From: Butyriboletus loyo
Taxonomy: Eukaryota > Basidiomycota > Agaricomycetes > Boletales > Boletaceae
Assembly (NCBI GenBank): GCA_038093515.1
Contig: JBBPSI010000008.1
Span: 62,001-126,000, forward strand
Reading direction: 5' to 3'
Length of the DNA stretch: 64,000 nt
The notes below the pieces were generated by a model. It searched no databases, was not told where the DNA came from, and worked only from the letters and a program-made list of their open reading frames with translations. Positions within the stretch are counted from its first letter, which is position 1. Each line of letters starts with the position of its first letter. Made by a program: the position numbers and the translations under genes. Of this stretch, positions 1 through 64,000 are shown piece by piece.

Positions 1-1078
1 TTAGGATGCAGCACGTCGAGGGTGTAGTGTCCGCCCAAGGCAGACCATGGTGGTACATACTACAGTACTATGGTAGCAATGGGTCACCATTGTGGTGCAG
101 AGGCCGGAGATGTGCTTACCACCAAAGAGATTATACTGCGTCCCGTGGAGTTTCTTCTCCAGAGCCACTACCTCTACATACAAGGAAAAATGTTACGATC
201 ATGCAGACTGGACGGTCTTTGGTCACATCAGGACCGATACATTTCATCCCGTCAATTGTTGAACGCTCGAATGTTGAGCTGAATTCATGGGGACTATTAA
301 AGTGGTACAGGGATCAATTCGGATTGGGAACAGTGCCTCTAATGTCTTGGTTGCACATCTTCTATGGGTTGTCTTTTGCTATGGAGGAATGACCAGGTTG
401 TTTGTGCACTTGAATGTCACTTCCAGTTTGAACTGATTTACAGCAGTGGTGAGAGTTTGCTTCTTCAGCTGTATATACATAGTTGTGCAGTCATGTGAAC
501 AAAGCATCATGATCTTGATGTTCATCTTCTTCTGTTGGTTGGTACTGCAGTTGCAACACATGAGCTCCACAGGATACTGGTAGCTTCATTTGTCACACAA
601 ATTATCCTATGCCCATCTTTGAGAGAACATCCTTTTTGATCTACCAAATATGGTCAACAAAAGGTGATAAAAAAATAGTGTTTCTCCAGGCCACCTCACT
701 GCACATATGTACTTTTCAGTTGAGTGAAAAACTCAGCAGAATCTGGCAACATCAACTGGCACATAACATTATTCCAGTTCTCAATACTATGATTATGGAG
801 GAAAATATGTGGTTGGCTGGGAATTGACATGTGAAGAATGTTAAAGAACTTTGATGAATGTTTTGGAAGGTACAAAGGTTGAACTTTGTGGAAAAACAGA
901 AGGAAAAAGAAGATTCTGGGTCAGGCCAGACTATCAGTACAAATGTGGGGAAAGCAAACAGATTGCAGGAAAAGAGAAAGAAAGGATAGGGTAAGTCATC
1001 TGGCAAGTCATAACATTTTAGCTATGCATTGGCCTATGCTATAAGACAAGTTAGTATGTAGAAAGTTGTGTCACTTCA
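1..1078. other. Unresolved AT-rich stretch beyond the GTPase stop codon
   Basis: I could not build a gene here. The base composition is AT-rich like the GTPase gene beside it. On the minus strand there is a short frame ending with a GTAAGC donor near 118 and another open stretch around 180-300. On the plus strand there are short frames at 609-827 and about 889-990; the last is lysine-rich. These could be exons of a neighbouring gene cut by the window edge, or transposon remains. The two strands give equally plausible peptides over 180-390, so I do not choose between them. Confidence 0.3.
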
Positions 1079-4000
1079 CTACCTACACAAAGGGTGCTGC
1101 TTTATGATGTCCATGACAAGGTCCACTTTTTCACCTTCAGATTTGGTGGCAAAATGTTTGGATAAGATCTCATCCAGTTTCTTTGATATCTGAGCAGATA
1201 CCCCAGATGCTTTATACCTTTCTTCTGCTAAGGCAAAGGGATTTTCAGATTTATTTTGGACCAGAGTGAAGGAATATTGAAGAAGTAGTATAAGGCCTAT
1301 GAAAAGATATCAGGGTTGTGAAAATTCAAAATGAATTAACTTACCAATGCCATGTTGCAGAACCTTTCTCTCAGCATTGGTTCTCTTTTTGATCTGAAAT
1401 ACATAAAGAGTTAATACAGTAAATACAATTTCATGATTGTACATGCCACCATGGTCTTTGCCTCTGTTGGTTGAAGAGAACTCTGAAATGAATGAAATTG
1501 TTGTAGCAATTAGTATGATCAAATGATAAATGATTTACCAGGGAGGACTGAGGGTTGGTGACAATCTGCATGATGTCAATTGCAATATAAAGACCTTCAA
1601 GTTAAAAACTGACACTCTGGTCAGGTTATGAGTACAATATGTAAACAATCACATATATGTCTTACCTCCTAAATGTGGATAGAGCATAAAAGTAAATAAC
1701 ATAAATAAGATTGCATGGAAAAATAAGCTTACATCCTATAGGAATGATAATCAATTCATAGCTGCATAACTATTACAGTAGCAAGATAATACTTACCAGC
1801 TAAGTATACCAGAAGTTGGGAAATAATAGGGTTATGTTAAAATTTTAACATAAACAGAGGTTTCATGAGCAGAATGCAGATTTCAATTGTGAATGAGATC
1901 ACTTGCATTCTATTTGGAAGAAAACATGAGAGGCAGGCATGCACATATTAGTAATACATATTGGAACAATATATCATGTGATTTACCCTCTGAAAGAAAG
2001 AGTGAAGTGGGCAGATAAATCATTTTCATTTTCCAATGTCAGGTCAGATCACTCACTGTCTGTTAATGAGAAAGCAAGAAAAGGAACCATGAAGTAATCA
2101 GCAATCAATATTATATTTTTACATGCATACAAAGATGCTCACAAACTAGTATCCAAATAACCATAGAAGCAGGCAGGTCAACCATCAGAGAGAAATCAGT
2201 GACAGCATCTGACATGGAGTCCATATGAGACCACATACATCCTGTGAAACAAAGAGCAGTAGGGAGGATACTTCTTAGCAGAATTTTCATTTTAAATGTA
2301 CATCAGACTGCTTACTTCCTATCAATGGAAGAGCACAAGGAAAGCTCATCAACAACATTGTTCTGTCAAATTCATGTTAGATCACTTACTTGCTATCAAT
2401 GGAGGGGAGAAAGTGGGATGCTCATGAGCAACTCTACATTTTGAATTCACATTACATGACTCACTGCCTATCAGGAGGAGAGAAATAGGGGGAATGCTCA
2501 TCAGTACCATCTGCAAATTCACATCAAGCTACTTACAGCCTATAAATGGGGGAAAATAGGAGGAATGGTCAGCAGCACCATTCTCATTCCAATTCACATC
2601 TGGCCACTTACATACTATCAATGGGGGGAAATAGAAGGAATGGTCATTAGCACCATTCTCATTCCAATTCACATCTGGCCACTTACATACTATCAATGTG
2701 GGGAAATAGGAGGAATGGTCATTATCACCATTCTCATTCCAATTCACATCCAGCCACTTACAGCCTGTCAATGGGGGGAAATAGGAGCAATGGTCATCAA
2801 CACCATTCTCATGCAAATTCACATTCAGCCACTTACATCCTAGCAATGGGGGGAAATAGGAATGGTCATCAGCACCATTGTCATTCCAATTCACATCCAG
2901 TCACTTACAGACTGTTAATGGGAGGAATGGTCATTAGCACCATTCTCATTGCAATTCACATCCAGCCACTTACAAGCTATCAATGGGGGAAAATTGGAGA
3001 AATGGTCATGAGCACCATTCTTATTCAAAATTCACATCCAGACACTTACATACTGTCAATTGGAGGAATGGTCATGAGCACCATTCTTATTACAATTCAC
3101 ATCCAGTCACTTACAGCCTGTTAATGGGAGGAATGGTCATCAGTACCATTCTCATTCCCATTCTCATTCCCAGCCACTTACATGCTATCAATAGGAATGG
3201 TCATCAGCACCATTGTCATTCCAATTCACATCCAGTCACTTACAGACTGTTAATGGGAGGAATGGTCATTAGCACCATTCTCATTGCAATTCACATCCAG
3301 CCACTTACAGACTGTTAATGGGAGGAATGGTCATTAGCACCATTCTCATTGCAATTCACATCCAGCCACTTACAAGCTATCAATGGGGGAAAATAGGAGA
3401 AATGGTCATGAGCACCATTCTTATTCAAAATTCACATCCAGACACTTACAACTGTTATGGTAGTGGTATACTTTTTCTCTCCATTACCGTTGGGACTACT
3501 TCACTCGCCTAGCCTTTTGCTAGTGCCTGTTGAGCAGTACGAGCCGCTCTAACTTAGTCATCACTTCTCGCGCACGGACGCGCTTTCTCTCATACTCCGG
3601 AATCTTCTAGAGTATTCCTTCCATATGTAACTTCCCTTCTCGCGACTCGATTAGGGACATGGTCTGTGCGCAGACTTCAGGTAGTATAAAGGCCCTGCCT
3701 TTCCACCATGTACATTATCTAGTTCTACGCAGTAATCTGCTAGCAATTAGTTTCACTCCAGACTCTTAGTGTGCGCACTAAGACATAGTCTGAGACCCAG
3801 CTCAGAAACGCTTGACGAGTCTCGAGGCCACTCCAGAGTGCCTCCTCGCTGTTCAATTGTTAGCGCCCAGCGTAACAAAAGAACTAGATCTTCCTCTCGC
3901 TTCTGCTCTTCAGCAGTAAAGCCGCCCCACCGCCCAACATTTCCATCCAACGTCCCAGACGCGTCGGTCGTTCTTTCCGCGTTCCCTCTCCCGAACCGGA

Positions 4001-7000
4001 ACCCATCGTCGTCGACAACCCATCGCCACCACACTCTCCCGCCCCGCCAAACCCTGAACCCCAGTTTTCCCCTTTGCCCCAGTTAGACCCCGAACCCTCT
4101 TATCAACCCGAGGACCAGGGTCAAGGGCAGGAAGACGAACCGGCACCTAGCGACGACGGATACAGCGACGACTGGCTTGACAGAACCCCACACGTCTCCC
4201 CACACAACTCCCGCTCTCCCTCTCCACCGTATTTCCCACCCGCAGACTCCTCTGACGACGAAGACAACGACGAGATGTCCGACAAAGGAAAGATCGTCCC
4301 CAAGGACTTCTCTGGACTCAACGAAGATGCTTCGCGATGGCTCCTCGCCATGCGCACGTATTTCGCCGCCAACCAGACAGCATTCCCCGACGACGAGTCA
4401 AAAATCAACGCCCTCCTCATGAAAATGAGCGAAGGGAAAGGCAAGACGTTCTCCGAAGGCTGGATGGGCCTTCTCCTAGATGGAAACCCTACTGCGCGAC
4501 AAAGGGAGTTCACCACCGTCTGTGAAGACTTCCATCGAGTCTTCCATCCCTTCGACGTAGGAGAGAGTGCTCGCATCGACCTGGGAAACCTAAACCAGAA
4601 CAGAGCCAACAAGAAAGACGGCTACGACACTTACGTCACGGAGTTCCAGCTCCTCGCCGCCAAGTCCGGAATCATAGATGAGAAGGCGCTCATCGAGTGG
4701 TTCATTCGCGGTCTCGACCCCCGCCTCGCCGAGTCCGTCCTCTCTTGCGAGAAACCCCCTACCACGCTTGCCGGATGGGCTGAGAAAACATCCGCATTCC
4801 ATGCGCAACACAAGCGCATTGACGACCTCCGCGCCGGGAAGCGCTACATCCCCACGTTCTCCTCCTCCTCCAAGCCCTCGTCTAACAGAAGGGACCCCAA
4901 CGCGATGGACGTCGACGCCGTCCGACTTACTCCTGTACAACGTGCGGAGTACATGAAGCAGAACAAATGCTTCATATGCCACCAAGTCGGATGTCGCTCG
5001 ACCAACCATCCCCGCTCCCCACGCAACGGACAGAACTCTCGAGGACCGCCCCCTCGTCCCCCTCGCAACCCTCAGCGCACGCGCGCCGCCGTCGTCACGC
5101 AACCCGAGCCAAAGCCCTCCCCACTCGTCGACTATCTGTCCGAGTTGAAAGGTCGAGGCACCCAACAAGAAGATGTCTTGAACGTCCTCAAGGCATGCTT
5201 CAATGAGGACGAAGAAAAGCTGCCCGTCGCAGCAACCAAGGTGGCCGAAGAATGGCCAAAGGATTTTTAGAAAGGAGGGAAGTTTCGACGTCTTCGCCTC
5301 CTCTTGTAATCGCCCCTGTAGTTATATCAAACCCCAATGCACAATCAATTCGAGTTCCCGTCTCTCTATTCGTGCACGAAGGGGGTCAAATCGTCGACAC
5401 ATTCGCCCTGGTGGACAGCGGCGCAAGCGGATGCTTCATAGATCGCGATCTAGTGAAGCGAAAGAAATTACCAATGGAACGGTTACCCAAACCACTCAGT
5501 GCCCAGAACGTGGACGGGTCAAACAATCAAGGAGGAGTTATTCGACACAAGGTCACCCTCTCCATCAGAGTTGGAGAAACCGAGGAGGAACGGAGTTTCC
5601 TAGTCCTCAACATAGGAAAAGAGAACATGATCTTGGGATTGCCGTGGCTACGAGAGGCCAACCCGGTAATAGATTGGGCCACTGGCCACATCGATCTCCC
5701 CGATCAAATCAAGAAGCCCCGACACGACTCCCCTCGGGCAATCGCTCAACGGTACCTGGTACGGTACCTTGACTTGGACCCAGACTCCAAGATCGCCAAG
5801 CTCTGGAAGAAGCGAGTGGACGCTTCAGCACGGGACGCCTACCCTATCAGAAAGGCAACCATCGCGACTGAGATCGCCGCCCAAGCCGTCAAGGAGAAAG
5901 CAGTTCTCCCAACCCCGTTCAAGTCCTTCGCGGACGTTTTTGACAAGAAGAACACTGAGGAACTACCCCCATCCCGATCTTTCGACCATGCTATCGACCT
6001 CGACAAAGACTTTGTCCCAAAAGTCGCCAAGGTCTACCCCCTGAATCCGAAAGAGTCGGAGGCCTGCAAAGCTTTCGTCGAGGAACACCTCAAGTCGGGA
6101 AAGATCACTCCCTCAAAGTCTCCTCAAGCTGCCCCCTTCTTCTTCGTATCCAAGAAGGATGGCTCGCTACGCCCCTGTCAGGACTATAGGTACCTGAACT
6201 CGCATACCGTCAAAAACGCCTACCCTCTCCCCCTCATCTCCGACCTCGTCGACCGCCTCAAAGGATCGAAGATCTTCACCAAGATGGATATCCGCTGGGG
6301 ATACAACAATGTCCTCATCAAGCCGAACGACCGCTGGAAGGCGGCCTTCATCACTCCTCAAGGGCTGTTCGAGCCCACCGTGATGTTCTTCGGACTTTGC
6401 AACTCCCCAGCTACGTTCCAGGCTCTGATGGACCACATCTTCGGCGACCTAATGGCAGAAGGATGGCTAATCATCTACATGGACGATCTGCTGATTCACT
6501 CCGCCACCTCTGCAGAACACGAGGCACGAACGATCCGCGTCCTGGAACGACTTCGCGAACACAAGTTGTTCCTCAAACTGGAAAAGTGTTCGTTCGATGC
6601 CGAAGAAGTGGAATACCTCGGGATGATGGTCCGAGAAGGGCAGGTCAAGATGGACCCGACCAAGTTGAAAGCCATTCGCGAATGGAACCCCCCGACCTCG
6701 GTGAAGGCAGTCAGGTCCTTCATCGGGTTTTGCAATTTCTACCGAAGATTTATTCAGGACTTCTCCCATATTGCGAAGCCACTACACGACCTGACCAAGA
6801 AGAACTCCCCCTGGGCCTGGACCCCGGCTTGTGAACAGGCGTTCCAAGCAATCAAACAGTCGTTCTTACGACAACCCGTCCTCTCCATGCCCGACGTCAC
6901 CAAACCGTTCGCCGTCATGACGGACGCCTCCCTTACTGCCACTGGGGCAGTCCTTATGCAAAAGGACGTCAACGGCGACCTCCATCCCTGCGCATACCTC

Positions 7001-10000
7001 TCCAAGACGCTCTCCCCGGCAGAGCGCAATTACGACATCTACGACCGCGAACTGCTCGCAGTCATTCACGCGTTAGAAGAATGGCGACACTACCTGCGCG
7101 GTACTGGTCACCAGGTCGAGATTCTCACCGACCATAAGAATCTCACGTACTTTCGGCAACCCAATAAGTTGTCTCGCCGACAAGCACGTTGGCTCATGTT
7201 CCTGCAGGATTTCGACCTGCATTTCCACCACATCCCGGGTACCCAGATGGGCCCTGCCGATGCCCTATCCCGCCGCGACGACGTTGACACCTCCGCCGAC
7301 AACCAGGAAGTGACCCTCCTCCCCGAAAATCTCTTCGCTCGCAAAATCGACGTCGCCCTTGCGGAAAAGATCGCCGCCTCCACCCCCGGCGATCCCATGA
7401 TTAAGCGTTGCATGCAAGCTCTTTACGAAGACTCCCCGCTCTTTCCCAAAATGAATGCTGGGGATTGGGACTTCGATGGTAAAGAGCTGTATTTTCGCAA
7501 GAAGCGCTACATCCCCGAGGAAGCACGCGTCGACCTTATCCGGTCCTTGCACGAGAGTCCCGCTGGAGGTCACGGTGGAATCTTCCGCACCCAGAATCTG
7601 GTGCAACGTGATTATTGGTGGCCGGGCATGGCTAATTTGGTCCGCCGCTTCGTCTCTGGCTGCGCTGTCTGTCAGGCGCACAAGGTTAATACTCACCCCA
7701 CCGTGCCCCCTCTCACTCCTCTGGCCAGCGTGGCCTCTCGTCCCTTCGAACAGGTCTCGGTCGACCTCATCACCGGTCTCCCTCCCTCTCTGGGTTATGA
7801 TTCTGTCATGGTCGTGGTAGACCATGGGCTTACGAAGGGGGTAATTTATTCCCCTTGCAACAAGGACATTGATGCGGCAGGAGTTGCCAAGTTATTTTTC
7901 AAAACAGTCTTCCTTCGATTCGGCCTACACTCTCGCTGCATCTCTGATCGAGGTCCTCAGTTCGCATCCGCCTTTGCCAGAGAACTCGCAAGGCTCCTAG
8001 ACTATGACCTCGCCCTCTCCTCCGCCTACCACCCTCAAACCGATGGCGAGACCGAACGAGTCAACCAGGAATTGTGTTACGCTGATAGCGCACAATAACT
8101 AGCAGCGAGCACTTGACTAGGGGCTCGAGCCTAATAAGGAAAGTGCCGACTCGCGTGAACGACGCTATCGGGTGTCTTGCAAAGCAAGTGTCGGCGAGAT
8201 CTTGTGTGGTGGCGACCAGACGAGATCGAGCAGGCTCTTATCGGCTTTATCGGCAAGAGGGTATGATGCTAGATTACTATGCACTTGGTAGATGCGTAGA
8301 ATTAGCTAAAGAACTCGTACTACTCTAAGTACGATCTTATATACTTGGAGGGTATCGTGCACAGACCGAGCTGTGCGTGGCAGCGAGGGCAAAGGGCTAT
8401 GAGTCCGTCCGAGTCATAGCGGCGAAAGAAGGAAGCGGCAAAGTGCCGGTAACGAGGGAGCGAAGCTCCGAGTAAGATGGCGACATCGTCAGCGAATAGG
8501 AAGAGCTGAAGTCGAAGTGACGATGTCCATGAGGCGAGCCCCACAGGGCGAAGGGTGCGCGAACGGCGGAGCCCTTGGATACGGGTCTCGACGCGAAGGT
8601 ACTGACGCGTCGTAATCTAGTCACGTGCTAGTCACGTGATGTAAGAAATGTCATTGGTCAAAGAAAGAGGGACGCGACAGCTCAGCTGAAGGTCCGGCCC
8701 GACGGGGCGAGAAGACAGGGGCTATCTCGTGCAACGGCACAGAGACTCGCAGGAACGAGCGGGGAAGTGGATGGCATCCACTAGGCGACTGGGGAGCGGG
8801 CGATGGGCGGCATCGCGAGGCGGCGGGGGCGGCGGGGACGCGTAAGCGTGGGAAAACGAGTGGCGGGGTACGCTTAGGGGTAAAACTGTAACAAATTGGA
8901 GACTTACCTACGGATCTTCTGTGACGGACACCCAGAGCGTTGGGCCGAGCTCCTTCCCATGGCCGAGTTTTCCCACAACTCGATGACGCATTCCTCGACA
9001 AACGTGACCCCGTTCTCCCTGATGGTCGGATATGAACCGAGGTCTTATCCTCCAATCGGAAAGACGTTCCTCCCCGCCCTCGAGTCCAGACTCTCGGAAC
9101 TCACGGGAGCCCGAACGGAAGCTTTAGAAGCCCACGAGAAGGCACGGCGACTGATGAAGGAACGGATCTCGTCCAAGTTCCGCCCGTGGAAGACAGGCGA
9201 TAAGGTTTGGCTGGAAGGGCGCAACCTTCGACTCAGGTACCCGTCGAAGAAGCTCGCCCCTAGACGGGAAGGTCCGTTCGAAATCGCACAGGTCATCTCC
9301 CCTGTGGCGTACAGGCTCCGACTACCGCCGACATGGAAGATCCACGATGTCTTCCACGCGTCCCTCCTGACCCCTTATCGCGAAACGGCAGAACACGGCC
9401 CGAATTTTACCAACCCCCCTCCGGAAGAAATAGACGGAGATGAAGAGTACGAGATCGATCGGATCTTGTCCCATCGCGGCTCGAAGGGACGCCGTCAGTT
9501 CCTTGTGTCCTGGAAAGGATATTCCGCAGCAGAGAACACCTGGGAACCAAACGGGAACCTGGTCCATGCGCAGGCCTTGCTCAAGGCTTATAAACTGCGC
9601 CACCCCAAGGACTTTCCCTCCCCATCTTCGCAGTAAAACTCGAAAATGTCCATCTCCCCAGTCGAAAACAACGCTTCCTCTGCTGCCAATGACAACAATG
9701 AAAACCTTCCCCTTCCGCCGCAACCCCCAGTCCGCTCTTCTCGTCTTCCTGTTTCATCCCGCCGCGTTCTCTACGCCGCCGTTCTCGAAAATCCCGTCGC
9801 CACGTACGCGCTCGAACAGCGCATGGACTTCACCGGAGACTACGTCCTCCGCACCCTCGCCTCTCTATACCGCTCGTACGCCCTCGCCCGTACCGTCCAC
9901 ACACGTCTGTGCCCAGACAACCAACCCCCCGTCTATGCCGCCGCCCTTGAGTCGTCCTTGATGGAGGCTAGGGGCTACACCCTTGATATCCTCCACGCCG

Positions 10001-13000
10001 AAGGATTCGGTTACGTGGTTGATCAGCTGCTGCCAGGTATTCTGGCCCCAGTCCTTCGTCCTATCCTCATCGCGCTTGCTCCTAGAGAGCGGCAATTCTA
10101 CCTCCACTCCGCCGACCGCATCGGCTACCTCCGTCCCATGGCTCGCGGCCCCAATCCAGTGCCTCGTCCTCCCCCGGCAAGATCTCCTTCGCCTGTACCT
10201 GTTCCAGCGCCATCCGCTCGAGAGTCTCCTGCAACCACGCTGGTAGCAGACTCGTCTCGTGAGACCACAGGAGAGTCCTTGGAGTCCTTTCGGACCGACG
10301 TCGACGAGCCCCAGGTCGCTCGTCGACACTCCCCCCTACCGCCTCGTACAGTGCGTCGCCAACCTCGCCAGGCGTTACTCCAGGTCGGAGCAATCCCTGG
10401 ATCAGTCACCCTTACCGCCGCAGGACGAAGAATCGCCAACCGAGCCATCCGCTCCGTCACCCCCCAACCGTCCACCCGTCGAGGAACCCCCTCGATCCAG
10501 CTCATTCCCCGCGTCACTACCCCTGCCGTCGCAGCTGGTAGCTCTAATGACTCCTCCTACGGACCCCCGCCACCCTACCTCGCCAACCGGGGCACTCGTG
10601 ATTCCCCTATCATCGTCGACGACAGATCTCCTGACCCCAGCCCGGGCCTTACTCGACCTCGCCTCGTCCGCCCGCAACTCTGCTTCGAGTGCGGGACCGT
10701 CGGCCACTTCCGCAGGGACTGCCCCAACTACACCTGTCCGTTCTGTCACCGCATCGCCCCTGGTCATATACAGGAGTTTTGCCCAGAACGCGTCTGCGGC
10801 TTATGCGGCGCCATTGGCCATATCGTCGCCAACTGCACGTTCCGGGACGACGCGTGGGCGGAGTTACCTGCCGATGATCCTTATGACTACGACTTCAACG
10901 AGGGAGCGTCTCAGTGAAGGGAGTATTCAAGTTGTGGAGTCGGAGTCTCCACCATGGGAAGGGGGTAATGTTACGGTAGTGGTATACTTTTTCTCTCCAT
11001 TACCGTTGGGACTACTTCACTCGCCTAGCCTTTTGCTAGTGCCCGTTGAGCGGTACGAGCCGCTCTAGCTTAGTCATCACTTCTCGCGCACGGACGCGCT
11101 TTCTCTCATACTCCGGAATCTTCTAGAGTATTCCTTCCGTATATGTAACTTCCCTTCTCGCGACTCGATTAGGGACATGGTCTGTGCGCAGACCTCAGTA
11201 GTATAAAGGCTCTGCCTTTCCACCATGTACATTATCTAGTTCTACGCAGTAACCTGCTAGCAATTAGTTTCACTCCAGACTCTTAGTGTGCGCACTAAGA
11301 CATAGTCTGAGACCCAGCTCAGAAACGCTTTACGAGTCTCGAGGCCACTCCAGAGTGCCTCCTCGCTGTTCAATTGTTAGCGCCCAGCGTAACAACAACC
11401 TGTCAATTGGAGGAATGGTCATCAGCACCATTCTTATTCCAATTCACATCCAGCCACTTACATCCTATCAATGGGGATAAATAGGAGGAATGGTCATCAG
11501 CACCATTCTCATTCCAATTCACATCCAGCCACTTACATGCTATCAATGGGAGGAAATAGGAGGAATGGTCATTAGCACCATTCTCATTCCAATTCACATC
11601 TAGACACTTACATCCTATCAATGGGGATAAATAGGATGAATGGTTATGAGCACCATTCTCATTCCAATTCACATCTGGCCACTTACACACTATCAATGGG
11701 AGGAATGGTCATCAGCATCATTCTCATTCCAATTCACATCCAGCCACTTACAACCTGTCAATTGGAGGAATGGTCATCAGCACCATTCTCATTCCAATTC
11801 ACATCCAGACACTTACATCCTGTCAATGGAAGAGCAACAGGAGCAATGCTCATTAGCAGCATTCTCATTTCAAATTCATAACTGACCACACACCAACTAT
11901 CAATTGGAGAGCAGCACAAGGGATACTCATCAGCACCAATTTCATTTCAAAACCACATCAGACCACTTACAAACTATCAATGGGAGAGTAGCAGGAGAGA
12001 TGTTCATCAGCACATTCTCCTTTCAATCAACATGAGTCCACCTACATCCTATCATTGGGAGAGCAGCAGGAAAAAAACAGAGGAAAAATACCAATCCATA
12101 ACAGGATGCTCATCAGTAACATTCTTACATTAAATCCATGTAAGACCACTTACATCCTATGAATAGGGGAGTAGAGGAGGCATGTGTGTCAACAAAATTC
12201 TCACTTCAGATGTATTCACCATAGATCACTTACTTGCTATGCAATACCAAGGACATTTATCATGAGCTATCTCATTTTAATTCCACATCAGAGTGCTTAC
12301 AATCTTTCAATTGAAGAGCAGCACAGGGTGGATTCATCAGCAGTGCTTGGATTTTATATTCAGAGAGAATACTTACCAGCTATGAAAGGAATGTACAGCA
12401 CATAGGCCCATAGTCAACACCTTGCTTCAGAATGCATACTTGATCACCTACAAACTATCATGGAAATGGCAGTTGTTGAGATGGACGCAAAGTCATCAAT
12501 AAAGTTATTTTTTCACCCATATGCCACTTACTTTCTTTATATTAATGGATATGAAAGTATTAGTTTTGTGTCTTTCAGGTATAATCAGACCACTTACTTT
12601 CTATCATATTACATCAACACAAACATCAAACTCATTCTTAGTGCATTTCAGATCACTTACTCCCTAATGATACCAAAATAGCAATAGACATGAACAAATC
12701 CATTATTAATGTGCTGATTTGCATGTATTCCTGTGTGACTTACTCCCTTTGAAATCAAATCCTTGATAAACAGGAACTCATATTTTCAAGTCTGCATTAG
12801 ATTACTCACCAGCTATTAATGCAAGAGTGATAGAATAGGTTAAATGAATGTTTTTGTTTTGATATTTCACTTACACCCTGTTAGTATCATAAAGCATGTG
12901 AGCTTATCATAACTTCAATGCATAATGTATCACATACTCTCTTCATGGACAGAATTAAACAATCAATCAGTAAGCTCTTTTTGATTTCATGTTATGTTAA

Positions 13001-14542
13001 TTACCTAGCCATCCATCAATATCATTCAAGCATAATAATATTTTCATCCCAATAATTTTGGAATAACTTAAATTCTTACCATTGTGTGTGGAAACCAACT
13101 TGCCAATGCCTCACCCAGATTGAGATTTCGCTTTTGAGCAGTCCTGGACTCAGCATAAGGTACCAAGACACTTCATGGTATCAATATACTATGCTTTACA
13201 CCCAGAACATGGTTCACTTACTGTCTGACTGCATACTCAATGCAGAGCAGGATATTCTTTTCCTGTGCTGTAACCAACAACATCTGCAGTGATGCATCAT
13301 TCAATGCAGCTGCAGTCTCTCTCAGCAATGTGTGACATCCTGTGTCAGATGTATCCATGTCTGGAAATATGATTAATACAAGAGAATAGAGATGAGAGCA
13401 TATATGTACAAACTTTCCAGCTTCACATATGCCTGTGGGGGGAATACCATCTTGCTCAGATCCTTCCATATATTTCTCTTGGCAAAGATTTCTTCAGCAT
13501 GCTGCCTCTGCTTCACAAGTTGATCTTCTAGAGGCTGATTTAGATAATTAGGCTGAAATGCCTGTATGATAAGTGCATCCCATTTGGTAAATAGCACAAT
13601 CACTGGCACTAATACCCAAACCAATCAGCTCAGACAGCATTATCATGAAAAATTATCACCTTTTCTGGTGTCACATTCACAGAAGAACCTTTCTTCTGCA
13701 ACAGTGATAGCACGATGATGTTGATCCATTGGAATGCAGTACCTGCTTGTATAAGAGTCATCAGGACCTAGTGAAATAATGCCCACTCACCAGATGGCAT
13801 GAATTCGCTTTTCAAGGAAAGTTGTACTGGCACGCTCCGTGATGAAGTCCTTTGTCTTGTCGAACTCATCCTCACGACCAGCCTCAAAACCAGCAGAGTC
13901 ATGGAAGACAAATTTCCCGTTGCTTTTGAAAACCATCTCATAATTGATATCATGGAGTCCACGCTGTGAAACATGAGACAGCTTGCAAAAGCACTGGAAA
14001 TGACATGGACGTAGCCATGACACTCACCTCCCTGGATCCCTGGATCGCAAAGTCAACCTGATCACATGTCCACAGCATTAGCATCCGGTATATCTCAGCT
14101 TTATCAACCCTACCTTTTCTCCTTGATGGTGGATCTCCGGATCTTCCGTCGCGTTGCATATACTCTGAAGGATGGTCGTCTTGCCGGCATTCGCCCTGCC
14201 GATGATGAGGATTCTAAATCGTCCAAATTTCTCCATGAGATCCGGGTCAACATGTTGCATGAACGTCCGCATGTCAACAGCACCCGAGTTGCCAGGGTGT
14301 GGCTCGAGAGAGGTGGGATCTGTGGCCTGCTCCTTGGGCGCATCTGAATCTTTGTGCTGTGTTCCAAGGGCCAGCGCATCGGCCCCTTTGGCTTGGGTCA
14401 GGAGAATGTCTGAATCGCTGGGGACTGCGTTGGGTTGCATGTTGGGTGCATGGGAATGCTGGGAACTTGAAGGTGCCGGAGACGAATCTTTACTGGCGGT
14501 GCCGGATCGGAGGCGTCGAATTAGTTGTTTGAAGGCCTTCAT
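1079..14542 (-). CDS. P-loop GTPase with about 46 three-base exons, split by a retrotransposon
   Basis: This is a predicted GTP-binding protein of 525 residues. Ordinary exons are 14542-14114, 14057-14028, 13963-13791, 13742-13660, 13608-13414, 13360-13222 and 13143-13080, and, after the micro-exons, 1565-1539, 1482-1450, 1393-1345 and 1296-1079. Visible motifs are the P-loop GRANAGKT (residues 115-122), DSAG (175-178) and TKWD (246-249), the G1, G3 and G4 boxes. These place it in the P-loop GTPase families expanded in agaricomycetes; its partner and role are unknown. Residues 372-417 would come from 46 three-base exons. Summed exons give 1578 nt, divisible by three, with no internal stop. 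The start is the first ATG in frame, 14542; an upstream GTG at 14611 is also open. Two donors are weak (GTTTGT after 13414, GTGGCA after 1450). A gypsy element sits inside one micro-exon, so this copy may be disabled. The G domain is secure; the full 57-exon model is inference. Confidence 0.72.
2530..3452 (-). repeat. Homogeneous intron-like tandem repeats, left of the element
   Basis: About 13 units of 62-75 bp with high mutual identity. On the minus strand each unit runs from GTAAGTGGCTGGATGTG through CTGATGACC and a C/T-rich tract to ATTGATAG or ATTGACAG. A block near 2866-3060 is repeated almost exactly near 3195-3455, so some units arose by segmental duplication. Outside this stretch (1666-2530) the same unit is recognisable but more diverged. 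Repeat spacing equals intron plus three bases. Confidence 0.85.
3448..3452. repeat. Target site duplication ACAAC, left copy
   Basis: Five bases directly before the 5' LTR, repeated at 11395-11399 directly after the 3' LTR. Removing the element and one copy restores a normal repeat unit, with acceptor CAG, triplet GTT and donor GTAAGT on the minus strand. Confidence 0.93.
3453..3877 (+). repeat. 5' LTR of the gypsy element
   Basis: Starts TGTTATGG and ends GCGTAACA. It matches the 3' LTR apart from eight substitutions, a 2 bp indel near 3620 and a 1 bp indel near 3681. It carries a TATAAA box at 3685. Confidence 0.95.
3685..3690 (+). promoter_or_regulatory. TATA box of the LTR promoter
   Basis: TATAAA followed by GG, inside the 5' LTR and conserved in the 3' LTR. 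It is the likely core promoter for the element's genomic RNA. Confidence 0.6.
4275..5270 (+). CDS. Gag of the gypsy element
   Basis: Retrotransposon Gag, the capsid and nucleocapsid precursor. From the first ATG in frame it has 331 residues: a helical capsid-like part with conserved tryptophans and a DxGESARIDLGNL-like stretch, then a basic arginine-proline tail. The only zinc-binding motif is an atypical C-x2-C-x4-C-x4-H (CFICHQVGC...H) near residue 236. The frame is open upstream to a stop at about 3886 but has no ATG there. That upstream part is proline- and acid-rich and may be translated from a non-AUG start or a spliced leader. The stop codon follows a run of five T, and pol begins in the -1 frame with a 19-base overlap, which suggests -1 frameshifting or reinitiation. 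Confidence 0.85.
   Translation: MSDKGKIVPKDFSGLNEDASRWLLAMRTYFAANQTAFPDDESKINALLMKMSEGKGKTFSEGWMGLLLDGNPTARQREFTTVCEDFHRVFHPFDVGESARIDLGNLNQNRANKKDGYDTYVTEFQLLAAKSGIIDEKALIEWFIRGLDPRLAESVLSCEKPPTTLAGWAEKTSAFHAQHKRIDDLRAGKRYIPTFSSSSKPSSNRRDPNAMDVDAVRLTPVQRAEYMKQNKCFICHQVGCRSTNHPRSPRNGQNSRGPPPRPPRNPQRTRAAVVTQPEPKPSPLVDYLSELKGRGTQQEDVLNVLKACFNEDEEKLPVAATKVAEEWPKDF
8075..8893. mobile_element. Solo LTR of a second retrotransposon family
   Basis: An 819 bp insertion with TGTTACGC...CTGTAACA ends and a 5 bp target duplication AATTG at 8070-8074 and 8894-8898. It has no internal coding region, so it is what remains after recombination between the two LTRs of a longer element. It shares the TGTTA...TAACA termini of the host element but is otherwise different in sequence and nearly twice as long. 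Confidence 0.9.
8622..8638. promoter_or_regulatory. Paired CACGTG boxes in the solo LTR
   Basis: Two CACGTG palindromes at 8622-8627 and 8633-8638, 5 bp apart, followed near 8653 by ATTGG (reverse CCAAT). They are possible bHLH-factor sites of the LTR promoter. Function is inferred only from the motif pair. Confidence 0.3.
9646..10917 (+). CDS. Third ORF of the gypsy element, triple zinc-knuckle protein
   Basis: A 423-residue protein beginning nine bases after the pol stop and ending just before the polypurine tract. The first ~150 residues look folded and helical. The middle (about 160-330) is proline-, serine- and arginine-rich. The C-terminus holds a CCHC knuckle, CFECGTVGHFRRDC, then two more Cys-rich knuckles (CPFC..., CGLCGAIGHIVANC), and an acidic tail. 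CCHC knuckles usually bind nucleic acid and normally sit at the end of Gag. Here Gag has only an atypical one, so this ORF may supply the nucleocapsid function. It is not an envelope-type protein: I see no signal peptide or membrane segment. The frame is intact although pol is broken. Confidence 0.85.
   Translation: MSISPVENNASSAANDNNENLPLPPQPPVRSSRLPVSSRRVLYAAVLENPVATYALEQRMDFTGDYVLRTLASLYRSYALARTVHTRLCPDNQPPVYAAALESSLMEARGYTLDILHAEGFGYVVDQLLPGILAPVLRPILIALAPRERQFYLHSADRIGYLRPMARGPNPVPRPPPARSPSPVPVPAPSARESPATTLVADSSRETTGESLESFRTDVDEPQVARRHSPLPPRTVRRQPRQALLQVGAIPGSVTLTAAGRRIANRAIRSVTPQPSTRRGTPSIQLIPRVTTPAVAAGSSNDSSYGPPPPYLANRGTRDSPIIVDDRSPDPSPGLTRPRLVRPQLCFECGTVGHFRRDCPNYTCPFCHRIAPGHIQEFCPERVCGLCGAIGHIVANCTFRDDAWAELPADDPYDYDFNEGASQ
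10956..10965 (+). other. Polypurine tract
   Basis: GGGAAGGGGG, three bases before the 3' LTR. It is the expected primer site for plus-strand DNA synthesis. Confidence 0.75.
10969..11394 (+). repeat. 3' LTR of the gypsy element
   Basis: Starts TGTTACGG and ends GCGTAACA, 426 bp. It contains the matching TATAAA at 11202-11207, which could drive transcription out into the antisense strand of the GTPase gene. Confidence 0.95.
11395..11399. repeat. Target site duplication ACAAC, right copy
   Basis: Partner of the copy at 3448-3452. On this side the acceptor CAG and triplet GTT survive, but the donor reads GTTGTT into the LTR instead of GTAAGT. Confidence 0.93.
11402..12060 (-). repeat. Homogeneous intron-like tandem repeats, right of the element
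   Basis: Continuation of the same repeat family on the other side of the retrotransposon. Units are most alike at 11402-11820 and decay outward toward 13,000, where only the splice signals stay recognisable. The gradient suggests that the middle of the array expanded most recently. Confidence 0.82.
11462..12940 (-). other. Right micro-exon array: 21 three-base exons
   Basis: Each unit reads, on the minus strand, YAG or AAG, then three bases, then GTAAGT or a close variant. Left coordinate and triplet, in transcript order: 12938 AGA, 12875 GGT, 12810 CTG, 12744 GGA, 12661 GGA, 12598 AAA, 12532 AAA, 12452 TTT, 12377 CTG, 12301 ATT, 12234 CAA, 12154 GAT, 12046 GAT, 11971 TTT, 11894 TTG, 11817 GAT, 11752 GTT, 11687 TGT, 11612 GAT, 11537 CAT, 11462 GAT. 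None is a stop codon. Introns are mostly 60-80 nt (one 105). Acceptors at 12938, 12744, 12532 and 12301 are AAG, and the donor at 11894 is GTGTGT, so these five are less sure. Many introns carry a CTGATGA branch-like motif and then a pyrimidine tract. Splicing is inferred; no transcript was seen. Confidence 0.62.
13080..14542 (-). other. G-domain exon block of the GTPase
   Basis: Seven conventional exons separated by introns of 47-78 nt. Exon phases are 0, 0, 2, 1, 1, 2 and 0 in order, and each junction restores a sensible residue (for example W211 across the 13791/13742 junction and N304 across 13414/13360). The last exon ends in WFPHTM, after which the gene changes to three-base exons. The N-terminal ~100 residues are low-complexity and rich in S, P, A and Q. 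Confidence 0.85.
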
Positions 14543-14770
14543 CGCAGGAGTGGCCAAGATCGCTGAGAGACGAATGTAGCTTGGGTGGTGGTGAATACGA
14601 ATGATGGACACCGTGGAATTACAGGTGCTGCTGACGGGAAATGCCGCGCACTGTAATCGGCCCCTTTTTCACATAAGGATTAACGGGGCTGGACCAGTCG
14701 AAGAGAGGAAACTCACTTTGTGGTGCGGAAGGGTCGTGGAATTACTCCCTTCAAGAGGCCCAGCGGATGA

Positions 14771-14783
14771 TATATATATATAT
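14771..14783 (-). promoter_or_regulatory. TA-repeat, possible core promoter of the GTPase gene
   Basis: An alternating TA run about 230 bp upstream of the GTPase ATG (14542) on the minus strand. It could act as a TATA element; it could also be a plain microsatellite. Confidence 0.35.
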
Positions 14784-14814
14784 TGGGAGGTGCGTCCCAG
14801 ACTGCCAAGGGCGC

Positions 14815-14840
14815 AAAGGCAAAGGCAAAGGCAAAGGCAA
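14815..14840. repeat. Hexanucleotide repeat (AAAGGC)n
   Basis: Four copies of AAAGGC in direct tandem just upstream of the TA run. Confidence 0.8.
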
Positions 14841-14842
14841 GT

Positions 14843-17800
14843 GGGAAGCGGTGAGCGTTGGGACGCAACGTGCGTCTGGTATATCGCGTTCTTCTTTTCT
14901 GTATTACTATCTCAGTTGAGCGCACTGGCTCAGCCACGGTTCAGTGAGAAGACTGAGTACTGAGCAATGAGCATGGTCAGTAACTTACAATGATGCCACA
15001 CTCCTTCGGCCCTCCGAAGACCCTGTCTGAATCGCCCGAAGAAAGTCTTGGCTCGTTTGCAGGTGGCTGTTATGCGAAAATGAAGGCAGTGCGTACCAAT
15101 TTCCAACGATGCGCTGCAGACTGGTTTATCGGTTCTGATGGAAGGGAACAGCTTTGATCAAGTGCTGGGCATGGACGTTTCTCCGCAAATATGCTTATAG
15201 TACACCGAGGCCCAGATAAAAGGCGTATCACAGAGTGCCTCTGCTGCATCACATTGTCATACGCGCAGCTGCTCCTTCTGGGCTCGTTGAAATATGCTCA
15301 CCGACGATTCACCAACGACTTCAATAGCAGGTGGATGGCGATCCCGCAGGTACGTATCGAACAAAAGTACTATACTACGAACTGATTCCTGTTACTCTTC
15401 AGGATCGCCACTGATAACCACAAGCGAGATCCAAGACATGCTGACAGGAACCACCCCAGGTTTTGAAGGCAAAACATACCGAGGTCAGCCTCGTTGACCG
15501 ACTTGTGACCCTTTGCCTATGGGTTATCACTCCAAATCTAGACCCTCCCCTGTGATGGTCTCTTGATCGCGAATACGGGGCAGCTTGACACAACTTGGTG
15601 GTTTTGAAGTAAACGTACGAACGCGACACCCTCTCAATCTCTTGAACTGACGTCTGGCATGTCCATCCCAGACTACTTACTTCTCAACACAGGCTATCAC
15701 TGCCGCTCACGATGGAATTATACCATCAACAACTGCGCATCCGAGTTTTTTTTTTGGGTAGCCGGGCTTTATGAGTATCACACGCATAGTGTGTTCTTTG
15801 GTGTGCTCCTTGGTACGATCTCCATGGGCAACCGTATTCGACGACGACACAGGGGCGCCAGACGCAGATGGGAGGAAGTGTGGTGTTGTGCCCAACGTAG
15901 CATGCACTTGCTAAAAAGTGGTCTTTTCAGAAACCAGGATGGATGTGTGTTTCGTTTTCGCTTGATCTGGGACGTTGATGGCGCGTGACGCCTTGTCGGA
16001 GGCCCTGAATTGTTGGTACCGGCGATCATATTATTTCCCTGCTGTGACGAATATGCCAGGTATGCCCAACCAGCTCTCTCAATTCGCATCATTCCGTCCC
16101 GCAGTCGTAATTCTGTGTCCAAGTTTCCGAGTGTCCACAGCTGCACAGCCCCGCGCAAATAGATATCGATTATCGATCAGCGCTGTATACTAACACTGGC
16201 TGTCGTTGTCCACATTGGAGCCGCATACACGTCAATCCGTTCATGCGAGCGAGGTATGATCAGATTTGAATGGATATGTCTCTGAATCATTGGTGACTAG
16301 CCAGCGAGATGACCCTTCTTCGGTAGATCTGCTGACTCTATAGAATAACTGGGGCTTCGATGATATGGTTGAAATTTATTGCAGATCACGCGAGGACGGT
16401 CGTTAACGTTCTCAGAAAGCGCATTCAGGAATGAAGCTGTTTTTTATAGTATGTGAACCATCGGTTGCACTGAACAAGTACTGCGTTCCGATAGGCAAGC
16501 TCAGCGTTCACCCTCCCGACAGTGAGATTCGGAAACGACCGAGCTTTTTCTCGAGCCTGAGAGACGACCCTTCGTCCTCTCTCCTTGGGTGTGAGACTCG
16601 GCTGGAGATTACGAGTAAAAACAAAAGGGGAGACTAGGCCTATCCTTCACTCGATCCGTATCTTTGATTAGAGCTCTTCTCTTGAATCCTGTGATCACAC
16701 GTTCCGACTTTGCATCTCCGAAGGAAGGGCAGCGCTTTCAAACACAAACGTCGAGTCAACGGCCATGATTTTCACGCGGAGACGAGCGTATCTTGTGCGT
16801 GTTCACTGCGTTCTCGTTACTATGCTCGAAGAGCTGATCGAATTTGTTGTTTGGTGGTTCGGGACGGTAGACGTGATCAGGGTGGAGCCCCAAACTGAGT
16901 TGGTGGTATGGAGTGAAGAAGCCGATTTGCTTACACGCGCATGCTTGCCAATGGAACAGAGCTTTGCACAACCCAGGCGCGGCGCAGAATGGTTCGAGTA
17001 TTGGGCTTGTCACCCATGTCTATCGTCTGAGTCACCACCGTATCGCCAGAAAAAAAAAAGGGGGGGGAGGGAGGAGGGTATCCAGTTGCCCATGGACTAC
17101 GAAAGGTTGAGAATAACATCGAGAAGAGAACCCGGGACCGATTGAGCAAATATCGCTCTCTCCGACATTTATCCTATCCCAACGGCATCCATGCTTTCAG
17201 AAACAGATGGGAGGTGGGGCAGGGGGAGCCGTGTCCGATGGTTCGAATCAAACGCAGGTGCCGCGCGTTTCCATCATCTATAGGGCCCGGGTGTGACATG
17301 GCCTTTAAGAAAGTTGTTCGACGTACTTGGTAGTAGCACCGTTATCGAATCCTTGGGACTCGTATCTAATACCTCCGCCCCCTACTCGTCGATTTCAGGA
17401 CTGCCGCGTGGTGAGCTCGAGCACCGTGTTCTCCTCGGACCCGACGCCCGTCCCCGTCGAGTCTTCCCCCCCGCGCGCGATCGCTCGTCCGCCCGAATTC
17501 CGTGTACGAACACACACTTCTCCCGCCAACCACCCGCCATTGACGAAGGCAAGATGCGGAAGAAATCAAGAACATGAGACACGTTTGAAACTGCGCTGTT
17601 CAACGCGGCTCGCCATTTCGGGTTCAGTCGTGGGCACGTTTTCTCGGTCATTTCACGGACTTTTTCTTATTTAAAAAAAAAGGGTTTCTCCCCATTTTAT
17701 TGTACTACGAAGCGGCGGACATCGCCAGTGAATGGCTGCAACTGGGCATTTTTTTTGAATAGGCAAGCTTTCGCTGATGCAGGGAGCTGACTTTTGATTC

Positions 17801-18538
17801 GTCGACGTGGATCCGTTGAAGCTGTGCGAAAGCCTGAAGCCAGAGTTGGGATCGCGGGTGGGTCTTTCCTGGATCCTTCATGACTTGTAAGTACCGCCCT
17901 CGCACACTCAAAGTTGGTTCGAACGTTGGGCTTTTGAATTCGTCAGAATAAGCCAGGCTCTCTCCCACCCCCCCCCCCCCAGGAACCCTGAAAGGGGCGA
18001 AACAAAGGCAAAACGCCGCCGCCGCCACGCCCTCCACTGGGCCCCGGGCCTTGGCCAGGTTGGCTAGCTCAACACCTCCGAGAAAATCGTCGCTTCCAAT
18101 CATGGTCAGTCAGACGCTCGATCGTTCCTTGGAGGTTTGATTTGGCCACTTGCCAAAGTGCCCATCAGACGCGAACATCTGTTTCGAATCACCCGTATGA
18201 ACTTCAACGTGTGACTTTACAACTCAAAAACCCATCCAAGCAGTCATGTTTTTTCATCATTTTTGGAGAGCGGGGTTCATTTTGCACGCGCGCTTCTTCT
18301 CTCCCACACAGCATGTCACATGCGAATGTGATTTTGGCCCGCACGCCAATCGTTTGGAGGGGCCCTCCATGCGTGACATACATTCCACAACCATCCAGCA
18401 CTTCGCGATTACTTGGCCACCATTTAGAACGTATGGCATAGAGAGTGCACGGGGTGCGCCTTGCGGCAAAAATGTTGGCCAGAACAGCGCGGCAACGAGG
18501 AACACTAACTCAGCATGTCCACCAAGAAAAGTGACACG
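14843..18538. other. 3.7 kb without a recognisable gene
   Basis: Only short frames with no domain, no convincing exon chain and no transposon ends. There are A/G-rich (about 17,050) and C homopolymer (17,968-17,980) runs. I see nothing I can name. Confidence 0.5.
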
Positions 18539-18545
18539 TATAAAA
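18539..18545 (+). promoter_or_regulatory. TATA box before a candidate gene
   Basis: TATAAAA followed by a CT-rich run (CTCTCTCTCT) and an ATG at 18625, a spacing of about 80 bp. This is a typical strong-promoter layout in filamentous basidiomycetes. Confidence 0.5.
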
Positions 18546-18624
18546 GGAGATGCTAACCATCTCTCTCTCTAGAAATCATCCTCTCAGCGAGCTCCATACT
18601 GACTTGGAATAACTACAAGCGATC

Positions 18625-19176
18625 ATGGGTGCCCTCGCAGAAGGTTGGCAGACTCCGTATTCGGCTTCTTCTTCTACTTCTACTTCTTCTTCTTCTTCGC
18701 ATGGTGCTGTGACTGGGATGCGCATCAGCACGGCTCCTGGTCGTCCTAATGCATCTGGAAACCAAGCATATCCCCGTTTGCGTTGCAATGGCCCTCGTGA
18801 TGAACCAGGGCGGCGGGGGCTCAGGGGCGGGGGCGACCGCAGGGATAATAAACCAACCGCGGAGAAAACGCCAGAGGACGGCCAGAATCGCAATCCTATC
18901 TGCATTCCAGGCGTGCGTCACCATGTGGTTCCACACATCGGCGAATCGTATCCCGGCTTCAACATTCTGAATCGGCATACAGGTAACGTTCATCTGCCTG
19001 AATCGCGTTGTTCGTATTCGCTGATAGAGGGAGAAGTAGGGAGAAAAGCATGCGAACGCGTTGTGCACGGGATAAAGAACTGGAGCGGTCAGTCAGTATC
19101 AGAAAAAGAGACTCGCATCGACCCTCTAACTGCGCAACCGTTCTCCACGCCGCCACTGAGTGTCGGACGTCGATAA
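18625..19176 (+). CDS. Candidate small gene, unrecognised
   Basis: An open frame of 183 codons starting at the ATG about 80 bp after a TATA box. It begins MGALAEGWQTPYS and then has a serine-threonine run from a TTC/TCT repeat, followed by a glycine-, arginine- and proline-rich part. No domain is visible. The +2 frame is also open over part of the stretch, so there may be an intron after the first few codons and the true product may differ. A non-coding transcript is possible. Confidence 0.25.
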   Translation: MGALAEGWQTPYSASSSTSTSSSSSHGAVTGMRISTAPGRPNASGNQAYPRLRCNGPRDEPGRRGLRGGGDRRDNKPTAEKTPEDGQNRNPICIPGVRHHVVPHIGESYPGFNILNRHTGNVHLPESRCSYSLIEGEVGRKACERVVHGIKNWSGQSVSEKETRIDPLTAQPFSTPPLSVGRR

Positions 19177-22100
19177 AGAGATTGATAATGTACCAGACTG
19201 TACCATGAATATGTTAACTACCGGTCGCCAAGTAATAATATGAAAGCAACTATCTCAATTGAACACGTTTGCAACGAGGTCAGCCATTGTTACCCGCATA
19301 TCCGAGTGAAAGGCACGTGGCAGTTGGTTTAGACTGTATATGGGACGCGGATAAGGCCGCCGCTCCGGGGGAGAAGATCAGAAGGCTAACTCGCCAGGAT
19401 CATCCACGCACATGGCCAGATAAGTGTGCGCCCGCAAGTGTGGGTCAGGCTCACTACCACGTCACGTTTGAAACACAAAGCCTCACTGACGGACGGACAC
19501 GATAGCCAAGAGAGGCGAAAGGTGGTGTGAATATAGGCGCAACGCGCGGATAACTCGAGGCGACCCAAGGTGCATATACGGAAAGTATTTGAATCCCGAA
19601 ACCAGGGTGGGTCTGAGAGAGGGTCAATTGTTAGGTGATGCGTGTGAGAGAGAGTGAAGGACCGAGGAAAGAGATCTAAAATGACGAACAGCCAACTAGA
19701 AACGTTTGATTGGCATGGTAAGAGAACTCGCACACGAGATGTCAATGGTGCGATGGTAGACCTGCGTAAACGACGTCCGGACTGACGGAAAAGGTGACTT
19801 TTCAGTCCAGTGAGGTTTCGGAGAGCTGGAGCCTGGGTGTGCGTGTCTGACATTCTGGGTTTCGCAGTGTTCTTGGCTTTGCATTGAGATTGGAGTGAGA
19901 CGTGTAGAACATGAGCTCAGGTTGTGACGGTTATGAACCGCAACGATGCACGACAGAGTCAGCGAATTTTGCATGACAGAGGGGATAATCATTGGCACAT
20001 ACACATGTTACATCGTTGCAGTCCATGACTCCATGATGCTCAAAAGGTGGCACACCCCTGTCGAGCCTCACAGAGAAGGTGGAGTTTAATTAACGCGAAA
20101 GCGAAAAAGCAAGCGCATACGACATCTCTTGTTGACGTGTCAAAGTTGAGTCAGGTGCGCTGTAAATCTCGATAGATGTCTCCCGACGGGATAGTCATTT
20201 ACGTCTTCCGACAGGGTATGCAGTCATGATAAGAAAACGTTTTCCTACTCCATGTGATCTTGCCTCAGCAGAGAAACAGACTATCACAGATGCAAATTGA
20301 TGTTCATCGAACCGAAAACGATGCGATCTGTGAATGAGAGAGAGGGAGAGGCATGCACCATTGTGCTCCACTCACTTTTTTTACTCGAGATTGGCATCTG
20401 AAAGATGAAAAAAACGGCCTATTGGAGTGACTATGACCGATTGGAGCCCTGCAGTTTTTCATTTGCGATGCGGCACGATCAGGGAAGGAAAGAAGCCCCA
20501 CAAATCCAAGGTCAGAAATCATGAAAAACAGTGCATTGTACTCCATAGCCGCATGTCCGCTAACCTTCCTGAATGTCTCTCGGATGTTTTTTTTTGCTAG
20601 CCGATATGTTTCACTTCCAGCGCTTGACCGAGTGATCGCGTAGGTGCGCGTCAAACTTGGGCTCGGATGGATGGACGGATGGAGTTCAGAGGGGCACGAT
20701 GGCGGGCTTTCCTCATGGTCTAGGCTCCGAGTGAGACTCTGTCGCGTGTCGACAGATCGTCCAGTGGACATTCTCACGGAAATCCAACCTGGTCAGGCCG
20801 TGGACGAATCATCATGAAAGTCATTATCGTCGTTCGGAAATGCAGCGAATCTGAACGCAGTCGCAAATCAGATTCGGACGAGTGGTACGACATTTTTTTC
20901 GAAGCACCTCCAATCCTCCGAATTGGTGGGGACCTCCATAGATCCGCGCAACCGCCTAGAATCCATAGCCTTCACGAAATGGGACATTCCATACTTGCAG
21001 TATCGCACCTGTACCGCGGTTCTCGTCGGACAGGCTACAGCATTTCTGCACACCACCAAATCGGATATGAACAAGTGTGTGAACGCCACACCTCGTCTAG
21101 TCCGAGATGATACTGGAGGTGCCGTCTGGGACTTCCCCGACCTGGTCTGCACTCCCTCATAGGGGCTAATACCATGAGGCTACAGCGCGCCGGACACACT
21201 AGAGCACAGCGCGGCATGACTAGGACTCTTCGCACATGCGGCGCCGCACCACTACCGTTCGTACCACGTCGCCTCTCGTGGAGAGCTGCTCAACCCAAGA
21301 TTGACTATCTACCCTCGAATCAGATTCGCGAAATGAGCGTGCTCTTCACGTAGCCTCTCCAAAACGAACCAGGTGTTTTGGACACGTGCACAGATCCCCC
21401 CAACGTCGTCATTCATCTCTCGTCAGCGAGTCAATCTCCAATCTGTGTTGGTTCCAATGAAATGCGTCATGCTTTGGCGTGGTGCATATCGATGGCGACT
21501 GCGTGGTGTAGGTGTCGAGACGACCCTCCTTGGGAGCGAGCGAGAAGATCGTGATTGATGACCCATGTACTTACCGAGTGGTCACTTTGCTGTGTGGGCT
21601 CAGTTGATCGAGGCGACGTGCGTTCTCATCACGATTCGATGATGCTACAAAGAGCTCTTATATTGTCAGTCCAGAAATAAATTCAGATGTTTGAATTATC
21701 GAACTGGAGATTACCGAAATGAAATCAGCAGGTTACCGGGCATTCTTCCCCGGTGACACATCAAGATGATCATAGATATTTCGCCGGTGAAGATGACGAT
21801 TGTTTTGGAAACCTGTTACCGGTCGACGATCAGCTATGAGCCATCTCGAGGGCTGTCCAAGTTTCAAGTATCAGGAGGAGGAAGGAGGGGGGAATCCTGG
21901 GAGAATCGCATCGTTCAACATGCCTTCTCAAACGATCACGATTCTCCCGTGTTTGAGATTCTTGAGGGTTCTTTCTACGCGTTTATTCATCAGCATTCAT
22001 CCCGCTTACGAATGATTTGCTTGATCGTCCGACGCTGAATGTCATTGCGCGCGCGTCAGTCGAGTCATCACCTCGGCACACAGCCCATGTCCAATTTGAC

Positions 22101-24742
22101 GCGTCTCCCAAAATTAAACTCGGTCCTGCAAGTACGAAAGTTCATACGTTCGCGATATCGCCAACTTATCACCGCACGCACAGATAACCGCGATTTGGAA
22201 ACCCTCTTCGGGTCCGTCGATGTTCTCGATCGGACGAGTCACACAAGTGTTCTCTGTTGCTCCCAAGGGTTCTCGCACCACCTCCACCCAAGAGAGAACC
22301 ACGGCGTTCATGAATCGACAATGGGTAATCTAGCTTCTAACCCGGAAAGTTCTGACCGCAACGAGCTTTGAACGGTTTGAGCCACAAGGCATAGCCTCCC
22401 ATCGCGCTCCTCGAACTCGTCCGTCGTTTGTTTCGTCCATTCTTCGTCACATCCCAAACCTAAACAGTGGGGTATCCGCGAAGCAAGGAATGAACTGAAA
22501 CCAACTTGGCCCTGGTATCGCCATCATGATGTTGATGTGACATCGCCTCAACAAACGGCGATCCGGGAACGGCAAACGGCAACTTTATGAATGACCGAAT
22601 ATACTGGGAGGTGAACGTGCGGTCCTGGTTGGTGGGACGAGTGGATGATCCATATGCATCAGCGTCCGGTGAATCGCGCCGCCGATCGGTGTTTTCAACA
22701 GTCCATGTATGTGCGCACGAACCTGTCACGGTGTTTTCCGTTGGCCGTCCACTAGAACCTAATAGTAAGAACGGATGGACCATCTATGGGTCACGGTCTG
22801 TAAAGAAGAGATGCGGTCTCAGTTGATTGGGTCAGCGGGAATTTGGAGATGGGAGATAAGATAATAATGACCGCTCCTTCCCGCGCCTGCGCTCCGGAAG
22901 ACGCGGGCTGAGAACGACGCCAGGACGGATGCGGACATGGGGTCACCGGGATGGGACGGGATGGGTACGATTAATGTGGATGGCTTGGATGTCGTCATGA
23001 TCGGAATAGAATACGCTTAGCGATAGTCGATGCCCGACTTGAACCGGTCGGAAAACGCTCCGGGTACAACGCCGCATTCAGCCGCAATCCAGCTGGCGTC
23101 AATGACGCGTGATTGATACAGTTCGAGGCGCGCCATAAACGAAACGACCCAGGAACCAAACCAATCGGCCACTGGAGAGCAGACACGGCCGAATGTGTAA
23201 TCGAAGAGGGGGCCCCTTGCAGCGAACTAAGAGCTGCGCCAGAGGTGGCGTCCTTTCCTAGGGGCCTTGCGCTGGGGTGCTTGGGTGCGCCGCGGGAGCC
23301 AATGAGAAATCGCCTCAGGAGAGGGCTAGCAGGCACCTCGCCGGATCCAACTAAAATGGTGAAGCTGTGAAATGTGACCGTCGTGCTGCGTCTCACATGT
23401 GGCCTCGGGCCTTATCACGGATGCAGGATCCATCGATGAGATTATGGACTAGATACATGCATGGGTGTAGAGAGGATCATGACGCCGCGATCATGTCTTT
23501 CTCGCGTGGTTGGGCAGCTGCATATCCGTCACCCTACGCCCACAGGTACGGCGTCGCAGGAGGAAAATAGGGACAATAGAAACAGTCCGATACGGAATTA
23601 TGGAGCTTAGCTACCCTTCCACACCAACCCCTTTCCATCGACACGACGCCTGACGGATAAGGTAAAAGATAACCAGGACTCTGCTGGCGTGACCTTTTAT
23701 CCTCATGACTGAGAAACCAAAGTGTATACGCGCCAATTGCGCACCTCCACGGTCCTGCGGGGGCCCATGACTGTGAATAAATACAGGAAAGGAACACTGG
23801 ATGTTGGACAGGAAAGAGGGGAATTCCAGACGTGTGGGATGCACTCCCTGGATTTCTGCGGGATTCTCTGAGAGGAAGGCGACGGAGGAGAGCCGGCGAG
23901 CGGAGCTATTGTTAGCTTTGCCAATCCTACGACACTGGAGCATGATATGGAACGTGCACACATGAATTATGACTGATCTTATCTTGACTGCCGGATGTGA
24001 TAATCTAACCATCTGAGTCATCGTCCCACAACAAGTCGAACTGAGCCTGGTTGGGAAGCTTGTAGTCATTCGAACGAGACCAGAGAGACCTTGTCAGCTC
24101 TCTTGATATTAATGTAGATGGAAAGCTAAGAAGTAGCCGTAGCGAGCCGGGTAACTCTCCCGCGGCATTTTGCCGACACGCGAGGAGCACGGAACAGCAC
24201 AGGAACGATAAGCTACTCTAGGAACGTGGAGGTCGGGGGATGATTTGTAGCGATGGATGATGGATATCCAAGTTGCGAACGGTGTGGAGCACAAACGGCA
24301 AGAAAGGATGTGCTTGTCGTGGACAAGGTACCGAGACAGGCATTGTGCTGACGCGGCGGGGGGGCGGGCCGACGCAGGCCGGGTGAGTGAGTCAGCAGCT
24401 GTGGCGGGGCGAGCCAGCATGGTTGGCCGGGATGAGCCGCGCACGAGTTGCTGTGGAAGAGCTGATTCGGATTGCGATAATCGAGCCGGGCATGCCTAGA
24501 ACTTGAGGCGGGGAACGTGTGCAGAGGTGCCCGATGTGGTGAGTGGACGGCCAATAGGGATGGCCCACCGCACGTGAGACGAGATCTGAGATGCGGTACT
24601 GGAGGGCATCCCGATTTGGGTAATGGGGTGGACTGCTTATGGAATGATTACGCACGGGGTCTGAAATGGACGCCTTGTATTGCCCGAGCGCGTTTTGTGT
24701 GTTTCTGTCTTTGTCAAAGCAAGGCAAGGCTGATGGCGATGG
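19177..24742. other. 5.6 kb without a recognisable gene
   Basis: No long frame, no domain and no exon chain on either strand that I can support. Overlapping short frames around 21,770-22,370 show no protein-like features. There are no clear transposon ends or tRNA. Confidence 0.5.
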
Positions 24743-24749
24743 TATATAA
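24743..24749 (+). promoter_or_regulatory. TATA box of the 24,922 gene
   Basis: TATATAA followed by a long C/T-rich leader (about 24,750-24,920) and the ATG at 24922. Confidence 0.55.
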
Positions 24750-24921
24750 TCCCGCTCTCCTCCGCCCGCTCACGTCTCCCATCCCCTCCCGTCCTGTACG
24801 ACATCCCCTTTTTATACTGCCCCCGCGACCAACCATAATCCCCGCCACCCCTGCCTCGGTCTTCGAGCCCTCTTATAACCAACCAGCATTCCCAGCCTAG
24901 CCTTTCCTCCCTCGTACCGCC

Positions 24922-25835
24922 ATGCCACGCCTACACACTTCACTCCTAGACGATGGCCCTCCACCGATGCTCGCATACGACAGTGCTTCCTCCTCGTCCT
25001 CATCGTCCCCCTCATCCCCGCCCCCTCTCCGGCATCGCTTGAGGCGTAACCGATCGCCTTCTCCCGCTTCGCGCCACACGTCACAACTCCACTCCCACCA
25101 CTATTTCGCGCCGTCCTCTCGCCCATATTCCCCGTCATCGCGCGAAGCCGACATCGCGCGTCTCCTCGACCCTGCCTACGCCTCTCCCCCACCCCACTCC
25201 CCCCTCACAAAGTCTCCCAAAATGGCACTCAAGGAAGTCTACGTCGACCACCACGGTGATCTCCACGATCCCGATTTTCGCGACTTCCCGCCTTTGGGCC
25301 ACTCCCACATGCACTCCCGCCAACCGCGTTGGGAGCAGGGATACAGAGATGACGACGACTCGGACGACGAAGTGTGCGAAATCGAGCAGCGGCGCCCCTC
25401 TTTCGAGCCACGCAGACCATCCTCGACCGCCACCTACCATCCACCCCCTGTCTATTATCCTTATTCCTATGAGGAACCTGCTTCCTACGAATCGCGCTTT
25501 CTCGCAGAAGATGAGGATGAAGAAGGAGAGCAACTCGTCCACGCGCCCATCAAAGATACGTCCTTTTATTGCAGACCCAGGTCGCCCACAAAGCGATCCA
25601 AGCTGCAAGGTGAGAAGCAGTCTTCTTCTACCACGGAGGAAAACCGTGTCATCCAAGCTGATTCCGAGTGGACGTGAGTTCAATCTTCCGCTCGTGTTTG
25701 CAGCTTTGCTGATATTCCTCATCCAGGCCGACGTGCACTCAGAGTCTTCGTCGTCAATGGCAAGCCATTACTCTCAGTTTACGCTTCAGTCTCTTCAGAA
25801 CGAAACGAAGACTTAGACGCCGTCTGACGGGTTGA
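24922..25835 (+). CDS. Disordered hypothetical protein with a basic conserved-looking C-terminus
   Basis: Two exons, 24922-25673 and 25727-25835, around a 53 nt intron with donor GTGAGT and acceptor CCAG, giving 286 residues. I do not recognise a named domain. The first ~230 residues are low-complexity: serine runs, histidine- and proline-rich parts, an acidic DDDDSDDE stretch and tyrosine-rich stretches. After the junction the sequence changes to a compact basic helix-like tail (RRQWQAITLSLRF then FRTKRRLRRRL). The tail looks much more constrained than the rest and could bind membrane or nucleic acid; this is inference. The intron is needed, because without it the frame stops at once and the tail is lost. 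Confidence 0.75.
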
Positions 25836-28800
25836 GCAATACCTGCCCCGTTCCCGTCATTCGCAGCGCGTTACTGCGCACCTTGTATATGCAATCTCTT
25901 TTTTCGCGCGTTTGCCACCGAGGGAATCGCGACTTATGCACCCTCTCATCCTCATTGGACATGGGACATGTCGCACCACGCGCCCCCCTCAGATCCGCAT
26001 GCGCCACCCAACCAGCTTCTCACCATACTCTGTTGACGCCTTCCCTGGATTCCCGCGCAAACCGCGGTTTCCACATCCCATCCAATTGAGCGCCACCATC
26101 ATCCTATCTCCATCATCCATTTTCGGTTGCAGGACTTTTTCTTCGTTTTCACAGTTGCATATTATTATCTGATTAGCGTCATTTTTCATGCCTCGGCACA
26201 TTATGCCTCCCTATCCACACATTACTACTTTTCCACATGGAACGGTATCTATTTTCAACTATCGAACGCGCGCATACCCCCTGGAGGGTCTTGGACGGTC
26301 ATATTGATGACCATTTGGAATGAATAGGGGAAGAGGTCTAGGCAGAGACATCTCCGCTCACGAGAGGAACGGAACTTACGAGTCGTATAGGATAGCTAGT
26401 CTTGCGAAGAATGAAACAAAATGAAACATGGTCCACATGTACGTGTGATCGCGAACCGAACTAATTCGGTGAAACTTTGGTAACGGGTATGTATCACTTT
26501 GGTAACTTGAACCACATAGACTATAATGGATCAAGCATCGCTAAAGGTGGACGGTTAGCGGACATTTCAGACGTCGACTGAGACCAACCGTCGGATATAA
26601 ATCTGTCCAACTAGACCATACCGAGCGAGTTGTGTACTACGCGAAAATAACGCAGGAAATATACTTTTGACAGGGTTCCGTAAACACCGGTGCGATCCCA
26701 ATGAAAATTTGCCCTTGTGCAGTTTCCCACATCGCCATCGCCATCGTCGTCAGGGTTCGCCAGCCATGTGCACAAGCTTATCTTGGACGAGATGAGCAAA
26801 AAAACCGAACCTGCATGCTGGTTTGTCTCGGCGAACACCTGTCAACAAAACGGCATCGATGGCCACGACCAGATCGATAGCGTTGGCGTTCGTAGGCCCG
26901 GCCCATCACCAAAAATGACATACATATTCGAGTTCAAGCGTCGTCGGCAAAACGGTCCGCCCTTTGACATGACCAAACTTGAACTTGACTTGAGGGCAAA
27001 CGGGCCGCGCGGTCTGGACGAAAGGAAAGGCATCGGCATCAAGCATGCGTCGGCGAGTCTTTGTTTTACGTCTCTCATGGCTGTGATTTGAACGCGTTCA
27101 GCGGCGGTCGGTCCGGTAGTTGAATAGAGAAAATTGAAAAGCCCTGGTAGCCCGTAGGGCGCGTGTACGTGTCCTTTTTTTTTTTTTTTCATTATCCGAG
27201 ACACACGATTGAATGTTTTTTTTGCGCCCCTGCAATCTGTTCGGGAAAGGTTCGGTGCGCTCGTTCGCTTCAAGATAAAGTGGCGACTGAATCGGAAAAC
27301 CTTCCTTGGGGTTTGTATAATCTTAAAAAAGTTGCTCGGCTGGGACGACAGGACCGGTTTTCCAGCCTCGCGGAACGGGAGGGGCGTACGAGCCGTCTGT
27401 CAGGAGCTCCCCGTTCGCTGTTGCCTAGTGTCACGGTCATGCATTGGAGTGCGAACGATCGCCGACTGTGTGGATAGACTGCGATGTCCCCTCACTGTGC
27501 GTAAATTGGCTGTGAGTCGATCAGGAGCCATGTTCGTGCAAGGTAATCAAAAAGTGTTGGTGATATGCGTTCAATTTACGTCTGACATTTATTCAAAAAG
27601 ATGTGGTTAGTACCTGACGTGGCTAACACGGCTCCAGCTTGAAGAAACTCACCGATTCGACATGTGGCCGCCCCAAAACAAGTCTCGTCATGCATGTGTG
27701 CTCCTCTGTCCCGTGTGCTCCATTCGTCCCCTTGAACGTTCCAACAGATCCGGGGATGTAACAACAAGTGCTTATACGGCGTCGTCTTCAATATCTTCGA
27801 TTTGGCGAGCTTTTGGGGTTGATCCGCTTACTCGGCATTTGAATTTTCATTTTTTACACAATCTTTTGGTCGTGGATGACCTTTAAGGTCGTCGGTGGGA
27901 CGGCCGATTTGGATGAAACCTCGGCGGCGACATACGAGAAGGCCTGGCACGCCCTTTGCGCGCGTCCGCCCAGGAGACCAAGGTTTCGTACTTGGCCTTA
28001 ATATCCCTGGACGTACTCCCACACACGAATTCAGGGTTTTCTCATCAGCCCTGCGATGCTGCGTCCTGTCAGGACGTTGCACCCGGGCGTGGTCAATCAA
28101 ACAATTATAATTTGGTAACGATTTGATTCCGATGGCCGTCGAGGAAGACCTGGACCCAAATACTCCACTGGCGCGTGGTAATCGTCCGGTTTTTTGAGTA
28201 CTCTTGGTCGCATCCCCAACCTTGTTCTCCGAAACCCGTGGTCGTGTATCCATTCTCCGTCTACACTCCACACGAGACGTTCTATGTCAAGTTCCGGCTT
28301 CGGGCCTCGTTATTCTCCGGACCGCCGCGTGTGTCATACCAGTTCATATCATATCTAACCGAACGCTTTACCTCGTGTATAAATGCAATCGCTCATTTCT
28401 CTCAACGTTCCCTGGCTTCATTGGTAATCCGCGCGCGTATGGTTACCCGCTTGCCATTGTACCTGACTGGCATCGCACCGCGGAACTTTTGCTTCACTGC
28501 CGTCGACGTCGTCATCGTGACCTGTGCGTTCCATACAATGTCCACGTTCGTTTCATTCCCGCGCACGGACGAAAGTGGTTGCCTCGCGGATCCCGCATGG
28601 TCGCTATCTACCTCTCTCGGCGCAATACCGACACTGCTGGCCCTGCGAATGCTGTGCGTGTTCTCCTGCAGTCCCTGCTGTTCCCCTTGAAGCTGTTCGC
28701 GCTACGGATTCCGGGGACCTTGCGGGGTTTCGCCTATTTTATGCCCTTACGGAATATCCTGTATTCTCGGAGAGACAATTCTCTGTATACGTCCTCGTCG

Positions 28801-31572
28801 ACGCCTTCGGGGCTTCTGCTGTTATCGCATCGCAAAGGTTTCTGATTTAGATTATGGGTGACCATGGTTTGACGAGAGCCACGTGGTGATGTTCTCCCTC
28901 GATATCCACATTGACTCCCGATCGTTGTCTCATCTGGTCCAGCATACAGCGCGTTCCTGTGACGTATGATCACAGTAGGTCGCATCGATTCACACTGTAC
29001 TGTGCATATTCATTTCACTCCGCCTCCGCCTCAACCCCGCCTTTCATATTCAAGCTTCTCTATGACATAGGGTATGCGTTCATGGTCATGACGAGCTTTC
29101 ATATCGGAGATGCTCTATTTATTTCCCTGATGGCATGCCTCGGCACCCGGCGAATTCCCTTGTTGTAATCACCTCGAGGACGCCGCGTTCTTGCCTTTGG
29201 CGGTCTCATAATGCCCGTAGACCCAATGGTAAGAGCCGGACGGGATGTGGGTACGAGGGTTGGCGGATCGAATCCCCGAGCGCATTGGGCTAGAGGATCG
29301 CACTGCATGTTCTACTCTATGCTTCTGTGGCGCGGGGTGTCTTGCGCAGTCTTCGTGTGGTGAGCGATCAGTCAAAAGGGACTGATCGCGAGGCGTTTAC
29401 AGGAGCCATTCTTCTATCGCACTCCGGTGTTCCGGCGTACAGCCTTTTGATCAGTGAAGTGTGGATGGCGTTTCATTCACCTTGGACAAACGTATGGTAT
29501 CCATATTCTCTTTCATGATTTTCGATGATGATGCTGATCGTGCGCCACACAGCTAGAAAGGTTCTTCCGTGCTATGCATGTGGACATTAAAGCACTGGCT
29601 GTATGGTCCCCACTTCCTTGACGCAGGCTTGGTGAGCAGGCGAGTCGCCAGAGACGAATGACATCACCGATCTGGGTAACCGACGTGCAGTTCTCCTCAT
29701 GACGTCGAACTTGCAACGTCTTGCGTGGTATATGTATATCACATGAAAACCAAAACTAAAATCAAAAATCAAAAATCAAATTGGACCCTATCTATTGATC
29801 ATCTCAGCCCACATTTAACATGTGGCCTATCTGATAAACCCCGCTCAGTGTCCGATTGGTTCTTTCTGGGTTCGCATGGGAAAGAAAAGAAGGTGGGTGT
29901 GCTTGGATGAAAGTCGTCAACCTTTTCTTTCCTGCGATGGTGTGGTCACGCTCCTATCCCCACACGTTTTTGCAAGATGCGGGGGGGCTCTTCATCTTCC
30001 CTGGCTGATGATCTTGTTTATCGAGCTTTTAGGGGTGTCAGGAACGGTGTGTAAGGGAAGATGGCAGGCTGTGGCATGTCCACCATTATCGTAGGTATAA
30101 ATGGACACCCACACGTGATCGTTATTCGCGTCCGTTGACTATGCCCCTATCCTCGCGTAGATAATCGCATGACAGCACGGTTTGCTAATAGCATCTGCTT
30201 CTTCGTGTAGGTCGGTCGCTTGTGACTCGTACGAGGCACCGCTCCCAATTTCCACGCTTCATGACCTGTTTGTTTCTGCGAACGGTCGATGAGGTGTTTA
30301 TTATCGCTAAACCGTATTTACGACGTAGTCGTCCAATTGTATCCTCGAGACGTGGGGACACCATCCCTCTTTTTAATGCGATGCTTACTATCATGTGTAT
30401 CTGAGCCGTGTTTACGATGAGACTCTGGTATGTTTGATCACTGCTACCTTGATTCAGGTGTATTGTTTCCTGATATATATATCATTCAGGGGTCGTTCTG
30501 TACTTGTTGGACGTCGTAGCCAGGTCCAGCGTGTCATGCTGTGAGCCGAGTCTGAATCTAAATTAGAGTGGCCGGTCAGATGCTAGACCAGACGACTTGC
30601 CCGTTCGTTCATGAGGCGATAAGGTGGTGGTAAGGTGCCAAAGGTATGAATATGTCGCCTTTTTTTCCATCAGCCCGACATTCGTTGGACATTATCGATA
30701 AGATGATTATCGCATCGGGGGTCGAAAATAAGTTGACCTGCTGTACGTTCCGAGTGCGGTCCCAAGTTAGCCTGAGTCTGAAATTCCTCATATCGTCCGA
30801 GCGTGAACACCTAGCCTGGGTTTAAACCAGTAGTCGTTCGCTAGTTCTGGTACGCGTGTGGTACAAAAAGTGTAGCGTGCTCCGCCGCAATCAACGAATC
30901 AATTAAATCGATATTTTGGCTAACCCTATCGGTGATTTTGAATCAAGGAGGAGCCTATTGGTCAATGGTTCAGTACGCGCTGCGCTCCCTGAGACGAGGA
31001 AACATCGGATTTCTCTCGGCGGCCAGTTTGGGACTCCGGTGCCATGGGATTTATCAGCACAGTTGAGTAAGCGATTTTGCCTGTTGACTGGTTGCACTCC
31101 TGTATGCGAACGAGCGTACGCAATGCGACATCACGATAGTCGTGTCATGGAGCAGAATTAGACAGCGCCGGTGGGATTTTCGCGTTCCTTGTGTCTTTTT
31201 TTAATCATTTTGTACGAGCCAGGGCTTTTTGGATGTCGCAATACGACGAGATCAGGTCCGTCTTGTTTCGCCAGATCTCTGCAGCTGGCTCGATGCCCGC
31301 CGTTCGATCGGAGTCAGAGATCGAAGTGGTTTCGATGCTGTCAGGTAAAGCAGCACAGAAGACGAGTCAGTATTTTACGCACTGATCGGTCCCGTACAGA
31401 CGCATTGGGTACCCAAAAAGCTGACTCAGTGAGCTCGTTCGCTTTGTAAACTGAACCCTGTCAGAGACGTCAGACGACGGGCCGAATTAGGATACCAAAT
31501 GCCCTGATGCCGGACGACAGCCCGTGAGAGTGGCCGGTTCGGTGTGAATGCACGCAAAGATCAGAGGGATCT
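25836..31572. other. 5.7 kb without a recognisable gene
   Basis: The longest frames (28175-28690 and 28204-28845, in two overlapping frames) show no domain and are probably chance. A TATAAAT lies near 28,378. The 8-mer TCAAAAAA-like repeat at about 29,757-29,785 is a short tandem array. A tRNA-like T-arm at about 29,265 does not fold properly. Nothing else can be named. Confidence 0.5.
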
Positions 31573-31579
31573 TATATAT
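31573..31579 (+). promoter_or_regulatory. TATA box of the first transporter gene
   Basis: TATATAT followed by a CT-rich run, about 115 bp before the ATG at 31692. Confidence 0.45.
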
Positions 31580-31691
31580 CTCTCCCTCGGCCAGGCCTTC
31601 CGTCTCCCGTCTCCACTTTGTTCACTTTGGCCTCGTTCCCGCTCGGAACTGATTACGCTTGGCAGAGACCACGGTATTGACGTCATACTCG

Positions 31692-34320
31692 ATGGCTAGA
31701 ACGCAAAGTGACACGCCGCCTGTCGAAAAGGCACAACCGGGCGCATCGTGGAAAGACAAGGAAGAGCATGTCTTACCAAAGAACCGGTTGGGAATCGTAT
31801 TCTTTGGCTTGATGTGCACCACTTTTTTGGCAGCACTTGACCAGGTGGGTCCGAAATCTCGGTCTCGCCAGTCGCTTTCTGAACCGCCTCGTCATCGTAG
31901 ACGATCGTCGCGACTGCACTCCCGACGATCGTTGCCAGGCTCGGAGGTGGAAGTAGTTATAGCTGGGTCGGGAGGTAACGTCGTGTTCTGCTCATGACTC
32001 TGCAAGAGGTTTGTTCAACGCAGGGATTTGTTCAGCGCATACATGCTCGCTGCTGGTGCTTTTGGCCCCATGTACGGGAAACTGTCAAACATGTTCGGCA
32101 AGTCTACGTCATGATGACCCCGTGGCCGAGCCCGCTGACACATGTTTCAGGGCGGAAGCCCATCCTTTACTCATCTATACTCATCTTTTTGGTATGTGCC
32201 CCAGAATCACATGTCCTTTGGATGCTTATCTGTCCGCTTTAAGTTCGGCTCCGCCATGTGTGGAGCGGCACAGAGCATGATTTGGTTGATCGTGTCCAGA
32301 GCTATCCAGGGTATCGGAGGTGGTGGAATCATACAGCTCGTGGTCATTACCATCTCGGACATTGTGCCGTTGAAAGAGTGCGTGATGAAATCTTGACGGC
32401 CGCTATCTCACTCACGGTCATGTAGTCGAGGTCGGTACGGTGGGTTGATAGGTGCTACGTATGGCATTGCAAGGCAAGACATCTCTCCATCCTAGAGTTG
32501 CACGTTCCCTTACGAATCTCTTTTGACAGCGTCGTAGGACCATTGCTCGGGGGTGTGCGTTTCGTGCGTTTTGTTTGTCCTGCTGCTCGCTCACCCGGCT
32601 TAAAGGTATTTGCCGACCACATCTCTTGGAGATGGTGTTTCTTCATTAACCTGTACGTTTCCATCGCTTGTGCGGATTTCCACACCGACCACCGTCCCCA
32701 GGCCCACCGGCGGTGTCGCGGCGATTATTCTATTCATCTTCCTGAACCTCAATCCCCATCAAAAACGGCCGATTCGGGATCAACTTGCCGAACTCGATTT
32801 TATCGGACTCATTTGCTTCGTCTGCGGCGTCGTCTGTTTGCTCATTGGCTTCGATTATAGTCAGACAACATGTGAGTGTCGATGTTGTTGTCGCCGTGCG
32901 TTTGTGTTGCGAGGAACGCTAATGAACTGGCGTCTCAAGGGTCGGCCGCAGAGACGATTGCTCCGCTTGTTATTGGAATTGTTTTGTTCATTGTCGGTGG
33001 TATCAATGAAATGTTTACGAAGCGCTCCGCAATTGTCCCTCCACGTTTGTTCAAGGTGAGCTCTCAAGCTAGCTGATTGAAACCGCACATAACAAGATGT
33101 CAAAGACTCGCACTACTGGCATCATTCTCGTCACTGTTTTCCTTCATGCCATCGTCTTCTTTTCCGCTTCATAGTGAGTGGTGAAACTTCAAACATCACG
33201 AATTCCAGCTGAATCTGACACCCAGCTACTTGCCCCTGTATTACCAAGGTTGGTCATCCCTTTTTACCACACAGGCACCAGAACAAGTACTGAGATGCGT
33301 TAGTGCTCGGAGCATCGGCGACTGGTTCCGGAATCAAGTATGCATCATGCTCTTTTCTGCATCCCTGTCGACTCACGTTATATACATAGGATGCTCACCT
33401 TCTCACTCGGGACTGCCCTCGTATCTATTATTTCTGGATTGGCCATGTCGAAGACAGGAAAGTATCGTCCGATTATATGGGTGGCGTACGCCGTGATGAC
33501 CCTCGGCATGGGTCTCATGATCATGCTGGACTATACATCAAGCCTGTATGTATTTCCCATTCCCAATTCCTGTCGCCATGCTCATCCGATTTATAGCGCC
33601 AGGCAGGAGATTTTGCCTCTGATCGCAGCCCTGGGAACGGGATGCCTGTTCCAAGTACCGCTTATCGCCCTTCAAGCGGCGATGCCCCTCAAGGACATGG
33701 CTACCGCCTCGAGCGGTTTCATGTTCATCCGGTAAGCTCGTTATTACATCATGTGTCTGACCCGTAGCGAAAGAATCGATATTTTCAGAACCGTTGGAGG
33801 TGCCGTCGGGATTGCTATCGGCGAGGCGATCATTGCAAGCGTCCTTCCTGAGAAACTCGGGGAGATTCCCAACTTCGCTAGCCTCGGTATGGGTACTACG
33901 GCTGCTGAACTCAACGATAGCGTGGGCAGAGTCCATTTGATTCCTGTGAGAGGCAATGCTTTGTTCTCTAGATGAGTTGATGCTAACTTTCGAGAATGAA
34001 ATCAGGACATCACCCTTCGTAATGCCGTATTGCATGCGTGGTCAGAAGCGATCGGCACGATATGGATCATGTCGACGCCCATATGTGGCCTTGCACTGAT
34101 TTTGACGTTTTTCTTGCGCGAGTATTCGCTGGAACGCAAGACCGTGCAGGGCGTCGATGCCAAGAGTTCCGGAGACCTTGAGAAAGGCACGGCAGAATCT
34201 CGGAATGACGAAGATCTGCAAGCATCGAAGCCATTGGACGACGACCCTGATATGACCCCAACTAACACCGTTGCTCACCCCGAGGAGCCAGATGCGGACG
34301 AGAAGAAAGTTGAGACATAA
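31692..34320 (+). CDS. Major facilitator transporter, DHA2-type 14-TM exporter (copy 1)
   Basis: A 585-residue membrane transporter, most like drug:proton antiporters of the DHA2 (14-spanner) family, which export toxins, drugs or secondary metabolites across the plasma membrane; the substrate is unknown. Seventeen exons: 31692-31844, 31901-31974, 32036-32097, 32151-32191, 32244-32377, 32426-32473, 32530-32554, 32606-32652, 32702-32871, 32940-33055, 33106-33173, 33226-33248, 33304-33337, 33390-33545, 33597-33731, 33789-33945, 34006-34320. Family signatures include LDQTIVATALPTI in the first helices, YGKLSNMFGRKP (loop 2-3), RAIQGIGGGGI (helix 4) and SWRWCFFINLPTGG. The C-terminal tail is hydrophilic and acidic. 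Two introns have GC donors (32098 GCAAGT, 32474 GCAAGA). The start aligned with copy 2 is TTG here (31659), so I use the next ATG in frame. Confidence 0.9.
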
Positions 34321-35350
34321 CGTCGCAAACACGCATGATCATGTCACGGACATTAGATTCCCAAGCACCGCATCGATATCCATTAATTTGCATGACAAGG
34401 GTGGCTTCAATATGGACTTTGACAAGACGTACAATACCATACCCTCGGTGTAGAGCAACACGTCTGTTTTTGAGTTAACAATAGGTTATCGAGTTGTTTA
34501 AGTATCTGTCTGCGGGTACCGGTTTGGACTGGCAGGGCAAGTGAAGTGAGAAACTGAGGTTTGGAGGTCGAGTTGCGACGAAGAGTCGACCGTCGACAAG
34601 GAAAACGACACGCTCCCTGTGGCGTCACGTTACTTGCACTTCAACTGCGCACCGCGATAGTAAACAAGTCAGAGCGAGGGTACTACTAGATGTGTTGATG
34701 GGAACACTTTTTTGAGGTTACAAGACAACTCACTTTTGCATTGATGGGACGCGGCTATTCCGGAACGGCAATGACCCGATAGTAATCTTGACGCCAGTCA
34801 TGCGTCACTCCTAATTGAACGCCATCCACATCATCCCACAACGGGACCGGTGAGTACTACCTGCTCCATGTCTCCTACGCTTGACGCTGATTGCTGCAGT
34901 ATCCGTCGTATCTTTCCTCCAGTCGGACAACCTGACCGGAACGAACCCCGAAGGGATGAGCTCTCCAACTTGCGACTCGGCGTTAAGGGAAGTTGACAAG
35001 CTTGCACGCTCCCACAAGCGTGCGCGGTTGCTCTCAGACTCGATAAAACTTTGTTAGACGTCGCGCCCATGTGGGCCTGGGACGCACTCTCACGGCACTA
35101 TAGTGTCTATGTCGCTCCGCGGAGGTTTGGTGTATATTGGGAGAGCCACATCGCGCGGTTAGTGCGTGTGCCACCAGGGTTTTATCACAACTGCGAAAGA
35201 GCAAGTTTCTAAGCAGCACCGGTCGTTGACCACCGTTCGTAGGTTCTGTTTGGATTGGACCGTTGGAACGCGACCATAGCGACCCTAGCTCAGTGTCGCC
35301 GAGTCAGCGCCCCTGAATTCTCCACTCTCCATAAATCATCGTTCGAGACA
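34321..35350. other. Spacer between the tandem transporters
   Basis: One kilobase with no supportable gene. It should contain the terminator of copy 1 and the promoter of copy 2; I see no clear TATA box. Confidence 0.5.
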
Positions 35351-37909
35351 ATGGTCGAAACCACGACATCCAATTCCTCGCACCAAGAAGAGCATGCAAC
35401 AACGCGCAAGGAGCCAGGTACCTCCTGGAGGCAGGATGAGGTGCACGTTCTACCCGAGAACAGGCTAGGTATTGTCAGCTTCGCTTTGGTATGTACGATG
35501 TTCCTTGGAGCGTTGGATCAGGTGAGTCAGGACTTCGTTGCCAATGTTATGGGGTTGGTCTGACGGAGAGATGGCAAGACGATCGTCTCAATTGCGCTCC
35601 CCACCATCGTAGCGCACCTTCATGGAGGCAGCAACTACAGTTGGGTTGGAAGGTATGCCCGATTCTTTCATCATCGCACCGTTGGTTGAACACGCGTTGC
35701 GCTAGTGCATACATGCTTGCAGCTGGCGCGTTTGGTCCCTTCTATGGAAAACTATCTAATATGTTTGGTGGGCGGGTTCTTTATTGATGCAGACGATGTT
35801 TCTTACCTGTGCATTAGGGCGAAAACCACTCCTCTACTCGTGTATTTTCGTTTTCTTGGTCTGTTTCCCCGGTCGGACCGCGCATTGCTTTACTTATTGT
35901 TGTCATGTCAGCTCGGATCGACGCTTTGTGGGGCGGCGCAAAATATGACTTGGTTGATCGTCTGCAGAGCATTCCAGGGGATCGGTGGTGGTGGTATCAT
36001 GCAACTTTCGGTGATCACCATCTCGGACATCGTTCCGTTGAAAGAGTGCGTACAAAAGGATTCGAAAGATCCACTTCCTGATTCGACCGACGATCTTGTA
36101 GTCGAGGACGTTATGGTGGCCTCCTTGGCGCTACGTATGGTGTTGCGAGGTAGCCTACTCATGACATTCGAGTCTCAGGTCCCGCTAACTCTGTTCTGAA
36201 TAGTGTGGCTGGACCACTCCTTGGCGGCGTAAGGCTATATTATTCGAAACGTCCACCATGAGGGCTAAATTTGCCAAGGCTCTATCGCAACATGCTTCGT
36301 GGAGATGGTGTTTCTTCATTAACCTGTACGTGCTTGTTTCAGCGACAAGGCCCAAATCAGCACTTCTGATCACAAAACGCTCCAGGCCTGTTGGTGGTAT
36401 TGCAGCGACGCTGCTGTTCGTCTTCCTCAACGTTCATCCACCTCAGAAACGCCCACTTTCTGACCAATTCGCCGAACTTGATTTTATTGGACTTTTCAGT
36501 CTCGTTTCAGGAGTCATTTGCCTCCTCATAGGACTCAACTTTGGCCAAAACAACTGTCAGTCTCTTGTGTTGTTATGTATACTGTGTTGACCGATCGAAT
36601 CCTTGACTTTTGGAAGGGTCAGAACCCCGGACAGTCGGCCCGCTCGTCGTGGGAGTGGCTTTGCTTGTCCTCGGCGGGGTCAACGAAGCGTTCACGAAAC
36701 GTGCAGCTATCCTTCCTCCTCGTTTGTTCAAGGTGAATTCTAAGCTCGAGCTTTGCACGTTGTTCTGAAAGTGTTTGTTTACAAAGACACGAACTACTGG
36801 ATGTCTTCTGGCAACTGCGTTTCTCCACAATTGCGTTTTTATTGCAACAATGTTGTGAGCATGGACAACACGACCCGAGTCTCAGTGGCATTGCGCTAAT
36901 TTTCGAATTTTAGTTATCTTCCCTTGTATTACCAAGGTTTTACTTTCTGGTTTCGTCGTGTGCGAACGTTTGATTGACACTCCTCCAGTACTTGGTTCTT
37001 CGTCTACCGGTGCAGGAATCAAGTACTCATTTTCCTTGTGCTCGCATTTCTGGCCTGCTCACAATTTGTATTCAGAATGCTTCCGTACATCCTCGTGTCT
37101 TCTTCGTTCTCCATAATCTCTGGATTTGTTGTCTCAAAGATGGGAAGAAATCTCCCAGGGATCTGGTTTGGGAGTACGTTGTTAACTGTAGGAACAGGCC
37201 TCCTCATCATGCTGGACTACACCTCAAGCATGTACGTTTTTTCATGTTTCCTCTCGAATTGCTTTAGGATGCTCAATGATTCGAAGTGCCGAACAAGAGA
37301 TTTTTCCTTTGATCGCAGCCATTGGAGCAGGTTTTTTATTCCAGATCCCGATAGTGGCCCTCCAGGCAGCGATGCCTACGAAGGATATGGCTACTACGAC
37401 GAGCGGCTTCATATTCCTTCGGTAAGCAATAATTTCTGTCCGCTCAGTTCACAGCAATGATCGAGGGTTTCAGCGTGCTGGGTGGCGCCGTAGGACTTTC
37501 TGTTGGTGAGGCTATTCTCGCCAGCGTGCTTCCCCGGAAACTCGCAGCCATCCCGAACGTCGCTAGTCTCGGGCTTGGTGATAATATCACAGCGCTCAAT
37601 GAGAGCATCTACCAAGTCCACTTAATTCCTGTGCGTCGCTGAGTGTTCATTCAAGTATTGTTGTCGCATGATACTGAACCCAACAAGGATGTCATCCTTC
37701 GCAATGCGGTACTGCACGCATGGGCGCGTTCGATTGCAGTGATATGGATGGTCACGACCGTGTTGGCTGGGGTTGGTCTCATTTTAACACTGCTCTTGCG
37801 GGAGTACTCGGTGAACCGCGATACGGTGTACAGCGGGGACGTTGGGAACGCGGGGGATAGCGAGCAAATCACGGTGACGATGAAGGGACTGGGGGAGGTC
37901 GAGAAATAA
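35351..37909 (+). CDS. Major facilitator transporter, DHA2-type 14-TM exporter (copy 2)
   Basis: A 560-residue paralog of the preceding gene, same strand. Exons are 35351-35521, 35579-35652, 35706-35767, 35818-35858, 35912-36045, 36102-36149, 36204-36228, 36279-36325, 36386-36555, 36617-36732, 36787-36854, 36914-36936, 36989-37022, 37076-37231, 37287-37421, 37474-37630, 37688-37909. The fifteen internal exons have exactly the same lengths and phases as in copy 1; only the first and last differ, so the pair arose by tandem duplication. Signatures include LDQTIVSIALPTI, YGKLSNMFGRKP, RAFQGIGGGGI and SWRWCFFINLPVGG. All introns have GT donors, including those matching the two GC introns of copy 1. 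The C-terminal tail is shorter. Confidence 0.9.
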
Positions 37910-38361
37910 ACCCCGGATAGATTTGTTATGGTATATGCCCTCTAGGCACTTTCCTTGTAACTTACAGGTCGTATTTAAAGGATGCATTGATAATCTGGCA
38001 GCACGAACGGTTACAAGAGGGACGTTGAGCTTATGCCTGTGGGGAATTAGAGGGCCCGGAAAGAAATGAAGGGGCGCGATGGGCGCGCAGCAATGATCCC
38101 ATTGCTTAATTATGGCTTTCTGCCCTTGCCCACCAGATGCTGGTAGCAAGACCAAGCGAGTGTGTTGAGCAGACCAGGCGTAGCAGAGCGAGCCTCGTAT
38201 TCCTGTTTAGGAATGACATTCACATGGAGTACGCAAGCTGAGGGGGTTGTTGGGTCAATTTACCACACCAACATCGACGTTTATAGCTCACCCAGTCCCC
38301 GACGGCGTCACAAATCTCTGGCTAGCTACGTTCGCATTGACGAGCGGGTGAGATTAAGGAG
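37910..38361. other. Spacer before the choline-transporter-like gene
   Basis: 450 bp with no gene seen. Confidence 0.5.
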
Positions 38362-41074
38362 ATGGCAAAATCGTTTGCGCAGTATGCCTCGCAGTTCTTG
38401 TTGCAGCAGCAGAATCCAGAGTCAAGTCTGTCTTCCTCACAGCCTCTCTTCTTTTCATTCACAACCGACGAGGGATCTCGTGCAGGCGACGACCACAACA
38501 GTGAGCTCGACGACCTTGACGATCCCCATCTACATGCAAGTCGTATGAGCAGGATGTCTAGCAAAAGAGGTTATAGGAGCCAACACTATGGAGTAGAGGA
38601 GGATCCGTATCTCCGCCTGGACGAGGAAGATATGCCACCAGGGGCCTCTAGTCATGCTTCCCAGTCGATACCATTGATGACGTCCGACTATGGTCAGGCT
38701 GAATCACAAGACTTTCCAAAGGGCTGGCTCGCTCACCAGGTATCACCCCCTCGGCGTCTTCGCCCCTCCTCACCTTCCCTTTCAAGATCATCCCTCGACT
38801 CTCCGGGGCACTTAGTGGGTCCATCATACCCCATACAAACTACCCTGCATTCCCAGTCGCCTCCTCCCCCTCCGCCTTGTGCTCGGGAACCCGTATCCTT
38901 ATCTCTTACAGAATCATTACTACCGAGAGACGGTACCTCTCGCCCGATTGACGTATTCTCGCTACCGGACCCTCGTCATATATCGCGCGCCCGTCGGAAG
39001 TTCAATGATTCGCATTGGACTATTCTATGGTGCACTGGTGTCACACTATGTTTCTTCTTCTCCATCTTGCTCATCTTCATCGCTGATTGGCCCGAAAAAA
39101 TATTGGGTCCTTTGCCATACCGCACGCTACTGCACACAGTACCATTACTCATCATCCTGACGTTCGTCAGCGCCGCCGTTGCGTATGCACACATCTTCCT
39201 CTTGCGGATATTCGTCAAACCCGTCATGGTCGTCACCTCAGTATTTATACCAGTCACGCTCTTCATCTCTGCAATATGGGCCTTTGTTGGCAGTTTTATG
39301 TGGGACGGTGATCAGGAGCCAACGTGGGGCGAGACCGTTGGGTGAGTCACGTCCGACACCTCATCCTCCGGAAATGACAACTAATTTGAAACATAGATTA
39401 CGCCTGTTTTCTATCATCCCCCTCGTCTTGTCGATACTTACTGCTCGGCGTCTAATCGACCTTCCTCGCAAAATCCATTCCACATCGTCCATCCTTGACC
39501 TCACGTCGCAACTTTTGATGTCCAATCCTCTTCTCCTGGCACTTTCTCCCACCATCCTTCTCATAATATTAATCGCCTCGATCCCCTTCGTCACACTCGT
39601 TTTCCGTCTCCTGTTGATGGGCCACTTTGAAAAAGTGCAGGGTCGGTATGAATGGTATATCCAGGAATGGGCAGATTGGGCAATTGTTGGCGCCATTGGG
39701 ATGTGGCTCTGGAGTTGGGGTGTTGCAAGAGGTATCTTACGCACTACTTGTGCGGGGGTCATTGGTGCATGGTATTATGCAGAGTCAGTGCCTTTTTGTC
39801 ACTCTCCCTCCGCTGCCTCACTCGTCTCATTTTTCAGCCCAAATCGACCACCACCGCTTCCAACGGATACGCATGTTATCCACGCTGCTATTCTTCGTTC
39901 CACTTATCCATCTCTGGGATCGATCGCCTTGAGTGCACTCATCATGGCTGCCATTCGTATGCTCACATTTCTGACCATCGTATTGCGTCTCCTGCCTTCA
40001 TACTTCCCGCTCATTCTTCGGCCCTGGCTTCAACCACTCACGATTGGTGCTGGTATGGCAGTAGGGTACTTGGAGAGCGTGACAACGTCATTTAGCAAGT
40101 ATGCTCTCGTGTATACTGGCCTCACCGGTGATCCATTCCTACCGAGCGCAAGGCGAGCACGTGCTCTCACAGCAGCCGTAGAGACTGCAGAAGCAGGGCG
40201 CTTCAGGCGGAAGTTTAAGTCTGAGCGTACGACGATCCATCTTGTCTAGCTTTGCAATCCTCGGGATCTGATTTTTTTTCTTCTAGCTCAACTCACGATG
40301 CTCACGTATACTCCCTTGACGCTTACGTTTCCGTTTGCGTTGTTGACGTATCTGTTCGTTGCTCATACTTTGAGCGCTCCGGACTCTGCTCTGGGGGCTG
40401 CTATGTTGGCTGGCGGCGTGACAGCGCTTGTTGGTTTATTCTGTGTTGGTCTTGTAGAGGACACGTAAGCCTTCCCTGTTGTCTCTCCGACATGTTGACG
40501 ACCATGCGCCAGCGCGGATGTCTTGTACCTCTGCTATTGCATTGACAAGGATGAGGGCAAGAACCGGAGGGAAGAAGTCTTTGCGGCAGTAAGATATCCT
40601 CGCTTCTTCTCTGCATGATTCGTTCTGACGAGCTTGCTATAGTTTGAGTACGACCTTCAACCCAAACCCCAGACCACTGCAACACCATCCCGACCTCAGC
40701 CTGCTGCAGAAATCCTGCCGCGATACAACACTCCAGCCAAGACCCAGCCTTTGCCTATGTCCCCTCTTCCCCAAGCCATACTTCTTCCGCAGTCTCCGCA
40801 ACACGACGCTTCTCCACGGACACGTGGCATTCAACTCGTTGCTCCTCCAGAGCCAATACAACCACTTCCACCGGCGGCACCGGATACAGATATCGATCCG
40901 TTCGAACATGAGCCGTATGTGCTGGATGAACATCAGCAACCGGAGCTGCTCCCAGCGACGCCCTATAGCCTCTCCCCTGAGATCGAGCCTTTAGCTCATG
41001 CCTATCATGAAGAAGATGACGATGGAGACGCAAACGAAGAGTCACAATTGTTCCCTGGGTCTGGGTTATTCTGA
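38362..41074 (+). CDS. Choline-transporter-like (CTL/Pns1) membrane protein
   Basis: An 813-residue multi-span protein of the CTL/Pns1 family (Choline_transpo domain), found at the plasma membrane; yeast Pns1 has no proven choline transport. Exons: 38362-39341, 39397-39783, 39838-40226, 40287-40464, 40513-40588, 40643-41074. The first ~210 residues are cytosolic and disordered (Ser, Pro and acidic). Transmembrane helices start near residue 225 and continue to about 640. The family hallmark is the C-terminal LLTYLFVAHTL...ALVGLF...VLYLCYCIDKDEG stretch, followed by a long proline-rich tail ending in acidic residues. The donor at 40227 (GTACGA) is the only choice that keeps the frame. All junctions keep one reading frame. 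Confidence 0.87.
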
Positions 41075-41320
41075 GCATGACGGAACTGTGGCGTCTTGAC
41101 GAGTCTGAGGCGTTGGACAGTCGAGTTGTGATCCATTCAGACTAGGTATAGATCATTGGGCGACCGTGCTAGACTGTATAAATGTAGTTCAGCCGACCTT
41201 TTTTCTTCTTGAATTTACTGCATATTCTGTTGTTTTCCCTGGTGGTAAATTTGGTTACACACTCGTCACGTGTCACACGTTCACTCTACGGAAACGCGTC
41301 CAATTAAGCTTGCATTTGAC

Positions 41321-41827
41321 ATGTCTTTGCTTGCACTTTCTCGAAAGACAGCCTGGGGAACGTTTTCTCCTCACTTGGTACGCGGGTACGCTTCGGCGTC
41401 GAACAGTACGCCTAGTTCGACCCAACCCCCCAAAGTCGCGTCCTCCGAACCTACTAAAAGTACGTCTCCCAAAAACGTCTTGAAACTTTCATGAAAGTGA
41501 TGATGACGACGACGATGCTCACCATTCAAAATCTCCCCCTCCACGCACACACGCACACGCACACGCACACACACCACAGACGTACAAAAAGACGTCGCAT
41601 CCGTATCGTCATGTCCGGCTGGCACTGTACTGACCGGACTCGGCTACTTGAAAGGCGAACCGCCCGTCCTCGCGAAGCCGGACGAGGAATACCCTGCCTG
41701 GCTTTGGGATCTCATGAACCCCAGGGTGTTCGCGGACGATGGGCCGGGTGGGAAGGCGGAGAAACGGCGGTTGAGACTGCTGCATCGTCAGGCGTTGAAG
41801 GATACCAATATGTTCAAGGCAAAGTGA
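41321..41827 (+). CDS. MRPL37: Mitochondrial ribosomal protein mL54 (yeast Mrpl37 family)
   Basis: A 128-residue protein in two exons, 41321-41459 and 41580-41827. The N-terminus (MSLLALSRKTAWGTF...LVRGYAS) is a typical mitochondrial presequence: basic, hydroxylated, no acids. The conserved core is CPAGTVL-GLGYLKGEPPV, then DEEYPAWLWDLM, the signature of the large-subunit protein mL54 (Ribosomal_L37). It ends in a basic segment, KAEKRRLRLLHRQAL. Length fits the family. The 120 nt intron contains a (CA)n tract directly before the acceptor in place of a usual pyrimidine tract. It is convergent with the TFIIIC gene, about 200 bp away. Confidence 0.92.
41543..41576. repeat. (CA)n microsatellite at an intron 3' end
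   Basis: An ACACGC/CACACA run ending at the acceptor of the mL54 intron. Length changes here could alter splicing of that gene. Confidence 0.7.
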
Positions 41828-42031
41828 TACCGTCGTCCCCCTTCTTTTTTTTTTTGTGAGTGTCGACGGTGGAGTGATGGAAACGCTTGTGGTCGTAACA
41901 CGCTGACGACGCAACGCGGTTTTGGCGGGGACGTGTCGTGTCGTGTCGTGTAGCGTCGTCTGTCGTCATGCTAGCTAGATTTAAATGCGTTTGATCCAGT
42001 ACTACGATTCAGAACAGAACGTTTTGATTCA

Positions 42032-45000
42032 CTATGCTTCCTCGTCCGACTCGTCTGACGCCCCGTCGACCTCTTTTCTCATCTTTGGTACGCTCACGTA
42101 CGGCGTCTTGTCTTTGATCCATCTCCCCATCAACCAGTCCACTCTGCAAAGTCCAGATGCGGTTGCGGAGGCTAACAGTGGTGCACCTCCGAGGCCGTTG
42201 CCACTGTTCCATGCCACGCGGTGGACGCCAATTTCAGGTGGCCATACGCCTGTGCTGGTGCTGCCCCCATCGGCCTCTGTGTCTGCCTTCTTTTCCTGAG
42301 TCTTGCCTTTTACGTTGGTCGACCTTTCTTGCGTTTCCTGTGACCCAAGCTCAGTATTTGGTGACATACAAGACGCCTGTGTGGATTGACCTGCGGCAGA
42401 AAGTGTTCGAGCATGCGGAATTCTCCAGTCTTGCGACTATAATCAAGCTGATAGATCTTGTGGACGAGGAAAGGCTGAGAATGGATGCTATCGTCAACGT
42501 GTCCAGCGTTGGGACTGCAGGTTGCATTGGACGCACGACTGTTCCACCTCTCCGTGTGGACTTGAGCGTGTTGGTGGTCGTACACGAACCATCGGCCGAT
42601 CCTACAGCGAGTTGCGGATGGTAGTCCGACGTGCTCACGCTCTACGGGGTAATTTATCAATCGTATCGTGTGAGCGGCCAAGCACCAAAAACCGACCCAA
42701 ACAGGCCCATCCGGTTCCATTAGAATATGACCGCGTCCCAGCATGCTCGGCGAGACGGAATACGACTTGACGGTGTTGTCGTGATCGACCATGATCGGAC
42801 CCGTCGCGAACGCGGAATAAGCTGCGCTATGGATGACGTCTGTTTTCGAGTCGACGATTGAGTTTCTGGTCGCATGGACTATTTCAAGTGACACATGCCT
42901 CTTGTCCGATTGACGACGTTGCCGTGTGGCTCCCGGATGTCGGTGAGGCATTCTACGCCGTCGTATCCACCACTCGCAATGACTGTTGGATCCTCGGATG
43001 GATTGGGTATCCCGGATCCATCTGTGGGAGGTACGCGAATCCACGCGAGTGCACGAATGGCGGACTGGTGTACAGAGATGAAGTGTGTCGGAAAGACGTC
43101 TAGAGTGGTACCAATGGATCGTTTCGAGGACATGGAATACACAGGCCCGAGTGACTTACCGAGAGTGTCGCCGCCCTCCAATGCATGTTTGACGTTGTAG
43201 ACGGCGAGACAACCTTGAAATGCGTCACTCCCGCGTAATTAAGAAGCATTTTTTCAGTCAGATCTCACCATTCGTGAGGCCTACAGCGATGACTTCGCTG
43301 TTTGCCCAATCAAGGGACCAACACGATATTCCTTCATGTTCAATGCGCATGGCTGGCTTGGGCAACTTGACTGTGCAAGATAAGCACTTTTCTTACTGAT
43401 GGTGAAAAGAAAAGTGCCCACCAAAGACAGGATGAGCGGCGTCGTGTTCTGGAGGTCTCACATCTTCGGGATCTGGTACAACGTATATAGAGAGTGAGCC
43501 GTCCTCAAAAGTTCCGGCCAATATGCCAATTTTTCGAGGATTTCCCGGTCGTCTACCTTCCCACTTTAGTTGGGGTTTTCAGCTCCTTTTAACAGGTTGT
43601 AGGTAAAGACGGGGACGAACTTGGTCATGAGCGGGCAAAGGACACCACTTGATTTCTTGAGCTGGCCCGTTTTCCAGGCATAACACCATTTCACAACGGA
43701 CTTCGGCTGGATCATTCCGAGGACGGTCTTCGTCCATCGTATTCTCGTCTCGGGTTCTGGGTCTCAGGGTCCATATTTGGACGCAGGCAGGGGAGGGACG
43801 AGAAACATTGACACCGATACTTGGGGCATACGAGCGCGTTGGAAAGGGGGAAACGGCTAAATAATATCTGAACTGCCGAGCTGACTGCCACTAAGTGTGA
43901 GTCATAAAACAGTAAAAATAGGCACTCTTACCGGGGCGGTCTGCTTGATAAGTAGGGCACCAGTCTATCCCCCACACCGGGGAGCCCGCACTAAAGATAT
44001 ACCCCGTACCGTCCTCGAAATACTCGGCTTGAGGCGTCCTCATGTTATTACTATCAATGGGGTAAAGTGCATTCACGTACAGGTAGCGACACTGTCAAAC
44101 ATATTGAAGGCGACACGCGTTTGTCCATCATACGGGCCCACGTAGCAAACGACTTGGGGTGGTGGCTTGAATTGCCCGTCCTCAGTCATGATCGAATCTG
44201 TGGGCAAATACTTCAGAGCATCCCTGTGATTTCAATTCAAGAACAGCTTAACGGAGCTAGCCATTTGCCACACACTGGTTACTCAACACTTCCCAGCCGG
44301 GTCGTACGGATACGTTCTGATACACCCTGGGACGCCGAGAAGACTCTTTCTCGGAACTAGCACCTGAACCGATACTCTCTTTGTAACAGGATCTATCTTC
44401 CATTATTTGCCAGACAGGCCCGGCGCCGACATTGAAGCCCCACGATTTGCTAACCCTGTCAGTGAGTGAATGATCGGCGGTCATACTATTCGTCGGAACG
44501 ATATGAGGTTCCTTGAATAACGAAGGAGGTTCATCCAGTCGCTCAACCATCTCCTTCCTAAAGAACACTGGTATCGCCCGGTGTCGGTGGTGTGCGCTGC
44601 GATTTGGTAACGCATACATCTTCGTCATCCGAGGTGCCGCTAAAGGCGAGGTGGACACGGAGGGTGCACGAGTGCCCTGTTGCACCTTCGGAGGAAGCCT
44701 GCGTGACTGTTCTTTCCGTGTTTGCGAGGATGCGAACACGAGAGAGCTACCCAGCGATTTAATCGCACCGGTGGGGGTTCGAGGCTTGCGAGCTCGAGCA
44801 TCGGAAGACGTCGTCTTGTGACTCTGTTTCGGTGTTTCTTCCACCTCTGATTCTGGATCTTGGGCATCGCTCATATCGACGTCTTCGTCCTCGCCATCGG
44901 ATGGCACCCTCTCTGACCCCCCGGGGCTCCTGTCGGGTTCGATTTCACTTCTGCTCTCATCTTCTTCGTCTACTAGGTGGACCTTTGAAGGGCCTGCCGC

Positions 45001-45081
45001 GTTTCCGTGGTCTTCAATATCATAGTTTGCAAGGACGGCACGACTTGAGCGTGGCTTTCTTGGCCGAAGTTCACGAGGCAT
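42032..45081 (-). CDS. WD40 protein, TFIIIC subunit (Tfc6/GTF3C2-like)
   Basis: An 813-residue nuclear protein in 12 exons: 45081-44276, 44223-44101, 44050-43932, 43880-43621, 43563-43422, 43370-43269, 43213-43160, 43099-42899, 42839-42697, 42641-42540, 42474-42391, 42337-42032. The N-terminal ~150 residues are charged and disordered, with acidic and basic patches. A beta-propeller follows, with WD-like blades such as PVWGIDWCP, EIKWCPLP, GGYDGVECLTDIR and YHPQLAVGSADGSC. The pattern resembles the tau-91/GTF3C2 subunit of TFIIIC, which helps recruit RNA polymerase III to tRNA genes. I infer the identity from motifs I recognise, so another WD40 regulator remains possible. The intron after 42899 has a GC donor (GCATGT), and the donor before 44050 (GTTTGA) is weak. 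Confidence 0.7.
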
Positions 45082-45200
45082 CGTGTGCTCTGTCGAGTGT
45101 GTTATGGGGTCAACCCTGGTCGAGGCCAATTTATTTACCCAGGCATGATTGAAGTCGCGTTGCGCAAACTCATCAAAATAACGCGTAGCCTCACTCCATC
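45082..45200. promoter_or_regulatory. 119 bp divergent promoter (TFIIIC subunit / Csm3)
   Basis: The ATGs of two divergent genes are only 119 bp apart, so their 5' untranslated regions and core promoters must overlap or be shared. No TATA box is seen. Confidence 0.55.
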
Positions 45201-46618
45201 ATGTCTCTCGATGACATCTGGGACGAGCCCATCGCGCCTCCACCAAAGCCCGCGCCAACTGATGGCGATTCCAGCCCTCTCAAACGACCCCACCAATCCC
45301 TCTTTTTCTCTGACAGCGACAGCGACTACGAACGGCCCCCGAAGCGCGCAACACCCGCTCCACCTCCAGCCAGGCCAGATGTCGATGCCTTGTTCGAGGA
45401 TCTCGACAAGGGCGAAGAGGACAATGATTTGAGATATAAGCCGCTTGCACCGGCGTTGGACCTTGCAAAACTTACCAAGGAAGCAGAAGCAAGACATGAG
45501 GATGCAAGACAAACGGCCGCTTCGCAGACCGTAGCAGGCGGTTCGAAGTCAGGGGCTGCTGGTGGCACCGGAAAGGACCAGTTTAGAAAGGACGAAGGGA
45601 AGGACAAGCCCGGTGATGAGGAGAAAAAGGGACGGAAGGTTCTGCCAAAGTTGGATGAGGAGAGGCTGGTAGGACCTGAGGGTTTTCCACTGCTCATCGA
45701 CGACATCAAGGGATTCGTACCAAAGGGGAAAGGAAGCGAGGTGCACTCCCACTCCCTTTCAACGTTGTATGCTCCCGCTGACCCATGTTTCCTTCAGCAT
45801 GCAGATCTCAATCGGTTGTTGCAGGTATACCAGTTTTGGACACACAGAATGTATCCAAAGACTTCGTTCAAAGACACGGTCGGCCGTGTGGAGAAACTGT
45901 GTCACTCCAAACGCATGCAGGTACAAAAAATCCGAGTATCTTGTCTGAGTTATGTTCTCTGACCTACACGTACCACAAGGTTCGCCTAAGCGTCTGGCGC
46001 GACGAATTCAAAGGTACCACGAACGGCAATAAGTCGGACGACGACCCGGAAGTCATCGATCTTACCGAACCCACACTTGTCGGGACAGAAGACGGAGGAG
46101 ACGACGGGAGATCCGAGAACCCCCAGTGCAAGAGCGACCAAGCGTCCTCCCGTCCTCCTTCGCTCCCCCCTGCATCGTCGGAGGTGGATGACGATGAATT
46201 TGATATTGACGCTGTGATCAGGGCTGAGGAAGAACGACTCGCTGCACTCCGAGCGGCGGAGGCTGATTCTGGGTCACTGCCCACGTCGCTTTCACCAACC
46301 CTTGCGGAAAAGGCTTCAGCTAGAAACGGACCCGACGCAGACGCGATGGACGTCGACGAAGCAAGTCTTTGGGATGCCTTTGAACCACAGCTGCTGGTGG
46401 ATCCACCACAGAGTACCACCCCATCATCTGCACCTGTAGGTGACGACGAGGATATGTGGAACATCGTCGACGAGATGGAACAAGGGGAACAGCCTAAACC
46501 GCCCCAAACTCAGATACCAGTATCGGGGGTCAATGTTATACCCTCATTGAATAGTACTAATGGCGGGAACGCTTCTCACGCAACCAACGACGATGACTGG
46601 GACGAGATGTATTCATAG
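45201..46618 (+). CDS. CSM3: Replication fork protection protein Csm3/Swi3 (Tipin)
   Basis: A 433-residue protein in three exons, 45201-45740, 45798-45920 and 45980-46618. With Tof1/Swi1 it stabilises stalled replication forks and supports the S-phase checkpoint in the nucleus. The Swi3 domain is clear: KVLPKLDEERL near residue 145, the hallmark DLNRLLQVYQFWTHRMYPK, then FKDTVGRVEKLCHSKRM and LSVWRDE. The disordered C-terminal half is acidic, with DDEFDIDAV and a DDEDMWNIVDEME stretch that resembles the RPA-binding helix region of Tipin, and it ends DDDWDEMYS. The N-terminus (DDIWDEP) mirrors this end. Length fits fungal homologs. Confidence 0.92.
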
Positions 46619-47059
46619 ACGATGATATGTATCGTACTTGCATTTGGATAAATTGTGACTTTTGATATTACTTCTAACGTGAGGGCTGATTTTGATGACC
46701 ATGGATTAGATTGAAAGTTGCTCAAGTTCTGTCCAAGAATCGTGTCAGTTTGAGCCCAGGTATCGAAAAACAAAAAAAAGTATGTTCAGATAAAAGGCAA
46801 TATAAATGTTGTCTCCACGAGGGTACAGAACAGGTCTGAGAAATAATTCATCCTAGGAAGACCAGCAGGGTCTTCGGCATAGAAGGTGGTTTCGACTCAC
46901 CAGAATACGACTCTAAAGACCTACGTTGCGATGGCTGCATGGACGATGGAAAGAAAAAAAAATTACGACCATTTTCCACGAGACCTTGGTGACCGGACCG
47001 TGGGCATTTCGTACTCTATAGATCGAAGGGACACGATATCGCCGACTCATCTTTGAACG
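46619..47059. other. Spacer between CSM3 and the methyltransferase gene
   Basis: 440 bp with A-rich runs (about 46,770 and 46,955); no gene seen. Confidence 0.5.
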
Positions 47060-48135
<1,076 letters not shown>

Positions 48136-48270
48136 CCTGATACTTGTCGACTTGTAGAAAAACAAGACGTTGAGTTTAGCGTACAGTCTCGGTGAAAGGG
48201 CGACAAGGGTGGTTCTACTTCTACTCCATTTCCCAAGTCCGAGAGAGGCCTGGCAAGAGCTAGGCTTGCA

Positions 48271-49344
48271 TCACTGCGAGAACGTGACACTGCCGGTCAT
48301 GCCCACAACTCCGTCGTCATCTGCACACCACACATCTGCTTTATTCTTGGTTATCAACGTGCCGTAGATAGTGGAGTTACGATTGACGATGACCGGGTTG
48401 CGAGCACGATATTCAAATGCGTGTAGTTGCAAGCCAGGTTTATAAAATTGCAAAACCTCGAGTAGCATGAGCGCCGTCAGAGGTCCATGAACAAGGCGTT
48501 CTGAAAAGGGAGTAAGGCGTTATGGTTCACAACAAGCCCCGGGGAACAAACCTGGGTAACCCTCGCTGTTCTGTGCATAATCTTTATCCAGATGGATATG
48601 ATGTCCGTTGAAAGTAAGCGCCGAGAAGCGGAAGAGCGTCGTCAACGAAGGCTTATAGGTAAATGAGAAATCTGGCTTCGGTAGTCCTGACACTGTTCGA
48701 GGCAGAGAGTCAATCGGTTCCGCCTACGATGGTGAACATTAACGCTAAAGCACCACACCTTCCCGAGCATCCCGTTTCCTTGTCCGGGATGCAAGATATA
48801 CATGCGATCTTTCCTCCACGACGGACGGTTCCCCGCGTCCTTGGGCCGTGACTTCGATCCTCTGCTTCACAAACACCATCGGATGCGTGTTTACAGCGTC
48901 GAATCCTTTCTTTTCGACGCTAGCTATCGTCGAAACGGCATGGGCATTGTCTCCGACGCTCAACGCACCGCCTGACTTCGGGTTCCACCGCATCGTGCCC
49001 GACGCCCACATACGCCGTGTGAACGGCTCCGGAGGACAGAAATCAGCGTCAGTACCATCGGGACGAAGAGCGTTCTCGGGAAGACGTGGATGAAAGAAGA
49101 CGAGGTGGTGGCCGTACCCGAGGGGTGTGCCTTCTGTGGGAGGCTGGTATGGCCAGTGATCGCGGGCTCCGTCGCGTGTTGGAAGGGTGATGTAGAGGTC
49201 GGCGAGATGAGTCGGAGTCAAGGTATCGGTGATGGCGAGGGACTTGGGTCGTGCGATCCATGCGTCGAGTGCGGTGATGTCGGATGGGTTCGTCGAGAGA
49301 CGCCGTGTAGTAATCGCTCGAATGGATCGTAAGAAGGACAACAT
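48271..49344 (-). CDS. HTD2: Mitochondrial 3-hydroxyacyl-thioester dehydratase (Htd2-like)
   Basis: A 318-residue protein in three exons: 49344-48759, 48692-48552, 48500-48271. It catalyses the dehydration step of mitochondrial type II fatty acid synthesis, the pathway that supplies lipoic acid precursors. The N-terminus (MLSFLRSIRAITTRRLS) is a mitochondrial presequence. The conserved core includes LVFFHPRLPE, RPDGTDADFCPPEPFTRRMW, TMRWNPKSG, VEERSHVYL and the hot-dog/MaoC hydratase signature RFSALTFNGHHIHLD (residues about 220-235), which carries the catalytic histidine region, then VHGPLTALMLLE. The start is the first ATG after a GTG-initiated longer frame. It is convergent with the methyltransferase gene and divergent from TRM1. 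Confidence 0.9.
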
Positions 49345-49635
49345 CCTGAGCTTGTTCCAATCAGTCAGTGTCTGAGAACTTTGGGACCAAGCACCAAGTA
49401 GTGGAGGCACGTTAAGCGTCGGAATTCACTGACGGAACTAGTAGCAAACATAATCCAGTCGCACTCAGACTCTCTCGCAGTCACTGGGTCTACTAGCACC
49501 CGTTAAATTTCGACAACCGTGACGTCTCTCTTCGTGTTCGTGTTCCATAGGCCTCTGCGCCTCGCTCTGCATATTCGGACAACTCGTCTGCATACCGCCG
49601 TAAGGTTCACCGGGCCACACCTACCTCGACGTCTG
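49345..49635. promoter_or_regulatory. 291 bp divergent promoter (HTD2 / TRM1)
   Basis: The region between two divergent start codons. On the TRM1 side it also holds an open in-frame extension (from about 49507) rich in arginine and lacking acidic residues. CCATAG at about 49545-49550 is a possible splice acceptor, so an upstream TRM1 exon may exist. Confidence 0.5.
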
Positions 49636-52119
49636 ATGGCGATGGCGATGGCGGACACGTCGAAAGCAGAGGTACCCAAAGAACCCGAAGGACCCCCCAT
49701 TGTCGTCCCCGAGGGTTTCTTGCTCTACACCGAAAACAACGCACACATCCTCATCTCTTCCAAGGACGAAGCGTTCCTGAATCCAGTCCAGGAGTTCAAC
49801 CGCGACATGAGCGTCGCGTGTATCCGCGTATGGAGCGAGGAATTGAACAGAGAAAAGGAGGACAGGTTTAGAAAGGCGGAGGAGAGACGGGCAAAGAGAC
49901 TCGGACAGGCAGTTTGGGAGAAACCGAGAGGTGAGGGATTGGGGCGTTGCGTTCGCTGGCGTTTTTCTTTTTGACTGATGCTAGAGGTGGTATAGCTGAA
50001 GGCGAGGGGGAAACATCTCACTCCACGGACACAACTGGGGATGGTTCGACCATGGTCCTTGATACGGTCGAGAATCCCTCAAAGCCGCACGTGGTATGTT
50101 GGTAGGACTGATGCGCTGTCCGACCCATCTCACTGGACCTGTTCTCCAAAGTATCACCCGCACAAGTTCGTCCTCCTAGAAGCGCTCTCCGCAACTGGAC
50201 TGAGATCTATCCGCTACGCTAAAGAAATCCCTCTTATGAGGTTTGTGAAGGAAGCAGATCGTGCCTCCCGTTCTCTGACTGGTCTCTAGGTTCATTATTG
50301 CTAATGATTTGTCGCCATCTGCGACCGCTGCGATGAAGAGGAATGTGGAAATCAATGCACTCGGTCCCTCCGAAGAGGAAATCACAACACCCGATGGACA
50401 GCGGACGGTCAAGTCGAGCCCGGGTAAGGTCAGAGTTCACGAAGATGACGCGTGGTGTGCCCCTTTCTTGTCCGATCGAACGACTAGGTCGGCTGAGAGG
50501 GTGTCAGTGCTCTGATGTATAACCACCGCACGGAGAAAACTCGCGTTGATGTCGTCGACCTCGATCCTTATGGCACCGCTGCCCCCTTTATTGATGCTGC
50601 CGTGCAAGCCGTAAACAGTGGAGGCAAGTCAGCAACCCGGGATGAAACACTTTGATGCAAACGTTGACCGTCATAGGTCTGCTCTGTGTGACGTGCACCG
50701 ATATGTCGGTCCTTGCAACGACGAATTACTCTGAAAAATGGTGAGCGTGTCGTCCATGGTCTTGTACTTGCCACTCACGCCTTTAACAGCTTCTCAAATT
50801 ATGGTGGCATGCCTGTAAAAGCGGAGTATTCGCATGAGGCTGTAAGTTTGACATGGGTCCGTAGGTTCACCGGTACTTACCAAAGATATAGGCACTCCGG
50901 CTGGTCTTGAACACGATCTCGACGTCTGCAATTAGATATGGGCGCTACATTGAACCCCTTCTATCATTGTCCATCGACTTCTACGTTCGTATTTTCGTGC
51001 GAGTCCACGCAGCTCCTGTGGAGGTGAAAAAAGTAGCTAGGTAACGCTCTTGCGCTACTTACGCCACCCGCTGCTAATTTAACATTCGTGAACGAAAGCA
51101 AAACGTCCATCTACTATATCTGCTCTGGATGTGCGTCCTTCCACGGGCAAAAGCTGGGGCGGGTCGTAGAAAAGACGAACGAACAGTCCGGCGCGGTCAA
51201 TCTCCAATACAAAATGGCCACTGGACCCCCCGTCGGCTCGGCGTGCCCCGAGTGTGGTTTCAACATGCACGTGCGTGTCGTCGGTCTGAGTATGTGTTGA
51301 TGGGCTAAGTGTGGTACGTAGCTGGCGGGACCGATGTGGTCGGGTCCACTCCATAATCCCGAGTTTGTCGCCAAGGTGGTCGAACATGTCGATCGAGACG
51401 CGAAGAATTATGGGACGTCGACCCGTATGAAAGGGATGTTGGCCGTTGCCAGAGAGGTTCGTGCGGGACTGGAGATATGGATGACCCATCGACTTGTCCT
51501 GACGAGACGTGATGTACCCTTCGCAGGAACTCGACGTCCCGTTTTATTTCACCCCCGGAAAAGTTGCGGGCACGTTCCACTGCTCGACGCCTGCGCTGGG
51601 TGACGTTGCGTACGTGCAGCTGACATTGCCCCCCGCCGCTTGCTCATTATTCTCGCTTCCTTTATTTTTGTGCCCATTTTAGCTCGGCGCTGCTCAACGC
51701 GGGCCATAAAGTCTCGCGTTCGCACGCGTCAGCAGGGTCACTCAAGACGACCGCCTCGCGCGAAGTGATCCACGACGTCTTTCGGGCGTGGGCACGACGA
51801 CATCCTGTACGGATGGACCGAATCTCAGAGACGTCGCCTGCAGCGAGGTTGTTGAGCAAGGAGATCAAGTATGTTCACTTTCTTTTCTTCTTTCCTCGTT
51901 GGTGACGACCCCGACGGGGATTGTTTTTTACTTTCATTCTTTATTTTGACGTATTGTTCTAGAATGCAAGTGGACTTTGGGAAACATCCCGAGTTGGTGA
52001 CGCGTATGAGCGATGACGTGCGGATCGTTCGGTATCAGCAAAACCCAGCGCCGAATTGGGGACCGGGGTCGAGGGCGGGAGGGAAGCGAAAGCGGCAGAG
52101 ATCCGACGAGGGCCGGTGA
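49636..52119 (+). CDS. TRM1: tRNA (guanine26-N2)-dimethyltransferase Trm1
   Basis: A 585-residue enzyme in 13 exons: 49636-49930, 49996-50093, 50152-50240, 50290-50451, 50508-50623, 50677-50740, 50790-50841, 50892-51040, 51099-51270, 51322-51456, 51527-51609, 51683-51868, 51963-52119. It makes m2,2G at position 26 of nuclear and mitochondrial tRNAs. Signatures: [37 protein letters not shown] (SAM-binding), [40 protein letters not shown], and a zinc-binding CSGCASFHG...CPECGF pair. The C-terminus is basic (KRKRQR), fitting nuclear targeting. The intron after 50623 has a GC donor (GCAAGT). The first ATG gives MAMAMAD; the frame is open upstream without ATG. Confidence 0.93.
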
Positions 52120-52713
52120 ATGCAATGGATTGGTTGGATAGGAGTAGCATTCCCCGACCCTCTTTTTGGGTGACGTTTGGGGGTGGGCTCAGAGAAAGAA
52201 AGAAAGTGATTCGTAATTCATTTTCGTTGGTTCGGGACCCATCCATTTCGAAACCGGGCGATCCATCCTCGGTACTTGCTATCACGTTGATATCGAACGA
52301 AACAGAACACAGCGTAAGTAGTCATATCTGACCCCAACACCAACGAACCGAACCATGTGAACAAAGAAAGAAAGGTAAATTATATGTCCCAAGTGCAATA
52401 AATAAAGCGAGAAAGAGAGCGGAATTCCTGTACAAGAGGCCTCCAGAGAGAGAGCATCCACAGAACACACGCACGCGCGAGCTTGTACAAGCTAGATAGA
52501 AAAGGGTATTGTTTATTTTTTTTAAAAAGAAATGTGCGTCGAGAACATTGGGATACCACTCCAAGGCGAGCAAGGGTCACGACGACGACGAACCCCCCGG
52601 ACACGTCGCAATGTGAGGCGGAGGAGAGAGAGAGGTGTGTGCGTAGAGATAACGAGATAAGAGATAAACAGATAACCTTGTCCACCGGGAGACAATAGGT
52701 CAGCGCGCGCGCG
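52120..52713. other. Convergent spacer between TRM1 and STE11
   Basis: About 600 bp between two stop codons, holding both 3' untranslated regions; there are GA-rich and T-rich runs but no gene. Confidence 0.6.
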
Positions 52714-55700
52714 TCACGCTGTCACCTCAATCGTCGGAATGTTTACGCCCCTGGCAGTGGCGCTGCCTTTCCCGCTCGATATCCCGGTGGGCTTCTTGAC
52801 GGCTGACCATACATGCTGGAGGAGTTCTCCGGCGCTTGGGCGCGCGGTGTGGTCGATCTCGAATGTCTTGGTCAAAAAGTCCTCCGCTTCCGCTGAGATG
52901 TCGGACGGGATCGCTGGTTTCGCCGACTGGCCAATCTATGTGCGAGACGCAAAGAAGGGGGTAAGCGAGATGCAAGGAAAGGGGATAGAAAAGGTACCCT
53001 ACTTTAAAGATGGCTTGCATCTGGGTCAGTTGCGCCCACGGATGTTCTCCCGTAAGCATTTCGACGACGAGACATCCGACGCTCCAAATGTCCGCTGCGC
53101 TCGTATGGGCTTTTTGCTGTACCACTTCGGGCGCCATCCAAAATACCGAACCCTGCAATGACGGTCGGTTCATGCGTTTTCCCGTGAGGAGATCTAGGGA
53201 GACGCGGTCTCAGTTCACGCCTCGACTATCCAGACGCGACGATCAGATTCAGGGGAAGAACGTACTGCCGTCGACTTTCTTAGATATACCGAAATCGGAG
53301 ATCTTGATACCACCCTTGTTGTCGACGAGGATGTTGGCACCCTTGATATCGCGATGGATGATGTCGCGCTCGTGAAGATAGTTGAGACCCTGGAGGATCT
53401 GACGGACAAAGTTCTTGACAAGGGGTTCCTCGAACGCGCCGTAGCTGCGTAGGAGCGCTGTCACGGACCCACCCGGAACGTATTCCAAGAAAATGTTGAG
53501 AAAGTCGTCATCAACAGATGAATCTAACACAAAGTATCCATTAGACGGGATACGGGGGTGTCTAGAACGGCTCACAGAGATACTGCACAATGTTGGGATG
53601 GGAGAGATCTTTGAGCAGGTCAATCTCGCGCTCGAGTGCACTCAGCATGCTCTTCTTCCGCTCCTCGTTGGGTGCGGATCCCCTCGGCAGCTCGACTTGC
53701 TTGACGGCCATCAAGAGGCCATTAATGGCATCCATGCCGAGGTACACTTTACCGAACGAACCGGCGCCGATCAGGGCGCCCTTGATCCATTTTGTGCCTA
53801 CTTTTTAGTTAGCAAGATATCGGACGAGCAGGCCCGACGACCCGGCTCACCTCCACTCGACGTCATCGCCCGACCCGTCTCGTCCTCTTCCTCATTCTCG
53901 TCCTCGTTCTCGTCGTCGTCATCATCATCATCGTCCTCCTCCTCCTCGAACGTCTCCTCCGAAAGACTTGTCACATCGTCAATATCCGGTTCCACTTTTG
54001 TCCAGTCTTCCGCCCCTTCCACACCCATATCGACCGCCATGCTCTGTCTCCGGTTCTCCACCTCTGCCGTGATCTCGTCGACCGTCAACAGACTCGCCGT
54101 GTCCGACCGGTCCCGCTTGCTCCTCAGCTCTGTCATGAAACTCGTGCGCTTCGACGCGTTCGAACTCGTCCGTGACAGTCGCTTGCTCCCCGTCAGGTCC
54201 TCCATCGATTCGGACAGCGATTCAGTCGGGAACGTCACCGGTGGCAACAAGTGTGGCTTCGAATCGATACCAGACAGCTTCTCCACGTCGTCTCCCGTGA
54301 GGATCACCGAATTTCCACCCTCAGTCGAGATCGACACCCGCGGAGGGTCTTCGACCGTACCTTCGCTTACCACCGTCGACGCCTTGCCCGTCGACATCAC
54401 CGAGTTCCGTTTGGAAGACAATCCATGCGACCCTTGCGTGCTCGTGCTAAACCGCGACGGCAAGGGCGGGTTCAGTGACATCGTGCTCTCCCGCTTACCT
54501 TGCCCCCCCACCGTCGTCGCCCGCAGCATCATGCTGTGTCTCGCCGTCCGGAGCGCCTTCTTCTCTGCAAACGGGAAGTACTCCGTCAAATGCGTCGTGA
54601 TCAACTCGCTCGGCGGTCGTTGTCCGAAAAAGTTGAGCAATTTCGAGGGCTTCTTGGCAGATGCATGTGTGGGCGAGATCAGTGTCTCAAGCGCCTTCTC
54701 AGGATCGCGAACGCCAAGCCCGCTCAGAATGCTGATCGTGCTCGCACGTTTGATCGATTTGTTCGTTCTCTGACCATCACCAATCATAGTTGCATACTCG
54801 GATAATGACATGTTGGCATCGGGTTCGTCGTCAGATGCAGGCTGTCGTGGAGCAGGGAATGGGAAAGTATTTCGTGCAGGGGAAGTAGGACTGGAAGTAC
54901 GCGGTGAGGTGATAGGTGGATCTTCACCAAATATCCGCGCAAGGGCCTTGGAACGCTTCGTCAGGCCGTTCCGACGAAGCGTCAGACCTTGCTCTTTGAT
55001 GGAATCTGGTGGGCCGTGACATACTGCCAAAAGCTCTGCCTCGGAGAGGGATTTACCTATCAGATACCAACCAATTCGTCAGCGCCAGTGATGGAGGAGA
55101 GAGTCCACACTACCGTTATCAGGCTGGTCGTCATTCTCCAAGTACACACACCATCCATCCACGCTCAGTCCTCCATCGTCAGTTTCGATTCGGTTCATGA
55201 TGTTCGTGGCGTCGTCTTTTCTCCGTGTAGCTAGCCTGTCAAACTTGCGCAAGACTTTCTCCATCACCTCAATCCCTCCTGCACAATCTGCGACATCGAC
55301 GACACATGAACGACCTTCATCGGGAAGCATAAACTTGACGAGTTTCCTGCGGAGGTCGTCTAGTGAGAGCTGTTGATTATGAGACGATGGGTGAAAGGGA
55401 CCACGGCCGACGGTGAACGCAGGCGACGAGGGATTAGTTAATGGACTCTGAAGCGTCTCGATGATGGGAGAAAGTGCGGCGGCGGCCAGAGGGGGTAGTG
55501 CTGATGCGTAAGGATGTTGGGTAGTCCCTGATGTGGATGGTCGTGGAGGCAACTTGGCACCGAAATCCGAACCCATGGGAGAACTTAGACCTCCGAAAGA
55601 AATGTTTCGCCCATGCGCAGCACCGTTGGCGGTACGGGATGACGAATGTGAGCCAAAGGGAGAGGGAGAACGTATGGTTGGTTTGAGAGTGGAAGAAGGC

Positions 55701-56584
55701 CCAGATCGAGGATCAGGGGGGAGGCCATACGTAGGCCAATTGTTGGATGAATTACCAGATAAAGGAGTGAGCAAGTTTTGGGAGTGAGCAGCAGGGGCTG
55801 GAGGAAGCGGAGAGTTGGTGTAAGGGGTGGCATCTGTTTGGCTGGGTGTTCGTGAGCGTGGCCCGGAGAGCGGGTGGAGATTTCGTGCAGCGGTGCGTGC
55901 GGTGGGTGGCTGGGGAGGCTGGCCACGAGGGGCGGGGGGCAGTGGAGGCAGGAAGGGCCGGGTTGAAGAAGGTGTACCATTTGACGTAGTTGATGCTGGG
56001 GATAAGCCGTTTGTTGGCTGAGGTAGAGGACGTATGGGAGGAGGCGCGCGTGCAGAATCGGCCGAGTGTGGCTCTCGTATGAGTCGTGGTAGATCTGACC
56101 TTGTCGAATTTGGAGGTAAGACGAGTGGGGCAGGTCTGTTATTTTCGAGACGTTTAGGACCTCGGGAACTGGGAGAATGATCTCTAGCGTTGCTATCGCG
56201 TGAGCTATCTCGGGAATGTGAGGCTTGTACGTCATTTGGTTTTTGGGAGTTGAGAGGATCATTGTTAGGATGGAAGCGAGAGGATACGTGCGAGAGAGAG
56301 ACGGCAGAAGAGCTGGCGGTGCGGATAGCGCACTTGAGTCGCAGAGCCTTGACGGCATTAATGATGCGCAGTCTATCACCGACGGTGGATATGCCCATCT
56401 CCTTCAAGGTATCGTGATCCAACTCCAACAAGATGTCACCTCTGATATCGTGTTCTTTGAAGGTGTCTGCGTGTGGATTGCATTTTAGGTCGGAAAGCCA
56501 TTGGGCGACGTGTGTGTCGGACCAGGATTTGAGAAAGTCGGGAAAGGCTATTCCTGTGGGTGGATCGAGGAGGGTGCCACTCAT
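52714..56584 (-). CDS. STE11: MAP kinase kinase kinase Ste11
   Basis: A 1190-residue kinase in six exons: 56584-55114, 55056-53851, 53800-53576, 53523-53266, 53193-53003, 52935-52714. It acts at the top of the pheromone/filamentation MAPK cascade. The N-terminal SAM domain (about residues 13-80, [15 protein letters not shown]) binds Ste50-type adaptors. A Ras-association-like domain follows near 420-480 ([20 protein letters not shown]). A long serine-rich linker ends in a run of acidic residues directly before the kinase domain (about 893-1165). Kinase motifs: [19 protein letters not shown] (Lys), [47 protein letters not shown] and [12 protein letters not shown]. The catalytic residues are intact. 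It is divergent from the glucan synthase gene. Confidence 0.95.
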
Positions 56585-56962
56585 GGGTGAGAGGAGAGAG
56601 GAGCGAGATGTCGGGGGTGGAGAGGCGAAGTCAATACTTTGAGAACTACCAACTGGCCACGACCACGGGCATCAAATGGGTCAATTAATGAGAAGGGGAT
56701 AATGCGAGTACGTCTAACTGGGAGGACAATGGAATGAGATTATGATCATCGTCGTCGTTGGTCTGGTTCGGTTCGGCGGTTTGTCTTCATTGCGAACCGA
56801 CTGTGGGAAAACGGTCAGGGGAGTCGAGTTCGAGGCGATGCCGTGGCGTACGCAAATTCATCAAAGTGCCTCGATGCGTCCCGTTGCTTCTTCTCTCACC
56901 TAATCCTCCTTCTCCCCCCCACCCGTCGCTGGTGAATACGCTATTTATCGACGACCCGGGTC
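56585..56962. promoter_or_regulatory. 378 bp divergent promoter (STE11 / glucan synthase)
   Basis: The region between two divergent start codons, a MAPKKK and a cell-wall synthase. It has a C/T-rich stretch just before the glucan synthase ATG; no clear TATA box. Confidence 0.5.
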
Positions 56963-59900
56963 ATGATCATTCACTTCCTCCTCCTCCTCCTCGCCCCCCT
57001 CATCCTCGCGTCGCCCTACCGGTCCGACCTCCTCCAGTACAACTTGAACATTAATCAAAATGCCCAGGACCCAACCCAGTATTACACCAACAGGTCCAAC
57101 ATAACCTACACCCCCTCCCCCAAGAACTGGCGCGCGATCCCCTTTTACTCCGTCCTTATGGACAAGTTCGCAGACGGTGACCCCTCCAATAACCAGTTCT
57201 TTGATTCTATGTACGAATGGGACTGGAGAGAAACGCAGCTCCGCTATGGTGGCGATCTCAAAGGTCTCACCTCAAAACTCGACTACATCCAAGGCATGGG
57301 CATAAAGGGCATTTACCTCTCCGGTACTATATTCCTCAACATGATCTGGCAAGCCGACAGTCCGTCTTTCCCCTTCTTCCTCCTTTCACGCTCACATGTC
57401 CATATCTAGGTTATTCTCCCCTCGACTTCAGCGTCCTCGACCCCCACTGGGGCGTCATCGCTGACTGGGTACAGTTCATCGATACCATACACGCTAGGGG
57501 AATGTACATTATGCTCGATTTCACCGTCGGCACCCTTTCCGACCTCCTCGGCTTTCAAGGGTATGCCCCCTTCCATCTTGCACTGCCTCCTTCCCTCATC
57601 GGCCATCGTTGCCCAGGTACCTAAACGTTAGCGCCCCATTCAGTCTCAACCAGTATCCGGTCCTCTACAAGGATCCCAGTTACATCCCCTGGAACTTTAC
57701 CGAATATGCCGATTTCCAGGTCCGCCCTGTTTTCCTCTTTCTCGCCACAGTCATCTAACTCCCCCTCCTGTCCCACTAGTACAGCAATGACTGGAATTCT
57801 TCGTGTCAGCTACCTGTCTTCTGGCAGGAAGATGGCACCGTTCAATCCGCCTCCGCTAATGGTTGCTACACTTCCGATTTCGATCAATTCGGTGACATGG
57901 AGGCCTTTGGTGTTCACCCCGACTGGCAGCGTCAGCTGTGCAAGTTTGCTTCCGTCCAGGATCGTCTTCGCGAATGGAAACCTGAGACAATGGCCAAGCT
58001 TCAGGTCTTCTCTTGCATGGCCATCACTGCCCTCGATATCGATGCTATTCGTGTCGATAAATCTACTCAGGTCACCGTCGACGGTATGGCTGAGTGGTCC
58101 ACAGCAACACGTGCATGTGCTGCCAATCTCGGCAAAACTAATTTTCTCATCTCTGGCGAGGTCACTGGAGGTGACACGTTTGGGTCTCTATACTTGTATG
58201 TCCGCTTTATTTGTGATCTCCTCACTTCTTAAAATATTCACAGGGGCCGTGGCCGTACACCGACGGAATACCCACCCGGCTTTGCCCAAGCCGCAAATGT
58301 GACAGAGTCGGACAATCAATACTTTCTCCGTTCGCAGGGGAAAAACGCTCTTGATAGCTATGCGTTCCACTACTCTATCTACCGTGCGCTCGCTCGATTT
58401 CTTGGCATGGACGGAAATCTCGAAGTTGCATATGATCTCAACTCCAATTTCGTCACGTCGTGGAATCAAATGATGCTCTATGATGACTTCCTGAATGCTA
58501 ACACTGGTCTCCTCGATCCGAAACAAATGTTCGGAGCAAGCAATTTCGACGTCTTTCGATGGCCTAGCTTGGAGAATGGAACAATGAGATCCGCATTGGC
58601 TCTATTCATCACAAACTTGGTGATGCCTGGAATCACTTTGGTGCGTCACTTCTACACAGTCTAGATCAAGGTATGAATTATTCGAGAGTTTAGTGGTACT
58701 ATGGCGAAGAGCAGAACTTTTACCTTTATGACTCCACTGCAGCCAACTACCTCTTCGGGTATGCTTCATTCTGAACTAGCATCCAAAACGCGTTGACCGA
58801 TACGCACACATCCAGACGTCAAGCCATGATGAGCAGCAAGGCGTGGCAGCGCCACGGTTGTTATAGACTTGGATCGGACCAATACTTCAACTGGCCACTC
58901 GAATCTGCCTTACTCGGGTGCTACGATGACTGGAATTCGCTCGACCACTTCGATCCCACTACCGACATGCGTCGCCTGATGAAACAGTTCCTATACCTCC
59001 GCGGCACGTACGACACCCTCCAAGACGGATTTGATCTCGTGCAGCGTGGTAACTGGACGTTCGACATTCAACGCCCTGGCTCAAACGATACCGTCACAGA
59101 GATGGGTCTATATTCTGTATCTCGGGCTGGCCTCTCAGGTGTGCAGACTCTCACGGGGAGTCAAATATGGTTACTATATACGAACTTGAATGAGACGACG
59201 ACGTGGTCATACGACTGCCAAGGCTCCTTGTGGATCTCGTCGCCTTACCCATCTGGTACCACGGTTCGCAACCTACTGTCGCCCTTTGAGCAGTTTACTC
59301 TCCAGGATTCGGGGTCGTTATACTCCAACAACGGTACCGCCGTGTTTTATGGTTGTCTGGCTAATGTTACCCTGGACCCATATGGGATGAAAGTCCTCGT
59401 GCCAACCAGTGATTGGGTGCCTCCTCCTCCCATGCTAACGCGCTTCCTCCCAGGCCATGACGCCCGCATCACTGCGACGCCTGGGGACCCGAATGCGACG
59501 ACGATTGACGTTGTTCTCGAGTTTAGTACTGCCATGTCTTGTACCAGCATCACGGACAAGATCACTTTTAACATGTCGTCTTCGGGCATAGGGGGTCCAC
59601 CGGCGTTGGACGCGAATTCCGTAGTGTGCAATACGGTCACGAACCCAGTGATTACGAGTGTCACCGCTGCAGTTCCTTCTACTTTCTCGTGGTCTGCGAC
59701 GTTGACCAACGTTCCCGACGGGATCTTGGAAATCGTGGTGAACAATCCCATCACCAATGATGGGACTGCGTCCACTGGAGTGAGTCTACGTCTTGGACCC
59801 GGTGATTGACTGAATCTTGAACGTGGTCTTGACAGGTCATCGATCACTTGCTTTTGCGCAAGGGCGCTGCCGATAACATTATCGTTTTCCCTGACTCGGA

Positions 59901-62900
59901 CTACGACAAGAGCGCGTTCCAGTACTCAAATGGCCAGTACACTTTCACGCACAAGGCATACGGAGCGGACATGTTTAGATACTCGGGCAATTTTGGACAG
60001 AGCTGGTCGAATTGGACGAACTGGGAGAACGTGACAACGATTCCTTCCGACGTCGTCAGCAATGTGGACACTTGGTGGGCTGGACAGCATATCATGGTTA
60101 ATTGTATGTTGCATATCATTCCATTTCTGGAGCTTGAGACTGATGTCTTATTCCTTTGATAGATTGGAGTGGATTAGCTGGGAGTGCAAGCGTCGTCGTG
60201 CACTCTGATTTGGATTACAATACTCAGCGCCGCGTTCCTCAGTTTCTTGCACGTGGTCCGTTCAATCAATGGGGCTATGACCAAGGTATTTCGGCCGTCA
60301 TGAACCAAGCTGGCGATAGCACTTGGGAACTCGAAATCATGGCATCCTGGCCAACGTACGTTCAGATCAACGTGTTTGGATATGACAATTATTACTACGG
60401 TGACGTCGACGGGGATGGCATTATGGATCGCCTTCCACCGAACACCATTGCGCCAAACTTCTTGAACATGTCGGCTCCGCCATATCCAGCACTGGCTTGG
60501 TCGTTGGTGATCGACGACCAAACACTTCAGTGGTCGTTGCAACCCCGTGGTCAAGCCTCCGTTGGCGCCATCATGTTCGCGCTCTTGTTATCGATTCCAC
60601 TCATCACCGGTACGCTTGCGGTGGTGATCTTCATGTGGTCCTTCTATGGCATCCGGCACAACCGCTACGGAGTCCGGCCCAAGGGCGCCAGCAAATATAT
60701 TCCCATACTTGGTGCTCTAGGTAACAAGTCGACTACTGATCTTAAGGACAACACGCCCATCACGGAGAAGATCTTCCGTCCGAAATATTCATCGGAGATC
60801 ATTGGATGGCCGGAGGACAAGGACAAGCGCCGCAAAGTACTCATTGCAACGCTCGAATATGAGATCTTTGACTGGAAGCTCAAGGTCAAAATTGGTGGGT
60901 TGGGTGTCATGTCGTCACTCATGGGAAAGGCCATGACGGACGTTGATCTCATCTGGGTCGTCCCCAAGGTCAAGGACCTTGATTACCCCGCCGGCGAACC
61001 CACAGAGCCCATTGAGGTCGTCATCTTTGGCGAGCCCTACCTCATCGAAGTGGAGACGCACACCCTCGACAATATGACATACGTGCTCCTGGACAGCCCC
61101 GTTTTCCGCGCACAGACCAAGTCGGACCCATACCCCGCCCGTATGGATGATCTCAGTTCAGCGATCTTTTATTCCACATGGAACCAGGCGATTGCAGCCA
61201 CCATTCGCAGGTTCCCTGTGATCGACATCTACCACATCAATGACTACCATGGCGCACTCGCTCCTATCTACCTTTTGCCCAAGGTCGTCCCAGTGTGCCT
61301 CTCCTTGCACAACGCAGAGTTCCAAGGCTTGTGGCCGCTTCGTACCAAAGAAGAGATGAAGGAAGTCTGTTCCGCGTTCAACATCAGTAAGGAGAACTGC
61401 ACGAAATACGTCCAATTCGGGAACACATTCAACCTACTTCATGCTGGCGCGTCTTTTATCAGCGTCCACCAAAAGAGCCTTGGTGTTGCCGGTGTCTCTG
61501 ACAAGTACGGAAAACGCAGTTGGGCACGGTATCCTGCACTGTGGACGTTGAAACACGTCGATTCGTTGCCTAACCCCGATCCCACGGATATCGCCGCGCT
61601 GGACGAAAACCCGGTGTCCATTCGAGACGTCAAGGTCGATCAGGCTGTAGAAGCTCAAAGACCCGAGTTCAAACGGCAGGCTCAGGAATGGGCGGGTATC
61701 AAGCAAGATCCGAATGCCGACTTGTTCGTATTCGTCGGCCGTTGGTCGAAGCAAAAGGGTGTTGACCTCATCGCCGATATCATGCCGTCGCTGTACGTAG
61801 AGATGCGCCACTGCCACGATGCCGCGATAATGGCTGACGTCAATTCATTGCAGACTGGAAAAACGCCCTTCGATCCAGCTTGTTTGTGTTGGCCCTGTTA
61901 TCGATTTATATGGCCGTTTTGCCGCAGAGAAGCTTGCTCGTTTGATGGAAATGTATCCCGATCGCGTGTACTCGAAGCCTGAGTTTACGGCTTTGCCACC
62001 GTATCTGTTTAGCGGGGCCGATTTTGCGCTGATCCCTTCTCGTGATGAGCCCTTTGGTTTGGTTGCTGTCGAGTTTGGCAGAAAGGGTGCGTTGGGGGTG
62101 GGTAGTCGACTGGGGGGTCTCGGTTTAATGCCAGGATGGGTGAGTAGATGACGTATTGACGGTGGTGGTGGTGGTGGTGACACGCGCTAACGGTTCCCTT
62201 GTAGTGGTTCCCAGTCGAATCCACCTCGACGTCACACATGTTGTCGCAATTATCGAAAACGATCAAATTGGCGCTCAAATCGACGCAAGAAGAACGTGCG
62301 ATTCTCCGTGCGCGTTCCGCGGTTCAACGGTTCCCGGTCGTCGAATGGCGTCAACGCATGGAAGACATACACCGCCGGAGCATCCAGACGAGTCGTCGAT
62401 TGGCAGGGCCGAACGCGTGGCGGGAGTCGGATTGCGGTATTGCGGGGGGTCAATTAATGGATGACACGGACGACTGGAACCCTGTCCACCAAGGGATTCC
62501 TTCCCAACCGGATTGGGATGCATCCAGTGCGATGTCGTCTTCACCCAGACATCAACCCATTTCCCCCGCGCATTCGCAGATATCGACGCCGAATGATGAG
62601 ACGTTTCTCGTTGCCCCACCTCGCCTTAATGCTGATCCTGGATCGTCGTCAATGCATTCGGACCAGTCGGATGATGACAATATCTCGCGGAGGAGTGTGA
62701 CGACGGGAGACAGACAAGGGTTTGACGATTTCCTGGAGAAGGCGAATAGGGCGATCGCGCAGGAGCAACGGCACGTCCCTGATCCGTTCCTTCAACCAGA
62801 AGCCCATTTGAGACCATTTGGTACGCTTTCTCGGGCGGGATCGAGCGAGTCGATCGCGTCTATTGTTGAGGAGAAGACCAATTCGCCGCTCAACAAGGCG

Positions 62901-64000
62901 ACCACTTCGGTGCGTGATTTTTTATGCTGTGCAAGTCACTCGTTTCAGGAATTGACGATTTGTAAAGTTTACCGATTCCGACGGTGGGGTTGCACAAGAT
63001 TTTGTGCAAAAGCTCCAGTCATTGAGTGCCGATAATTCAAAGGGGGAGTTGTCGATCGAGCGGTTTTTGGTCAAGTCCGAGGAAGCATACTTTGACAGGG
63101 TGCGCAAGGACAAGCTGTCGAGTGCCGCGAGTTATATCTCGTCGCACCGAGAGTCGATGTGGAGTTCACCTGGTACGTTATCGATGGCAGACGACCGTTC
63201 TCGACCAGCCAGTACGTGTTTTTGATTTCATCGAAATGTTGTGCTCATACGTGACATGCAGCACCAGGCACGCAGAGCACGCATGCATTTACGGACGGGA
63301 GTGAAATGTTGCCGTATGGTGGCGACTTTGTGATTATGAACAGGGTTCAGATTGCCATGGCCCGCAAAGTTTTCGGTTGGCCTTTGTATACTATTGTTAT
63401 CGCCATCGGACAGGAAAGTGTTTTCTCTGAGCTGTTTAGGGGGATGCACGTACTGACGTGCATTGTAGATGCTGGCTGCCAACAGCTACCAAATGACGCT
63501 GCTCACAGGACAAAACTATCAGGATAATCTTCAACTATATGTTCTCGGTGCTATATTCCTGGTTTCCTCGTTTGTGTGGTATTCTTTGTTCTGGTGGAGA
63601 CCATCCGTCTACGTGCTCTCCGCTCCTTGGGTATTCTTTGGTATTGCTTTCTTCTTGATCGCCATTCCTTCATTATCCCCGTCGCTTGCAAGCGCCCACA
63701 CTATCATCGCGGATTTCGCCACCTGGTCCTATGCTATTTCGTCGGCTGCGGCGTTTGTTTTCTTTGGCTTAAACTTTGGAGAGGAAGCGGTGGGCGTTCT
63801 TTTTTTTTTTGTTGACCTCTGACATATCTGACGTGTTCGGTTTGATAGGGCGCTGCCACCGAGGTTTGGACGCTGCGCGCATGTATCGTACAGGGCTCCC
63901 AGCAAATCTGGATTGCGGCCTTGTGGTACTGGGGAAGCACGCTTAACCAGGCGCAACCTGGCAACTTGACGCCCTGGTGGATCGTGTTCGTCCTCTGGCC
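56963..64000 (+). CDS. Alpha-1,3-glucan synthase, 3' end outside the window
   Basis: Makes the alpha-1,3-glucan of the cell wall. Fifteen exons are visible: 56963-57359, 57410-57560, 57617-57719, 57780-58195, 58244-58640, 58694-58758, 58816-59779, 59836-60103, 60163-61792, 61854-62139, 62205-62909, 62968-63211, 63262-63413, 63469-63789, 63849 onward, coding about 2080 of the ~2400 residues usual for the family. Order: signal peptide (1-17), extracellular GH13 amylase-like domain ([11 protein letters not shown] nucleophile region, ISGEVTGGD acid region), a transmembrane helix, a GT5 glycogen-synthase-type domain ([28 protein letters not shown]), a disordered linker, then the multi-span C-terminal pore-like domain (from about 63,470). 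The donor after 63413 is GAAAGT, not GT. If the GT at 63420 is used instead, two residues are added. Confidence 0.95.

What the first reader, a model, noticed from the sequence alone, without database searches (positions are those of the whole stretch)
1666..12940. A protein segment apparently encoded one codon per exon: 46 consecutive three-base exons
On the minus strand, between the last G-domain exon (13080) and the first C-terminal exon (1565) of a P-loop GTPase gene, I count 46 units of the form acceptor (YAG, sometimes AAG), three bases, donor (mostly GTAAGT). The introns between them are 59-107 nt and often carry a CTGATGA branch-like motif and a pyrimidine tract. All 46 triplets are sense codons, and they connect the flanking exons in phase 0 with a total CDS of 1578 nt. 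About two stops would be expected in 46 random triplets, so their absence alone is weak (chance roughly 0.1). The stronger points are the constant length of exactly three, the strict splice signals, and real coding exons on both sides. Some choices (the acceptor at 1566, several AAG acceptors) were made to fit the frame. Exons this small normally escape exon definition, so a run of 46 would need an unusual, purely intron-defined mode of splicing. I know of no described case.
Basis: partly seen in the sequence, partly recalled or inferred. Interest (0 to 1): 0.97.

Follow-up and report, generated by a model that had tools for sequence, protein, structure and literature searches.

The report
Protein segment built from one-codon exons
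In a bolete-type fungus, a family of GTPase genes appears to spell a stretch of protein one amino acid per exon, tens of exons in a row, with the codons scrambled between near-identical introns; if confirmed in RNA, this would be a new kind of gene architecture.

Summary
On the minus strand, 46 units of acceptor, three bases, donor lie between two phase-0 exons of a GTPase gene; the spliced frame is 1578 nt with one terminal stop. Of 20 sequences examined from the same 30-Mb assembly, 17 carry such a chain, 502 units in all. Pairs of consecutive 3-nt exons occur 207 times genome-wide; the 4-nt and 6-nt versions occur 0 times. In the array centres, of 78 pairs of units whose two whole introns are identical, 69 differ in the triplet, always at codon positions 1 or 2 and never at 3. 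The residues of the last units (D-F-x-N-L-D) recur uninterrupted at the same place in transcript-like Boletales proteins. Of 194 homologues held, 116 end within 50 residues of where the array would begin. Against: no RNA of this species was available, and end triplets of near paralogues are no more conserved than introns. The window's own copy carries a retrotransposon in one unit and may be dead. Best reading: real one-codon exon arrays that encode a hypervariable segment of a GTPase family.

The parts
14114..14542 (-). GTPase exon 1, start codon, G1 motif GRANAGKTT
14028..14057 (-). GTPase exon 2
13791..13963 (-). GTPase exon 3
13660..13742 (-). GTPase exon 4
13414..13608 (-). GTPase exon 5 (FTKWD)
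13222..13360 (-). GTPase exon 6
13080..13143 (-). GTPase exon 7, ends WFPHTM in phase 0; the donor GT(A/G)AGAATTT is the same in all 11 loci (of 17 scanned) where this exon end was found
11971..12940 (-). 5' older part of the array; first bases of the triplets: 12940 AGA, 12877 GGT, 12812 CTG, 12746 GGA, 12663 GGA, 12600 AAA, 12534 AAA, 12454 TTT, 12379 CTG, 12303 ATT, 12236 CAA, 12156 GAT, 12048 GAT, 11973 TTT
   Evidence: same or nearly the same triplets in paralogues
11397..11896 (-). array, TTG unit and start of the hypervariable centre: 11896 TTG, 11819 GAT, 11754 GTT, 11689 TGT, 11614 GAT, 11539 CAT, 11464 GAT, 11399 GTT (the last split from its donor by the retrotransposon)
3453..11394 (.). 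LTR retrotransposon inside the GTT unit; LTRs identical at 416 of 424 aligned bases; target duplication GTTGT
2537..3376 (-). array, hypervariable centre after the element: 3376 CTT, 3311 TCT, 3246 TCT, 3184 CAT, 3117 GCT, 3052 TAT, 2976 CTT, 2911 TCT, 2839 GAT, 2764 GCT, 2689 TAT, 2614 TAT, 2539 GCT
1666..2467 (-). 3' older part of the array: 2467 GCA, 2392 CAA, 2318 GAA, 2241 GAT, 2145 TTT, 2059 ACA, 1989 AGG (weak donor), 1909 AAT, 1799 CTG, 1735 GAT, 1668 GAG (A-Q-E-D-F-T-R-N-L-D-E)
1539..1565 (-). first C-terminal exon (IVTNPQSSL), phase 0
1450..1482 (-). C-terminal exon
1345..1393 (-). C-terminal exon
1079..1296 (-). last exon with stop; GLILLLQYSF...ERYKASG aligns with homologues

Best explanation
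The array is a run of real coding exons of exactly one codon each, in an expanded GTPase family of a Boletales fungus (the order is inferred from its homologues). Each intron (median 72 nt) is recognised by itself. Acceptor and next donor are only three bases apart, so they can hardly be occupied together; splicing would proceed intron by intron, each step leaving one codon behind and using the next donor. The outer units are older and spell a partly conserved peptide; the centre is younger, repetitive and hypervariable, with NNT codons, which can never be stops. Because every exon is one phase-0 codon, adding, losing, replacing or skipping units does not shift the frame. Array change therefore edits a variable part of the protein one residue at a time, plausibly a recognition segment. 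Shown: the units, their exact length, their recurrence in the family, the codon-position-specific variation, and the match of the 3' residues to homologous proteins. Inferred: splicing of the units, its order, translation of the centre, the ages, and the recognition role.
For: (1) 207 pairs of consecutive 3-nt exon units in the assembly, 0 for the reversed pattern, 0 for 4-nt and 0 for 6-nt exons. (2) Inside arrays of at least 12 units, 355 of 362 GTAAGT sites lie exactly 3 nt after the nearest YAG/AAG. (3) In the C6 array introns share about 50% identity in an ungapped comparison of positions 13-36, yet donors and spacing are kept. (4) 1 stop among 502 triplets, a stray in C164; 195 other triplets end in A or G. 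(5) In 149 central units codon positions 1 and 2 have entropies of 1.59 and 1.90 bits and position 3 has 0.06. (6) 69 of 78 pairs with both whole introns identical differ in the triplet, never at position 3; six control windows of three intron bases differ in 0 to 24%. (7) The last seven residues match P0003 EFANLDR better than shuffles of the same peptide at p<=0.003 in 9 of 10 loci (paralogues, so not independent; AGG/AAG unit left out in six of them); the tenth, C6, does so (5e-5) after a false unit is removed. The aligned segments of P0008 and P0036 are DFKNLTE and DFMNLLK. (8) 116 of 194 homologues held end within 50 residues of the WFP motif, and 71 of these show V-R or V-S soon after it, as if read into a donor. 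(9) The junctions of exon 7 (11 loci) and of the first C-terminal exon (9 loci) are kept. (10) Between C6 and C75 the first nine triplets differ at 3 of 27 sites; the intron interiors at 90 of 368 aligned sites plus 72 gap columns.
Against: No RNA from this species was available. Among near paralogues end triplets are not more conserved than intron interiors (5' end 5.6% against 4.6%; 3' end 9.5% against 7.9%). At the 3' end C395 against C149, C158, C254 and C411 shows triplet differences of 17-28% against 26-27% in aligned intron sites, so little or no excess conservation (those C395 triplets missed one unit later seen). A search with the C-terminal region alone found no homologue. The AGG residue is missing in P0003, P0008 and P0036. 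Enrichment for NNT-type residues in the variable segment of homologues reaches p<0.05 in 3 of 11 segments. The low flank entropy is partly built in, since units were chosen by intron identity (the pair test is not affected). That the short JGI contigs are transcripts is inferred from their uninterrupted frames. The window's own copy is interrupted by an element of about 7.9 kb.
Confidence: 0.86

Rival explanations
1. A minisatellite inside one long intron: a 65-75 bp repeat that happens to contain splice-like signals and is spliced out whole.
For: The centre is a tandem repeat, and a tandem repeat keeps any motif it contains: a three-unit version of the pattern occurs in 28 stretches of the prokaryote collection.
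Against: In the 25 of those 28 stretches that have three or more ATAG-NNN-GTAAGT sites, the triplet is the same at every site (3 have a single site), whereas here the triplet is the part that varies. Older units with about 40-50% intron identity keep donor, acceptor and 3-nt spacing. The end residues match homologous proteins.
Confidence: 0.06
2. Only the older outer units are exons; the hypervariable centre is skipped or is junk.
For: Only the outer residues match homologues, and the frame is kept either way.
Against: In the centre codon position 3 is invariant while 1 and 2 are scrambled. The six read-through JGI proteins and Pisolithus P0098 carry variable segments of 14 to 43 residues (limits set by me) at this place.
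Confidence: 0.1
3. The two variable bases are junction bases left by the way a 73-nt unit is multiplied, without protein meaning.
For: Triplet and flanks are statistically unlinked, and position 3 behaves like part of the intron unit.
Against: Usage is uneven: 14 of 16 NNT triplets occur, GCT 32 and CTT 23 of 149, with A in first position in only 5. Outer units have varied third positions and encode residues seen in homologues.
Confidence: 0.08
4. The arrays are relics in dead genes (this does not exclude the best explanation for their past).
For: The window copy carries a retrotransposon, and the arrays of C337, C46a and C164 run into other sequence.
Confidence: 0.07

Closest known systems
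Isolated 3-nt and 1-nt microexons (Arabidopsis APC11 1-nt exon, PMC4674806: abstract and outline seen; plant microexons PMC8831610: passages seen; Drosophila homothorax 3-bp microexon PMC7392893: search listing only)
   Same: Exons this small can be spliced.
   Different: Isolated exons, at most two adjacent microexons in the passages seen (5 nt and 12 nt in rice), not runs of tens of one-codon exons.
Aphid bicycle and megacycle genes (PMC9168663: passages seen)
   Same: Fast-evolving family with many small exons of uniform phase; the megacycle gene has more than 100 microexons.
   Different: Internal exons almost all of phase 2 and on average about 17 exons per gene; single-codon exons and scrambled codons between homogenised introns are not mentioned in the passages seen.
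Schistosome micro-exon genes (recalled; only named in listings)
   Same: Many short symmetric exons, variation by splicing.
   Different: Exons of several codons (recalled).
Recursive splicing at ratchet points (PMC8605326, PMC6110457: starts of abstracts in the listing)
   Same: Acceptor and donor side by side, stepwise splicing.
   Different: Ratchet points leave nothing in the mRNA (recalled); here three bases would stay per step.
Introner elements (recalled)
   Same: Near-identical introns in many copies.
   Different: Introners lie dispersed in ordinary exons (recalled); here they are in tandem with three bases between.

Membership tests
P-loop GTPase (MMR_HSR1-like G domain) | G1 motif GxxxxGKT and Pfam match above the curated cut-off | tested here: met
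   PF01926 24.0 bits, cut-off 21.9.
Microexon-rich gene (MEG or bicycle type) | many consecutive very short internal exons in uniform phase | tested here: inconclusive
   46 three-base phase-0 units predicted from DNA; no RNA
Microexon-rich gene (MEG or bicycle type) | homology to bicycle proteins or schistosome MEG proteins | not tested
   no direct comparison was run; the listed homologues that have names are Boletales proteins
Recursive splicing ratchet point | zero-length exon, acceptor directly followed by donor | tested here: not met
   355 of 362 GTAAGT sites are 3 nt after the nearest AG, 2 of 362 at 0 nt
Intronic minisatellite | variation not confined to two positions; signals not kept once copies diverge | tested here: not met
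Introner | dispersed near-identical introns in unrelated genes | tested here: not met
   the 55 matches of the NNV pattern were all listed and lie on contigs with this family (one search held); of the 207 matches only about the first hundred were listed; single dispersed copies were not searched for
One-codon exon array | spliced mRNA carries one codon per unit in order | not testable with these tools
   no RNA data held

The most novel reading that the evidence does not exclude
The arrays are a codon-by-codon diversity generator. Two bases of each central unit are randomised by a targeted process (or by extreme diversifying selection with homogenisation of introns only), giving a natural NNT library of up to 15 amino acids without stops. 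Skipping any subset of units at splicing would keep the frame, so one gene could make a combinatorial set of variable peptides, used by the fungus for self or partner recognition.
Probability: 0.3. Interest if true: 1.

Novelty: categorically new. Interest (0 to 1): 0.95.

Why it matters
Runs of tens of one-codon exons would be an extreme test of intron-defined splicing: tens of equal splice sites three bases apart must be paired correctly. The scrambling of two bases between identical introns asks how a genome can change a codon and spare its surroundings. And a variable protein segment may be missing from annotations across Boletales: 116 of the 194 homologues held end within 50 residues of where the array would begin.

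Tried and rejected
Repeat-protein reading: open frames cross parts of the central repeat on both strands (up to 142 aa in 1500-3450; up to 97 aa in 11400-13070), but unit lengths vary and no listed frame runs through either half of the array; I did not search these frames against databases. Structured RNA: no Rfam match at gathering threshold in 1000-14600. A hairpin around the branch-like motif has a stem of 6 or more in 78% of central introns against 21% in shuffles, but in 20-38% against 16-20% in the three other classes, whose mean stems are below those of shuffles; not used. Conservation of end triplets in near paralogues: no excess (in C159b and C46a I set gaps by hand). NNT-residue enrichment in homologues: 3 of 11 segments. 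A region-only homologue search gave nothing. The three-unit pattern in IMG/VR gave 0. Ten paper searches listed no paper that I recognised as describing one-codon exon arrays; the library lacks most subscription papers.
Full report
What is there. The minus strand of the window encodes a GTPase: exons at 14542-14114, 14057-14028, 13963-13791, 13742-13660, 13608-13414, 13360-13222 and 13143-13080, with a C-terminal part at 1565-1539, 1482-1450, 1393-1345 and 1296-1079. Pfam gives MMR_HSR1 above its cut-off. Between the two parts lie 46 units of the form acceptor, three bases, donor. My strict pattern finds 44; the other two are the GTT unit split by a retrotransposon and the AGG unit with donor GTAAAT.

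It is a family trait. The window is contig C8, 62001-126000, of a 30.3-Mb assembly in 420 contigs. A search with the N-terminal protein gives 57 matching segments, among them 12 copies of the first exon. I fetched 20 stretches, left out one that overlaps the window, and examined the other 19 and the window: 17 of these 20 have a chain of at least five units, 3 (C107, C146, C20) have none. C107 ends inside the G domain, C146 matches only residues 1-212, and C20 is a remote relative. The total is 502 units; C75 and C395 are identical over 16 of them, so some are counted twice. Nine copies begin with AGA GGT CTG GGA AGA GAA AAA TTT CTG ATT CAA GAT GAT TTT TTG or close to it, as far as they reach; copies that reach the other end close with GCA CAA GAA GAT TTT GCA AGG AAT CTG GAT GAG or close to it.

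It is not chance and not just a repeat. Two consecutive units (ATAG-NNN-GTAAGT, 40-70 bases, AG-NNN-GTAAGT) occur 207 times in the assembly and 0 times when the pattern is reversed. With four-base or six-base exons the pattern occurs 0 times. The 55 matches whose first triplet does not end in T were all listed, and their contigs all hold this family (one search held); of the 207 only about the first hundred were listed. A tandem repeat could keep such a motif passively: a three-unit version occurs in 28 stretches of the prokaryote genome collection. In 25 of these there are three or more sites, and within each the triplet is the same at every site, in 21 stretches GGA, mostly in what look to me like CRISPR repeats (not tested). 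In the fungal arrays the opposite is true.

The codon-specific variation. I took 149 central units by at least 85% identity of the following intron to a consensus, so their low flank entropy is partly built in. Codon positions 1 and 2 have entropies of 1.59 and 1.90 bits out of 2, and position 3 is T in 148 of 149. Fourteen of the sixteen NNT triplets occur. Among 125 units with both neighbours of this class, 78 pairs have both whole introns identical; 69 of the 78 differ in the triplet, where 89% would be expected if triplet and flanks were independent, and none differs at position 3. Six control windows of three intron bases differ in 0 to 24% of otherwise identical pairs, the highest at intron bases 27-29. 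So two bases per unit change far faster than what surrounds them. Diversifying selection on the encoded residue explains which positions vary; it does not easily explain the complete unlinking. I leave the cause open: targeted mutation, or selection together with homogenisation of introns only.

Older parts of the arrays. Outside the centre, and in C6 and C75/C395, introns show 40-50% identity in an ungapped comparison of positions 13-36 (which understates true identity), yet donors, acceptors and the three-base spacing are kept. Among near paralogues end triplets are not more conserved than introns, so that comparison gives no support. Between C6 and C75 they are (3 of 27 sites against 90 of 368 plus 72 gap columns), while the 3' end of C395 against the other copies gives little or no excess (one C395 unit with donor GTTGGT was missed there).

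Match to other species. The named homologues listed are Boletales proteins; the best is from Butyriboletus roseoflavus, 67% identical over 74% of the query. Both homologue searches were capped at 120 rows. Of the 194 proteins held, 47 have no WFP-like motif past residue 170, 116 end within 50 residues of it and 31 go on, one of these (P0184) probably by a chance motif; 71 of the 116 show V-R or V-S soon after the motif, as if a gene model had read into a GTRAG donor. Six JGI proteins on contigs of 1.5-1.8 kb read through (P0003, P0008, P0036, P0058, P0132, P0140); as the window gene has six introns in the G-domain part, I infer that they come from RNA. At the place of the array they carry a segment variable in length and sequence, followed in three of them by EFANLDR, DFKNLTE or DFMNLLK, which align with D-F-x-N-L-D of the last units. 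Against shuffles of the same peptide the match to P0003 has p<=0.003 in 9 of 10 loci and, for C6, 5e-5 once a false unit is removed; against P0008 and P0036 it is p<=0.004 in 8 of 10 loci each, weaker in C395 (0.03 and 0.04) and, with the false unit removed, 0.002 and 0.02 in C6. The loci are paralogues, not independent tests. The AGG/AAG unit was left out in six loci; its residue is not in those homologues, although a three-base unit stands at that place in C6, C158, C254 and C395 too, so it may be skipped or belong to this lineage. A Pisolithus annotation (P0098) carries 43 residues there of which 42 are of the kind NNT codons can encode; 8 of 11 segments tested show no such enrichment at p<0.05.

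How it probably works. With acceptor and donor three bases apart, splicing should go intron by intron; the introns between 45 and 125 nt, 470 in all, have a median of 72 nt, which suits intron definition. Retaining an intron would bring an in-frame stop in 377 of 470 cases, whereas skipping any number of units keeps the frame. This is inference from the anatomy. The function of the protein is unknown; a variable recognition segment on a switch-like GTPase is my guess.

State of the window's copy. A retrotransposon of about 7.9 kb (11394-3453, LTRs identical at 416 of 424 aligned bases, target duplication GTTGT) sits in the GTT unit. This copy is probably not functional now; conclusions about function rest on its paralogues.

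Literature. Ten searches of the paper library brought up isolated microexons down to 1 nt, microexon-rich gene families and recursive splicing, and no listed paper that I recognised as describing a run of one-codon exons. I saw the abstract and outline of PMC4674806 and passages of PMC9168663 and PMC8831610. [quoted passage not shown]

Noticed in passing
8894-8074: An insertion of about 821 bp with TGTTAC...GTAACA ends and CAATT on both sides lies inside the retrotransposon; it looks like a nested solo LTR or small element.
   Followed up: partly
L046 (C337), L040 (C46a), L051 (C164): Arrays in three other copies break off into other sequence, in C337 and C164 with similar motifs (CATATGA[TC]GTCATGG), so mobile elements may enter the arrays repeatedly.
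   Followed up: partly
central array introns, e.g. 11461-11403: A hairpin (GAATGGT / ACCATTC) encloses the branch-like CTGATG; some C6 introns have ATGCTG-CTGAT-CAGCAT. Not clear in the other intron classes.
   Followed up: partly
L049 (C6), L050 (C75), L057 (C395): Distant paralogues have arrays of a different make-up (many CAA and GAA triplets) without an NNT-only centre.
   Followed up: partly
contigs C75 and C395: They share 16 identical array units at their ends: probably one gene split by the assembly.
   Followed up: yes
all arrays, third base of triplets: C is almost absent before the donor (1 of 502 triplets, in a doubtful unit of C46a).
   Followed up: no
1-2000 and 12001-14000: GC is about 38% at the gene's array ends against about 50-57% in the 2-kb bins from 14001 on, 48.7% the lowest.
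   Followed up: no
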